A DNA stretch of 64,000 nucleotides from Tomocerus qinae (taxonomy: Eukaryota; Arthropoda; Collembola; Entomobryomorpha; Tomoceridae). Where the stretch lies: contig CM034550.1 of NCBI GenBank assembly GCA_020055645.1, positions 18,055,001 to 18,119,000 on the forward strand. The letters are read 5' to 3'. Below are positions 1-64,000 of the stretch, one piece after another. Below the pieces are notes generated by a model. It searched no databases. It saw nothing but the letters and a program-made list of their open reading frames with translations, and was not told the DNA's origin. Made by a program: the position numbers and the translations under genes. Each line of letters begins with the position of its first letter. Within the stretch, counting starts at the first letter, position 1.

Positions 1-224
1 CAATAGCCAAAGTTATTTGGACATTGATTTAGGTAAATAAAATATGCAAATTAATTCTGTATATTATTACCAACTGTTTCGTTGAAATACAAAAAATTAA
101 TTGCTAATTGTCTCAACTCAATGTAGCCTGGCCAAGCAAGATTGATCGATTTTTAACTGTGGACCTTGGACTTGGGAGGGTCACAGAAGGTACGGCGAAA
201 CATAAACAAACTTGGAAGCAAAAT
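1..224. other. Region upstream of GGA
   Basis: This short stretch precedes the GGA start codon. It probably holds the GGA 5' UTR and proximal promoter. An open frame reaches upstream from the ATG to about position 108, but it opens with TTG and family alignment does not require it. I see no other feature. Confidence 0.4.
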
Positions 225-2771
225 ATGGAACTCCCAACATATTTTGGTAAGTTTTCATGCAAATCACAAGAAATAAGGATCCAGTCTAAGGTCTATATTC
301 CGTTACGGAAGGAAATGCAATGATTATTGCTAGTATACACTACACTTTGTTGATGCTTTTATTAAATCTTTTGTAGATGCTTTAATGCACAGAGCATCCC
401 CAATTCCGGCTACAGATATTACAACATTTTTGCGAGAAATGAGACGTACCCCATCAGGTCCTTTAATTACGTCTAAATTGTTAGCTGGAAAAATACAGTC
501 AACGTCTGAAGTCCAAGCAATTCAAGCCTTTGAGGTAAAGGCATTTAGTATATCTTAGTCTGAGTCAAGGATGGTATGAGGTCATAATAGTTTTGTCATA
601 ATTAGTAATAATTATTATCATAATTGTAGTTCATAATGTAATGGCTACTGAAAGTTTGGTAGATGATATTATGATGTTTATGATAACCTAATTACAACCA
701 ACATGATGCTGCACAATAATTTTTACAGTTTTTTGTGCTAGATATGTTTCGTTTTTAATAATCAACAATATATTTCGTATTACAGTTTTTAGAAGCTGCT
801 CTTGAGGCTGAATCCGAAGGGTCAATAGAATTTCGTACTGAAATTGGTCGCTATCGCTTTCTTAATGAAATCATAAGGATTCTTTCACCGAAATATTTAG
901 GAGACCAAACATCTGCTAAAGTAAAAGAAAGGGCGACAAAATTTCTATATGACGCTTCTGGAGTAAAACGAAAACGGTGGTTCCCAAGCGAGCATTCTAA
1001 AATTGACGCTGTGTACAATTCGTTAGTGGACGGGGCAATAATTTCAAAGAATCCTAATGGTTGTTCAGCTGAAGCAGATGCGGACGCTGAACTACAGAAG
1101 AGCATTTTTGATCGTGCGGAAAATGCAATAATGCTTAAGAAATTGCTTCAGTCAAAAGATCCAGCTGATCTGCAAGCTGCTAATCGTCTTATAAAAAGTC
1201 TGGTAGATGAAGAAACTAAACGGAACGAACGACGAGCTGAATTACATTCACTTATAGACAGAATTGATACCTCAACTAGCCTATTGACTGAAATGTTAGT
1301 TCAATCGCGACTGGATGCTGAGATTGTAGAAGAACTCGTCGATACATGTAGGAGTTTGAGGGAAAAACTTGGTGGAGTTGCTACTGAAACTAATGACGAA
1401 ACAACTTCCTTATTGCAAGCCAGTGAAAATATCGAAAAAGTTTTGGAACTCTATGAAAGAAAGAAAAATTGTCCCGAGGAGACTGATGACGAACCAGAAT
1501 CGCCCGAGAAAATAAAAGCCGAGTTGACTTTAGCAGATGAGCTGCTTATAGGTTTAGGAGACGTAAATTTATCTATGACTCCTTACGACAAAATCGTAAG
1601 TAACGTAGACTGTGACAACCTATTAAATTTAGATGTTGAAGTGTTTCCTGTTGAAAATTCTACTGCCACCTCCAGTGAAAAGCCTTTACAATTGGACACT
1701 ATGGATGAAATCGGAAGAATGAGTAGAGAACTAATGGAACAGAGTTTAATAGGTATAGGGGTGCGGACAGCAGACACCAAAAAGTAAGTTCAATCATTAC
1801 CCAACTACAGAAGCTCATGCTATGAATAATATGTTTTTCTCAATTCACTAACTATGTAATTTTGCAGGACTGACAAAACTCCTTTAAGTCAGCTACTAAA
1901 GCCATCAGTAGAACCCAAAAGAGTTAAGTCTGATCAATCCACCGAAAATTCTGGAAATATTCCATTTTTGGATTTAGATTATTTAGATAAGCAAAATGGT
2001 TGTAAAAAAGATATCCCCAATCCTAAAATAACGACAGGATTCTTATCTGCCGACTCCACTACTAAACCTCGACTAAGTTCTTCTGGCGAAGATGAAAATT
2101 TGCTTCTAGTCCTTGGCGAAAACTCGATTTCGAATAATACAACTTCCCTGTCTAGCAATAGCAGCAAACAAAACGCTCCTGTTTCCAACAATTCTGTTGA
2201 TAAATCGTTTAATCTAAACTCTGTTAAAGAAGTGGACTTGGATTCCATTGACCTCATTGAGAACGCGAAGCCTGTTGAAATTGATCTTGAAGAAGACTCG
2301 GATAATATAAGCCTGACACTGACGTTCGGAAAATTGCCTGATTTTCCGTCCCATGTCTCTGTTGCAGTAATTACTTTAACGAATAGGAGTTCGTCTTCTG
2401 CTCTTGTAAACTATGTTTTTCAGTTACTTCCACCGAAAGGAAAGGGATTACAAGTAAGTGAATGAAGCAATTATACTTATACTTCTTTATCTTTATTATT
2501 ATAAATATGTGTAAATGTAAGCTAACAAATAGTCGTATTAAAATGAGATATTCATTGCTAGGTCAAACTTCTTCCACCAACTTTTATGGAACTACCTCCT
2601 TGGAAAAAAAGTTTTTTGCCCCCACCAGTGTTGACCCAAGTTGCGATGATAATGGTCCCTCCAGGCTATCAAAACACAAAATCAAAAATGAAATATATTT
2701 TGTCCTTCTGTTTAGGAGAGGAGACGTCGTTGCACAACGGTGACTTTGAAATTCCTTCATATCTGACATAG
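225..2771 (+). CDS. Gga: GGA, Golgi-localized gamma-ear-containing ARF-binding clathrin adaptor
   Basis: Monomeric clathrin adaptor that sorts cargo between the trans-Golgi network and endosomes. Five coding exons are read at 225-246, 377-534, 786-1783, 1868-2453 and 2562-2771, all with GT-AG introns and consistent phase, giving 657 residues; the family is usually about 600-720. A VHS domain fills roughly residues 8-150 and contains RFLNEIIRILSPKYLG. A GAT domain follows at about 170-290, with SKDPADLQAANRLIKSLV nearly identical to vertebrate GGAs. A serine/acid-rich hinge covers about 290-545. The gamma-adaptin ear covers about 545-657 and includes ELPPWKKSFLPPPVLTQV. The ATG at 225 is chosen because exon 1 splices in frame into the VHS start. 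Identification is secure; the exact N-terminus is less so. Confidence 0.93.
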
Positions 2772-4921
2772 GTCTATTTTTTAACGATTTTCTGTATTTT
2801 GTTTTGACGATACATTGTTATTGAAATAGATTAATAGGTATTCATTCTTTTGTTGAAATGTTTAGACGCTTTTTGCATGGATAAACTATTTTATTTCATC
2901 CTATAAATGGAAAATATTATTATATCTGCCTTATCCAAATCTGTGATTTTAGTAACCTGTTAGTTAATTAAGTTTTCCATTATTGGCAGCATTTACAGAA
3001 CAGTACACAATAGAATTATGATAACAAGCGATCTTTTGCCAAGTAGTCGATTTGGATTTCACAGCTGATTACCTATATTGTTACCTATCAATCCTACCAT
3101 AAGTACGATTAAATGATCGGGATAATCTCTAAAAACAAGACTTAATAATAACTATCGCTCAACACATAATTAGCATGAGGAACTTACAAATAAAATCGCG
3201 CTGTTGTTAAATGTATTATACGTATATAAATAAATGTAGTGTTAGCATAAATATGCAAGATAAATTGATGAAAGTAGATTATAATTAAATTAATAGTCTC
3301 AAACTTTGAAATACTGGTAGTTTAGTTGGATTGAAATTTAACTGCTACACAAATTATATGTTATGCATCGAATATTTAGTTAAATACTATAGTTGTGCGT
3401 TTGCAAATTTAGTTGAATACGTTGTTACAAGATTGTTATCGACACACAATCCTATAATACATCATTTTTCGAATAAGTAAACCTATATTATTAGTAATAA
3501 TCGCGCTGAAGTTATTTACTGTCAAATACTATGAAGAAAACATTAGTGAAAGCTCAAAGCTAACACAAGTCTTTTGTTGCTGTCATTTTGTTTGTAATAA
3601 TCATGTAATAATATACTAGTTCCTAGAGTTAGAATAATGTAATCAGTCAATATTGAAATCAAATTATTAAATTGAGTAATTTTTAAAACGAAACTTCTTA
3701 ATCTCTCATGGCGAAAGATTCCTTAATGCGTTGTTTGACTTTCACCATGTCACTGAAGTAAAAGCACCCTCCTAGTGAAAGTATGACGGTGAAAGTAATA
3801 TAGCTTTAGCATGTGGAAGTCAGCTTAGATGGCGAAAGTCATGAAGAGTTTATTTTTTTTCTGTACTCTATAAATGTATTCGTGATAGTAATACTAGATC
3901 GAAGTAATGTCTTAAGGCAGTTGGAAAATTCGGTTTAATGTACTATATTGGCTTGTCGAGCGTATAAATGTACAAATCATCGGTTAGCATGCAAAGTTCA
4001 CGTGTTACTTTCTCACAGTAGAAAACATGAAACTGTTTGGTAGCACAAACCCATCATGACAGTCATGTTTTATTATTAACAAAATCGAGACTTTGGTGGT
4101 TTTCGTTCAATACAAAACGGAAAAAGTAGAAAAGGGTTGTTTTAGATGTATTTACGGCATATAATTTGAAAAAACGATTGCAAATAGTCAGCAAACTAAT
4201 CAAAACTTTCTTGTCATGATATATGGACATGGATGATGGGTAAAATTTTCTAAAAATGATCTGTATGATTCCGTTATGAGTCATTGTCATTCTAATTACA
4301 CAAATACTAATCCTTTCTTTATAAAAATGAATTTCTTATTTTTATTTGAAATGTTTGACGCAAATAAACTTTCACTGAAGTGAAAGTCTTTTACATATTG
4401 GAAATGGAGATAATCTTCCGATTTGAAATACAATTTTGTTTAAATGATGAAGAGTTGTGACTGTCCCTTTCATCCATAGTCGGATGATCTATGAATGAAA
4501 GGGTGGGTATGGGTATGAAATAAGAAATAACTGAATCACCAAAAGTCATTATAAAAACGTTCTTACGTATGTTGTATTTAATATTTTCAATCTCAACAGT
4601 TGTTTATAAAGAACTTACAAGTGTGGGCGATGTTGACGAGATTTGGTAGCCAATATGTGAAGTCATTTCAAATTATTTAGACAAAACAGAATCTAAATTA
4701 GAATAAACTGAATACAACATACAAGGTAACATAGCATTGTAACTGCAACTGAAATAGAGAATTTACAATATAAGAGAATAGAACGCTTATCTGACATCTG
4801 ACCAAAAAAAACTATTTACATAATAATTTAATAAACTAAATTGAAAAAAGCAGTTCATAATTCATTTTAAGTTGAATATATACTTAACAAGAATTAAACA
4901 TGAACTAAGAAGCCGTAAAAG
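2772..4921. other. Intergenic between GGA and HSBP1
   Basis: This AT-rich stretch of about 2.1 kb lies between the convergent 3' ends of GGA and HSBP1, so both 3' UTRs must fall here. No convincing coding sequence is visible. Several GTGAAAGT-type motifs cluster between about 3740 and 4390, including a near-perfect palindrome at 4368-4387. Confidence 0.5.
4368..4387. repeat. Short palindrome ACTTTCACT-GA-AGTGAAAGT
   Basis: Two 9-bp arms are perfectly inverted around a 2-bp centre. Related direct or inverted GTGAAAGT words occur at about 3740-3850, and a similar inverted motif lies at about 16100-16125. Its role is unknown; it could be a protein-binding palindrome or a remnant of repeat ends. 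Confidence 0.4.
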
Positions 4922-5654
4922 TTAACGCGGCTCAACGACATTCCCATCGTAAGTGGATGCCCCCGCCTGAGTCATCAAATCTGCTATATTCTTTTCCAAA
5001 TCATCAATGCGGTTCCCCATCTCGTCAATTCGGTTTAGGATTTGGTCGGACATGTTTTGAAACTTATCTTGCATATTCTGGAGAAGCCCTTGTACCTGCC
5101 CATTAAAAAAAGTCATAACCATTAAGAAATTTTCCTAACAAAGTAATTTTAGTGACGGTGATGTTAATGAACGTTTACGTATCGAATTTCAGCAATTCAG
5201 CATACATTTAATGTCATAAAACTCATTCACCTAAATTACGATTAGTAAATATTTATAAGCAGGAAATTCAATGAAAAGAATTTAAAAAAGCTAATACAAT
5301 CAGTGCACGGTTGGATGGAAGTTGTCTACTTGTGAAAATGTGAAATATTTAAGATAAATCAGTAAATTGAAGTATGCAAAAAATACAAACCCTATGGCTT
5401 ACCCCAATTTGTCGCTTTAAAAATGTAATACACAGGTTAATAAGTAATCATGAAATACGAAAATATATTCATATAATATTTGCAATGATACTTAATGCTT
5501 ATGCTGTTATTCACCCTTTGATTCACATATTCGTATAGTATATTAAAAATTTTCGCAAAGAATTATTAAAATATCTAAATTATTTACTTACATATTGAGT
5601 TAGCTCTTGTAAGTTTTTCGGGTCATTCTTATCCATTTCCCCCATATCTGACAT
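4922..5654 (-). CDS. Hsbp1: HSBP1, heat shock factor-binding protein 1
   Basis: Small coiled-coil protein known to bind the trimerisation region of heat shock factor 1 and damp the heat shock response; it also has a WASH-complex assembly role. Two exons on the minus strand are read: 5592-5654 and 4922-5095, joined in phase 0, giving 78 residues against 76 in human. The core [19 protein letters not shown] and the following [17 protein letters not shown] are almost identical to vertebrate HSBP1. The whole chain is a heptad-patterned helix. The ATG at 5654 follows an AAA context and gives a short acidic N-terminus. The gene is convergent with GGA. Confidence 0.95.
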
Positions 5655-8116
5655 TTTCTTGTCGGTTGGTAAGCTTTCGCTTGCTCCAGCAAACAACGAA
5701 AAAACACAAATGTGAAATGAAAACAAAGTTAATCTAAAAGAGCAGCAAATTGTCAACAACTTATATCGCGAATAAGTAAATGAATGTTCGTATTGTTTGG
5801 TATAACCAGCTTATTGATATCTTCCCGCTGAGGATTCTATTCATATAAACCTAAATCCCTTTAGCTGCATACAAGCTCACTCAAAGATATGCTCTCGAAT
5901 GCATCTTATGTGAAACACAATTTTCTCCATCTTACTGTCTTGAGTGTCTTGTCCATTTAAGCCAAATTACCACGAATAGTTAAAAATGAGTTCAAGAGTT
6001 TACTTTTTCAGCAAATAATTATGAATTTCAGTCAACAGTTGTCCACCCCACCCAATTCTTGACTGTATGAAATTAATTTCAATCAGAGGAAGGGAGAACA
6101 ATATTTTGGTACCCATTGTCATGTAAGATTGATTTGTAAACAGATTAAACCATTTCAGCAAAGAAAATACAAAAAACCGTTGAACCTTGGAGTAGATGGC
6201 AATATTTCATATTCTACTTTGAAGAATCAGACTTATTTATTTTACAATTTGTAAATTACGAAAAAGAAAATCAGTGAAAAGCGGAAAATACCTGTGATAT
6301 TTGGATGGAGTCTCTCCAAGATCTTGATGTCCTTCAAGGGTAGCTCACTAAATAATACTGCAGGACAGTAAAAGTCCGACTTCACTTCAAAGTGAAAAAA
6401 GAGAGACGTGCATGCATAAATAGGTGTACGGAAGGACGGAGAGTGGTAGATAACTTGGTATATATAGCATATAGGTATGTGTAACTCCACATAATATGCT
6501 TGTCTGTGTCAGTTGAAAAGATAAAGAGTGAAACGGAATAAGTAATGTTTTATTTAGTGCTGTAAAAACAAGAGGACGGAGAGCAGAGACAGAACAGGGT
6601 TGCATTAATGGCTAATCAATTTGTCAATTATTTACATCGATCTTGCTTTTCCATTCCATCCTAGCAATACCTTTCCCACGGTTGAATTCGCATGAGCTAC
6701 GACTATTAAATAAATATTGAAACGGGACAGGCGATTTGTGGTGTGTCGTCGTGAGTGAGTCGAGCCACAGTGCATAGTACAAGAAAACTTGGTATCTATT
6801 TAATTGTAATTGCCCATTATAGGATAATATGGGCGTAAGCTACCAATCTCCTTCCTTCCTTACCATCTCATTTGCATATACCTCAAGATAATATAAATTG
6901 GCAGTAGTTTCCATTAAGATATAATTATATGTATTTAATACCACATAAGCACAGGAGCATTATGTTCATTTGAGAATTGATTTATTTTATGCATCGTAAA
7001 GTACGAAGGGGTAAATAATGCTATAACCGTAAACTCTAATGCTGTAGAAGTAACTATTCTCTATCCTCTATTGACACTAGGAAGAAAAAGTTACAATGTA
7101 AAGTTACTTATTACTAGTTAGCTGCTAATTTACTAGATAATATATTTTCAGTGATTTTCGCAGTTCAGCCCCAAACCAATAACCGTAACATAACCATAAT
7201 AATGGCATCAAATTCTACATAAACGATGATGGTTTAGAGCAATATAGCAAGATAATATGTTTCATTGATTTCACAACCTCACATGGTACAATTGAGATAG
7301 CATGCAGAATGCAGACTGTATCTTCTGTGTCGCTGACTTATTCCTATTCTAGTGAAATCTCCTAATAGAACTGAACATTTCCCTTCTGAACTGAGACTGA
7401 GCGTGAGGACGTGATATTGAGAAATTATATAGATAGTATATTCATTGTAGATGTTGACATATAGTTATACAGTTACTGGGTATGCACATGCAGACATAAT
7501 TATTGTACTAATCATGAAATCTCACGTACTGATCGATTTTATTAAGATGATGTTTCATTGAGTATTTAAAATGTGTTTTCGAAGCATATGCGACAACTAA
7601 GGTTATGTAAGTGGACATGTGACTATCAAAATTGTAAATTAATTCAGTTTACCTGATAGTAAGCATTGTTTATACAGACACAAAATAATGTAGTTAATAT
7701 CTGTCCCTGTCCGCAAGTAAAATTGAAATAGTGATCTAGATTTTTCATATAATTCAATCATGTCGTTGTAAATATTGGTTAGGGATCTCTGGAAATCCTT
7801 CCCCAATATTTTCAGAACAAAAAGCGTATTTTGAAAATCAAAAATTCTGAAAATGTGCAAATGGTTTTGGTATTCATGAGCAACAGAGATCAACACATGT
7901 CCAAAATGTCCCAAATCATAAGCTTGATTCAAACTGATTGACTACAAATTCAAGCCTTATAAATAGCTTGGATATTTTTCTATCTTTATCAATCTTGCCA
8001 TTTTCAAAACCGTTGAAATTGAAACCTTTATTGTTTATTCAATTACCCGGAAGACTGAATAGCCTCAAAAACATCGATTCTCTTTCATATTCACTAGAAT
8101 CGAAACATTCTTAGGA
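5655..8116. other. Intergenic between HSBP1 and the Ig protein
   Basis: These 2.4 kb lie between divergent genes and should contain the HSBP1 promoter and the 5' region of the Ig-domain gene. The small open frames here are short and low-complexity, with no splice or family support. I see no RNA gene or repeat. Confidence 0.4.
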
Positions 8117-9511
8117 ATGGAATTAGATTGTAGAATATATGCAAGGACTTTTTTACTTATTTTCTCAATGATTGGATTGACTTTAGAAGAAAGGGGGAAA
8201 CCTACTTGCAAGGAAAGACGAAATTTAATGGGTCTTGAGAATACAGATGAATACATAATCGTAGAAGGATATATTGGCAAAGAAGTCCAACTAGAATGTC
8301 ACTATTGCAATGAAGACGAGAACACTCGTAGACTTTGGTACTTTCGAGATCGTTTTTTCAAGTCTCCTCCAAAAGAAGTGGTTCAAGATTTTTCCCATGT
8401 AGATATAAATGAGCGAAAGATTTACGTAAATGAGCATCACACGCTGATAATACATGATTTTAGTGAGAATGATGGAGGAATTTATTTCTGTCAGGGTTTT
8501 GAAGACAATGCTTCTAAATTTAATTACATCGTTGATGTAATTTCAGAAGATGAACCTTTTACGTCAATAAAAACGTCCAAGGAGGTCAAGCAATTTGTGA
8601 AAGAGAAAATAAATCCATTGAATAAAAAATTGAAGAAAGAAGAACCATTTGAAATTGGAGATTCAGATGAGGTGAACTTTAAAATTGTACTGGACTGGGC
8701 TGCATGGGGTCCTTGCAAAGTTTGTAATCGTGTTGTTGGTGTTAAAAAACGTCTTTCAAAATGCGAACTCCGACCCACGAAAGAAAAATATTATAAAAAC
8801 TCAGCAGATAAAAGTAGGAGTGCCAGATTCAAGAAATTAAAGTATGGAATAGGATTCTCTTGTCGTTCTTTATTGCTGGAAAAACTTGTCGGTTCTAAAC
8901 TTGTTAAGGAAATACAGGAGCTTCCAGTTATAGTAGAAACGGACAATTGTGTTGGAGAATGTAAATCTAATATTTATCAACATAGACAAACTTTGGGACA
9001 ATTGGCTAAAGAAATTTCTGATTCTGGTCCCGGAGACATCAATGTAGCTGTATTAGAATTGAACATAGAAGACCCCATCATTGTTGAAGTCATCAATGTG
9101 ACTCTACATGAATTTGACAAGCCTTTTTACTTACTTTGTCCAATAGGAACAGATGATCAAGAAATTATTTGGGTGAAGGAAAAAATAGTCATCAAAAAAG
9201 GAAAAAGGATGGAAGTTGACATCCTGGACAGACTTTTATTAAAGAAATTAGGTTTTCAAGATCTGGGAGAATACAGTTGTGCAACCAACGAAAATCAAAC
9301 TGCTATCTTAAAATTAGTACTATTAGAAACTCATTTAAGGTTGAATAGCAGTCAACTCATTATCATATGGTCTTCGTTCGCTGCTTCTGTTCTGGTTATT
9401 TGGTGTTGTTGCGTTACAGTTATATATTTGAATCATAAAAAAGTCTCAAAAACCTTTCTTAGACGAATTTCATTTGAAGATTACTCCGAAAGTGAGCTTA
9501 AAGAAGTGTAA
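8117..9511 (+). CDS. Single-exon two-Ig-domain type I membrane protein, FAM187-like
   Basis: An intronless 464-residue protein. Residues about 9-23 form a hydrophobic signal peptide. A first immunoglobulin domain lies at about 45-140, with Cys61 and the DGGIYFC closing cysteine. A Lys-rich linker leads to a thrombospondin-like WAAWGPCKVC segment at about 195-205 and a further cysteine-containing stretch. A second Ig domain lies at about 325-400, with LLCPIG, IIWVKE and DLGEYSC. A transmembrane helix follows at about 412-434, then a short cytoplasmic tail ending in acidic/serine residues. The Ig, W-x-x-WGPC, Ig, TM order and single exon recall the FAM187 family; that assignment is from memory of the family and moderate. 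It is probably a cell-surface adhesion or receptor protein. No ligand can be inferred. Confidence 0.75.
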   Translation: MELDCRIYARTFLLIFSMIGLTLEERGKPTCKERRNLMGLENTDEYIIVEGYIGKEVQLECHYCNEDENTRRLWYFRDRFFKSPPKEVVQDFSHVDINERKIYVNEHHTLIIHDFSENDGGIYFCQGFEDNASKFNYIVDVISEDEPFTSIKTSKEVKQFVKEKINPLNKKLKKEEPFEIGDSDEVNFKIVLDWAAWGPCKVCNRVVGVKKRLSKCELRPTKEKYYKNSADKSRSARFKKLKYGIGFSCRSLLLEKLVGSKLVKEIQELPVIVETDNCVGECKSNIYQHRQTLGQLAKEISDSGPGDINVAVLELNIEDPIIVEVINVTLHEFDKPFYLLCPIGTDDQEIIWVKEKIVIKKGKRMEVDILDRLLLKKLGFQDLGEYSCATNENQTAILKLVLLETHLRLNSSQLIIIWSSFAASVLVIWCCCVTVIYLNHKKVSKTFLRRISFEDYSESELKEV

Positions 9512-11526
9512 TCATGTTGTGTGAATAAATGTTTATCTGTGAAATTAAAATATGTAGAAATTGAAACATTATAACTGAATTTAATTACTTAGTACAAATT
9601 GAGACTCTTTTCGAATTATACCTGAGTGGAATTGTTTTCCAATATAATTACAATTAGTTCAAAAGTTTAGAACTTCAGGTTGTCATTTGATGTGATGTAA
9701 GAAAAGTAATTTGATGCACGATGTGTCTATTTCAGTGCATACAGTAAAAAGCTAGCAGATTTAGCAGAATAAGAGTTTGAAACTCTAACGAGATCATCTA
9801 CCGTGTTAAAAGTCTATACCTACCTACTAATTATGTCTATTTTTTAATACTGGCAAAAAACGAACCAAATTTTGCATTATAGTCTTATAACTTAGATTCT
9901 AAACGAATTATTCGATGCCATTATATGTACATGGTAGGTAATCCTTTGTACTTAGATCTTATAGCATATAACAATTTGTTTGCTATACTTCCTTGTAATA
10001 AACATTGTACACTGTTTCATGTAGTTAAAGTTGGGAGTTTAACAATAGTTTAAAAGTAAGGCTTATTATATCAAGAAGTAGATAGAAACATAGATAACAA
10101 TTTTCTTCTGAAGGATCCACCTGCGTATCATCTGAAACTACGTCATTGCATTGTGTAAAACTAGTTGGAATAAATGTTGAAGCTTGAAGCACAGAATCTT
10201 TTGCCTAAAAATTTCCTTCTAGCACAGGATGTGGAGATCATGCTTTAAAAGTCTAACATACACCCAGTCAGTTTAAGATATCATCAAATAACAAGAGCTT
10301 CATGAAAAGAAGTCTTACCTATTTACATACAGACAATTATACGATCGTTGAAATACGAATATACGAGGTTATATCTTATAATAACTCGTACCTCGTACAA
10401 AGATGATTCGCTAAGCTTACTCTAAGCATTCAGAATTATAAGGAAGGTGTATTTTTTCGCAGAATCTTTGTTAGGCCAGCAAACTGGTAATAACGAGTAC
10501 AAAATCTTATGTAAGTATAGTATATCTTAGTTAACAGGTTTCGGTATATAGATCTTTAAGCTGCAATGATAATATAAAAGATTGCATGTTTTTCTATTGC
10601 AGTAGATATTGCATGTATTACTTAAGATGCTTATAAGTATAGAGATTTATCTTGAGGGAAATTTACCTTTGTATGCAGATTGCATTGTATTGTGAATGTA
10701 CAGCCTTTTTATTAGCAAATGTATGCACCCCTAAAGTCTTGACACTATTTAAAATGCTGAGTGAATGTGTTTGACTCAATTGTTGTGATTGTACAGTCTA
10801 GTCAAGAAGAGTGAATTGTAGAAGAGAGTGAAGTGAATGCTGACAACTCAAAAGGGAGTAAGTTAATAACAAAAAATCCTCCCCTACTACTAATACATAC
10901 AAAATAAGTAGACAAAATCCATGTAAGTATTATATGTAGATAGAAAGAGAAACCTAATAAAATTAGCAATGCATACATTTACATGAATAGTGTACACAAT
11001 TCATCTTCAACAGTTTTAACATCTCTATTCTTAGGATTATATCATAGTACAATCAAATACTTCAATTAATCTTTAGATAGCAAATCAATTAAAATTACTA
11101 GATACAATTCATTCAAAATTGCTAGTAGCTTTTACTAGCAATTAAATATTTAAGACTCAAATTGCATTTTAATAGGCTAGCCTCTTTAAATAGTACGTGC
11201 AAAGTTCTCCGAGACTTTTGTTTGTAGATCATCAAAAGTTCAATTCTGTTTAATCTCAAGGCAATAAAGGAATCAAATTACCAACTGCATCAATTTACTC
11301 AAGCCAAAAAAAATTTGTGCAAAAAATCCTTTGTATTAAATTCTGCATCTCTATTATTTGCATTTCAATCCTAACCACATGTACCACAACAGAATAGTCT
11401 AATATTAGTAGATCTTATTACTACAATCCTTTTTGTGCAAATTCTAACAGACTGCACAGTGGTGGCTTTTACGTATGTACTTAATTTAATTGGTATCATT
11501 ACAGCTTGTGCAGTTCAGGGACAAAC
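9512..11526. other. Intergenic between the Ig protein and GILT
   Basis: Two kilobases of AT-rich DNA. An AATAAA-like signal just after the Ig gene stop (about 9523) may be its polyadenylation signal. A possible 5' UTR splice acceptor (TCATTACAG) lies at about 11503, just before the GILT start. Nothing else is supported. Confidence 0.4.
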
Positions 11527-12459
11527 ATGAAATCCATCATACTCCTCTTCCTTGTTTTCGTTGCTGGTGCTTTGGCACAGGTAAAACATAATCCAATATT
11601 TTTGGAAACTTTTTTTCAAACATTTTATGCAACTTTATATTTTCAGATATTCTTTCGTTACATAAAAATGCCTATATCAGCAGAAACCTAATTTAATTAA
11701 TATTAATTTATATAGGAAACTCCTAAGAAATTAAAAGTAGCTGTTTACTATGAAACTCTTTGCGGTGATAGCAAACGATTCATCCGTTCTCAATTGTATC
11801 CTGTAAAGAGTTCTGATCTTGGAAATCATTTTGATGTGGACCTCGTGCCTTATGGAAAAGCTTCGGTATAATAAACCAATTTTTATGATTTAACGTTTTT
11901 AATATTGATGCTCCAATGTAGTCTGAGTAGAGATAAATTAGGGCTTGAAGGAAATAATTTTATTTGTATGATTGTAATTTGTTCTGATATTAATTCGAAA
12001 AACGAAAATGGTTGATATGATTGGGTTTTATATTTTCAGACTGTGAAAGTATCTCCAACATCTTACTCTTTCGAGTGCCAGCATGGAAAACCGGAGTGTG
12101 ATGGAAATAAAATGCATGCTTGTGCAATTAAGCACATAAACTCATCTTCTGTAGCTCTGGATTTTATTCGTTGTTCAATGAGCTCATCTTATCCACCTTC
12201 ATCTCTGGATGAATGTTCTGAAAAGTTGGGAATTGACTCAGCAAATATTAAAACTTGTGCTGATAGTTTTGAAGGACAAGAACTTTTGGCTGCTAACGGA
12301 GAAAAGACACACGCCCTGTCTCCCCGACTCTATTTCGTTCCTTGGATTACATTCAACGGTCAATTCAGTGATGAGAATTTACAAGGCAGTCAGTCAAATT
12401 TTAAAAATGTTGTTTGTGAGGAGTTGTCTACTTTGGGTGTTGAAGCATCTGATTGTTAA
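11527..12459 (+). CDS. GILT: GILT-like lysosomal thiol reductase
   Basis: Gamma-interferon-inducible lysosomal thiol reductase family, which reduces protein disulfides in the endo-lysosome and takes part in insect immunity. Three exons (11527-11580, 11716-11865, 12040-12459) give 207 residues. Residues 1-18 are a signal peptide ending in GALAQ, and exon 1 encodes exactly this. The family signature CQHGKPECDGNKMHAC is perfectly kept at the start of exon 3. The active site after VYYETL reads C-G-D-S, so the second cysteine of the usual CXXC is serine; this CXXS form is common among insect GILTs. Several further cysteines follow, and the chain ends in SDC. The upstream in-frame TTG at 11506 is rejected in favour of the ATG that gives the clean signal peptide. 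Confidence 0.93.
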
Positions 12460-13844
12460 ATTTTCAAATGTTCAAAATTAAACATTACCTACTGTCCTTA
12501 ATGTATTCTTCTATCTTCTTGTCCTTTTGAGATGTGAAATTAAAATTGCAAACAAAGCTAAACGAGTACCTATATAATTAGTGTGATACTGAAAATAATA
12601 TCCTCAAATGGTGATATCCTTCTATAGAGTTAATGAATAAGCAAATGTTAAGAACTTTATACCTCACAGCTAAGCATCAATGTAACCGGTTCTACGAGTA
12701 CCATATATTTATATAGGCACTCCGACACTATTACCATTTGTTAAAATAAAACCCGTATTTCTAGCTGTAAAGACGATTCAATAAACTTTGGCAATACAGA
12801 GGACAATGATTTGCTCGATATCAGATCATTTTCTATTCAGTATAAGACATACAACAAAGCCTATACCCAAGACTATCTCTATATACAATACTTATTTTTT
12901 ATCACATTGTCAAAGGTGGTAATCTGAAATCCTGATAGTGGTCTGAATCGGGAGACTTTACTGCATGGAAATTACCTCCTATTATTATATAGCCCACGAA
13001 GTCATTGTCTTTGAGCATATGCGTTAACATACTGTAATTAGCACAAATAATGTAGGCTGAACAGGTTAAGTTTAATAATTAACTTTATTCAGGTGCTTTA
13101 GGTACTTAGTTGTATTGTATTATAATTGCATTCTTTCATCATCGTAATAACGTTGCGTAAGATATTAAAGTATTCTGTTCTACCAATGAATTCATGCCCT
13201 TTCTGGCAGGATAATATTATATATGTGATTATATGTTAGTATTCTTTTTCATTTCCTAACCCACTATACTGATATTACAGATCTGAAAATGTTAACTGTA
13301 TTTTACGAAGTAATAACTTAGACGAGAGAGCATAATTTCAAGATTAACTAGACTAGATAGGTAATTAATTACTATAATTTATTGCATATGCTAATATACC
13401 TACATAAATTGCTAATTATTGCTATTTCTAACAAAATCTTTGTCATTTCACACGGCAAGTACAGTGTATGTTGTCAGCAGGCAAATAATAATATCTACCC
13501 GACATGAGATTTGGTTCTATTATCACAATACAATAGTTTTTCAACAGCACAACATGTGGTTTTAATTAAAATATCTATAAATATGAGTGCGATTATCATA
13601 TTCTCATAAATAAAACATTTGCACCTACTTTTGGAAATTGTGGAAACGTGATAGTAAATATTACCGACACGCATAGAATACTGAGTGCAATGAATATCTA
13701 TACACAAATACTGATTAAATAACCCTTTCTATAATGTTAAAGCTACATTAGCGACATTAGCGTGCTTGGAATTCATTGAAGCGATAACCACAATCTTCAT
13801 AAATTAAAACTAGATAAATGCTTGCTTTAATCCGACATAAGAAA
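12460..13844. other. Intergenic between GILT and TMEM53
   Basis: Convergent 3' ends of GILT and TMEM53 face each other across 1.4 kb of AT-rich DNA. Open frames are short and unsupported. I see no repeat or RNA gene. Confidence 0.4.
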
Positions 13845-15116
13845 TCAATATTCTTTCCATAGAATTGTAGTTCCCTTATTTTCTTGCATTGTCTTGTAAA
13901 TGAAATTCCCGATGGCTTTAGTGTACTCCTAAAATAAAATATACAAGACAATTATTAAGTATTGATAGCTACAATCGCTGAAATTAGCCAACTATTTGAA
14001 TTATGAATTACCTCAGGATACTTTCGATAATGCTGTACATGGGCAGAATCGATGAACTTTAGTTTCTCAACACGGTTTCCGTGATTCGCTAAAGTGTCGG
14101 CAAATAATTCGATCTGTGTATGTGGAATGAGATCATCTGCCTCCGAATAGATGAAAAGGCAACTGTGGTTCCGCAAACGAGACATACGACCAATCCAATT
14201 TTGCAAAGGTGCATCTTCACGTCGTCTGCTAGAAACTGCCAATGATTCACTCATGCTCTCTCCCCAGACACAAAACACAATGGCTGATTTAAAATGATGC
14301 CAAAATACTTGCAGAATCAATATTAACACGACAGAGGTTGCCAATAACCAACTAAATCTGAAATATAATTGTACACTTTAAATTAAATTGTTTACAAATA
14401 GTGCACAACTCAGATATTTTTATGCTGACTTACGATCCGACATTAGAGAAGATGCTATTAAGAGCACGAAACACAGTAGTGAGATTTCTTGAAGAGGGGG
14501 AAGAATCAAAGATAGTACCACGGAGATCAATTTTACAGTCTTCCAACGCTGCAAGTTCCCGTAAAACGTATGAATACATGAATCCACCCCCATTGGAAAA
14601 AACATGGAAAAATGTAGGATGAGATTCTAATTGGAGTTCGTGGAGAAGTCGAACGAGGCGAGCAGCCAAACCAGGGAGCTTTCCAGTGTCGACGAATAAA
14701 ACTTTTATCGGTGAAATGTAGCGTAGGACGATACAACTGTTAAAAAGGAAAAAAAAACCATCATACAATAGAAATAAGCATTCGTTAAACCTGAAACTAA
14801 ATGGAACCAATCCAGGATTATTATATACATAATGTAAAAATCACAAATGGATTATGATGTGGTGTTACCCTTGATTCCGATAAAATTCTGAATACTTAGC
14901 AAGATATTTATCCTGGGCTCCGGCCCAGCCTAGAAGAACCACAAGAATATCTTTGGATTCCGGATTTCCATTTCCATCATCAGTGTTATTCTTTGCCTTA
15001 ATAGCCAAAACTCGCTTTCTAATGCTATTCAAACTATCATCTTCATTTTCAGTATCGTCAGCCGGCTTGGGAAACTGGATGTGAAAGTCTAAATCAATTT
15101 CAGCTGTTTCTGCCAT
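13845..15116 (-). CDS. TMEM53: TMEM53 (NET4) homologue, alpha/beta-hydrolase-like nuclear envelope membrane protein
   Basis: DUF829 protein of the outer nuclear membrane; the vertebrate protein is reported to influence cell cycle and BMP signalling. Four minus-strand exons are read: 14869-15116, 14434-14736, 14012-14357 and 13845-13928, giving 326 residues against 277 in human. Diagnostic blocks are [54 protein letters not shown] and [17 protein letters not shown], followed by [18 protein letters not shown] occupies the nucleophile-elbow position of alpha/beta hydrolases, with N in place of the catalytic serine neighbourhood, as in the family. A hydrophobic helix sits at the start of exon 3. 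The extra length is an acidic N-terminal segment of about 45 residues. Phases agree at all three junctions. Confidence 0.9.
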
Positions 15117-16946
15117 TGTTGCACTGCAAAATTGAGTAAATTATTGTTTTCTATTAAATCCCATTAAACTGTACTGTGCTGTACCTTTGACAATTTAAAG
15201 CTAAGGGAAAAAATTACCACAAATTACAACCAAGAGTTGTGAGAAATCAGGTATTTATAATAAAGACATGTAGAACAGTACTGACAGATTGACACACTTA
15301 CCTTCGCACTCCCTTTTAGACGATTTTAAGAAATAAGAAATGACTCTGGTATGCTGCTTTAGAGGCACCGGTTAAGTTTTGATAAGAGTTAGTAAAGTAT
15401 TCCTTTACCCAATTCTGAAAGGAACTCCTTCTCTGTCGGTTTTAAAAATAAAAATGGTTAGAAAGTTCTTATAACAAAATCATAGTTTATAGGATAAAAC
15501 ATATGAGAAAATTGATTACCTGTACAACCGTAAGAAACGTCAATTTTAAGATTGGGTCGGAGTTCCGGACAATTCAGAAGAAAGAATGAAATGTCAACGG
15601 AAAGTTTGTTCAAGATCTTTATCATTCGTCCAAATCTCCCGGTTATAGGTTACGGTTTCCAATCTTAGGTCTTCTATGTGCTGAAAAGTATTGCATAATG
15701 TATCATTCACGGACGATTACTACTACTTGCTAACTCACTCACTGCACTACACTCACAGACCGCAGCAAAACAGAATGCTTTGTCATTTGTGCAAAATGAA
15801 TGAAGAAGATCAAAGTTTCGCCGAGTATTATTCATGCATCGCATGAGAGATGAGACCCATAAAGTCTACTTAACTAACATTTAATGTGCATTTAATCGAC
15901 AGCAAGAGCATTATTGTTTGGTTCAATTTAACGACAAAACGATCAATCGTGCACCTATAAGCATACACTCTATAAATGGTATACCTACCACGTAGAAATC
16001 TTTTGAAATTCTCTCATTGCATATTACATTGAACATGCAATTTCAACCATGAGCTTTACTAAAACAAATATCGCATGATAATTTTTATCATCCACACGAA
16101 ACTTTTACTTTGGTGAAAGTAAAAATGACAGTGAGGCGAAAATATCAGTTGAAGAACATGTAGTAAGTTGTCTGCGTGAACGGCTAAAAGACTTCATGAA
16201 AATATAATGTACGTATGAGTTGAATTGTTTCTTATAGAGTTTCCCGTCTGAGTTTTTTCCCTTCTACTATTAAAGAAAGCAAAATGTGACAAACTGGAAT
16301 GTTGGTTGATTGAGTTGGGCTTTTTAAACATTCACTTTTCTTCCTGTGTCAGGGGTCCGCGGATGTGATGAAAGTGATGATGTACGTGAACGATAGTGTC
16401 GTACTTGCCGTAATTGTCTTATTCAAGACATATCCGGTGCTTTTAATTACACATTTAGATAAAATACTTTCGTATTCATAGAGAATTCTACTAATCAGCC
16501 TCATCCATCATTGAGAAAATAAATTAAAAATTGCAATTAGTAATCGAATATGCCTGACCCGTGTAATGTACTTTAGGTCAGGCCAGCACAGCGTCGTTAC
16601 GAGATGGGAAAATCTCACGCTCTCACTATAAGATAGTCTAGTAGAACGTAGAACTGTTCTACAGTCAAAGTCTCACAGAAAATACAACTTTTCTCGCATC
16701 TCCCCATGTGTTTGTGAGGGAGAACGGGAAGAGTGGGACCTGTGTGTGTTTATGTGGGACTGTGAAGGTTGGAAATGATAAGCTTATAGATTTCAAAGTC
16801 AGTTGGCTGTTGGTTTGGTTTGGTTGGGACTTGCCGAGACTCGGACATCGAAGGACTTTAACTTTTGAAATACAATTCAAAAACTTCTATTTTATTTACT
16901 GACAAGAAGACACTACGACACTGAGGAGGCGACTGGAGAACTCTGT
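15117..16946. other. Intergenic upstream of TMEM53
   Basis: This 1.8-kb stretch lies between the TMEM53 start and the foldback hairpin. It should contain TMEM53 5' UTR and promoter sequence. A small inverted motif around TTTACTTTGGTGAAAGTAAA lies at about 16105-16125 and resembles the words near 3.7-4.4 kb. No gene is supported. Confidence 0.35.
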
Positions 16947-17167
16947 AATGGTTGAGTTTCTTATTATAAGTCTCTGGTGGATGGGCGACCTCACTAAGGA
17001 ATAATGATCGTTATTGCGCTCGATAGATGCCCCACCACTGCACTGAAGGTAACGTGCATGTACAGTCAAATGCAGTGGTGGGACATCTATCGAGCACAAT
17101 AACGATGAATTATTCCTAAGTGAGGTCGCCCATCCACCAGAGACTTATAATAAGAAACTCAACCATT
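16947..17167. repeat. 221-bp foldback (long inverted repeat hairpin)
   Basis: Two arms of about 98 bp are inverted copies separated by a loop of roughly 25 bp. The left arm runs 16947 to about 17044 and starts AATGGTTGAGTTTCTTATTA. The right arm runs from about 17070 to 17167 and ends with the reverse complement of that word. Only about five differences, including a 2-base length difference, separate the arms, so identity is about 95%. No open frame spans it and no convincing target-site duplication is visible. It is best read as a MITE-like foldback. If transcribed, it would fold into a long near-perfect hairpin RNA. Confidence 0.8.
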
Positions 17168-18333
17168 TGGTAAAAAATTCTAATAATGAAGAATTAATAT
17201 TTTGCAAAAATGAAAAATAAGACAGAGTTTTGTTTACTGATGATGATGACTGAAGTTTATGGTATCTTGTTTTATACTTTTTGTTGGGAATGACTATTGA
17301 CCCTAGGCAGGCTCCGTCGAAGACTTGAGAGGACTATCTATACTTTCTTTCTCCAGACACCGTCACCGCCAAAAGGAAATTGGAAGAAGCGAAATTCGGT
17401 AAATGAATTTTTTTTTACATTTTTGATATTATTGTAGTATCTTGGCTCCCATGGTGTCAATGTCAATTTCATTGACAACTATTGGCAATGGTTCCATCCA
17501 ATGGTAATGTTGTGTTATAATGCTCCGAAATGGCATAATAGTTCTCGGTTCTTTCCTTTGTTTTCAGGAGGAATATTTATCGATCTGTTTTGCTGATCTT
17601 TTTCTTCCAGTCTGGGAGTCAGTCTAGACGTCTAGAGTCACAACCGGCAGGAAGCTTACAACCACGACCACGCAACCTTCCAGAAGCAAAGAATACCTGG
17701 TTCTGTGTACCAGGGGTAGCTGTATTCAGTTTCAGTACCCGTGCACGGCCGTGTGCAGTAATCCAGGCAGCAGCCCGGGTATTGAATACTTTTTTACTTT
17801 TAACTAAGAAAGAATAACTATGTGTGACATGACTGGCAGTTATTACGTGGAGTAACATATTCTTCCAAAGTTTTTTATTTAGAGTTACTTGACTAAAACC
17901 GCACTGTGGCACAAATAATAACTGAATAAGACCTTTAATCTTGGGGAATCGTAGTTTGTAATAATACTAATAGAATTATTTTATTGCGTTGTAATAAACT
18001 CTCCATTTTATTAGAGTTGAGTGATTGAATGAAGAAATTTATCAAGCCTAAATCCAAAATATCGTGTGCTACTTTAATATTTTGACCTTGCCTACGTAAT
18101 AAGAAAATATTTTAAGAAGCAAGGAATAAAAATTAGAAACGTTTGCGTCTGAGCCGAAGTAATTGAAATCTTTTTACGCATCCATCAATTTGGAAAGGAA
18201 TCCATTTTCAATATAGGTATTTTCAATTTAAAATTTCATTTAAGTGTAAGCAGGATGGTTTTTACTCTTTTATGTATTGCTTGTAATCTGGGATATTTTT
18301 AAGCAGCTGTTGCAGAGTTACAGAATCAGTAGG
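17168..18333. other. Intergenic upstream of MYO19
   Basis: A 1.2-kb stretch leading to the myosin start. A somewhat GC-richer patch at about 17600-17790 holds opposing small open frames without family or splice support. The myosin promoter presumably lies here or in the adjacent region. Confidence 0.35.
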
Positions 18334-21300
18334 ATGCAAAGTACTCCAACATCGTTTAAAGGCGGTACCGGCTGCAAAATGTCCGAATGGGGATCTGCAA
18401 GAAAAACGCCAATTGACAAAGAAAGGCTATTGTTGTATCGAACAACTCATGATTTGATCTATCTCGATCAGATTACACTGGACAATGGTATTTATAATTT
18501 ACATGTGTTTATTTGATAGATTTAGTGTAGAAAAAGTGTTAATACTATTGTTTCTTTTCAGTATTGGAATGTCTAGTTGAGCGATTTCGTTCCAGAGAGT
18601 ATTATACTTTCGCCGGATCAGTTTTAGTATCCTTAAACCCTTGTTTGAAAACATCCCGAAATACTTTGGAGGATATTCAAGCAAAAATGCAGTACGATGA
18701 CATCAATAATGCTGTAAATACAATCACACACTTTGTGAGATTAAAAGTGGCAGGGAATTTAGTTTTGGAATTGGATTTAATATTCTACTCTTTTTAGGTA
18801 CTGCGATCGCCTCCTCATGTCTACAGCGTTGGTCAGCAATGCCTGAAAAATCTTCTCACGGTGGGCAATGATCAGATCATTGTTGTCTCAGGAGATTCAG
18901 GGGCTGGAAAGGTTGGTGCAATATTTTTTTGATTTGATTCAATTTCAAACACTGGATATATTATTATTCGTATTCCACCATTATTTATTTATCAATTTAA
19001 TTATTTTATTTATTGCAAAAATAAAGACAACCGCAACTCAGCAACTGATAAAATACTTTATCGAGAGGAATAGTCGGTTAATTGAGGTCAAAACTCCAAA
19101 CAATTTGGACAAAAAGGTAGAATTTTATTCCATAGTGTATCATATATTTAAATATTATAGAAACTTTATAAAATCATGAAATGTGTGAATGTGTCTACAG
19201 TAAATTTTAATTTCAATGGTGGTTCTTTCAGATCTATTTCGCAACTTTGATTTTGGAGTCATTAGGAAATGCCAGTACTATGGCTAACCATAACAGTAGT
19301 AGGTTCGGGCGTTTAGTACAACTAACACTGGATACAAACACCAGCAGCATTATTGGGGCTAAAATCCGTACTTGTCTGCTTGAGAAGCACAGAGTACCCA
19401 AATGTTCTTCAAGCGAAAGAAATTTTCACATATTTTACTATGTACATAATTTTTGTAATTTAAATCTTACTTAATTTTTAATTCTAAAATATTTCTGAAG
19501 GATATTAATGTAAAATTTTTGACTTAGTTTATAATTGCTATGAAAAATGGATCAATCCACCTTCAAGATTTTGCCGATAATGCTGATCCTGATGGGACTT
19601 ATTTAATCCCTCAGCATTTTAAAGATTCAGTGACACCTGCTGACGAGGAAGATTTTAAAACTCTGTACAAGTCACTTCAAGGCTTAAATCTATCTACTGA
19701 ACTTGAAAATATATTTCATGTGGTGTTTGGAATTATGGTTCTACTCAATGTTCGTTTTGTACCTATGGAAGACGATGGATACATAGAAGACGAAGACAGC
19801 TCAATGGATATTGGAGGAGAAGGGCGTGGAAATGTTAAGGAATTTGGTGTTTGTGATTCCAGTTTGATTGAAACACTAGGGAACATATTCGGAATCGATG
19901 GAGAAGAACTTGTACAATCATTGGTTTCCAGAAAAATTCAGGCAGGTTGGTAAATAAACTTACTCGTACATTGTTTGTTTTCAGACTCAGTAATTTTTTG
20001 GGTTTAATTTATTTATGCAAGAATTTAAAATATTATTTGCGTTATAGATGTATTATATATTTTTTGTTTTAAGGTGGCCTTCGACGTAAAAGTATATTCG
20101 TCCGACGCTGTGAGACTATTCAAGAATGTAAAGATAGACTGTCCGCGATGACCAGTGCTTTGTACGACGCACTGTTTAATCATGTACTAGGGAGACTGAA
20201 TAGAATGCTGAACTGTAAAAAGGATTCTACTTCCAATTATGACGAATGGGGAGACTATGTAAATATGAAATCTCAAGAATGCACTAAACAGCTGTCGCTG
20301 TTAGATCTATACGGATTCGAAAATTTTGAAAACAAGAATCACTTGGAACAACTTTGTATAAATTACGCCAACGAGAGATTACAATATGTCCATGTGTCAA
20401 AAATGAAATCGCATTTCGAACAACTTCACGAGGTAGAAAATGGTATGGAAGAACCTAGAGAACTTCTAAGAGTAGAAAATGAAATTTCTGAGCGTATTAG
20501 TGATTTGGAACTTACCATTGTGTCCATCCTAAATGAGGTATCTTAATTTTTAACCCTTAATTCTCCAGTCGCTACGAAGTCATTAATTCTAATAACTCAA
20601 AACTAATGTGTAACATTCATTATTGAATTTTAGGAGTGTCTGCTAAATCGTGGAAGTCAAATAAAGGCCATTTTTGAGAGAATAAATCTTGCCACTAAGT
20701 CCAGTAAATATATCATGTAAGTAATAACAATTTTTATTACTTATGTATTTGAAAATTGCTTAGATCTTATTCATAATATAAATTAATGTTAGTAATTCGT
20801 ATTAATTTATTTTCTTTTGCAGAGCAAGTAAATTTGAGACTGACAGCTATCCTTTTGTGGTGAAGCATTACGCATCGGATGTAAAGTATGATCTGGATGG
20901 AATGATCTCAAAAAATGCTGACTATGTACGTAATATATACTTTTCACTTAGTAAGGATTGTTATCTATCTTTTTATTATGAATTATAGTATAATATTACC
21001 ATAATTTGTTTGTAACTTTTCAGATTCCTCCAGAATTTTATGAAGTGTTTGGGAACAGTAATAACCACTTCGTCAAGCTACTAATTTCATTGAGTAAAAC
21101 ATCGACCACTGACGAAAGTAGTAATATCAACATGGCTGGAAGAAACCAAAATAATAAAAAGAAAGGAAGAACTGTTTTGCAAAGGTTCAAGAGTTCCGTT
21201 GATGAGCTGGTTAATGAATTAGTTACGGACGAAAACCAAGATATTCATTTCATTCGCTGCATTAGACCAAATAGTGAACTGACTGAAGGAAAAATTCAGC

Positions 21301-22356
21301 ACGAAGTCGTGAAACGTCAGTTATTCTCTTCTGGTATTGTTGATATCATCCGTATTGCTGGAAATGGATATCCTATTAGGTATGGTTGAAAATACTTTCC
21401 CAATGTAATTTTATTTTGATTTTTAATGAATGCTCTCGCTATTACTTAATGTAGGATTCGAAAGGATAAATTCAAGCAACAATTCTCTGCATTACTACGT
21501 CGTCACTGCGAAGATAATTTAGACGAGGATATTCTGAAACGATTACTGCCATTTGATGAATCCGAGTTGAAATTTGGAAAATCCTTGGTCTTTCTTTCTG
21601 AGAAATGTTGGAAGTTCATGAAAGGCATGGAGCGTTGCGTCACTATCGGATACATTATAAAAATTCAGCGCCTTTGGAGAAAATGTCTTCAATCAAAACG
21701 TAAAATATAATATTAATCTGTTATTCATGATTTAGTAAGTAATATCCATTTTAATAAAAGCTAGTCTCGCTTGGGACAAAATCCGCTTTTTTGTAGGGGT
21801 TCCGGATCAAGTAATGAAGGAAGTAAAAGAGCTTGATTTAGTAGACAGTCTTAGTGGAAATGAGGAAGATTGTTTCTATAGTCCACGCGCTGGTCCGTTC
21901 GGCGACATGGGAGATGAAAAAACTTGCGAGAAACACGAAATTGTTGAAAAGCGCACTGAAAATGAACACAAACAGGAATTTGAGGTTGTGCCCTCAATTT
22001 CGAAAAGCATCAGTATGGAAAAGATGCAGAAGTTTTTACAGAGGAAGAGCTATGAATCTGTAAAGTGGAATTTGCGCAGCATTTGTGCGATGCCCATTTA
22101 CATTGGAGATAGGATTGTGTCGCGTTATCAAATTTATGAAGTATGACTTTTACTGCTAATCTTTCCATTTATTTACATACAAGAATTAATGGTTTAAAAT
22201 ACTTATAAAATGAATGTAATTTTATAGCCTCCTATAAAGTTTTTTACTCGGAGAACCTCGCTGGCCAATTCGCATGTAGTCCCAAGTAGACTAAAACCGA
22301 AAGGAATAGTGGACGCATTATTGGATACCGAAGAAATAGGATCAATAACGTTGTAG
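18334..22356 (+). CDS. Myo19: Class XIX unconventional myosin (mitochondrial myosin) homologue
   Basis: Actin motor that, in vertebrates, binds the mitochondrial outer membrane. Thirteen exons are read: 18334-18487, 18562-18734, 18798-18911, 19027-19116, 19232-19441, 19528-19945, 20074-20537, 20634-20716, 20823-20925, 21024-21379, 21455-21699, 21797-22140, 22228-22356. Every junction keeps frame, giving 960 residues against 970 in human MYO19. Motor motifs: P-loop GDSGAGK-T (split by an intron before T), switch I NHNSSRFG, switch II LLDLYGFENF, LEQLCINYANERLQ and HFIRCIRPNS. Class XIX hints are RKIQAGG in the place of IRAGR, LNEECLLNR and IPPEF. One IQ-like motif (IQRLWRKC) precedes a tail of about 150 residues ending with IKFFTRRTSLANSHVVPS, which resembles the MYO19 mitochondrial-binding tail end. 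A splice model using CAAAAC|GTAAAA for exon 11 is preferred to the in-frame stop beyond it. Confidence 0.82.
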
Positions 22357-23183
22357 ATAAACTAGTTTATAGTATTTCTTATTGAAATTGTATTGTATTT
22401 ACAACTTTACAAGGTATGACCATGTTCTCGAATAGATGTATAAAGTTGGGCGTACAGTTTTGCGGAAACTGATTGTTACTGTTTTCTACAATTGAATCGA
22501 TTATAAGTAGTTATTTAGTAGTCGTCAGTCGTCGTTCGGAACTTCGTAGTATCTTCAAATACATCTGCACGTGCAGTTGAATGAATTTTACAACACTCTT
22601 ATAATGATAGTTAATAATAATTACTTTTTTATTCTAGTCTTTTCAGGTTTTTTAACTATATACTTAAATACTTCCAACTGTAGTATACCCATGTTTAGTA
22701 TATGTTACTTAAGTTATTATAATTCGATTATTAGATTTATATCTCTTGTGATTGTGAATGAAGCTAAATTGCTCAAAGGAATCGTTGCCATACTTAGGTT
22801 GTTGGACCTCCGAAAAACGAAACTTTATCAGATTATTGTATTAATATGTAGCTCTATGTGTAGTAAGTAGTATAGATAAGCTGTGAAAACAATCATACTA
22901 AATATTTTCTTTATTGCATTATCATAATGGTTTGAAAGTTTAGAGTACAGTACAGACTATAGACAATACAGACAGTAGTGTCATGTAATTCATATTTACT
23001 GGAGTAGTAAAGAATGGTTATTAATCGATTTTGAGTTACAGAACTTTATTTAATACTGGATAACTGAACCTATCGTAGTAATATTATTAGAAATTATGAG
23101 TGTGTATAACAAGGAGCACCAAATCGGATAGTAAGTGAATGTATTTACACAAATTAATGAAATTCATTGAATGTTTTCGAATA
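22357..23183. other. Convergent intergenic region after MYO19
   Basis: The 3' ends of MYO19 and the acidic secreted protein face each other across about 0.8 kb. Open frames are short. No repeat or RNA gene is seen. Confidence 0.4.
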
Positions 23184-23973
23184 TTATTGCATCCATTGTA
23201 AGTCTTGATTTTCATAGTCCCGAATAGCATCAGCGTTGAAAATTGTTTCAAGTTTTGGACTCGGTAGGTCAGTTTCTTCAACTTTCTCAACAATGGTATT
23301 AGTGCCGTCATCTGTAATTTTAAATTCAGGCTCATTTTCATAGCGAAGAACAGGGTCGTCCATAATGGCGCGGGTTTTCTCATCAGTGTCAGCCAAACCC
23401 AATTTCTTCAGTGCCCAATCAAAAACTTCTTCGTATGGTTGATTCGGATCCTCTCCCATCACAACGAACTTTTGAGGTGGTTTTTCTTCTGGTTTTCCTA
23501 AAGATTTCGGTGGATCTCTAGCAACTTCTGGGGTGTTTTCATCAGATGCTTTCTCTATTGTAAACCCAATTATTTTTGGAATATTTCTCCCAGGTGCATT
23601 TGGAAAATTTAACTCGTCTACATCGTTTTCTATTGAAACCTCTAAGTTCTTCGGGAGTATTTGTTTAATTTTTTCAATTGCCGTTTCTAATGGACGAGGA
23701 GAAGCAATGATTTCTTTTATATCCTGAATGTATTTAGACATACCATCCGTGAAGTAGCGAATCACGGGAAGGTCCATAACTGGAATTTCGGGTTCATCCT
23801 CAACTAGCTTGTCATTTTCGTTGTCCAAGGGGGCTGCTACAGTGGAGCTGATGTAAATTGCAGTTGCAATCGCTAAAACCCAATTAATATCTTTAAATAA
23901 CTACCTTTAAACAAAATTCTCAGAATAAATTTCAAAATTTACCCAAGAATGGGAATCCTTCCAAGATTTTCAT
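23184..23973 (-). CDS. Unrecognised acidic secreted protein
   Basis: I do not recognise this family. Two minus-strand exons are proposed: 23943-23973, with ATG at 23973, and 23184-23872, joined through a GTAAAT donor and a TTTTAG acceptor. The product is 239 residues. The joined N-terminus MKILEGFPFLAIATAIYISS followed by TVAAP has the look of a signal peptide cleaved after about residue 24. The mature chain is strongly acidic and Pro/Glu/Asp-rich and has no cysteine, no transmembrane helix and no clear repeats. It contains an amphipathic stretch (YFTDGMSKYIQDIKEII) and ends in DLQWMQ. Long coding frame, a sensible splice and a signal peptide support a real gene. Function is unknown; a lineage-restricted secreted or hemolymph protein is one possibility. 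Confidence 0.7.
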
Positions 23974-24661
23974 GATTGTATACTTGTGCTTTTTTACTTG
24001 TGGTATAATAAGTGATCCAAGTTTCTAACAAGTTTTATATGTGGATGAATATCGGAGTTGGAGTCTTATATTCTAGTTTATTTCACAAAATGTTTCAAAT
24101 GAGGACATTGAACGAGATTTATGATAGTGAGTTGGAACCTGTCGTTTCAAGTATAGTATAGTATAGGTATGTAATTAAATGTTATTTTCCGATTCAGGTT
24201 TGAGCACCTTTTTACACAAAATTGACATCTAAGATTATTCTATTGTAATAGTGTAATTTAGATGAAGTTTTTTAATGGCTGTTGTAAATTGTGATAAGAT
24301 ATTTAATTTTACTATAATTTATGCAATATGTGTTAGCAAAAATTACATTTTCGGATTTTAGGTGTCAGTTTGAGTAGAAAAACAGGAATTTTGTATTATT
24401 AGACGTAGGTTTTATTCGATTGTGCAATAATTCGTTCGCATTCATTATATGTTCCCTTGAAACAGTTAACAAAAACAAATATTGGAAACATAAACAGGAA
24501 GAGAACATAATTAGATCGACATACATAAAATCTGTTAGTGTAAAAACAATATTTTATGACTCTATGAGTCATTTAGGCATAGGCACACTCATTTCCATAC
24601 CCGCGACACTTGCTTATGCTATTTTATTGGTATACTCTGCTGCTATTTATATAGTTTATAC
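23974..24661. other. Intergenic between acidic secreted protein and galactosyltransferase
   Basis: About 0.7 kb containing the 5' flank of the secreted-protein gene and the 3' end of the galactosyltransferase gene. Nothing else is visible. Confidence 0.4.
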
Positions 24662-25910
24662 TCATGGGCGCAAAGAACTATTGTATAGCATTTCTATCAG
24701 ATCTATTTGGTTATCACAATGATACGCTATAATATCATCCCACGACTGGAACAAGCTCAGTAGAAAATAGTTAAGTTTAGGCCACATAGCACTTGCACTA
24801 AAGACACGGGGGATATTTTTCAGTTCTATTTTTAAAGAGCTAGATGCAACAAGCCCTGTGAGATAAATATCTTCTAAATGAAATAAAGGAATGGACAAGC
24901 TTGCATTGAGTAATACTGGGACCAATTGTCCTGAGATTACATAGAAGTTCCCTTCACAATAAGGCGGGTAGCCACCGTTATATTCCGAGTAGCTAGAATA
25001 AATATCACTTTGATTCTGTTGATGAGGACGAGGCTCCCAAATCTGCGGGGGGACGTACCATTTCGAGTATGGATTCAGGGTATGAGGACTTCTCCCTGAA
25101 TGAACAACCCCACCCAAATACTTTGACGTGTCTTTAGGCCCCAATGTATGCAAATGTAATATCAAATTGTCAACATTGACAAAAACGTCATCGTCTACTT
25201 TTACAAAATATTTGGCCTGTGGACAATTCCACATAAACCATTTGAGCATTCGTAGAGTTTTGATTGTCAGAGCAAAATAGCTTTCTTCTAAATCCTCCAT
25301 AATCAAGTCTCCATAATTTGCTGATTCCTCAGTCAATTTCTGCAATAAAATAAGTATTGAAATTATTTAGCATTAAAGTATAAAAACATATCCAGAAAAT
25401 ACTGCAGATTGATTATTATCCTTACAGACAAATCCCCACTCTTAGGCTTCCCGGTGAAGAATCGAATATGGATCTCAAAATTGTGGTTATGATTTTTCTT
25501 GGCCCATGTATTTCTTATTACTGTCCGACGATCTTCATTTTCTGCCAAAGATGTAACTAGAATTATCATAAACGGTGGATTTACACTGTCCTGTAAAATA
25601 CAAAAAGATTAAAAAGATATTTAATCCATATTTTATTTTATGAAAGGTTAGATTTAATAGTAATTAATGCATTTACCGAAGGCAGAGGGTCACTCCATCC
25701 TTTAATGGGTGTGGTATCTTCTGAAAATTTTAGAATTTCTTTGACATCCCTTGAGCCTAGTGCACTGAGGATAGAATTTGTCATCTTTGTCTTCTGCTCT
25801 CCATATTGGTAAGTCATTACCACGACATTGATGAAGAGTACTCCCAGTAGACAAAGAACTAGTAATTTGGCGCAGTGTTTTAGCTTCCATTTCAAAATGC
25901 TCACCCTCAT
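24662..25910 (-). CDS. Beta-1,3-galactosyltransferase family (GT31) enzyme
   Basis: Golgi type II membrane glycosyltransferase that adds a hexose in beta-1,3 linkage; donor and acceptor cannot be fixed from sequence. Three minus-strand exons (25677-25910, 25426-25590, 24662-25339) give 358 residues, typical for the family. A short basic cytoplasmic tail is followed by a transmembrane anchor at about residues 13-34. GT31 hallmarks are ILVTSLAENEDRRTVIRNTW, RFFTGKP, the metal-binding triplet in FVKVDDDVFVN at about residue 182, GGYPPYCEGNFYVISG, and EDIYLTGLVA, the family's conserved E-D-V-x-x-G block. All expected catalytic blocks are present. Some arthropod members act on glycolipid or proteoglycan linkers, but no such assignment is made here. 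Confidence 0.9.
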
Positions 25911-28900
25911 CTTATGTCCTTAGTTCCAGAATACATCGCAGTTCATCAGTCTCAATAGGAAAATATCTGCAAAGATCACGCAAAATTAAACTTTGACCTA
26001 AAAGAAACTTTTGACATTAGATTATAATGGAGAAATAATCGATTTCGATTTGCAGACAAAGGCGTCAACTAGATTGACGTGTGACCAAATCACTTTTTTG
26101 CACTTTAACCAAGCAATTTCGCGGAAAATAGATAAGGAAAATATGTGCATGGTGTATATAGGAGATCTACTATATATAATATTGAGTACTCTGAATTCTG
26201 AATATTCCAAATGTAACTTATCCAAATAGTCTAACTGTTAGTATATTATTATACTTCCGTGATTTCATCGAAAAACTTTAATAATAGACTTTGGGATCAT
26301 ATTCTTAATCTTTTAATTCCAAAGACTAATAATTGTTAAATTTCGTTGTGCCACGAATATCCATATCCTTAATCACTGTAATGTAAATGTAGTCACGCTC
26401 CAGAACTACAAATAAATATAGTTTCACGTTATCTCATGGAAGATCAATACACGGACCAAGTTATTTCTTTTGGAACAAATTCAGCAAATTGCACTGCACA
26501 AGGGCACCGTCGCATTTTCCTCACCAAAAATCGATTATACTTGTAAATTAGTATTGAACAGATGTCAGAACTGATTTGGCAGTGATGATTCTGATTATCA
26601 TCATGAATATGACAATCTGGCGCTTTGCCACTACACTGCATAAAATGCACATTCATACGCATACTTAAAAATAGAATACTTTTATATAGATCATCCTCCC
26701 TGAGATTCTCACTCTCAGTTTCAGCAAAAAATTCTCAGTCTACTTCCCAATTTTATAGCTTCGCATCTGTTTTAAGAACCACGGCAGCAGTTACTGGTTT
26801 AATTCAACATATGAAGAGAACTTTGAATTACCACTTATTCTTTACTGCCAACACTCTTTCAATTTCTTGTCCAAATTAATTTTTTCCATTAAACGAAGAT
26901 TCACAACCTACAAATAATAATTTACTAAAATAATTGGAGGAGCATGATATTTTACTCGATAGCTTAAATACTCGAATATTAAGTTGGCTAATTTCTTAAA
27001 ATGCTTAACATTGATGCCAAACAATACAAAGTGTCAGCATTTTATTAAGACTAAGTTATAATATTTGTAGATGTGTGAAATGGATGCTAACAGATATTGA
27101 CCACATGAAGTGTAATTTGTATTGCTCATTTGTACTGTGAAAGGTCACTTGTCTGACTATACCATTGCTTTTGTATTTGTATTCTGTGTGCACATTTTAT
27201 ATAGGTTATGGTGAAGAGTGAGAACGTTGGGTACAATAAAACCACTACTGCCACAACCAATTCTAACTCCAAATATTGAACCACAAGAGCAAATAGGAAT
27301 CACGGTGCATGATTCCCAGGGACAAAAACTTTGACAAAGAGCTGACATATGTCAAAAACATACACGGGTAGAAAGAAGCATATGCGTCTCAAAATTGTTT
27401 ACAAAGTAGTTGAAGTCTAATTAATTTAATAACTAATTCATCATGTTTATTTCATACACGAGTCTTCCACTAGTGCTTCTCTAATAGTGATATTTATGTG
27501 CAGTAAGTGTTTAATAACAAACCTAGGCCGTACTTGCTTACCAAAAACATAGTTGCAATATTGTGAGATTAGCTTTATTGTAAGCATTTAATAATTTCAT
27601 TCATTCTCCATTCTATTCTGCTAGAATATGATCGAGTCCAGACTTTGTGATAGCACTCCATAAGACTGCAATAAAACTTGCATGGGAGTTAGGGAGGGAT
27701 GAAAAACTAAAAAGAACATAAGGCGCATAATATTTTATTTCTCCTTTGTATATTGATACGCATTGTAAAAAACGCCAATAAGGCTAGACCACTATTTGCA
27801 TATAAAAAGGCAGCTTCGTATTACATCGTGAAATATTTTCATAGAGCATGGCAGCTTTGATATGCACCATTATAGTCGAATCACGCGATTGAATCATGGT
27901 ATTATATAATCATGCTACAGAAAAAAAGTGTTGTTTTAAAAGACATAGTGTACATTATAATCCCCTTCCGTGCCTTATAGAGATATGTGTAGGCGGAGGG
28001 AAATGTACTGTACACGTCAATTATATTATTTGGTACAGTTTTAGTTCATGCTACAATTACAGTAGCATTTCAAATCTCCAATAAAAATATTGTTTTGAAA
28101 TGGTAGCGTTTCTTTATTTGTAATGGCACCTGTAATTTTTATTACCTCATCCCTTCCCGCAATGAGAAACTGTTCCCGGTTTAAAAATGATCACTGTACA
28201 ATTGTACACTTTGCAGAAATCAGAAATTCACATGTGTAAATAATACATTCACTAAATAAGACACAGTAAATAGTAAATGGTACAAAATAAACATCTCATG
28301 CTGACAGCGACTTGTAAATCAGTACTGAAGCTAAACTAGAGTTTGAATAATTGTTTATGTGTTGACCAACCGTCAAATCAGAGCTGGAGGAGAGAAACAA
28401 ATGCATAAACATGTGGATGATCCTAACTGCTTATTATGTAGATCTTTTTTGCCTAATTCTGTAAGGCTGCAGTCGAAACACGTGACTAGGTTGATTCTAT
28501 TGTTTACAGCTTTTAGAGTTGATTTCAGTAATCTTCTTTTGGCAAGGTGAATTAAGATCCTATCCATCCTCTATACAACAATACAAGGAATTGTATAAAG
28601 CTGTTGAAATGCATCGCGTGCTCTTCACGACAGTTTTATGGAGATTGGACCGAAATCCTTGAAAATACAAGGTGAATAGCTACAGGATAGTAACTACTAT
28701 ATCTGTACACAATCTATATATGAATATTCTAGTTTGTATAAGTATATATGTGTATACTATAAATCTTCCTGTCACATAACTATACGTTAGTATCTTAATA
28801 GCTCTTATTTTCCCATGAGTTTCTAAATAGCTAAGAATAATGTAAACTGGGAGTCTTCTTTCAGCCTACTGAAAATCTACTGCATTGTTTTACTGTGTAG

Positions 28901-31900
28901 ATCCTTATTTTATATACATTCTAGCACATTCTATACGCTACAGTATGGTAACACCTATACTATACATAATGATTGCTAATTAGGTAGCTTATATATAGTC
29001 CAGGTATACTATAAGAATAAAAGTTAGCATTTGTTGTATAATAATAGTATGATTAACATGGAGAACTGATGTAGATGACATAGACATGTAATTTGTACGG
29101 CTTTTCGTAGAATCTTGCTTGTGAAAATCCTGTAATCCATACTAGAGTAACACATGACATTTTATGCAGAGTAATGTTTGACTGGAAAGTTCACGACTAC
29201 ATGAAACGCTCTGATAATATAACGAGGCTATTGACATTTTATGTTTATTGTAATACTCTCTGCCTTTGTATAGCTATTGACCTATATGCTCAATAATTAC
29301 TATAGACATTTCAAATGGTCATCATTACACTTACAAATGTAGGTTACAACTTTGCGGGTGTACATACGTGTATAACTTTCGGCATGAAACATCAAATAGA
29401 GTTTTAGGGTCAAGAGATGATGTCTAAAATAGTAAAGAATGTTTATGAATACTTTTCTACGGGAATTTAGTAGCAACTCGAAAAGCTACTATAATAAAAA
29501 GGACTATGTATATAATTCCATGTCAAGAATTGTTAGTCATGTCCAATTTGTGATTATAAGCCCTTGCATACTAGAGAAGACAGGAAATGGCAGACCATTT
29601 TACTTAAGTGATGCGATGACTTCGTGAAGAATACGACACACATTTATCATCATAAAATAAATACCAAACTGTCTTCCTACCTCGTGATATGTCTATCTCT
29701 ATCTCTTGTCCACCAGCTCATTTCCTAATTGGACCCATTACTGAAATTGGACAGATTTATTACCTTCTAACTTGTAATTGTCCTATTTTGTGTCTTTTTA
29801 CATGAATAGCTACTCTGTCATGGTTAATTTATCTAATGCGCTATTAACATTTACAAAATGGTATATCAATTAATAGGGCAAAAATGTACTCTTTGTTATG
29901 AAACATTTACATGTTATATTACTAAGTAGCTTTTGTACTAGATAATTGGGCCAAACTAAAAGAAACATCATCGTAGAAAATTAGAATAGAAATATGAATG
30001 TTATATTCATCGTTTAAAAATGGCCTTTGTTTGCACTTTTGTATTCAAATAGTAATACAGAAATTTTTAATTGTATTTAACGTTTAAATAAAACTATGTA
30101 GATTTTGCAGTCGTAGGTTTAAATTGTGAGAGGTAACGAAAAAAAACAGTAATTGCAGATTTTCTGAATTATTTCAAGTAAATTGCCAATTTCGTAAACA
30201 CATGGAAAATACTTTTGCAAAAAGTGATTGTTTTTAAACAATGCTTTATTGGGCTTTGAAAGATTAGCATTCACTGCACGATAGCCAGGCTAGGATTCAA
30301 CTCAAGAGAGGAAGACGGCTTTAAGCAAACATCAAATTGACTCATTAGAATACGACGCAGCACTATTTAGAAGGCACTGCGTGACAATGAATCATACTCT
30401 ACATCAATTATTCACATCCACTACAAAATGACTGGGATACAAAAAGAATACAGCTTAATGTACGCCATTCCTTGTGCAGTATAGCATGTATGCTGGTAGA
30501 ATAAATAAATCACCCTAACCATCTTTATGCTATACACAAGTAGCATAGTGTCCATATGGCATAATACAACTCTAGTTTATGTACAAGCTGACTTTCTCTG
30601 CAGAAAGCCGCAGGTGTTTGTATTGTGTGTTCAAGAACAGACAATAGTTCTTTCAACAGAATACAATAATACTATACTACTCGAATATGTTCAAATCGGA
30701 ACTACTATTTGTATACTTGTAGCATTGAGAGGATGATGAATGATGACCGATGATGATAACAAATGCCACACAATACAGAATTAATCTAATAATTGAACAG
30801 TAGCTACTACGACTTCCAATTGCTTTGCACACAACTAATTTATAAGGTTTAATAGGTCAACTCAGCAGTTATTAATCATATCTCGGCCCTTTTCAGAATA
30901 CTAGAGCTAAATTATTCTCGTTAACTACGATCTATGCAATTATAAACTAATAAATATCCAATGCACATTGTTTACGAACTAGCGGTAGACAAAACTTTCT
31001 CTTTTGTTATAATAACTCCATATGAAACTTTCCCTAACTTATCACAAGTGCTTTCACTAGAATTTAAATTATTTCAAAATGTTTATACCATTTATAAACA
31101 TCGTAGTATGAGTCACCTTATAACTGATAGGTTGTCATTACATTTCCAGTTATATAGATCATTTTTATTGTAATCATATGCAGTATATTAAATTTGCATA
31201 TGCGAGCAGTGAGTAAAAAGTTTGAAGGTGTATTATTTTATGGCTAGGTATATTTCATTCATAAACTTATTGCATGAAAATCTAGCAAAAATTTTTTTGT
31301 ATGAATAAAAGAATAATATTTACATAATACAACTGAGAATAGATGAGATTGGATGCAAAAGATCCTCTCGCTATGAGTTTGTGATAAATAGAATGAGTTC
31401 ATGTGTAAAATGCTTTGCCTGAACTTTTTAGCGTGTGAAAGTTGGAACCTTCTTATGGAGAAAGTTGAGTTTGAGTGTAAACACTTATCTGAACATTACT
31501 TGTGCTTTCTACTTACACTATCGCTAGTGTACGTGCGTGGGGTGAAATAAAAATAATGATTTTCTCTACAAAGGATACCTAAGTCACGATCAAAGGAGAT
31601 TTTCAAGTGTCTACAGAATAGACTACACATCATATTATACAAGAGAGGATATATAAAGTAAACATCAGTACCCAGTGCATGAACATAATTACAACAAGCT
31701 ACATTGTGGTAACAGTTTATGTCACTAAAAAGGAAAATGATGACACCAAGTTATTGCAAATGCAACGGGCGATCACGACACCAAAAATTTCGATTACTGT
31801 AAAAGAAGCAACAATCAATTTGGCCATTCCAATTTTACTGCGTTTGTTGCGAAATAGCAGCAGCAAGATTTTGTAATTTTCTCAAAGAAAACTTTTATCT

Positions 31901-34900
31901 CCTCTGGCGGAAACAATTCCCTTAAAGTTTCGACAGTCAATTCTTTTGCCCGGATATTACTTGTGCATATTTTCTATCTCTATATAGTTACTGTATATAC
32001 ATATTGAACATTCGTTGAATACGAAAAGAAAATTTTCGCGAGGGTTCTCCTCTTTCCTAATTAATTGCAAACCCTACCAAAAACCGCAATGCCGCAGTGG
32101 TTAGGGTAAATAGCATTTAGAGCTTTTTTATTCTGCCAAAGACATTGAATAAATATTAGGGAATATTCGATGGGTTTGAATAGTGAGAGTTTTTAGTTCA
32201 TTACATCCGCTGATTAAAAATGAATGGGAAACCTGAAGAGTCCCTTTGGAGTTTGTAGCTGCTGTGAAGTATAAACAGACTAGACAGAAACAGAACATAT
32301 TGACAGAACACGAGCGTTCTTCCTGACTATTTCATAGAATTCTCCGCCACTCTCGTTATAATTCATTCGTTCACCTTACTTTATTCAGGCAAAAATGGCT
32401 TAGCGTGCTTTGCAGTGCGGCACGAAGACTAATGTTTCGTCGCCCAACCAGACACATACCAAGAAGTTTGAGTTTTCAGTTAAGTCAGATAATAACATGC
32501 GTCACGCTCAGCATTGTTAGCACTCCAGGATGGAATTGGTAGCTCTGTACAAAGAAATAGTGTCTGTTTGTCCAGACATTCATTCGATATATAACTCTAT
32601 ACTCTAGAAATATTACACTAAAACATACAAAAGATAAGTAGTCATGCATGTAGCTAGCACGTCTATGCTACAAACAAACCTAACTGACAACAACATCTTG
32701 CAATATCAAACCGGCCATGGCCACAAAAGCAAAGAAAACGAAATTCATATGGTTTTAGCTTCAATTTAGCAGAGTAGACCGGTTTTCTCCGTAGGGTCTC
32801 CTTTCTCTCTGATTCCCCTGCTGTTCTGCTTTCTTTAATATTGCTTACCTCCTAAACGATTCCACAAAGTAAATGGAGACTTGTTTACTCTGTTTACTAT
32901 AAGTAAATGCTCATTACGTCCTTGCACAAAGAACTTAGTGAGCTGGAAATGTATACTGCTAATGCACATTTGATGGAGTACTACAAATTCGGATATACCT
33001 CTCTATAATATTTACCTGTCTATGTCTACTACTTTTGTTACCTCCGGTTGGTCTTTACACTTCGTATATTATTCATGTCCTTCGCAGTTTCCCTTTCGTC
33101 AGGTTCTGCTAGTCCTAAACCATTCCACCCTTTTCTACGGCAATTAGTTATTGATTATTATGGAAAACCACTCATATTTTTAATACTCGTGAGAATAACC
33201 TTTTTAGCTATGACTTTCTTCCAACTTTCTTTGTCCAAACACAAATATCGACATTTTGCTCAATAATATTCTCTCAGCCTACTACGCTAGCCCCACAAAT
33301 GAAATTTCTTACTGCCTCATTATTATCGCAGCAGCACAAGACTGCGGTAAACCACGACACAGTAAATCCAACCTTCATATCCATCCTGTTTAATTGGAAA
33401 CGCTACTATCAAAAGGAAGATAATTTATTCTCCCTTCCATCCACCAGTTCTTAGAATCCAGCTGTACTACTTCCGAATGTACATATTTAAATGTTATATT
33501 ATCTTCTCATACTATAACACTAAAATTAGGAATGATTTACTCCAGAATATCATGCAACTACTCTCAAACAGATGCAAACAGAATACATTATCAATTTACA
33601 TTTTCCGTATCATGTTTACAGGAAATGCTACCTATCTTTCTACTTTCAGTAAGTAGAAATGGTAAATACATCCCCGAAATGCATTTTCTTAATTAATTCT
33701 ACCCTTGACAAAATACAATTATGCTGTATATCAAAATATAAAACATTTTTAGGTTAAGGTCTAATCTTAAGAAACATGCGATGGTAAAACTGTAAACTTG
33801 ACTTACCGGGTTTCAAATTACACGCGAAAACTAAATCCAAGGCATAATAATAACCAGAGGCAGAATTATTTTCAGCGGTTTTCATTCTTATAAACTTCTT
33901 TGTGAACTAAATTGTAGAGAGTTAATATTGTAACTTGTTTAATAATCCAGGTGGATTTGATGTTTACACCTTGTAGAAGGGATAAATGTTATAGTATTGC
34001 AGTTTAAGAACTGTGGTAGTGCTTTAAATGCATAGTCTCAAGGGAGTGTTGCAGTTGTTTAGGACGAATTGCAGTGATTTCAGAGTTTTGGTTAAAGTTG
34101 GTAGTATTGTCCAGGAATAGTTTTAATACTGCAAATTGGAGTCGTTTAGTTTGGTTTGTGTTTGGTTAAGATTGTAAGTCCTGAGAGAGAGGATTTGAGA
34201 CTCGGAAATGTAGTAAAGAGTGGTGAATGTTGTGTGTTCTTTCATGCTGTTCCACAAACTGACTGATTGAGAATGATAGTAAACGGGTTGGAAAGAGACA
34301 GCGTAAGCGATTGGAGCTGGTGGGAGGAAGGCAAAAGGCAACGAAGCTTGACTTTGAGTTGTCTGATGTTTGGTGGTTGAAGAGCAAAGGGAAAAATTCC
34401 GTGAAGTTCTTTTCCTTGGCCTTCCTTCCTTCCTTCACGTTGTGCACGTCTGACTGTCAGTCAAAAACACAAGAGTTAACTTTATTTAGGTACTACTATG
34501 TATGCATCAGAGTATTCCAGTCCAAGTCCCAACTAAAGAAACGCATACGAATAAAGGTAAAAAATACACCTACAGCTCTTCCAGCAGTACCGAAGGCAAT
34601 ACACAGATATGCTCTTAGCACGAATGCTGTAGAAATACCTCTGCACTACTCGCTGGATTAGCTTTTATATGTAGCTCCAGTTCAGGTTGATTTGGTTCAC
34701 TTGCTCTGGTTGCTGTCTGTGCTGTTTTAATAGTAATGTAGTCTTTTGTGGTACTACTCTGCTGTTGGTGTGACTATTTATACCCGTCAATTTGGCATAA
34801 CTCAGTCTGGCGAAACGAAACTTGCAAATATTAATATGCCCATTACATGTCATTGTTGATGATGTTGAGAGACAGGATCTGTCTTCAACAGTTGGTGCTT

Positions 34901-37676
34901 GATTAATAATAAACTGTGGTAAACCTTGTAAAATAGCCTCGGTAAAATATAAACGTATCATAACTTTAGCCTTCTATAATAATAATATATAGTGACGACG
35001 AAGAATACAATTAATTACACCCAGATCAAATGTTATATCCATTGTTATTGTGACCATACACCCACTCACCCACAGACAGACAGACAGACTGCAGGGGTGA
35101 AATGATAAACTATCGGACCCCGATGCTTAATTAGTATAGCATTTTTAAATTCTAATTTTCATGACTGACTTTTAAACAATTTTGCCAATCTGACTTTTGC
35201 CAAACTGACCTGGGTTGAGTTTGCTAATGTACAGTGGGTGGGTGTGTATGAGTAGAGTTTGTACCAAGTTTGGCAGGACAAGACAGGACCAATGCAAGGT
35301 CCGTGTGTAATGGAATGAAAGGAATGGAACAGAAACTAGAGATCAAAGAGATGATACGAAAACGAACCGGTGCTTGCTACTACATTGAGCATTGCCTACA
35401 CGGATTCCGATATATAAGTCATACCAATATGCATTATGCACCTACAAACCTGGAATGTGATACTGGAATTCTGGATTGAAGGAGAAGTAAATGGAAGAGG
35501 ACTGGAAAGTGTAACTATGAAGTACCTTTTACTGCCGTAATGCAATCTGTGCGAAAGACTAGTAGCAAATGCATACCTCTGCTACATACACTCTCTTCTA
35601 AATATGTATGTCGTCTACGACTTCCCTTTTTCGATCTCAAAGCATTGCATAGCATAAGAATCGGAAAACTACCTCAAACTTCCAGCAAAACTATTCTTCT
35701 ACTTATAACCCATAACTCCCCATTTCTTACAAGGACTTACTTATTTACCTTCTATTTTTTACTATATATAGTTACGACACTTCATTTCCTATGGCATGCT
35801 TTCATACTAAGATTTACACACAGTCCACATAACTATCCCTTCGTTTATTACGCAGTGCAGAAAAGAAATCATTTTCATACAGGATATCATGATACATGAA
35901 TTATTGCCAAAGTTGTCGACCAACTAGTCAAGTCCTTCGATTAGGAACTGTCCCTTTCCAAATCGGATGTACACATGCAACATAAATCTATCAATGTAGA
36001 AGATTCTGCACAATTATCTTTAGTGTCCTCATGAGAAAATAATATTATATGATTGCATGCTCATTTTATGATGTCCAGTGTCCTTATTTTTTGTATTACT
36101 TTTTACCATATTATTGTGCTGATAAGTAAATCTTATGATATTGAGTGAAATTGTATTGTATAGAAGTTTTGCATATAGTGCACATTGAATCGAAAGAAAT
36201 GGCAATTCTGTAGCGTCATTATGCAGATTACCTTTGTAATATTATTACAATTGGAACGAGATTTTATCTACCTATGCTTCAAAGGAGTAGGCATCATGTG
36301 GAAAGAAAATGAAATTGTAGACCGGCTAAATTGGCTAATTTTCTCCATGTATTCTACTTATAGACTTGCAATAACAGATTACAGAGACAGTCAGAGACTA
36401 GTGAGTCAAGGGACTCGTAAATATGCTGTCGTAGTTAGCATGAAATAGCGTATAATATGGTAGTTTGATAACTTCCTACACTGAATGAGTATAAAGCTGT
36501 TTTGTGATTATTATCATTAGATTGAATCAATTTCAAACTCCAGTTCTCTAGAGGAACAATACTGCGCACATTTTCCATTCCATTTATTGATTACCATTTA
36601 CATTATACACTTCTACATCTTTATTATGCTTCAGAGGAGGAGACAATCATAATAATATTTTATTGATAGGTACCAGGTCTCCTTTGCTCGCTCAACTGAC
36701 TGGTAATCCTTCCCTATTAGTAATAATTAAAACTTGTAAATTACCAAATGAAATTGCAAAACACGAATCATACTAAACCATATATACATATACATATAGT
36801 ATACATATATAATAATACACAATAACTATTACTAGTAATTATTTTCATCTACTTTGGAAGGAGTCTGTATACCTGGAATAGATATACCATACACAGATAG
36901 GCAATTAAATACTCCATGTTTTCGAGATAAATAATTACAATGGACTTACCTGGCACTTGTATGAATACGATACGCAATGATGGAGTATAAGTTCTTAGGA
37001 ATAATTGTTATGTACACTTAAAAACTAATAATGCTTTGTAACATTAGCTCATTATTAGTATCAATATAGTATAATAAATAGGATATGAATCTACAAACTA
37101 CGAGACCGAGACTACTAACATTAACATTTACAAACAAACATAAAAACTATTGGATGAATCATCGTTACGTACATATACAAAAGTATATAAAAGTACGCTT
37201 ACTTGCCCTTATGCTTTTCTTATCATTAAAATGAAATTATAACTGAACTCTTGCCAGTCTATTCTTGTCTGTCTAAAAGAAAGGGAACAATTTGGGAAGA
37301 ATCAATGGGAAATAATTATTGAAATTAAATTGCACATCCCATTTTCTGAGAATGAAGAGATAATAAGACTTGCTTTAACAGTTTTTTAAGTAATATTAAA
37401 GTTCAGTACCTAGCTAGATATAATATGTATGTAATTGATATTCAGAAGAAAAAAAATCAGCTATAATTGCACGGTATTGTGTCGTTATTACATCATTATG
37501 ATCAATTTTCGATAGACCGAAGTTAATGATCGTATTTCGTATCAAAAACATCAAACAAATCATGGATCATTATCCTGCAATAATGAGACTATCTTGAACT
37601 ATAATTTGTCGTTGATTTGTCTTCTTGTCTGAAAATCGTACCGAATTTCTTCAATAATTTGTTGAAAGCCTACATA
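25911..37676. other. 11.8-kb gene-poor region
   Basis: I find no supported gene in this long AT-rich stretch. The many small open frames lack family resemblance, consistent splice partners or codon structure. A low-complexity TATACATA run lies at about 36780-36815. A perfect splice-donor complement (ACTTACCTG) occurs near 36945 on the plus strand, so an unseen minus-strand non-coding or UTR exon is possible. Known arthropod microRNA sequences I could recall were not recognised. The region could hold regulatory DNA, long non-coding RNAs or UTR introns of Rrp1. Confidence 0.4.
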
Positions 37677-37842
37677 ATGCAATTTTACAAGAGATTGAAC
37701 GGATACAGCTTTGAGTATGGTAGGATCATTGGGCGGATTTCCGGAGAAGTGGAAAAGAGGATTGAGAGAGGAATCACATCAGAAAGAGAGGTCCATAGAC
37801 GAAAATATTTTCAATGGATATTGAGATTGGATCAATTTCCAG
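37677..37842 (+). other. Possible alternative first coding exon of Rrp1
   Basis: An ATG opens a 55-codon frame rich in Arg, Lys and Glu, ending at a strong donor (CCAG|GTGAGTAT). Joining it to the acceptor CCGCAG ending at 38195 completes a GAG codon. The frame then continues through 38198-38245 into the Rrp1 ATG. This would add about 72 residues ahead of the usual start. The frame match alone has a one-in-three chance, so the call is tentative. Confidence 0.25.
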
Positions 37843-38245
37843 GTGAGTATATCCTTGATATTCCGTGGTCGTATTGGGCCATGATGAAAAGCGGTAGAAG
37901 AAGACATTCAAAAATCCTTCATTGTAGCATCATCTCCTCGCCTCTTCATTTCCATTATTCTCCGTCTTGTGGCTGTTAATTTTGTAAATTAATTAAAAAT
38001 ACAAAATTCTTACTTTTACAAATTTTGGTCAGTTACAGTGTCTGAAGAAGATATTTAGCTACACAGTTAAAGTTTTTACCGCGTCGCCATCGCGTATTTT
38101 ACGACCACAAAGTGAGCCAGTAAGAGTTGACTATAGAGAGCGAAACTTTTCTCCAGGCCGGAAGGTAAACGTAAACAAACCGCTAATTTCCGCAGAGTTT
38201 TTGAGTGATTACCTGTACAAATTACTACGTAAATTGACTTTGAAA

Positions 38246-40779
38246 ATGGGACGCACCAAGAAAGACGACAGTTCGTCATCCGCAACAAAAGCCGTGGACG
38301 CCAAGTCAAAAGCAATTGAGAAAGCAAAACAGCGCCAAACCCGAGAGCGGGCCCAGAAAAGCTACCGGGAGCACTCCGAGTCGGAAGAGTCCGAGAAAGA
38401 GGTTGCTTTTAAAGATGAAGAAGTCAAATTTTCGGATGAAGAAATGTCTGCATCGGAATCTGGGTCAGATTGGGCTGGTGAGAGTTCTGGAAGTGAATAT
38501 GGCAAAAAGAAGTCCAAGGGGAAGAAGGGCAAGGCTGTAGCTAGGGGAAGGGGCAGAAAACCCGCGGCTTCCCCGAAAGGTAAAGGAAGGGGGAGACCCC
38601 CAGCGAAGGGGAAGGCGAAAGCCAAGGCATCTCCTGCGAGCAGCAGAAATGGAAACAGAAAAGCCGCCGCCAAACGTTATCGTGATGATTCTGAAAGTGA
38701 GTCCGAAGCCGCCAGTTCTGGAAGTGAATATGGAAAGAGGGCAAAGCCAACTCCTAAGAAAAGTCCATCGAAACCAGCTCCCGCCCCGAGTTCCAGAGGT
38801 CGCGGACGTCCTAAGGCTGCTGCCAAGTCCTACAAAGAGATATCTGAAGATGACTTCAGTGAGGAGGAGGCACCAAAAAAATCCGCTCCTAAGAAATTTA
38901 AAAAGGATGAGTCCGAGGAAGAACGGAACAAGTCCGATGAATCTGGAAGTGAGAAAAGTGAAAATGAGAGCAAGCCCGCTAAAGCTACCCCAAAACCTAA
39001 ACCTCGTGCTACTGCATCTAAACCTGCCAAGAATGGAGAGGATGAGGAGGACGGATTAGATGAAGAAAAACCAGCTGACAAAAAGAAACCGAAAGAATCT
39101 GATGAGTCGGGATCTGCTGGTTCAGAAAGTGAGGAAGAAAAGCCGAAAGAGAAGCCTAAGGAAAAGCCTGCTCCAAAATCTGAAGCAAAGAATGGCGATA
39201 AAGATGACAAAGCTAAAAAGGAAGATGATGACGAAGAAGACGAAGATGATATCAGCGAGGAGGAAGAACCGGAAAAGAAGAGTGAGCCAGCAGCAGCACC
39301 ATTAAAGAACAAGACGGACACCGATTTTGATTCCATTGATTTTGAATGCACTAAAAAATCGTCGAAAGGAGATGCTTGGAATTTCAAAATCTCTTGCTGG
39401 AACATCGGTGGAATCAAATCCTGGATTAAGGTAAATGAAATGGTTGTTTTCTTTATTTTTATCTTTTTTTCGGTTGGAAATATGGTGACAGGACTTTAAT
39501 GTTACATAATAGGTATTATCTATTAGGTAATGCCGATATAATATGGTTTGATTAATTTTTTACGCAGAAGAACGGGTTGGATTATTTGAAGCACGAAAAT
39601 CCTGATGTCATGTGCTTGCAAGAAATTAAATGCTCGGATAAAACCAAGCCACCAGAAGTCAAATCTATTTCTGGTTATCCTTTCACTTATTGGGAATATG
39701 CTGAACAATCAGGCCACCACGGAGTTGCAATTTTGTCAAAAACTGAACCGAAGAAGGTTACTAATGGTTTGCCCATCGAGGACTCGGATTCTGATGAGGA
39801 AAAGAAAGCTAAAGAAAAATTCAATGTAGAGGGACGGCTTCTTACAGCAGAATATGAGCATTTTCATCTCGTCAATGCTTGTAAGTCATTTCGTTTCTCT
39901 TCCTATATTTTTATTTTCCTTGTTTTGCATTGTATTTTATTTGGCATCCAGAGAAAATAATAATATGTAGTGTATAGTAATAAGTACATTATTATGTGGT
40001 ATTTACATCAATAACGCCATTTTATACAATTTTAATTTCACCAGAGACTAGAGACATTTTAGTATTTGTATCGTCAGGTGGTTCGATCCAACTTAAGGCA
40101 ATGTATATTTTTGCATCTAACATCACTTCCATCAGACTCAATCAAACTGTCCGTAAATATATGTTACAATTCTTGGATATTGAATTTTTGTAGATGTGCC
40201 CAATGGAGGACGAGGTGTACCATCTGAGAAGCATCCTAAAGGCTATCCCCCCAAAGTGGCCAATGGAGAGCGCCAAGAATTTGACAAACTCTTGCGAGTT
40301 TATGTCAAAAGTTTGGATGAAAAGAAACCTGTCATATTAACGGGAGACTTAAATGTTTCCCATGCCGAAATTGGTAATTTAAAAAATTCTTTTTTATAGA
40401 ATTTCAAAATAAAATTAATGTGAAGATTTAAATTCAAAACCAATAATGTTATTTATCATTCATATTTACATTTAAAGATTTAGCAAACCCGAAAACCAAC
40501 AACGCCACTGCAGGATTCACCAAGGAAGAGCGTGAAGGCATGACCCAACTTCTGGAGGAGACAAAGCTGTTCGATTCATTCCGTGAACTGTATCCGGACA
40601 AGAAGGCTGCATACACATTTTGGAGCTACATGCACAATTCCCGGCAGAAGAATATTGGATGGCGCCTTGATTATTTCCTGTTGTCCGAGAAGCTAAAAGA
40701 ATCCTTATGCGAAAACTTGATGAGGACAGAAGTGTATGGATCCGACCACTGTCCTTTGGTTCTTTTCATCAAGGTTTAA
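38246..40779 (+). CDS. Rrp1: Rrp1/APEX1, AP endonuclease with long basic-acidic N-terminal extension
   Basis: Base-excision repair enzyme that cuts DNA at abasic sites in the nucleus. Four exons (38246-39430, 39568-39880, 40194-40373, 40478-40779) give 659 residues; Drosophila Rrp1 has 679. Residues 1-380 are a low-complexity extension of alternating Lys/Arg, Ser and Glu/Asp runs. It holds three AT-hook-like cores (RGRGRKP about 100, KGRGRPP about 113, RGRGRPK about 184) and a repeated SSGSEYGK. The EEP-fold catalytic domain fills about 381-659. Active-site blocks are visible: WNIGGIKSWI, CLQEIKCSD with the metal-binding Glu, NAYVPNGGRG with the catalytic Tyr, GDLNV with Asp/Asn, GWRLDYFLLS and GSDHCP with the catalytic His. 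All are intact, so the enzyme should be active. The whole extension lies in exon 1. Confidence 0.95.
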
Positions 40780-43251
40780 AGAAAATAGACTGCCTGTGTA
40801 AGGAAGGGAAATTGCTGTGCGAGAAAAAGCGAAGAGACAAACGGACATCTATAAGGAAACAGGACAGACCACTTCACGTTATATTAGTTAACCTCATATT
40901 CAGGAATTTTTATTCATAAGTGTACTATCTCCTACTTTCCTTACTGGGTTTCTTTGATTTCCGAAAATTGCATAGTGTTACTCCTCTGAGCGTGTAAATG
41001 TAAATAAGATACCTATAGAAGCCTACCTTACTTTAATGGAATATACAATACAGTAATGTTGTAGATTAATTAAGTAATTGAATATTAAACAGTGGTAGAG
41101 GCAATTACATTTTATATTCAATAGATATTTTCCATCCAAGCCCTATTAAAGTATCTTTCACTCGATATTTGAAACGAAAATAAAATGATCAAAGGGTATC
41201 GCTTTGGTTTTGTAGCAGTAAGTAGTAAGAATTATCCAGCAAGTAATTGTTTAGTAGACTGCAGAAATTGGACAATTTCTTTGCTAATATAATAACCTAA
41301 TGATTTATCTTATAATTTTTGACGATCATTTAAATGCAAAAGACGAAACAAAGTGGATTACTTTTTAGCTACTGATACTAAAAATCCTCATAATATTTTA
41401 ATTTTAGTAATGTATTGTAAAAACCATATTTTTTCTTTACATTTGATTTACACTACTACTACGTCGACATTAGTGAATGTGAATGTGTACATTACAATTT
41501 GATTCTATCTATGTACTAGAAATAAAGTGTGAAAATATGATGTAGAATGTTATTATTGTCATTTTCAGTAGATGTTTGTTGCACTAACACTAAAAGTGCA
41601 TTATTAGGTATAAGTAAACTAGAAAACCTTGTGTGTAGGATATAACTACTAAAAATAGTGTAAAATAAAATAAGTGAATAGATTAGGAAAATGGTGTCTT
41701 TAATGTTTTCTCTCTCTATTTTCTATTCATAAAATGCAGTATTTGTCAAATTGGCTGCCTTCAACTGTAGACAAGTGATTTGCACATTTTTGTTGCACAA
41801 TTATTATGTGGATTGTAGAAAAGACTGAGTTGAAAGCGAAGAAAAAAGGCTGAATCGAATCTGATTATCAAGATGATCAGGTAAAAATAAATGTTGGATG
41901 CATCTCTCATGCATAAAAATCGAGTCAGGATCAGGATCTATAATATTTGGTCAGTCAGTCTACAAAAAGTGTTTTTTTGTTTTAACTTTTTGTTTGAAAT
42001 TGTACCTGTTGGTATTTTTGTCAGTGTCCTACCCAATTCCAATGTATATCACAAATTTTAATTACAGTGACAGGAAATGAAAACAAATCTTTTTCAGGTA
42101 GCGTGTACTTACTAGTACTTATACTTCTTTTTTATCACTACAATCTTATAGATAAAAAATAATTGTATTTGTCGGTTACATTCTCTCTTTAGCCTGATAA
42201 TTAGCAAAAAATCACCTGCCCTCTCCTAATGCTATGTATGCTACCCAATGTTGTAACTTTGCCTCTACTATAAGATATTGAGGTGTAAAATTTCTTAAGG
42301 ACATTCTTTACGTATAGCTAAGAGTTAAGAAACTTTCTGCAGTTGCAATATTATTTTAATAGAATCTAATTTGTTTGCTTAATGCAAGGATGTTATGTTA
42401 TAATATCTGCAATATATACATACAGAAAGTTAGTAGCTAATCAATTAGGGTAAATGATTAAGCCGATTCGGTTTAAAAATCTGTAGGTAAACCCTTCAAG
42501 TTTTCAATTGTAATTGTAATATCGTAATCGTACGTACTGTAATAAAATAACATAAAACTATCATTGGAAGAACTTGATTAATTTGCATTAAAATACACCA
42601 ATAAATTCTAAGTCCTTGTTCATCACTTCAATAATTAAAAAAAACTAATGGAACGTGGCAAGGGATGAGAAAGTTGGATGAGATGAATTTTTTATAAGAT
42701 GACCCTTGAAGAAAGCTTTGAAAGGAATAAGACACAAATTCCCAAGATTCAGAAACGACATTTATTCATTCACAAATTTGTAATAGGAATAGAATATAAT
42801 ATTAACACTACACGTACCCCCAGCGTAGCATAGCAGGGCAGTTTCATAAGTAACTCCTTTTCACAAGTATTCAACATAAAGCTACTCCAGCAGATTTAAC
42901 ATTACATTTTATTTTTTTATTTTATAATTTAGAGAATATTTTTATACAACAGAGCCTGACAGATTACGATCGTTCTTCGTTTTTCAAACAACTAAATCTG
43001 AAAATTGAAAGCAAGTGAAAAAAAGAAATAAATTAATTGGAGTGCGTACTCAGTGATTGTGCTCAACTAGGGTACGCTTTCGCTAAGGTATAACATCAGT
43101 TTATTTCTATTTTTTAAAACTTTCTGTGAAATCAAAGTTGAAATATTTCGCTAATTTATTAAGTTTGAAATATTTCTACCACGGATTCCTGGAGCCTTGT
43201 GTAAATTGAAGATAGAAATTTTGTGAGGGAACGTAGTTAGGTAGGTACTTC
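40780..43251. other. Convergent intergenic region between Rrp1 and VCP
   Basis: About 2.5 kb of AT-rich DNA between two convergent genes, expected to hold both 3' UTRs. No gene or repeat is supported. Confidence 0.4.
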
Positions 43252-46770
<3,519 letters not shown>

Positions 46771-49700
46771 TGTTACCCCCTAATGAAAATCAACCGGATA
46801 TTATATGCAAATATGATTCTTCTTTCGACAAACCAAACTGTAAAAATTTCTTCCACGAGTTTAACAGCTTTTCAGATGATACACAAATGAGGAATAGATC
46901 GATAACCAACAAGAATGTAATACTACTTGCAAGATTTCCAAGTTTTTGACGTGAAAAATGATTTTATCCGAAATGTCCGATGAAAGAAATGGTTCTAATA
47001 AAATTTACTCTTCCGCAGACTTTCATCAACTGAAATTGTCGACTGAGATGACGGGCGATTCTTCCGTCTTCCACAAAGTCAAACAAAACTTGCAATGTAA
47101 TGCAAGCACAGCACATAAAACGACGAAGAGAACTTCAAACACGAACGAGTCCCATCTCGCCTGTACTAGAAAAACTACACTCTTTGTTCCGTCTGTTGTC
47201 AAGGCATTCAACTCTGGCTCCGCACGAGCTAACTTTTTAGATTTTTTAGCATTGCTGTCATCTATCAAATACGTGTTAGATACCCCAAACTAAATCTGGT
47301 GGGTAAGGAACCAATCAATGTCAGTTATTCACTTCAAACGAGAACATTCATTATTCGTCCACATCATCCAATGAATAATTCCAGCTGATACAGGGTAACG
47401 AATATTGAAATGTCATTATTTCTGCAGTACTACTGTAGTCTCTATTACTAATAGCGCTTATTAACATACATATTCCGAAAACATACCATGTAAATAAGCC
47501 TTAACAGTTAACATTTTTCACCATTTTTCAATTAATATTATATTTATAATGCAAAGCTATCAAGACGGATATAATATGCCATCTGTAGGCATTTAGTTTT
47601 CCAACTCTAAAAATGAAAACTAAAATGATGCTAAGCGGAACTGAAGCTTGTTCAGGACCAAAAGTGTTTTCAGAAGGGTGGATGCTTCAAATTAAATAGA
47701 AAGTACTTTTTATTCGAAGGACGAGAATATTCTATCATTGAAAAAAATTTATTGCTTCGCTAAAGAAATTTTTGTCTCACAGATGTCCTATATAGCGTTT
47801 GTCATTTTTGTCATATTACTAGGCAACCAGCGCTGCTATTGAATTTTGAAAACTTTATGAGTCAAAATTTAGTCTGAATTTCAAGTTATATTAATACTAA
47901 CCCAAAGTTTACTTTTTATACAATGTATTGTATAAGCGCTTACGCATTTTGGAATTTGGTTCTCCCTAGTACCCCAAGATACATCAGGTAGGTAAATTTA
48001 TTGCTTTAGCAAGACTGTGGTTATAATATAGAGATTATTTCCTTTGAAAATTTGGAAATCGACAGTGTAGTTTTATAATGTCTGTCTAAATGACACTGTA
48101 TGACTGTAAGCACAATTAAATCGTTATCATCTCATCTGAGAATACTACTGGAATTGGACGTTACACACACCCTGTATATTGTAAACGTACTAATGTACAA
48201 ACCGTTTATATCCGAGTCATATGCTTTTATTTTGACTATGGCTAACATGAGTGAGTACTACGAAACGAAAATATGCAAAATACATCATGATATAACGGAG
48301 GACTATCCATACATGACGTCTGCAATTTGTGACCTTTTTGTAATATTATTACCCTAAAGCCCCACTAAGTCTTCTGTTCAAAATTTACAATTCCCTTATC
48401 CCAAACTTCCGAAAATTGTTTTATCTTATAGGCAGGCAGGCTTATTGTTTTCAAGCTAAGCTTTAGCACACAACAATGAGAAATATTATTATGACGCTAT
48501 ACATGATTTCATCTTAAAATTGATGCTAGTGAACTGTAAAAAACTTGCTAGACAAGTAATTAAGTAATTTGTGGCCTTATAGATAGTTTTGCAACTTAAA
48601 TAAATTGTTTGGAATTAATGTAGTAGTATTTTTTTATCCTAATTTATTTAGCACTCAATAAAGTATCAGTTTTATTTTATATTTTGTATTGAATGAACAC
48701 TAAATTCGAAATCAAACTTTAGTGGAAACTATTTAAAAAGCATCAAAAGCAAATAGTGAGCTTGCACCAAAAATATATAATCTAAGATAAGATAAAGTCT
48801 TTTTGTCTTAACACTTTCAATTATTCCAAGTACCTGGTACATAAATCAAGATTTTACTGTGAAATGACGCAGTTTCTAAGGTAAACTAAAAAAGAAAAAG
48901 TTTTAATTTCTAATTAGTAATTAGTTTTTCGGTGAAATTAGTGCAAATTTACATTAAAAACTGCTCAATTGATCTGTGTATTAGGCTTTATAGCTGTAAA
49001 TGTAAATGAACTGTAAAGCAACAGTTTTAAAATGAATACTATATTTTGGCAATGGTAAAGCCCCTCATTCCCTACATTTGTCGACGCTATTAATGGACGT
49101 GCTTATACGTGTAGTTTACGTAGTCGTGTATAAAGTGTAGTGACTGATAGTGAATCATCGCACCTAGCATCTGACATCAGGCACCAATTAGAAGAATTAG
49201 CAAAAAGTATTTAGACAGGTGTGCAATAAGCGCGGGTATCATTGAAATGTTCTGGACAGATACTTGATTAGTGTACCTTTAGTACTGTTTACATTTCGTG
49301 CAGCCAAATCCAGAAAGATTGATCATTTTTGTCATCAAGTCAACGCCTCTGAAACCTCCTTACGTCAATTTACATTCAGTTACCACTTTTGTGGTCATTG
49401 TTGTCCTATTCGATTAGTATTGTCAGTTTACTGACTGACTGGCTGGTTTTATTTTTTGTTGATAGGTCATAGGTCGCAACTTTTGGTTAAGTTTAAAAAA
49501 ATTCCAAATCAAATCGATAGTCAATACTAGTGTTCATTGGAAGTAAGTCAAGTGGCAGTTAGTCCTAGTTTCCATTACTGTCTTTCTGACTGCCATAGAA
49601 ACGTAACTGCTGCAAAATAATAATGGAAACGCACGTAACAAAACTTACGGCTGTAGAAAGTTACAGCTACTGGCTTACGCTTGTATGATGGTTGACTGCT

Positions 49701-50303
49701 ATTATTCAGGGCGCGAAACTTCATTTTCCATTGTGGATATCTGATTGGAATAATACTTTTGCATTATATAGTGAACAAATTTTTTTTTATCTTGATCCGG
49801 AAGTGATAATATATGACTACTAATATATATGACCCACTAATATATTAAGTTTAACTGAAAATAACAAATCAGTATATAAATTGAAAAAGTCACAATGCCT
49901 TTCAATGCTCTCACATTGAAACATATTCACTCTGCTGGCGAACTTTAAGCATTTTATTTGGTCTTCCAAATCAGTAAAATCAGGTGTTAATACTTTTCTG
50001 GTATCTATTTTGTATTTAAGTAGCAAAATTGAAAAATTAAAATCTGACGAAAAATGTTTGAGCGAAAAACCAATTATTTATTTTCAACTTATGAATGTAG
50101 ATATTTGAATCCCCGCCGAATGTAACCAGTATTCGTAGCGCACAATATGACGCATAAGAAACGCAGTAGCAGTAACTTTTCTACCACAGGAACTTTTCAA
50201 CTGTAGTAATGGGTACTAGGTCTTAGGAAGTGGAGGGGATAATATACTGAAACAACTATCATTGGACATTCAACATTAGGGCCCTTTTCAGTTATTTTCA
50301 ATC
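46771..50303. other. Intergenic between VCP and LEPROT homologue
   Basis: About 3.5 kb between divergent starts. It should hold the VCP 5' UTR and promoter and, at its far end, those of the LEPROT gene. The 111-codon frame at 46958-47293 and its antisense counterpart show no family match or splice support. No repeat is seen. Confidence 0.4.
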
Positions 50304-51255
50304 ATGGCTGGTCTCAAAGGTAAACACTTGCCAAATAATGAGTTTTGTTTTATCAACTTTGATTCTAATTCTGAATTCCATTAATTTTAAATTTTAGTTT
50401 CAGTTCGGATAATTAAATCATAATAGAGGCTAGTATTAATTTCTTGATATTTGTTTGTTTTTAAATTGATCCATTGCTTGTGTTTTTGCCTTTCATCTTT
50501 GGTCGTTATTCTGGAAAATATTTGCGTTCCTTACCGTGAAATTTTTCTGCATTGCGTGTGATGTCGGCCCTCACCTTTACATTTCCACTACAGCGTAAGA
50601 TTTATAAATAAACATTTAATAAAGTTGAAAATTAGTGTTTAAAGTGTCAATGTCCTTATTGCAGTTTAATTTAATCTCGATTTACTATTATTTTAATTAG
50701 ATTGGTATCGCTGGCGTTTTTTGGATCTGTTGGTATGACCTTCCTGGTTGTTGGCTGCGCACTTTACGAAAAGTATTAATTAAATTGCTAATAATAATGA
50801 TGATTGTTGATTATGGTGATAAACATGTAATTACACACTCCTATTTTAAATCACAGTTGGTGGCCATTCTTCGTCATAATCTTTTATATGCTTGCACCGA
50901 TCCCAATGTTACTAGCCCGTAGATACAATTCGTCTTCTGGAATGGGACCTTCAAATGCGTGTCAAGAGTTAGCAATTTTCCTGACGATGGGCATAATCAT
51001 ATCGGCTTTCGGACTTCCGATAGTTTTGGCTCGATCTCCTGTTCTTGCTCCCACGGTAGACAAATAATATAGATTCCAAAAAAATATATTTATGGAACAA
51101 AGATAAAAAATTCTATGCCAGTTTTTCTATTTTAATTGCAGATAACACATGCAGCGATGTGGTATGTAATAGCCGGAAATATTGTTGTATTCCTCACTAT
51201 TGTTGGATTTTTCATGACATTTGGAAACGAAGATATGGACTACACAATGTGGTAG
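50304..51255 (+). CDS. LEPROT: LEPROT/LEPROTL1 (endospanin) homologue
   Basis: Four-helix membrane protein of Golgi and endosomes; vertebrate endospanins limit surface display of leptin and growth hormone receptors, and yeast Vps55 acts in endosome-to-vacuole traffic. Exons are read as 50304-50319, 50594 alone, 50701-50772, 50857-51055 and 51142-51255, giving 133 residues (human 131). The product starts [20 protein letters not shown], then [52 protein letters not shown], and [18 protein letters not shown], ending DYTMW like DFSWEQW. The 16-nt first exon leaves G and the 72-nt exon begins with A, so one base is missing for the conserved Ala codon. The C at 50594, bracketed by CTACAG and GTAAGA, supplies GCA exactly. 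Without it the frame breaks. Confidence 0.88.
50594..50594 (+). other. Candidate single-nucleotide exon of the LEPROT gene
   Basis: The context is a pyrimidine-rich tract, CCACTACAG, then C, then GTAAGATTT. It splits the first 381-nt gap into introns of 274 and 106 nt. G (50319), C (50594) and A (50701) form GCA, the Ala of the family-conserved MAG-x-K-A-L. An assembly error deleting one base at the exon is the main alternative. Confidence 0.7.
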
Positions 51256-52932
51256 ACTGAATCAAGGTTCGCCGTTCGCCTCGTGTTGTAGAATAATGTT
51301 CAACACAAAAATCCATAATAAACTCAAGATTCTGTTTTCAACTACAGATTTCGCAAAGAAATGTGGGCTAAAATTAAAAAATATCTCAAGTCTGTTAAAT
51401 GTACACATGAATATAATATGTAGCTGACAAAAATTATCAGGAATTTGGTATCGCGACGCGACATTAATTAAATTGACTAGCGAAAAGCTTATAATTTAAA
51501 GTCAGATTGTTTGCAATGAAATGCAATTTTGTAATTTTACATTATAAACACTTTTTCAAAATTGCATTTTCAATCTACTTACTGAATTTGACCGTTTTTG
51601 CTATCGATGCAAAAGTTCAGAAAAACGCCTAAAATTTCAAATTCCTACATATAGGTGTATTCATTAGTCAAGTAAACTTATTGTTAACGAGTTCGCCTCT
51701 GCATTAATGTTTGCGATGTCGTTTAGTGGTAAGAATTATAATCGGTTTATTTAAAACATTCTCTGTACATTTTCGATGATTAATTTTGTGATTGCATTTG
51801 TATCTTATAAATATGTATAGTGTTGCAACACTTACTACAACATTTCCTCAAGTTTTGTCCCAACAGTGACTTACCTATAATCATATTATACTAAATAACT
51901 TTAACTAACTGAAAAAGCAAAATAGATACCGTAGAGTAGACTAATTATATAATGTACAATTTTTATAACCCGTAATAATTATATTTCCGTACATAATTGT
52001 TCGTTAGGCATGGTTTTGTTGTTACGTTTGTAAACTGTTTCTTCGTCGATGTGTGACTGTGAGAGTGTATTGTCGTCGTGTAGTCAATAATTTAGCGATA
52101 AGATAGTATAAACTTTTTATCAACGAAACAGTTAGTTGGAATGTAGTTTATTCCATTCCTTAGAGCTGTGTAGGCATAATATAAAAATAATTAATTGTTG
52201 CCCAATATAATTTTGTGCTACAACAAATTAATATCAAAATCGTTCACTTCACCACATGTTATATTATAATATTGTTTAGCTTTGCAACCAAATCGTCTCG
52301 TTGCAATATTGCAATCAAAAAGTGTGTATATTGAAATAAAATTAACACTTGGTAAACTATATATTGTACAAATGTACATGTACAGTAGTAAATTATTCCC
52401 TATTGAATACATTTATTGAAAACACTGGACTAGCGCTGTGGTGTCAATTATGTTTTTTTGCTAGAAATATTTCCTGTATTTTGATAGTTCTAAAATTTTG
52501 CGCCTCACTACCCTCCGTGTCCTAATAACCTATTTTGTTTAAAATTTTGTACTTATTTTGACGTTGTGAAGTTCTATGTGCACGACACTTTTCTCCAATG
52601 CTGTTGCTTTCCCCCTCACTTTCACTTATAGAGGAAAGTTTATCCATCCTGTGCAAATTTTGTTACATGCAGAGTCTGCACAGAGCGTTATGGAAACTTA
52701 ATAGTTTTAAAACATAAAAGTATTTTTTTATATTTTATTACCTCCGTTTGGTCGGTCTTGATTATTCAGGCCATGTCCGTAACATTTCGGTTCATAAAAG
52801 GTAGAGAAAGTTGAATGAAATGATCAAATAATTCCGTTAAGTTTCTATAATGATATTACGGATTTATATCGGAAAAAATTTCATGCGCCTGCTGCCGTTC
52901 TTTGTAACTTGCTTTTGAGTGAAGACATCATA
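51256..52932. other. Intergenic between LEPROT and b561 gene
   Basis: About 1.7 kb of AT-rich DNA with the LEPROT 3' UTR and the 5' flank of the b561-type gene. No additional gene, RNA or repeat is supported. Confidence 0.4.
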
Positions 52933-55900
52933 ATGTTTAATAGGATAATAGTTTTACTTATATTACTAATCTTGGAAAAGACACTTTGCTCAGATCAGAT
53001 CTGCAAACTCTCTACTTTAAGAGAATGGAACGAAAAAGTAGATAATATTAGTGCAGCAGTGAGGATATTTAGTAGCACTGAGCCTAAACCTAGGAAAATA
53101 CCTCTTTGTATAGGGATGAGTAACAACAACACTGAACCATGGAACCTCATGAAGCACTTTATGCCAATTTTTGATGATATCAAAGTAAAAGAGAACTTAG
53201 AGAGTTATGAAGTGGGATTATCAACTGATAAAAGTGGCAGGTAATATTACATACTTTTCTAAATCATATATCTACCCATTATATTCCATCTTCACTCATG
53301 CCTTTATTATGGACTCATCAATTTGTACTTTTGATTTTAAAAGATCACCCTTAGGATTTGTAGAAAGAGTAAGTATTTTACTTAGTCATCCTTTGCTAAT
53401 TAAATTAATTCGACATTAAACCATTAAACATACATTTTACAAATAATGATTTGGATTTTTTCTAGATCTTATTCTCCAGAATAACGTAAGTATATAAAAT
53501 GTCAAAGTGTACTTTTTTAAATGATCACTTAATTGTCTTTATAGTATCAATTAAATCATACAACCTCTGTTAAGCTCCATTTTACAGAATTTTACTTCAT
53601 AATTGCATCCTTTGTTTGTTAGTGTCCCAGAAAGATCAATGACTAACCTTCGGCAATGGGTCCACATTCAGTTTAAGATTAAATCTTTACAAGGCATTAT
53701 TGTTCAGCCTATATGTATGCCACTTGGTTTACCTTGTGGAGAATTTAAGGTATATCCTGGTAAGTCCATTTCGGTTTTTGCATAATGACACCAATGTCAT
53801 AAAAGGTCAACATAATTTTCATTACATGATAATAAACGTCTTTTGAAAACTGTTTAGATATTAACTGCCCTGATTGTTTCCACATGAGATATGATTACAT
53901 GTTTCAAGCCCCTTGTCTGTACCGACCTAAAGCTTCTGTAATTGTAAGTTCTAAAAATCTTTTAATATTGGCAACAATCTTTTTACATTGGTAGCTAAAA
54001 TAACCAATTTTCTGTTTCAAGCATCCTCATGCCTGGGTGTTTAAAAGCGACGATGTTCCAAGAAATGAATTGCACACTAACTTTATTTGGATTGATGCCA
54101 TGTGTCAGGAAATGCTCTCGGTACAATTCTTGTGAGTCTTTAGATAGTGTAGTGCTTATTAGTACTTTTATGTATTTTAAAAGTTTTTTCACTAGATCGT
54201 GCCTAGTGTAATTTTTAATTGCTTAAAATGACAATAGTAGACAATGGTATTTACTATTTACATATCTTGTGCTAACGTTTACATGTGTGAGGGCTGCCAT
54301 TATTATTTGCAGAATTGTTGCAGTAAAAAGTTTTAGCAACAAACTATACGAAGTATTCTACAGTCCTGTGTACAGCAATCTGCACCAAGATGGTAAAGAA
54401 GGAAGTCCATATTTGTGGGCGCAAGCAGCATTCGCTAAAAATACAAAATGTCATGGAGGTGATCAGACTTGTTCCAACTGTAAAAAAATCGACCCAATCA
54501 AACTAGGTGTAGACAGAAGAATAGGCGCTATACTTCCGTACAATATAGAGTATGACGACTGTATCAAAAATAATGCAGGAGTAAACAACGAATGTCCTCC
54601 TGGACCATTTAAATGTTACGTGGATCGGAATACAACTTCTTATAGTTTAAAAGGGAAGGGAATAATCTTAGGAGAAACACTGGAAAAATATCGAGAAGGC
54701 TTGATTCCCCATATGTTGGGATGTCCACCAAAATGTGTAGATCCTGATGAACAAAGAAAAATAGCATGTAATATGCGTTCTACAAGGACCCCTAATGACG
54801 AAGCTACTATGGGAAGAAAATTCTCCATACCACTTTATACAGAATTTCTTAAATCTTCTGTTCTCCTTAAAAGGGTGAGTGTAATCAATCCTTCATTTAA
54901 ATTTCACCAAAATGATTTTAATTAATGCATCGGGTAATGTAGGCTGAAAATCGAAGTCATGGAGCGTTAATGATTTTCGCGTGTTTTGTCCTGACCACGA
55001 GCAGTATTTTCATATCACGATTTCTAAAAGAATCAGCAGGTATAGCAGGATCTTCAAGTTGTCTTGGAATGGCTTGGTGGCTTTGGGTAACTGTTAAATT
55101 GTATCTCTTTCCTGTTAAAAATGAGTACTTGAAAAACAAATGTGTATAGATTATAGATGACAAATTGTCTTTATCAATCAATGTACGATTATTTTTTTGT
55201 TTTAGGCTCACGTTCTGATCACATTTTTTACTCTCGGGATAATGTGGATGGGAATTGCTAGTATAACTTACGAATTGGGTGAAAACCCTTACACTTGTAA
55301 GGGACTGATGAACTACGTGAACAAAAGTAAATTGGCTGCATCTGTAGAGGATATGCTAGAAATGGATAAGCTCTGTAAATCAGCAAAAAGTCTGAGATAT
55401 TTGCACAGAACTGTTGGATATATTTCAATTATTCTTCTCTATGTGGAGACTTTGATAGGATGGGTGAGACCAATGATGAAATCATTGAGATCTTGCAGTA
55501 TTTCAATCCATGCTTTCTTGGGATACTTCTCTATCATTGTAGCCGGTATTTACCAAATTGCAAATTCTAAATTGATAATTCTTTGTCAGGTAATTGTTTC
55601 AATTTCCTGTATAATTCTTTTCATTGCAGCCATAACAGTTGTAACTTCTCATGTCTGCCTCGATATCAAATTAATATCTGTAGTGGGAATTGTTGTACTA
55701 AACTTTTTACTCATTTTCTTTGTAACTTTCTGCCAAATATTTATCGATACAAGATATGAAGTCGACAGATCAATGTGTCCAGTCCCGGGAGTCAATGAAA
55801 TTGGCCCATGTGGATTAATGAAGGCTATGACAACATTTTTTCAGTGTGTCCTCACTCTAATTATGTATTTTCTCATCGTGTACAGTTATCAGGCACAGCG

Positions 55901-56036
55901 GGATTTTCAAGATAAAAACGAAAAAAGTATATTTTTCAGTGAAACTGTCTACCACGAAACCCGATCCAAAAAATGGTGTCCTTTTTATGGAGCTGATATT
56001 GTTGTTGGTACTATTTTATCAGAATTTTGGGAGTAA
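52933..56036 (+). CDS. Membrane protein with cytochrome b561 core and large cysteine-rich ectodomain
   Basis: Probable transmembrane b-haem electron-transfer protein, related to ferric-chelate reductase-like b561 proteins. Nine exons are read: 52933-53240, 53344-53368, 53466-53485, 53623-53759, 53858-53943, 54022-54131, 54313-54874, 54943-55086, 55206-56036. All phases agree, giving 740 residues. Residues 1-20 form a signal peptide (MFNRIIVLLILLILEKTLCS). About 450 extracellular residues follow with many cysteines (CPDC, TCSNCKK, CPPGPFKC, GCPPKC) that I cannot match to DOMON or reelin domains. The C-terminal core has the four b561 haem-histidine contexts in order: RSHGALMIF, AHVLITFF, LHRTVGYI and IHAFLGYF. 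Three more hydrophobic helices follow, the last before a short charged tail. Two micro-exons of 25 and 20 nt are needed to keep frame. Iron or ascorbate chemistry is inferred only from the core. Confidence 0.78.
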
Positions 56037-59000
56037 AGCATATTGTAACTGTTATTATAATTACGCTAGACAAAATGTTAACATTTTAACTATGCAAGCA
56101 TGCACTATAATGTCTGTAGTAGATGTATAGCACATCACGTTGGGATTTTAGTCCGTTTTCAGGTAAATTTGTTAATTAAATCAGTTTACTTTTTACAATT
56201 TCAATAATTTCAACCCTAAACTAAGTTTACAGAACTGTTTAATAACTCGTTATAAAAGATAGACTTAAAATGTAGTAATATTTAACCCCGTTAACTATCC
56301 TCTATCATACATATAGATGTACATTAAGATATAAAAGTATATTTTTTAATTTGCAACTCAGTACGGTGAGTTGTGTAGGCCATCAGTCCCCGAGTTGAAA
56401 AGTAAGGGGTCCTTGTGAGAAAGTATAATTACTCGTGAAAATTAATTTGTACACCTGAAGAAAGGGGATATTATGAATTAAGGAGAGAGAGGAAATTGGT
56501 TCGCCACGTTACATTTTGGCAAGTCTTTGATTAGAAAAGCTTTTTATCGAGTTTTCTTTTTCACTTTTAAGATTAGATTTTCCCCTGGAGAATATGGGAA
56601 ACTTTACTTGATAAAGAATGTGTATGGTGAGAGTGCGGATGAGTAACACGTAATTTCAACTTATTTTCCTTACTATTTCCATACAGTTAGAAAGATATTT
56701 GAGACCCAGAGCACAATTCCTATCTAATATATGTATGTACATAGACGCAACGAAAAGTCATCTCCGATAAAAACTAGTGACATACGACATGACAGTCACA
56801 AACTTTTCTAACTATGCTCACTACCCACACAGCTTAAGGCTAGCTCTTCAGATTTTCATTTTACATTTATTCCTATACCATATAGTTTAGTAGGGGTAGT
56901 CACTTAAATTCGAATCTCCGGGTTCTGTAGATTGGCAAATGGATTTACACAACTTATTGCCTTCGAACCTAAAATACCTCACATAGATATACATCAGGTA
57001 CATTACATTATTATATCGTCTAACCATTTTTGTATGATTTCACTTACCAGGCATATGGAAACAGATGATACGAATGATGAAAATGGATGCACGATACACA
57101 TACGAAACACAATAATATATTGTTAGCTGGGGGTAATGCTAGACTAACTTTTCAAACGCCTATAGTAAGTTAAACCATATTTATATACTTATAAAATGCT
57201 CGAATAGTTCGATACCCTTTTAAGCTAATATTCGCATTAAAGAGTAAACTTGCGTGAATGGAATTTTGACATATAGCCACAAGGTTTGAATCTACAGACA
57301 CATATTAGCTACAAGTTCAGAATGTGAAAGCAATTTAATAAGAACGTGAATCACAGGCATCATTCTTGCTTCAATTCACAAATAATATGGGAAAGGTTTT
57401 GCTTTATGTACACCAGTTGAGGTATTTTGCTTCAAAAGTGATTGCACAACGAAATGTAACTAAAACCGCCGATATTTCATAACATGAGAATCATCATGGC
57501 TGCACGTATATTATATTTTAAGTCACTTTTCCCTAAATTTAATTACTTGTATGAAATACCTTTAGTTTTTAATTAGCCTTTGGGTTGTATTTGTATGGTC
57601 AAATGCGCACTTTACCTGCAGGAAAATTAATTAGTGAGCTACTGTATATTTGATAAGTGGAAGATGAATACTTAGAATTGGGACTCGGTTTGTCGAATTG
57701 ATAATTTGCAATCAGAGCAGAATAAATTGCAGTTAAAGTGTAAACGAGATCTGTAAATTATGCTTTTGATTTAAATTAGAAGAGTCGGTGAATTGCGTCA
57801 TTGGATTTGGAATGGTAGAAAGACATGATTTTGGTGGATATCAAACTGAAATTGAAATGTCAAGGAAGTAATAAAATAGATTGATATTCTATTATAATTT
57901 TTATAGGTTGGTGCCCGTGTAAATGCAAATGCCAATCCAATTTGAATTTCATTTGGCGTATCAAACGAAAAGATTAGCTAAAGATGGAATTTAACATGGT
58001 AATATGACTATTCACATGTAGGTCTAAATAGCTGGGAGCATTTGAACCGTTTTGCACTGAATTCCAGTCCAGTAGAGATGTAGGGCATCACATACTCATG
58101 CACAGTAATTCAAATGGAATCCCTAAATAGATTGAGACGCTAATCATATTTCCCAACGCATTCACAATCATTTCAGCTCACTTCATTTCACTCATGTATA
58201 ATATAGGACGATGAGATACTTAAATATGAACGAGGCGACACTAGCCAATGGGGAATCTCCTGACAAATGTTATTTGTGATAGCTAACAAATAATTTTGGG
58301 AATCATTTCCTTCAAATTGGCCTGATACAATTACAAAACTAAATAGCAGGCCAATTTTCCTGGTATTTTATAATAGAAACTGACAGCTCTTCTTCCATCC
58401 GCAAATGAGCACTACTAAAAGTACTAAATCCTCAAGTTTGGAACTTTCATATGCGAATTCCTTCAATTGTGTACCTATATCTAGTTTACAAAAAGAATTC
58501 TGGCCACTTCAGCAATTTTGAAAGCATTTCTCTGCAAAAATATTTAATTCCGACATTTGCAACTTTCCCCGGAAAACTCTGGAGTTGGGTTCAATAAAAC
58601 TTGGTTGGGCTGGAATTGAACTTATCAAGTTAGTTCACACATGGAAAGCAAATGCAATTTTTCATTTATTATGATAGGAATGAGCTAGGAATAGCAACAC
58701 TCCTCCTCCTATCACTTGCATTCCATTCTCATCCTAGTTCTCGTTCTCTGTGCAAAATTAATAAACTGTTGGCAAACAGGCGTATACGTAGGATCGAAGC
58801 GGGAGATTTAAAAAAAAATTCTGATGTTCTGGTTGTCCTTCGATAATAAAATGCACGCATATTTTGGAACGACATAACTTGTTTCAAATCTGCTTTTTGC
58901 ATATTGTAGCACATGTATTCAGCCACAATCAGTTATCATTAGAATCAAGGCAAATAGACAGATTCCTGTCTCTTCCTCCCCCCATCCCCTGCCCGTATCA

Positions 59001-59113
59001 GGTGGGTTCTGTAGAGAAAGTCCTATAAAATAGTTTGAAATTTTATATGGGACTTTCTTTTGAATTAGTCCCATTCCGGAATCCCATTCCTGTCCCAGAT
59101 CAAACTGCTGGTA
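56037..59113. other. Intergenic after the b561 gene
   Basis: Three kilobases of AT-rich DNA between the last gene and the repeat nest. Short open frames show no family resemblance. No RNA gene was recognised. Confidence 0.4.
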
Positions 59114-59379
59114 GTCATGAACAGGGAACAAAAAAGGACCTTTTTTGCCTTTTACCTTTTTTGCCTTTTTTATAAAAAAGGTAGAAGTAAGACTTTTTAA
59201 AAGCAGTCCTTTTTTGCCTTTTACCTTTTTTGATGTAGCAGAGTGCCCCATTTACTTCACTTTACATGTAAATAAGGTAAAAAAGGTAAAAAGGTAAAAA
59301 GGACTGCTTTTTTAGAAAAAGTAGTGCTTTTTACCTTTTTTGTAAAAAAGGAGTACCTTTTTAGTTCCCTGGTCATGAA
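59114..59379. mobile_element. hAT-type MITE with 8-bp target-site duplication
   Basis: A 250-bp palindromic element at 59122-59371 begins CAGGGAAC and ends GTTCCCTG. It is flanked by perfect 8-bp direct repeats GTCATGAA at 59114-59121 and 59372-59379. CAGGG termini with 8-bp duplications are the hAT superfamily pattern. The interior consists of inverted runs based on CTTTTTTGCCTTTTACC and their complements, and codes for nothing. It is non-autonomous. A perfect duplication and well-matched termini suggest a fairly recent insertion. Confidence 0.88.
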
Positions 59380-59410
59380 TATCCACCCTTCAGGAGTCAA
59401 TTAACACCAA

Positions 59411-60051
59411 GCTAAATAGTGATATCTTGTCGATTTTGTAGATTCCACGATAAAATGTTTATTCCAAATAGTTAACTTCAATTCTTCACCATGTGTCAAC
59501 ATGCAGAACTAAATCAATTCCTAGTAGGCTGTAAAGCTGGAAAGAATGGAATATGTCATTTAATAATGAGTAGGGATGCATTCGGCAAGTCAGCTGGAAA
59601 TACAAATTCAATATAGTAACGTGACTTAAACAATACCTAAATAGTAATATCTTGTTGATTTTGTAGATTCCACTTACTACGCCATCTAAAATGTAGGGTT
59701 ATAGTTGGAGTCTTTGGTCCAACAGTCTGGGCGGGAGTTGATGGTATTGGTATTAGAGTATTCATATAAGTTTGGAGTCAACATGCAGAACTCAATCAAT
59801 TCCGCACCAGGTGACTGTAAAGCTGGAAAGAATCGAGTATCACGATTAGGATTATACCCGATTAATAATTTTTTGGATTTCAATACAAATTGAATATAGT
59901 ATTGTGATTTAAACAATACCTAAATAATGATTTGTGACAACTGTAGTTAACTGCACTCAGCACTGATGAATCCCACACGTGTATTTATAATGAAGTGACG
60001 ATGGACGACCATTTCCATTATATTTTGACAATTTTTACGATAAAATGTTTC
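59411..60051. repeat. Tandem ~280-bp repeat, left part of the array
   Basis: Monomers start near CCTAAATAGTGAT words at about 59411 (partial, diverged), 59636 and 59919, with a spacing of 283 bp between the last two. Shared blocks include CTGTAAAGCTGGAAAGAAT and GATTTAAACAATACCTAAAT. The third monomer is interrupted at 60051 by the long-TIR element. No coding role is seen. Confidence 0.8.
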
Positions 60052-61938
60052 GGAACATTCCTATTATACCGACGCTCAACGGAATAGACCGATATATAGC
60101 TCATTCGAAAGATCTCGTCGAGTACATCACGAATATGGTATTGGTTTTTGGGGGAACCCCCCAAATAAGAAAGTTATGGTCGGTTAAAGTTGAAAATATG
60201 ACTGTTTCGATGCCTTTATTTTTAGAAAACGAAGAGTTACAAGTTCTTTAGGAAATCGTTGTTTTGCTCTTCATGATGAATTTACTTGTAACTATGGCAA
60301 CGTAGATAATAACAACGTGCAGGTTTGGTTTTGTAAAATTCCAAATTACACTTTAACTTCTATTTTGGTTATTTTCATTGTTCTAACTTCAATTTTCATC
60401 ATTTTTGATTTAGTTAGGGGCACGCGGTCACAATTAGCATTTTTTTAAAACCTAACCTAATTAAAATTGATGAAAATTAAACATGGCACGTCGTCATAAT
60501 TAGCATTTTTTTAAAACCTAATCGAATTAAAATTGATGGAAATCGAACATGGGACGCGGTCACAATTAGCATTTTTTAAAACCTAACCTAATTAAAATTG
60601 ATGAAAATTAAACATGGCACGTCGTCATAATTAGCATTTTTTTAAAACCTAATCGAATTAAAATTGATGGAAATCGAACATGGGACGCGGTCACAATCAG
60701 CATTTTTTAAAACCTAACCTAATTAAAATTGATGAAAATTAAACATGGCACGTCGTCATAATTAGCATTTTTTTAAAACCTAATCGAATTAAAATTGATG
60801 GAAATCGAACATGGGACGCGGTCACAATCAGCATTTTTTAAAACCTAACCTAATTAAAATTGATGAAAATTAAACATGACATGTGGTCACAATTAGCATT
60901 TTTTTAAAACCTAACCTAATTAAAATTGATGAAAATTAAACATGGCACGTGGTCACAATTAGCAATTTTTTAAAACCTAACCTAATTAAAATTGATGGAA
61001 ATCGAACATGGGACGTGGTCACAATTAGCATTTTTTTTAAAACCTAACCTAATTAAAATTGATGAAAATTAAACATGACATGTGGTCACCACAATTAGCA
61101 TTTTTTTAAAACCTAACCTAATTAAAATTGATGAAAATTAAACATGGCACGTGGTCACAATTAGCAATTTTTTAAAACCTAACCTAATTAAAATTGATGG
61201 AAATCGAACATGGGACGTGGTCACAATTAGCATTTTTTTTAAAACCTAACCTAATTAAAATTGATGAAAATTAAACATGACATGTGGTCACAATTAGCAT
61301 TTTTTTAAAACCTAACCTAATTAAAATTGATGGAAATTAAACATGCCACGTGGTCACAATTAGCAATTTTTTAAAACCTAACCTAATTAAAATTGATGGA
61401 AATCGGACATGGGGCGTGGTCACAATTAGCATTTTTTTAAAACCTAAATCGAACATGGGACGTGGTCACAATTAGCATTTTTTTAAAGCCTAACCTAATT
61501 AAAATTGATGGAAATCGAACTTGGGACGTGGTCACAATTAGCATTTTTTAAGGCCTAACCTAATTAAAATTCATGAAAATTAAACATGGCATGTGGTCAC
61601 AATTAGCATTTTTTTTAAACATAGAAGTTGATGCAATTTAGAATTTTACAAAACCAAACCTGCATGTTGTTATTAGCTACGTTGCCATAGTTACAAGTAA
61701 ATTCACCATAAAGAGCAAGACAACGGTGTCCTAAAGAACTTATAACTCTTCGTTTTCTAAAAATATAGGCATCGAAATAGTCATATTTTCAACTTTAACC
61801 GACCATAACTTTCTTATTTGGGGGGTTCCCCCAAAAACCAATACCATATTCGTGATGTACTCGACGAGATCTTTCGAATGAGCTATATATCGGTCTATTC
61901 CGTTGAGCGTCGGTATACTAGGATTTAGCCAATGTTTC
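60044..61938. mobile_element. Long-TIR foldback element with internal satellite
   Basis: The element spans 60052-61930 (1,879 bp). Perfect 8-bp direct repeats AATGTTTC flank it at 60044-60051 and 61931-61938. Terminal inverted repeats of about 310 bp (60052 to about 60366, and about 61618 to 61930) are over 90% identical beyond the first 19 bp. Between them lies a tandem satellite. It has no transposase, so it is non-autonomous. GG-starting ends with an 8-bp duplication could fit Merlin-like or Foldback-like elements; I cannot decide. Each arm carries the same open frame of about 60 codons, read inward from each end (PTLNGIDRYIAHSKDLVEYI), but this simply mirrors the repeat. Confidence 0.85.
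60412..61620. repeat. ~65-bp satellite array, about 19 copies, with CCTAACCTAA
   Basis: Monomers of 65-66 bp repeat CACAATTAGC, a T-run, AAAACCTAACCTAATTAAAA, TTGATGAAAATTAAACATGG, and a variable CACGTGGT-like end. In the first half (60430-60890) two variants alternate, forming a dimeric unit of about 131 bp. Variants carry CCTAATCGAATT with GGAAATCGAACATGGGACG, or CCTAACCTAATT with GAAAATTAAACATGGCACG. One copy near 61440 is shortened. Each full monomer of the second type holds two adjacent CCTAA units. Confidence 0.92.
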
Positions 61939-62262
61939 AAACTAATCCCAACCCAATCAATTCCGCACCAGGTGACTGTAAAGCTGGAAAGAATCGAGTG
62001 TCACGATTAGGATTATACCCGATTAATAATTTTTTGGATTGCAATACAAATAGAATGTAGTATTGTGATTTAAACAATACCTAAATAGTGATTTGAGATA
62101 ATTGTAGTTAACTGCACTCACCACTGATGAATCCCACACATGTATTCATAATGAAGTGAAGATGGACAACCATTTCCATTATATTTTGACAATTTTCACG
62201 TTAAAATCTTTCAAACTCTTATATTTTGACAATTTTTACGATAAAATGTTTCAAACTGTATT
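61939..62262. repeat. Tandem ~280-bp repeat, right part of the array
   Basis: This resumes the monomer interrupted at 60051. A further monomer begins at 62080, 274 bp after the previous start once the insert and one target copy are subtracted. The last monomer contains ACGATAAAATGTTTCAAACT at 62239-62258, which matches the predicted empty insertion site of the long-TIR element. Confidence 0.8.
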
Positions 62263-64000
62263 TAACTAATCACAATGGACAAAAATCCTCTTCTTTAGCC
62301 AATTTTCACTTTTGGGTTACAATGCAGTGACAATATTGTTGCAATGAAACGAAAATTGTATTCAACTAATCGTTGCTCTAGAGAAGCTATTTTATATTGC
62401 ATTTGTCTCCCGCAGTTTCAGAGCATGTTAATACCAGCGCGGTGTGTAGTCTCTTAGATAGCTCAGCTCATTCACAGTCCTCTATGTTATACGCTGTCTG
62501 TCTCACCTGCCGTACTATTACTGTCTGCCTCACCTGCTGCACTTTTATAATTTCCACAAAGCAGGGGATGCGTCGAATTTGAATTTTAATGATAACTGGT
62601 TGATCCTGAATATATATGCTACCATATGCAAAAAACAGATTTGGAATAAGTTATGTCGTTGCAAAGATATACGTGCTAATAAAGTACCAATAAAATTAGT
62701 GGACGACCAGACGACCAGACGACCAGACGATCGCCAGAGTGACAGCGACAAATTCATAAGGATACTAAGCAAAGCTTCGATCCTAATAAGAATTAAAATA
62801 TGACTTCCTTCTGCATTCATTCCTAGACAAAATTCATTTACGTTGTAACTTATAATATTCACATTCACTCACGCTAAAAGTGATCCTGTAGATAATGCCT
62901 AATATCAAACCCAAAAAGTTCCTATACACTAGAAAATGATACGCTTTACTACACTAATGTTAAGTAGAGTCATGAATCAAACAAATTATGCAAAGCGACT
63001 GACTTTTATGTCCAATTTGGAATCGCCTTAATGTTCTGCATAAACTTTTATTAGACAAACGAGATCTTCCCCAATGTCACGATTACTTACTTTTAATTTA
63101 TTATGTACAATCTATTTGCAATTCAACATTTAGACATCTCTGACCAGCCCTAGGCTTTTTCCTTCTACTTTCAAATCTTTACAAATGTATTCTCCCACAT
63201 AATAATCCCAAACACCTAACCAATGTCAAAAATATTACCAAATTATCCTGTTACATAGAGAAATTAGGGATCTAACTTAATTTCAAAGGTTAGTATTGAA
63301 CAATTTGGTTATATAAATAAGTTTAATACATTTCGATGCAATTTGACCTGCATTCTTACCAAAAAGTATTGATATTCACAGAAAATGTTATATTTTTATT
63401 AGCCTCTAGCTATCTGATGTCATACAACAAACAGAAAAGGAAGAAAATAGGATATTCTGTTCTGTAAACAAGGAGGAAATATTTTCTTCTTTGTGAAAAG
63501 GGAACCATTGCAATTTGCAATAACAAAGTAGATAATAAAAATGTATACAACAGAAATGATTTGCAATAGCTTGCAATAATAGTTTCTTGTAACTGAAAAC
63601 ATGATTTGATGACAAGACAGATTGGACGAATAAAATACATTTATGATTTTTTTTTTTGATATTTTTTTTTGTTGCTCTACTAAGAGATAAGGATTTACAT
63701 ACAAACAAGACTGTCAGCAAAATGGACAAAGAGACGACATGGTTGATAGAAAGCAATTTATTTAACTGTGTATTTTGTATTTGGTGTGCAGTTGTTTGTG
63801 TCGTGTGTGTGGGTGGTGTGAAATGTTATGTAGTAATAATGGATGAGTATGTTTATGTATGTTCATTCAGTGAAAGGAAGAAGAAGTATATATAAGAAGT
63901 TTTAAGTATGCACTTTCTATCTAGACTTATCTGCCTTGTTTGTCAACTTGTGTCCAGTCTTACTGATGTCATTGTCACCATCATCCTCGAACATCCGTCT
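62263..64000. other. Terminal intergenic stretch
   Basis: No gene is supported in the last 1.7 kb. An 8-bp tandem repeat (ACGACCAG, about four copies) lies at 62703-62735. A GT-rich run lies near 63790-63820. Other open frames are T- or A-rich and unconvincing. Confidence 0.4.
62703..62735 (+). repeat. ACGACCAG microsatellite
   Basis: About four tandem copies of an 8-bp unit, the last diverging to ACGATCGCCAG. No function is inferred. Confidence 0.75.

Follow-up and report, generated by a model that had tools for sequence, protein, structure and literature searches.

In land plants, VPS55 contains a microexon of 1 nt (Yu et al. 2022, PMC8831610). According to the accessible part of that study, its donor is GTRAGT, annotations made without the microexon have shorter or different N-termini, and a truncated Arabidopsis VPS55 is without 13 N-terminal residues, the microexon lying upstream of its start. 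The same part reports the microexon for one of the two VPS55 gene clades of flowering plants, and VPS55 transcripts both with and without it for Selaginella, hornwort and liverwort. Arabidopsis APC11 also has a single-nucleotide exon (Guo and Liu 2015, PMC4674806), for which, in the available text of that paper, the proof came from cDNA and reporter constructs. In Fusarium, CYP621A has a one-nucleotide exon (Nelson and Syed 2026, PMC12940212) that, in the sections at hand, was found via a mismatch between phase 1 and phase 2 and is backed by at least 20 orthologues and SRA reads; these sections count CYP621A as the second example, and so leave out VPS55, and they list animal nuclear exons of 2-5 bp in Drosophila and human. 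Exons of 3 bp are given for named fly and rodent genes in an excerpt of PMC7392893. In the texts consulted, no shorter animal nuclear exons than these are mentioned. A 1-bp exon is described for the placozoan mitochondrial cox1 gene in an excerpt of PMC5436844, which, on ultra-short exons, refers to a report on the mitochondrial genomes of lichen fungi. Finally, Drosophila has recursive splice sites, or ratchet points, which the accessible part of PMC8605326 describes as juxtaposed acceptors and donors used in stepwise splicing. In the open-access literature searched, we found no single-nucleotide exon in an animal nuclear gene. The original prediction for the locus described here held such exons to be almost unknown, with one plant gene described. 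The kind is indeed very small; it is better documented than that, by VPS55, APC11, CYP621A and cox1.

Based on the analysis reported here, we suggest that the LEPROT/endospanin (Vps55-family) gene of the springtail Tomocerus qinae very probably contains a real one-nucleotide spliceosomal exon, a C at 50594, that would split codon 6 as G/C/A and be spliced in two consecutive steps. The gene is located at 50304-51255 on the forward strand of the window, i.e. the whole stretch of 64,000 nucleotides analysed (GCA_020055645.1, contig CM034550.1, positions 18,055,001 to 18,119,000), to which all positions refer. Joining its five coding segments (Table 1) gives a CDS of 402 nt including the stop codon, with an open, stop-terminated frame of 133 aa. 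The conceptual protein belongs to the Pfam family Vps55 (PF04133; residues 7-127, 123.2 bits where the curated cut-off is 24.6), and its closest named relatives in a protein search are from two other springtails, Folsomia candida (80% identical across 87% of the query) and Allacma fusca (72% across 98%). A search by sequence gave no relative in the PDB, and Rfam gave no match at gathering score. The locus is present once in the assembly (334,443,149 bases in 115 contigs). A protein search of this assembly recovered the three longer exons of the LEPROT gene and one insignificant match, which we rejected as a paralogue or retrocopy (E 0.56, two stops); the 334 Mb yielded neither a second copy nor a retrocopy. 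Within the window, the pattern ATGGCNGGNYTNAARGGTRA matches exactly at exon 1 alone.

Table 1. Features of the Tomocerus qinae LEPROT gene (positions in the window)
Feature	Position	Strand	Remark
Exon 1, coding part: MAGLK and first base (G) of codon 6	50304..50319	+	sequence ATGGCTGGTCTCAAAG
Intron 1a, 274 nt, GTAAAC...CTACAG	50320..50593	+	
Putative branch-point A in CTCAC, 21 nt before the C	50573	+	motif match only
Putative 1-nt exon: C, second base of codon 6 (GCA for Ala)	50594	+	
Intron 1b, 106 nt, GTAAGA...AATTAG	50595..50700	+	no other genomic copy found
Decoy acceptor AG inside intron 1b	50663..50664	+	top-scoring AG of the gap (6.6)
Downstream exon: final A of codon 6, 23 residues, two bases of codon 30	50701..50772	+	
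Intron, 84 nt	50773..50856	+	
Coding exon, NWWPFF...VLAPT	50857..51055	+	protein match in genome
Intron, 86 nt	51056..51141	+	
Last coding exon, stop TAG	51142..51255	+	

Exon 1 (MAGLK and a G) is followed by the donor GTAAAC. After the AG at 50699-50700 comes ATTGGTATCG, so that a single base precedes the Leu codon of the downstream exon (A/TTG). Together, the two exons are one base short of the frame, as originally predicted and with coordinates that proved exact on recheck, and they are separated by a gap of 381 nt. The frame of the downstream exon is open upstream only to 50675 while the AGs of the gap end at 50664 and 50700; therefore, no other AG can serve this exon in frame, and use of the decoy AG would run into a stop. 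We scanned the gap for internal exons that are no longer than 150 nt, have AG/GT borders, contain no stop and leave 40 nt or more of intron to either side. Six such exons restore the frame, three of 1 nt and the others of 7, 10 and 16 nt. The three longer ones were rejected because they add residues that are absent from aligned relatives and have poor borders. The gap has three AG-N-GT sites, i.e. C 50594, T 50636 and T 50645; either T would give Val and has poor borders, and only the C gives Ala, which bears out the original prediction on this point. The lone C, preceded by the AG at 50592-50593 and followed by GTAAGA, restores GCA for Ala both in the sequence and in the joined frame, again as predicted. 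The site therefore has the two properties expected of a single-nucleotide exon, i.e. a single base with AG before it and GT after it within a longer gap, and an inclusion that restores both the frame and a conserved residue. It is distinct from a recursive zero-nt splice site, in which AG is directly followed by GT, because one base lies between them. If the C is skipped, the frame is lost and a 17-residue peptide results; alternatively, translation may perhaps start from Met18.

This arrangement shares features with each of the described systems. As in VPS55, the plant homologue of the springtail gene, the exon is in a member of the Vps55/LEPROT family (PF04133), lies near the N-terminus and has canonical splice sites. 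If the alignment is ungapped, the plant site precedes springtail codon 6 by at least two codons, with N-termini that align poorly; a comparison of plant VPS55 N-termini did not reveal the location of the microexon. Positional identity of the two sites is thus not supported, although N-termini aligned this poorly would also be compatible with it. As in the accessible account of APC11, one base that is required for the frame lies between AG and GT (there in a gap of 422 nt), and the logic of the inference is shared; APC11 is a different gene and was proven experimentally. The CYP621A exon, as far as described in the sections at hand, is likewise the middle base of a codon, although in a fungal P450. 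The cox1 exon is, according to the excerpt, also an animal one-base exon, also a C and also keeps a conserved residue; it is mitochondrial and, hence, not a product of the nuclear spliceosome. Ratchet points have in common with the springtail site the juxtaposition of acceptor and donor and the stepwise splicing, but the springtail mRNA would keep one base and the springtail gap is short.

How unusual is CAG-C-GTAAGA in a gap of this size? The site has eight pyrimidines in positions -15 to -4, and the candidate branch motif upstream of it is of the form yUnAy. The pattern YAGNGTRAG has six matches in 2 x 64 kb with 4.5 expected from shuffles, or 0.018 per 381 nt, in agreement with the chance level of about 2% originally estimated. 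When a pyrimidine tract (at least 8 of 12 positions) is included, CAG-C-GTAAGA is the one YAG-N-GTRAG site on both strands of the window, among 359 AG-N-GT sites. For YAG-N-GTRAG with a tract, the expectation per 381 nt is 0.003 from the window and, when N is set to C in a first-order Markov model, 0.0003; if the borders are relaxed and N is C, the values per gap become 0.021 (window) and 0.0075 (Markov). Genome-wide, the two strands of the 334 Mb together contain YACAGCGTAAGA 45 times, i.e. about 0.00003 per 381 nt, versus 41 times for the reversed-pattern control, so that there is no clear excess over this control. YYYNCAGCGTAAGA, which the window's own site does not match, has 50 matches in the genome versus 27 for the control. 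Fifteen of these 50 matches are the near-palindrome CTTACAGCGTAAG, which is present on several contigs and probably represents a dispersed repeat and not splice sites.

We also scored the site with a splice matrix made from only 10 introns (eight from the neighbouring VCP gene and two from LEPROT), with the real acceptors scored leave-one-out. The C-site acceptor scores -1.2 and is surpassed by eight of the 10 real acceptors, by five other AGs of the gap and by the acceptor of the exon at 50701. The C-site donor scores 6.1, above five of the 10 real donors, and ranks second among the GTs of the gap, behind that of exon 1. In summed score, 54 of the 359 AG-N-GT sites of the window, the C site included, reach its level, and the Markov model gives 0.12 equally good sites per 300 nt for any base and 0.003 with C. 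Thus, the 10-intron matrix fails to single out the C site, of which the acceptor is weak and the donor ordinary. The site itself is ordinary; what lends it weight is the required base together with the frame. GTAAGA is the donor in three of the eight VCP introns of the window; because these introns span 76-170 nt, intron 1b is typical in length. For the gap, there was no second match in the genome and only chance matches of 12-17 bp in the window, and we therefore rejected the idea that intron 1b is a repeat copy.

The alanine at codon 6 is found in a near-identical protein. P0001, a transcript-like JGI protein (contig of 1145 bp), is identical at 130 of 133 residues (98%; differences at 94, 99 and 110) and reads MAGLKALVSL. 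With three of 133 residues differing, it appears to be from a relative or from another population. We take P0001 to represent a transcript because one uninterrupted frame crosses all intron places; since it has Ala at this place, the Ala codon would be present in the mature mRNA of a very close relative. More broadly, we considered 155 animal proteins from two match lists (all 92 of one and the best 120 of 697 of the other, the latter search giving no genomic evidence), of which a first regular expression placed 59 in a full-length class. Among these 59 listed proteins, position 6 is A in 44, S in seven, G in six, and E and T in one each. The other 96 listed rows comprise 45 with other N-termini, including six with MAG-x-R that are effectively full length, and 51 unmatched rows, i.e. 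internal-Met starts, fragments and some MAG-x-K proteins missed by the expression. On a recount among the matches listed, 74 of the 155 start with MAG-x-K/R, at least 21 start at an internal Met and 60 are of other kinds. By source, 17 of 59 NCBI-sourced animal proteins among the matches listed have the MAG-x-K/R start versus 57 of 96 from other sources.

Several observations on these proteins are of separate interest. Many of the listed animal LEPROT proteins have an internal-Met start or an odd N-terminus, which is an annotation problem at the codon-6 junction. We gave little weight to the start of Folsomia candida P0010 at Met18 because at least 21 of the 155 animal proteins start there. 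The Sarcoptes gene models P0084 and P0090 differ at the codon-6 junction, one having the read-through MAGLKGKSF and the other being two residues short, with MAGLKVFLAF versus MAGLKELVVLAF in Dermatophagoides. At the next junction (50756-50772/50857), springtail-like LEPROT proteins are two residues shorter, with CALYENWW versus CALPQYNNWW in other arthropods. Scans of prokaryotic and viral collections confirmed no contaminant springtail DNA and gave no sister-species gene for comparison. Elsewhere in the window (762-56033), Pfam and PDB matches identify genes for a GGA-like protein (GAT), an Ig-domain protein, GILT, a DUF829 protein, a myosin head, a galactosyltransferase, an endonuclease, which we take to be Rrp1-like with a long charged N-terminus, and VCP; three ORFs (37997-39496, 54227-54922 and 55206-56033) gave no Pfam match.

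The main rival explanation is an error in the assembly. In this case, a C would have been lost at the end of exon 1 or at the start of the next exon, one ordinary intron of 381 nt would separate the two, and CAG-C-GTAAGA would be coincidental. The weak acceptor of C 50594 in the 10-intron matrix is consistent with this explanation, as are nine of the 45 odd animal N-termini among the matches listed, which end like a read-through of an ordinary acceptor NAG/CN; an initial C thus seems normal for this exon elsewhere. Nevertheless, we consider such an error unlikely. The missing base would lie between G and A, outside a homopolymer (CTCAAAG/GTAAA, TAATTAG/ATTGG), the assembly is chromosome-scale, and a site of this quality is expected by chance at 0.0003-0.003 per gap. 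Moreover, the nearby VCP gene shows no frame error across the 726 residues aligned and the eight junctions. VCP, which is on the other strand, aligns to residues 46-770 of human VCP with gaps only at two roughly joined junctions; the eight junctions are in-frame GT-AG introns, the last differing from human by one residue. The integrity of VCP bounds gross assembly error and no more. For a rough weighing, we assumed about 1e-5 to 1e-4 for a specific one-base deletion, 0.0003-0.003 (at the loosest 0.02) for a chance site and, from two conserved plant clusters, perhaps 1e-6 to 1e-5 per intron for a one-nucleotide exon. With these inputs, the weighing would favour the exon by a few-fold to some hundreds, except in the worst corner of the ranges.

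The remaining two explanations both accept the sequence as it stands. A single non-canonical intron, either TA...AG or GT...TA, could use G 50320 or G 50700 and thereby give Gly at position 6, the residue found in six of the 59 listed full-length-class proteins. Introns with these dinucleotides are extremely rare, P0001 and the aligned full-length springtail-like relatives with a MAG-x-K start have Ala or Ser, and the strong C site would stay unexplained, all of which make this reading very improbable. Even less probable is that the sequenced animal carries a broken allele with a real one-base deletion from which the protein is not made correctly: the frame is indeed lost when the C is unused, but the gene is otherwise intact, its protein shares 98% identity with P0001, and no second copy that could take over was found in the assembly. 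We infer that the C site is probably used in vivo as a one-nucleotide exon.

How would a one-nucleotide exon be spliced? Because CTACAG and GTAAGA flank one base and can hardly be bound simultaneously, removal of the two introns would be successive. We suggest that the splicing machinery probably recognises introns 1a and 1b by intron definition and removes them in turn. If intron 1b is removed first, the resulting CCACTACAG/CATTGG (CCACTACAG/CATTGGTATCGC) would be an ordinary 3' splice site before an ordinary exon and, therefore, no machinery for defining a 1-nt exon would be needed. If intron 1a is removed first, AAAGC/GTAAGA would be a usable donor of the recursive-splice-site type. In other words, both orders would rely on the normal splicing machinery, and inclusion of the C would give the mRNA junction CTCAAAGCATTGGTATCGC, the contrasting junction being CTCAAAGATTGGTATCGC. 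For plant microexons, the accessible part of PMC8831610 reports reads showing successive removal of both introns, mostly the downstream one first: of 69 microexons, 16 had downstream-only reads, four upstream-only reads and 49 both kinds, and downstream-splicing reads were more numerous in 32 plant microexons.

Most likely, the arrangement would have originated from two introns in one codon, one after the first and one after the second base. Among the matches listed, the nine odd N-termini mentioned above end V-A, I-A or T-A immediately ahead of exon 2 (P0012, P0062, P0082, P0213, P0224, P0225, P0227, P0234 and P0265); these endings fit read-through of NAG/CN and, therefore, an ordinary phase-1 intron. 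Eight others of the 45 listed end in R (P0039, P0053, P0063, P0083, P0235, P0243, P0250 and P0264, with the same N-terminus in P0053 and P0063) and three in K. R and K endings would fit a one-base start of exon 2, like the window's own read-through I-R-L-V-S-L. The remaining odd N-termini among the matches listed are the six with MAG-x-R and 19 of other kinds that decide nothing. Read in this way, the protein ends hint that both intron positions may exist in arthropods and that T. qinae may have both. We also speculate, while regarding it as rather doubtful, that Vps55/LEPROT is a recurrent or ancient home of a one-nucleotide exon that is present in lineages that keep both introns. If true, this would help to explain the few MAG-x-K/R starts among the listed NCBI-sourced proteins, comparable to the misannotated plant VPS55 proteins.

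The springtail exon is a well-formed and probably real single-nucleotide exon and, within the open-access literature searched, apparently the first of the spliceosomal kind in an animal nuclear gene. The gene family in which it occurs is that of one of the few plant cases, VPS55. If the exon is real, an animal spliceosome would handle the limit case of exon size, and the order of splicing would be directly testable. It would also warn of possible misannotation, owing to a one-nucleotide exon, at the N-terminus of a gene that is widely conserved.
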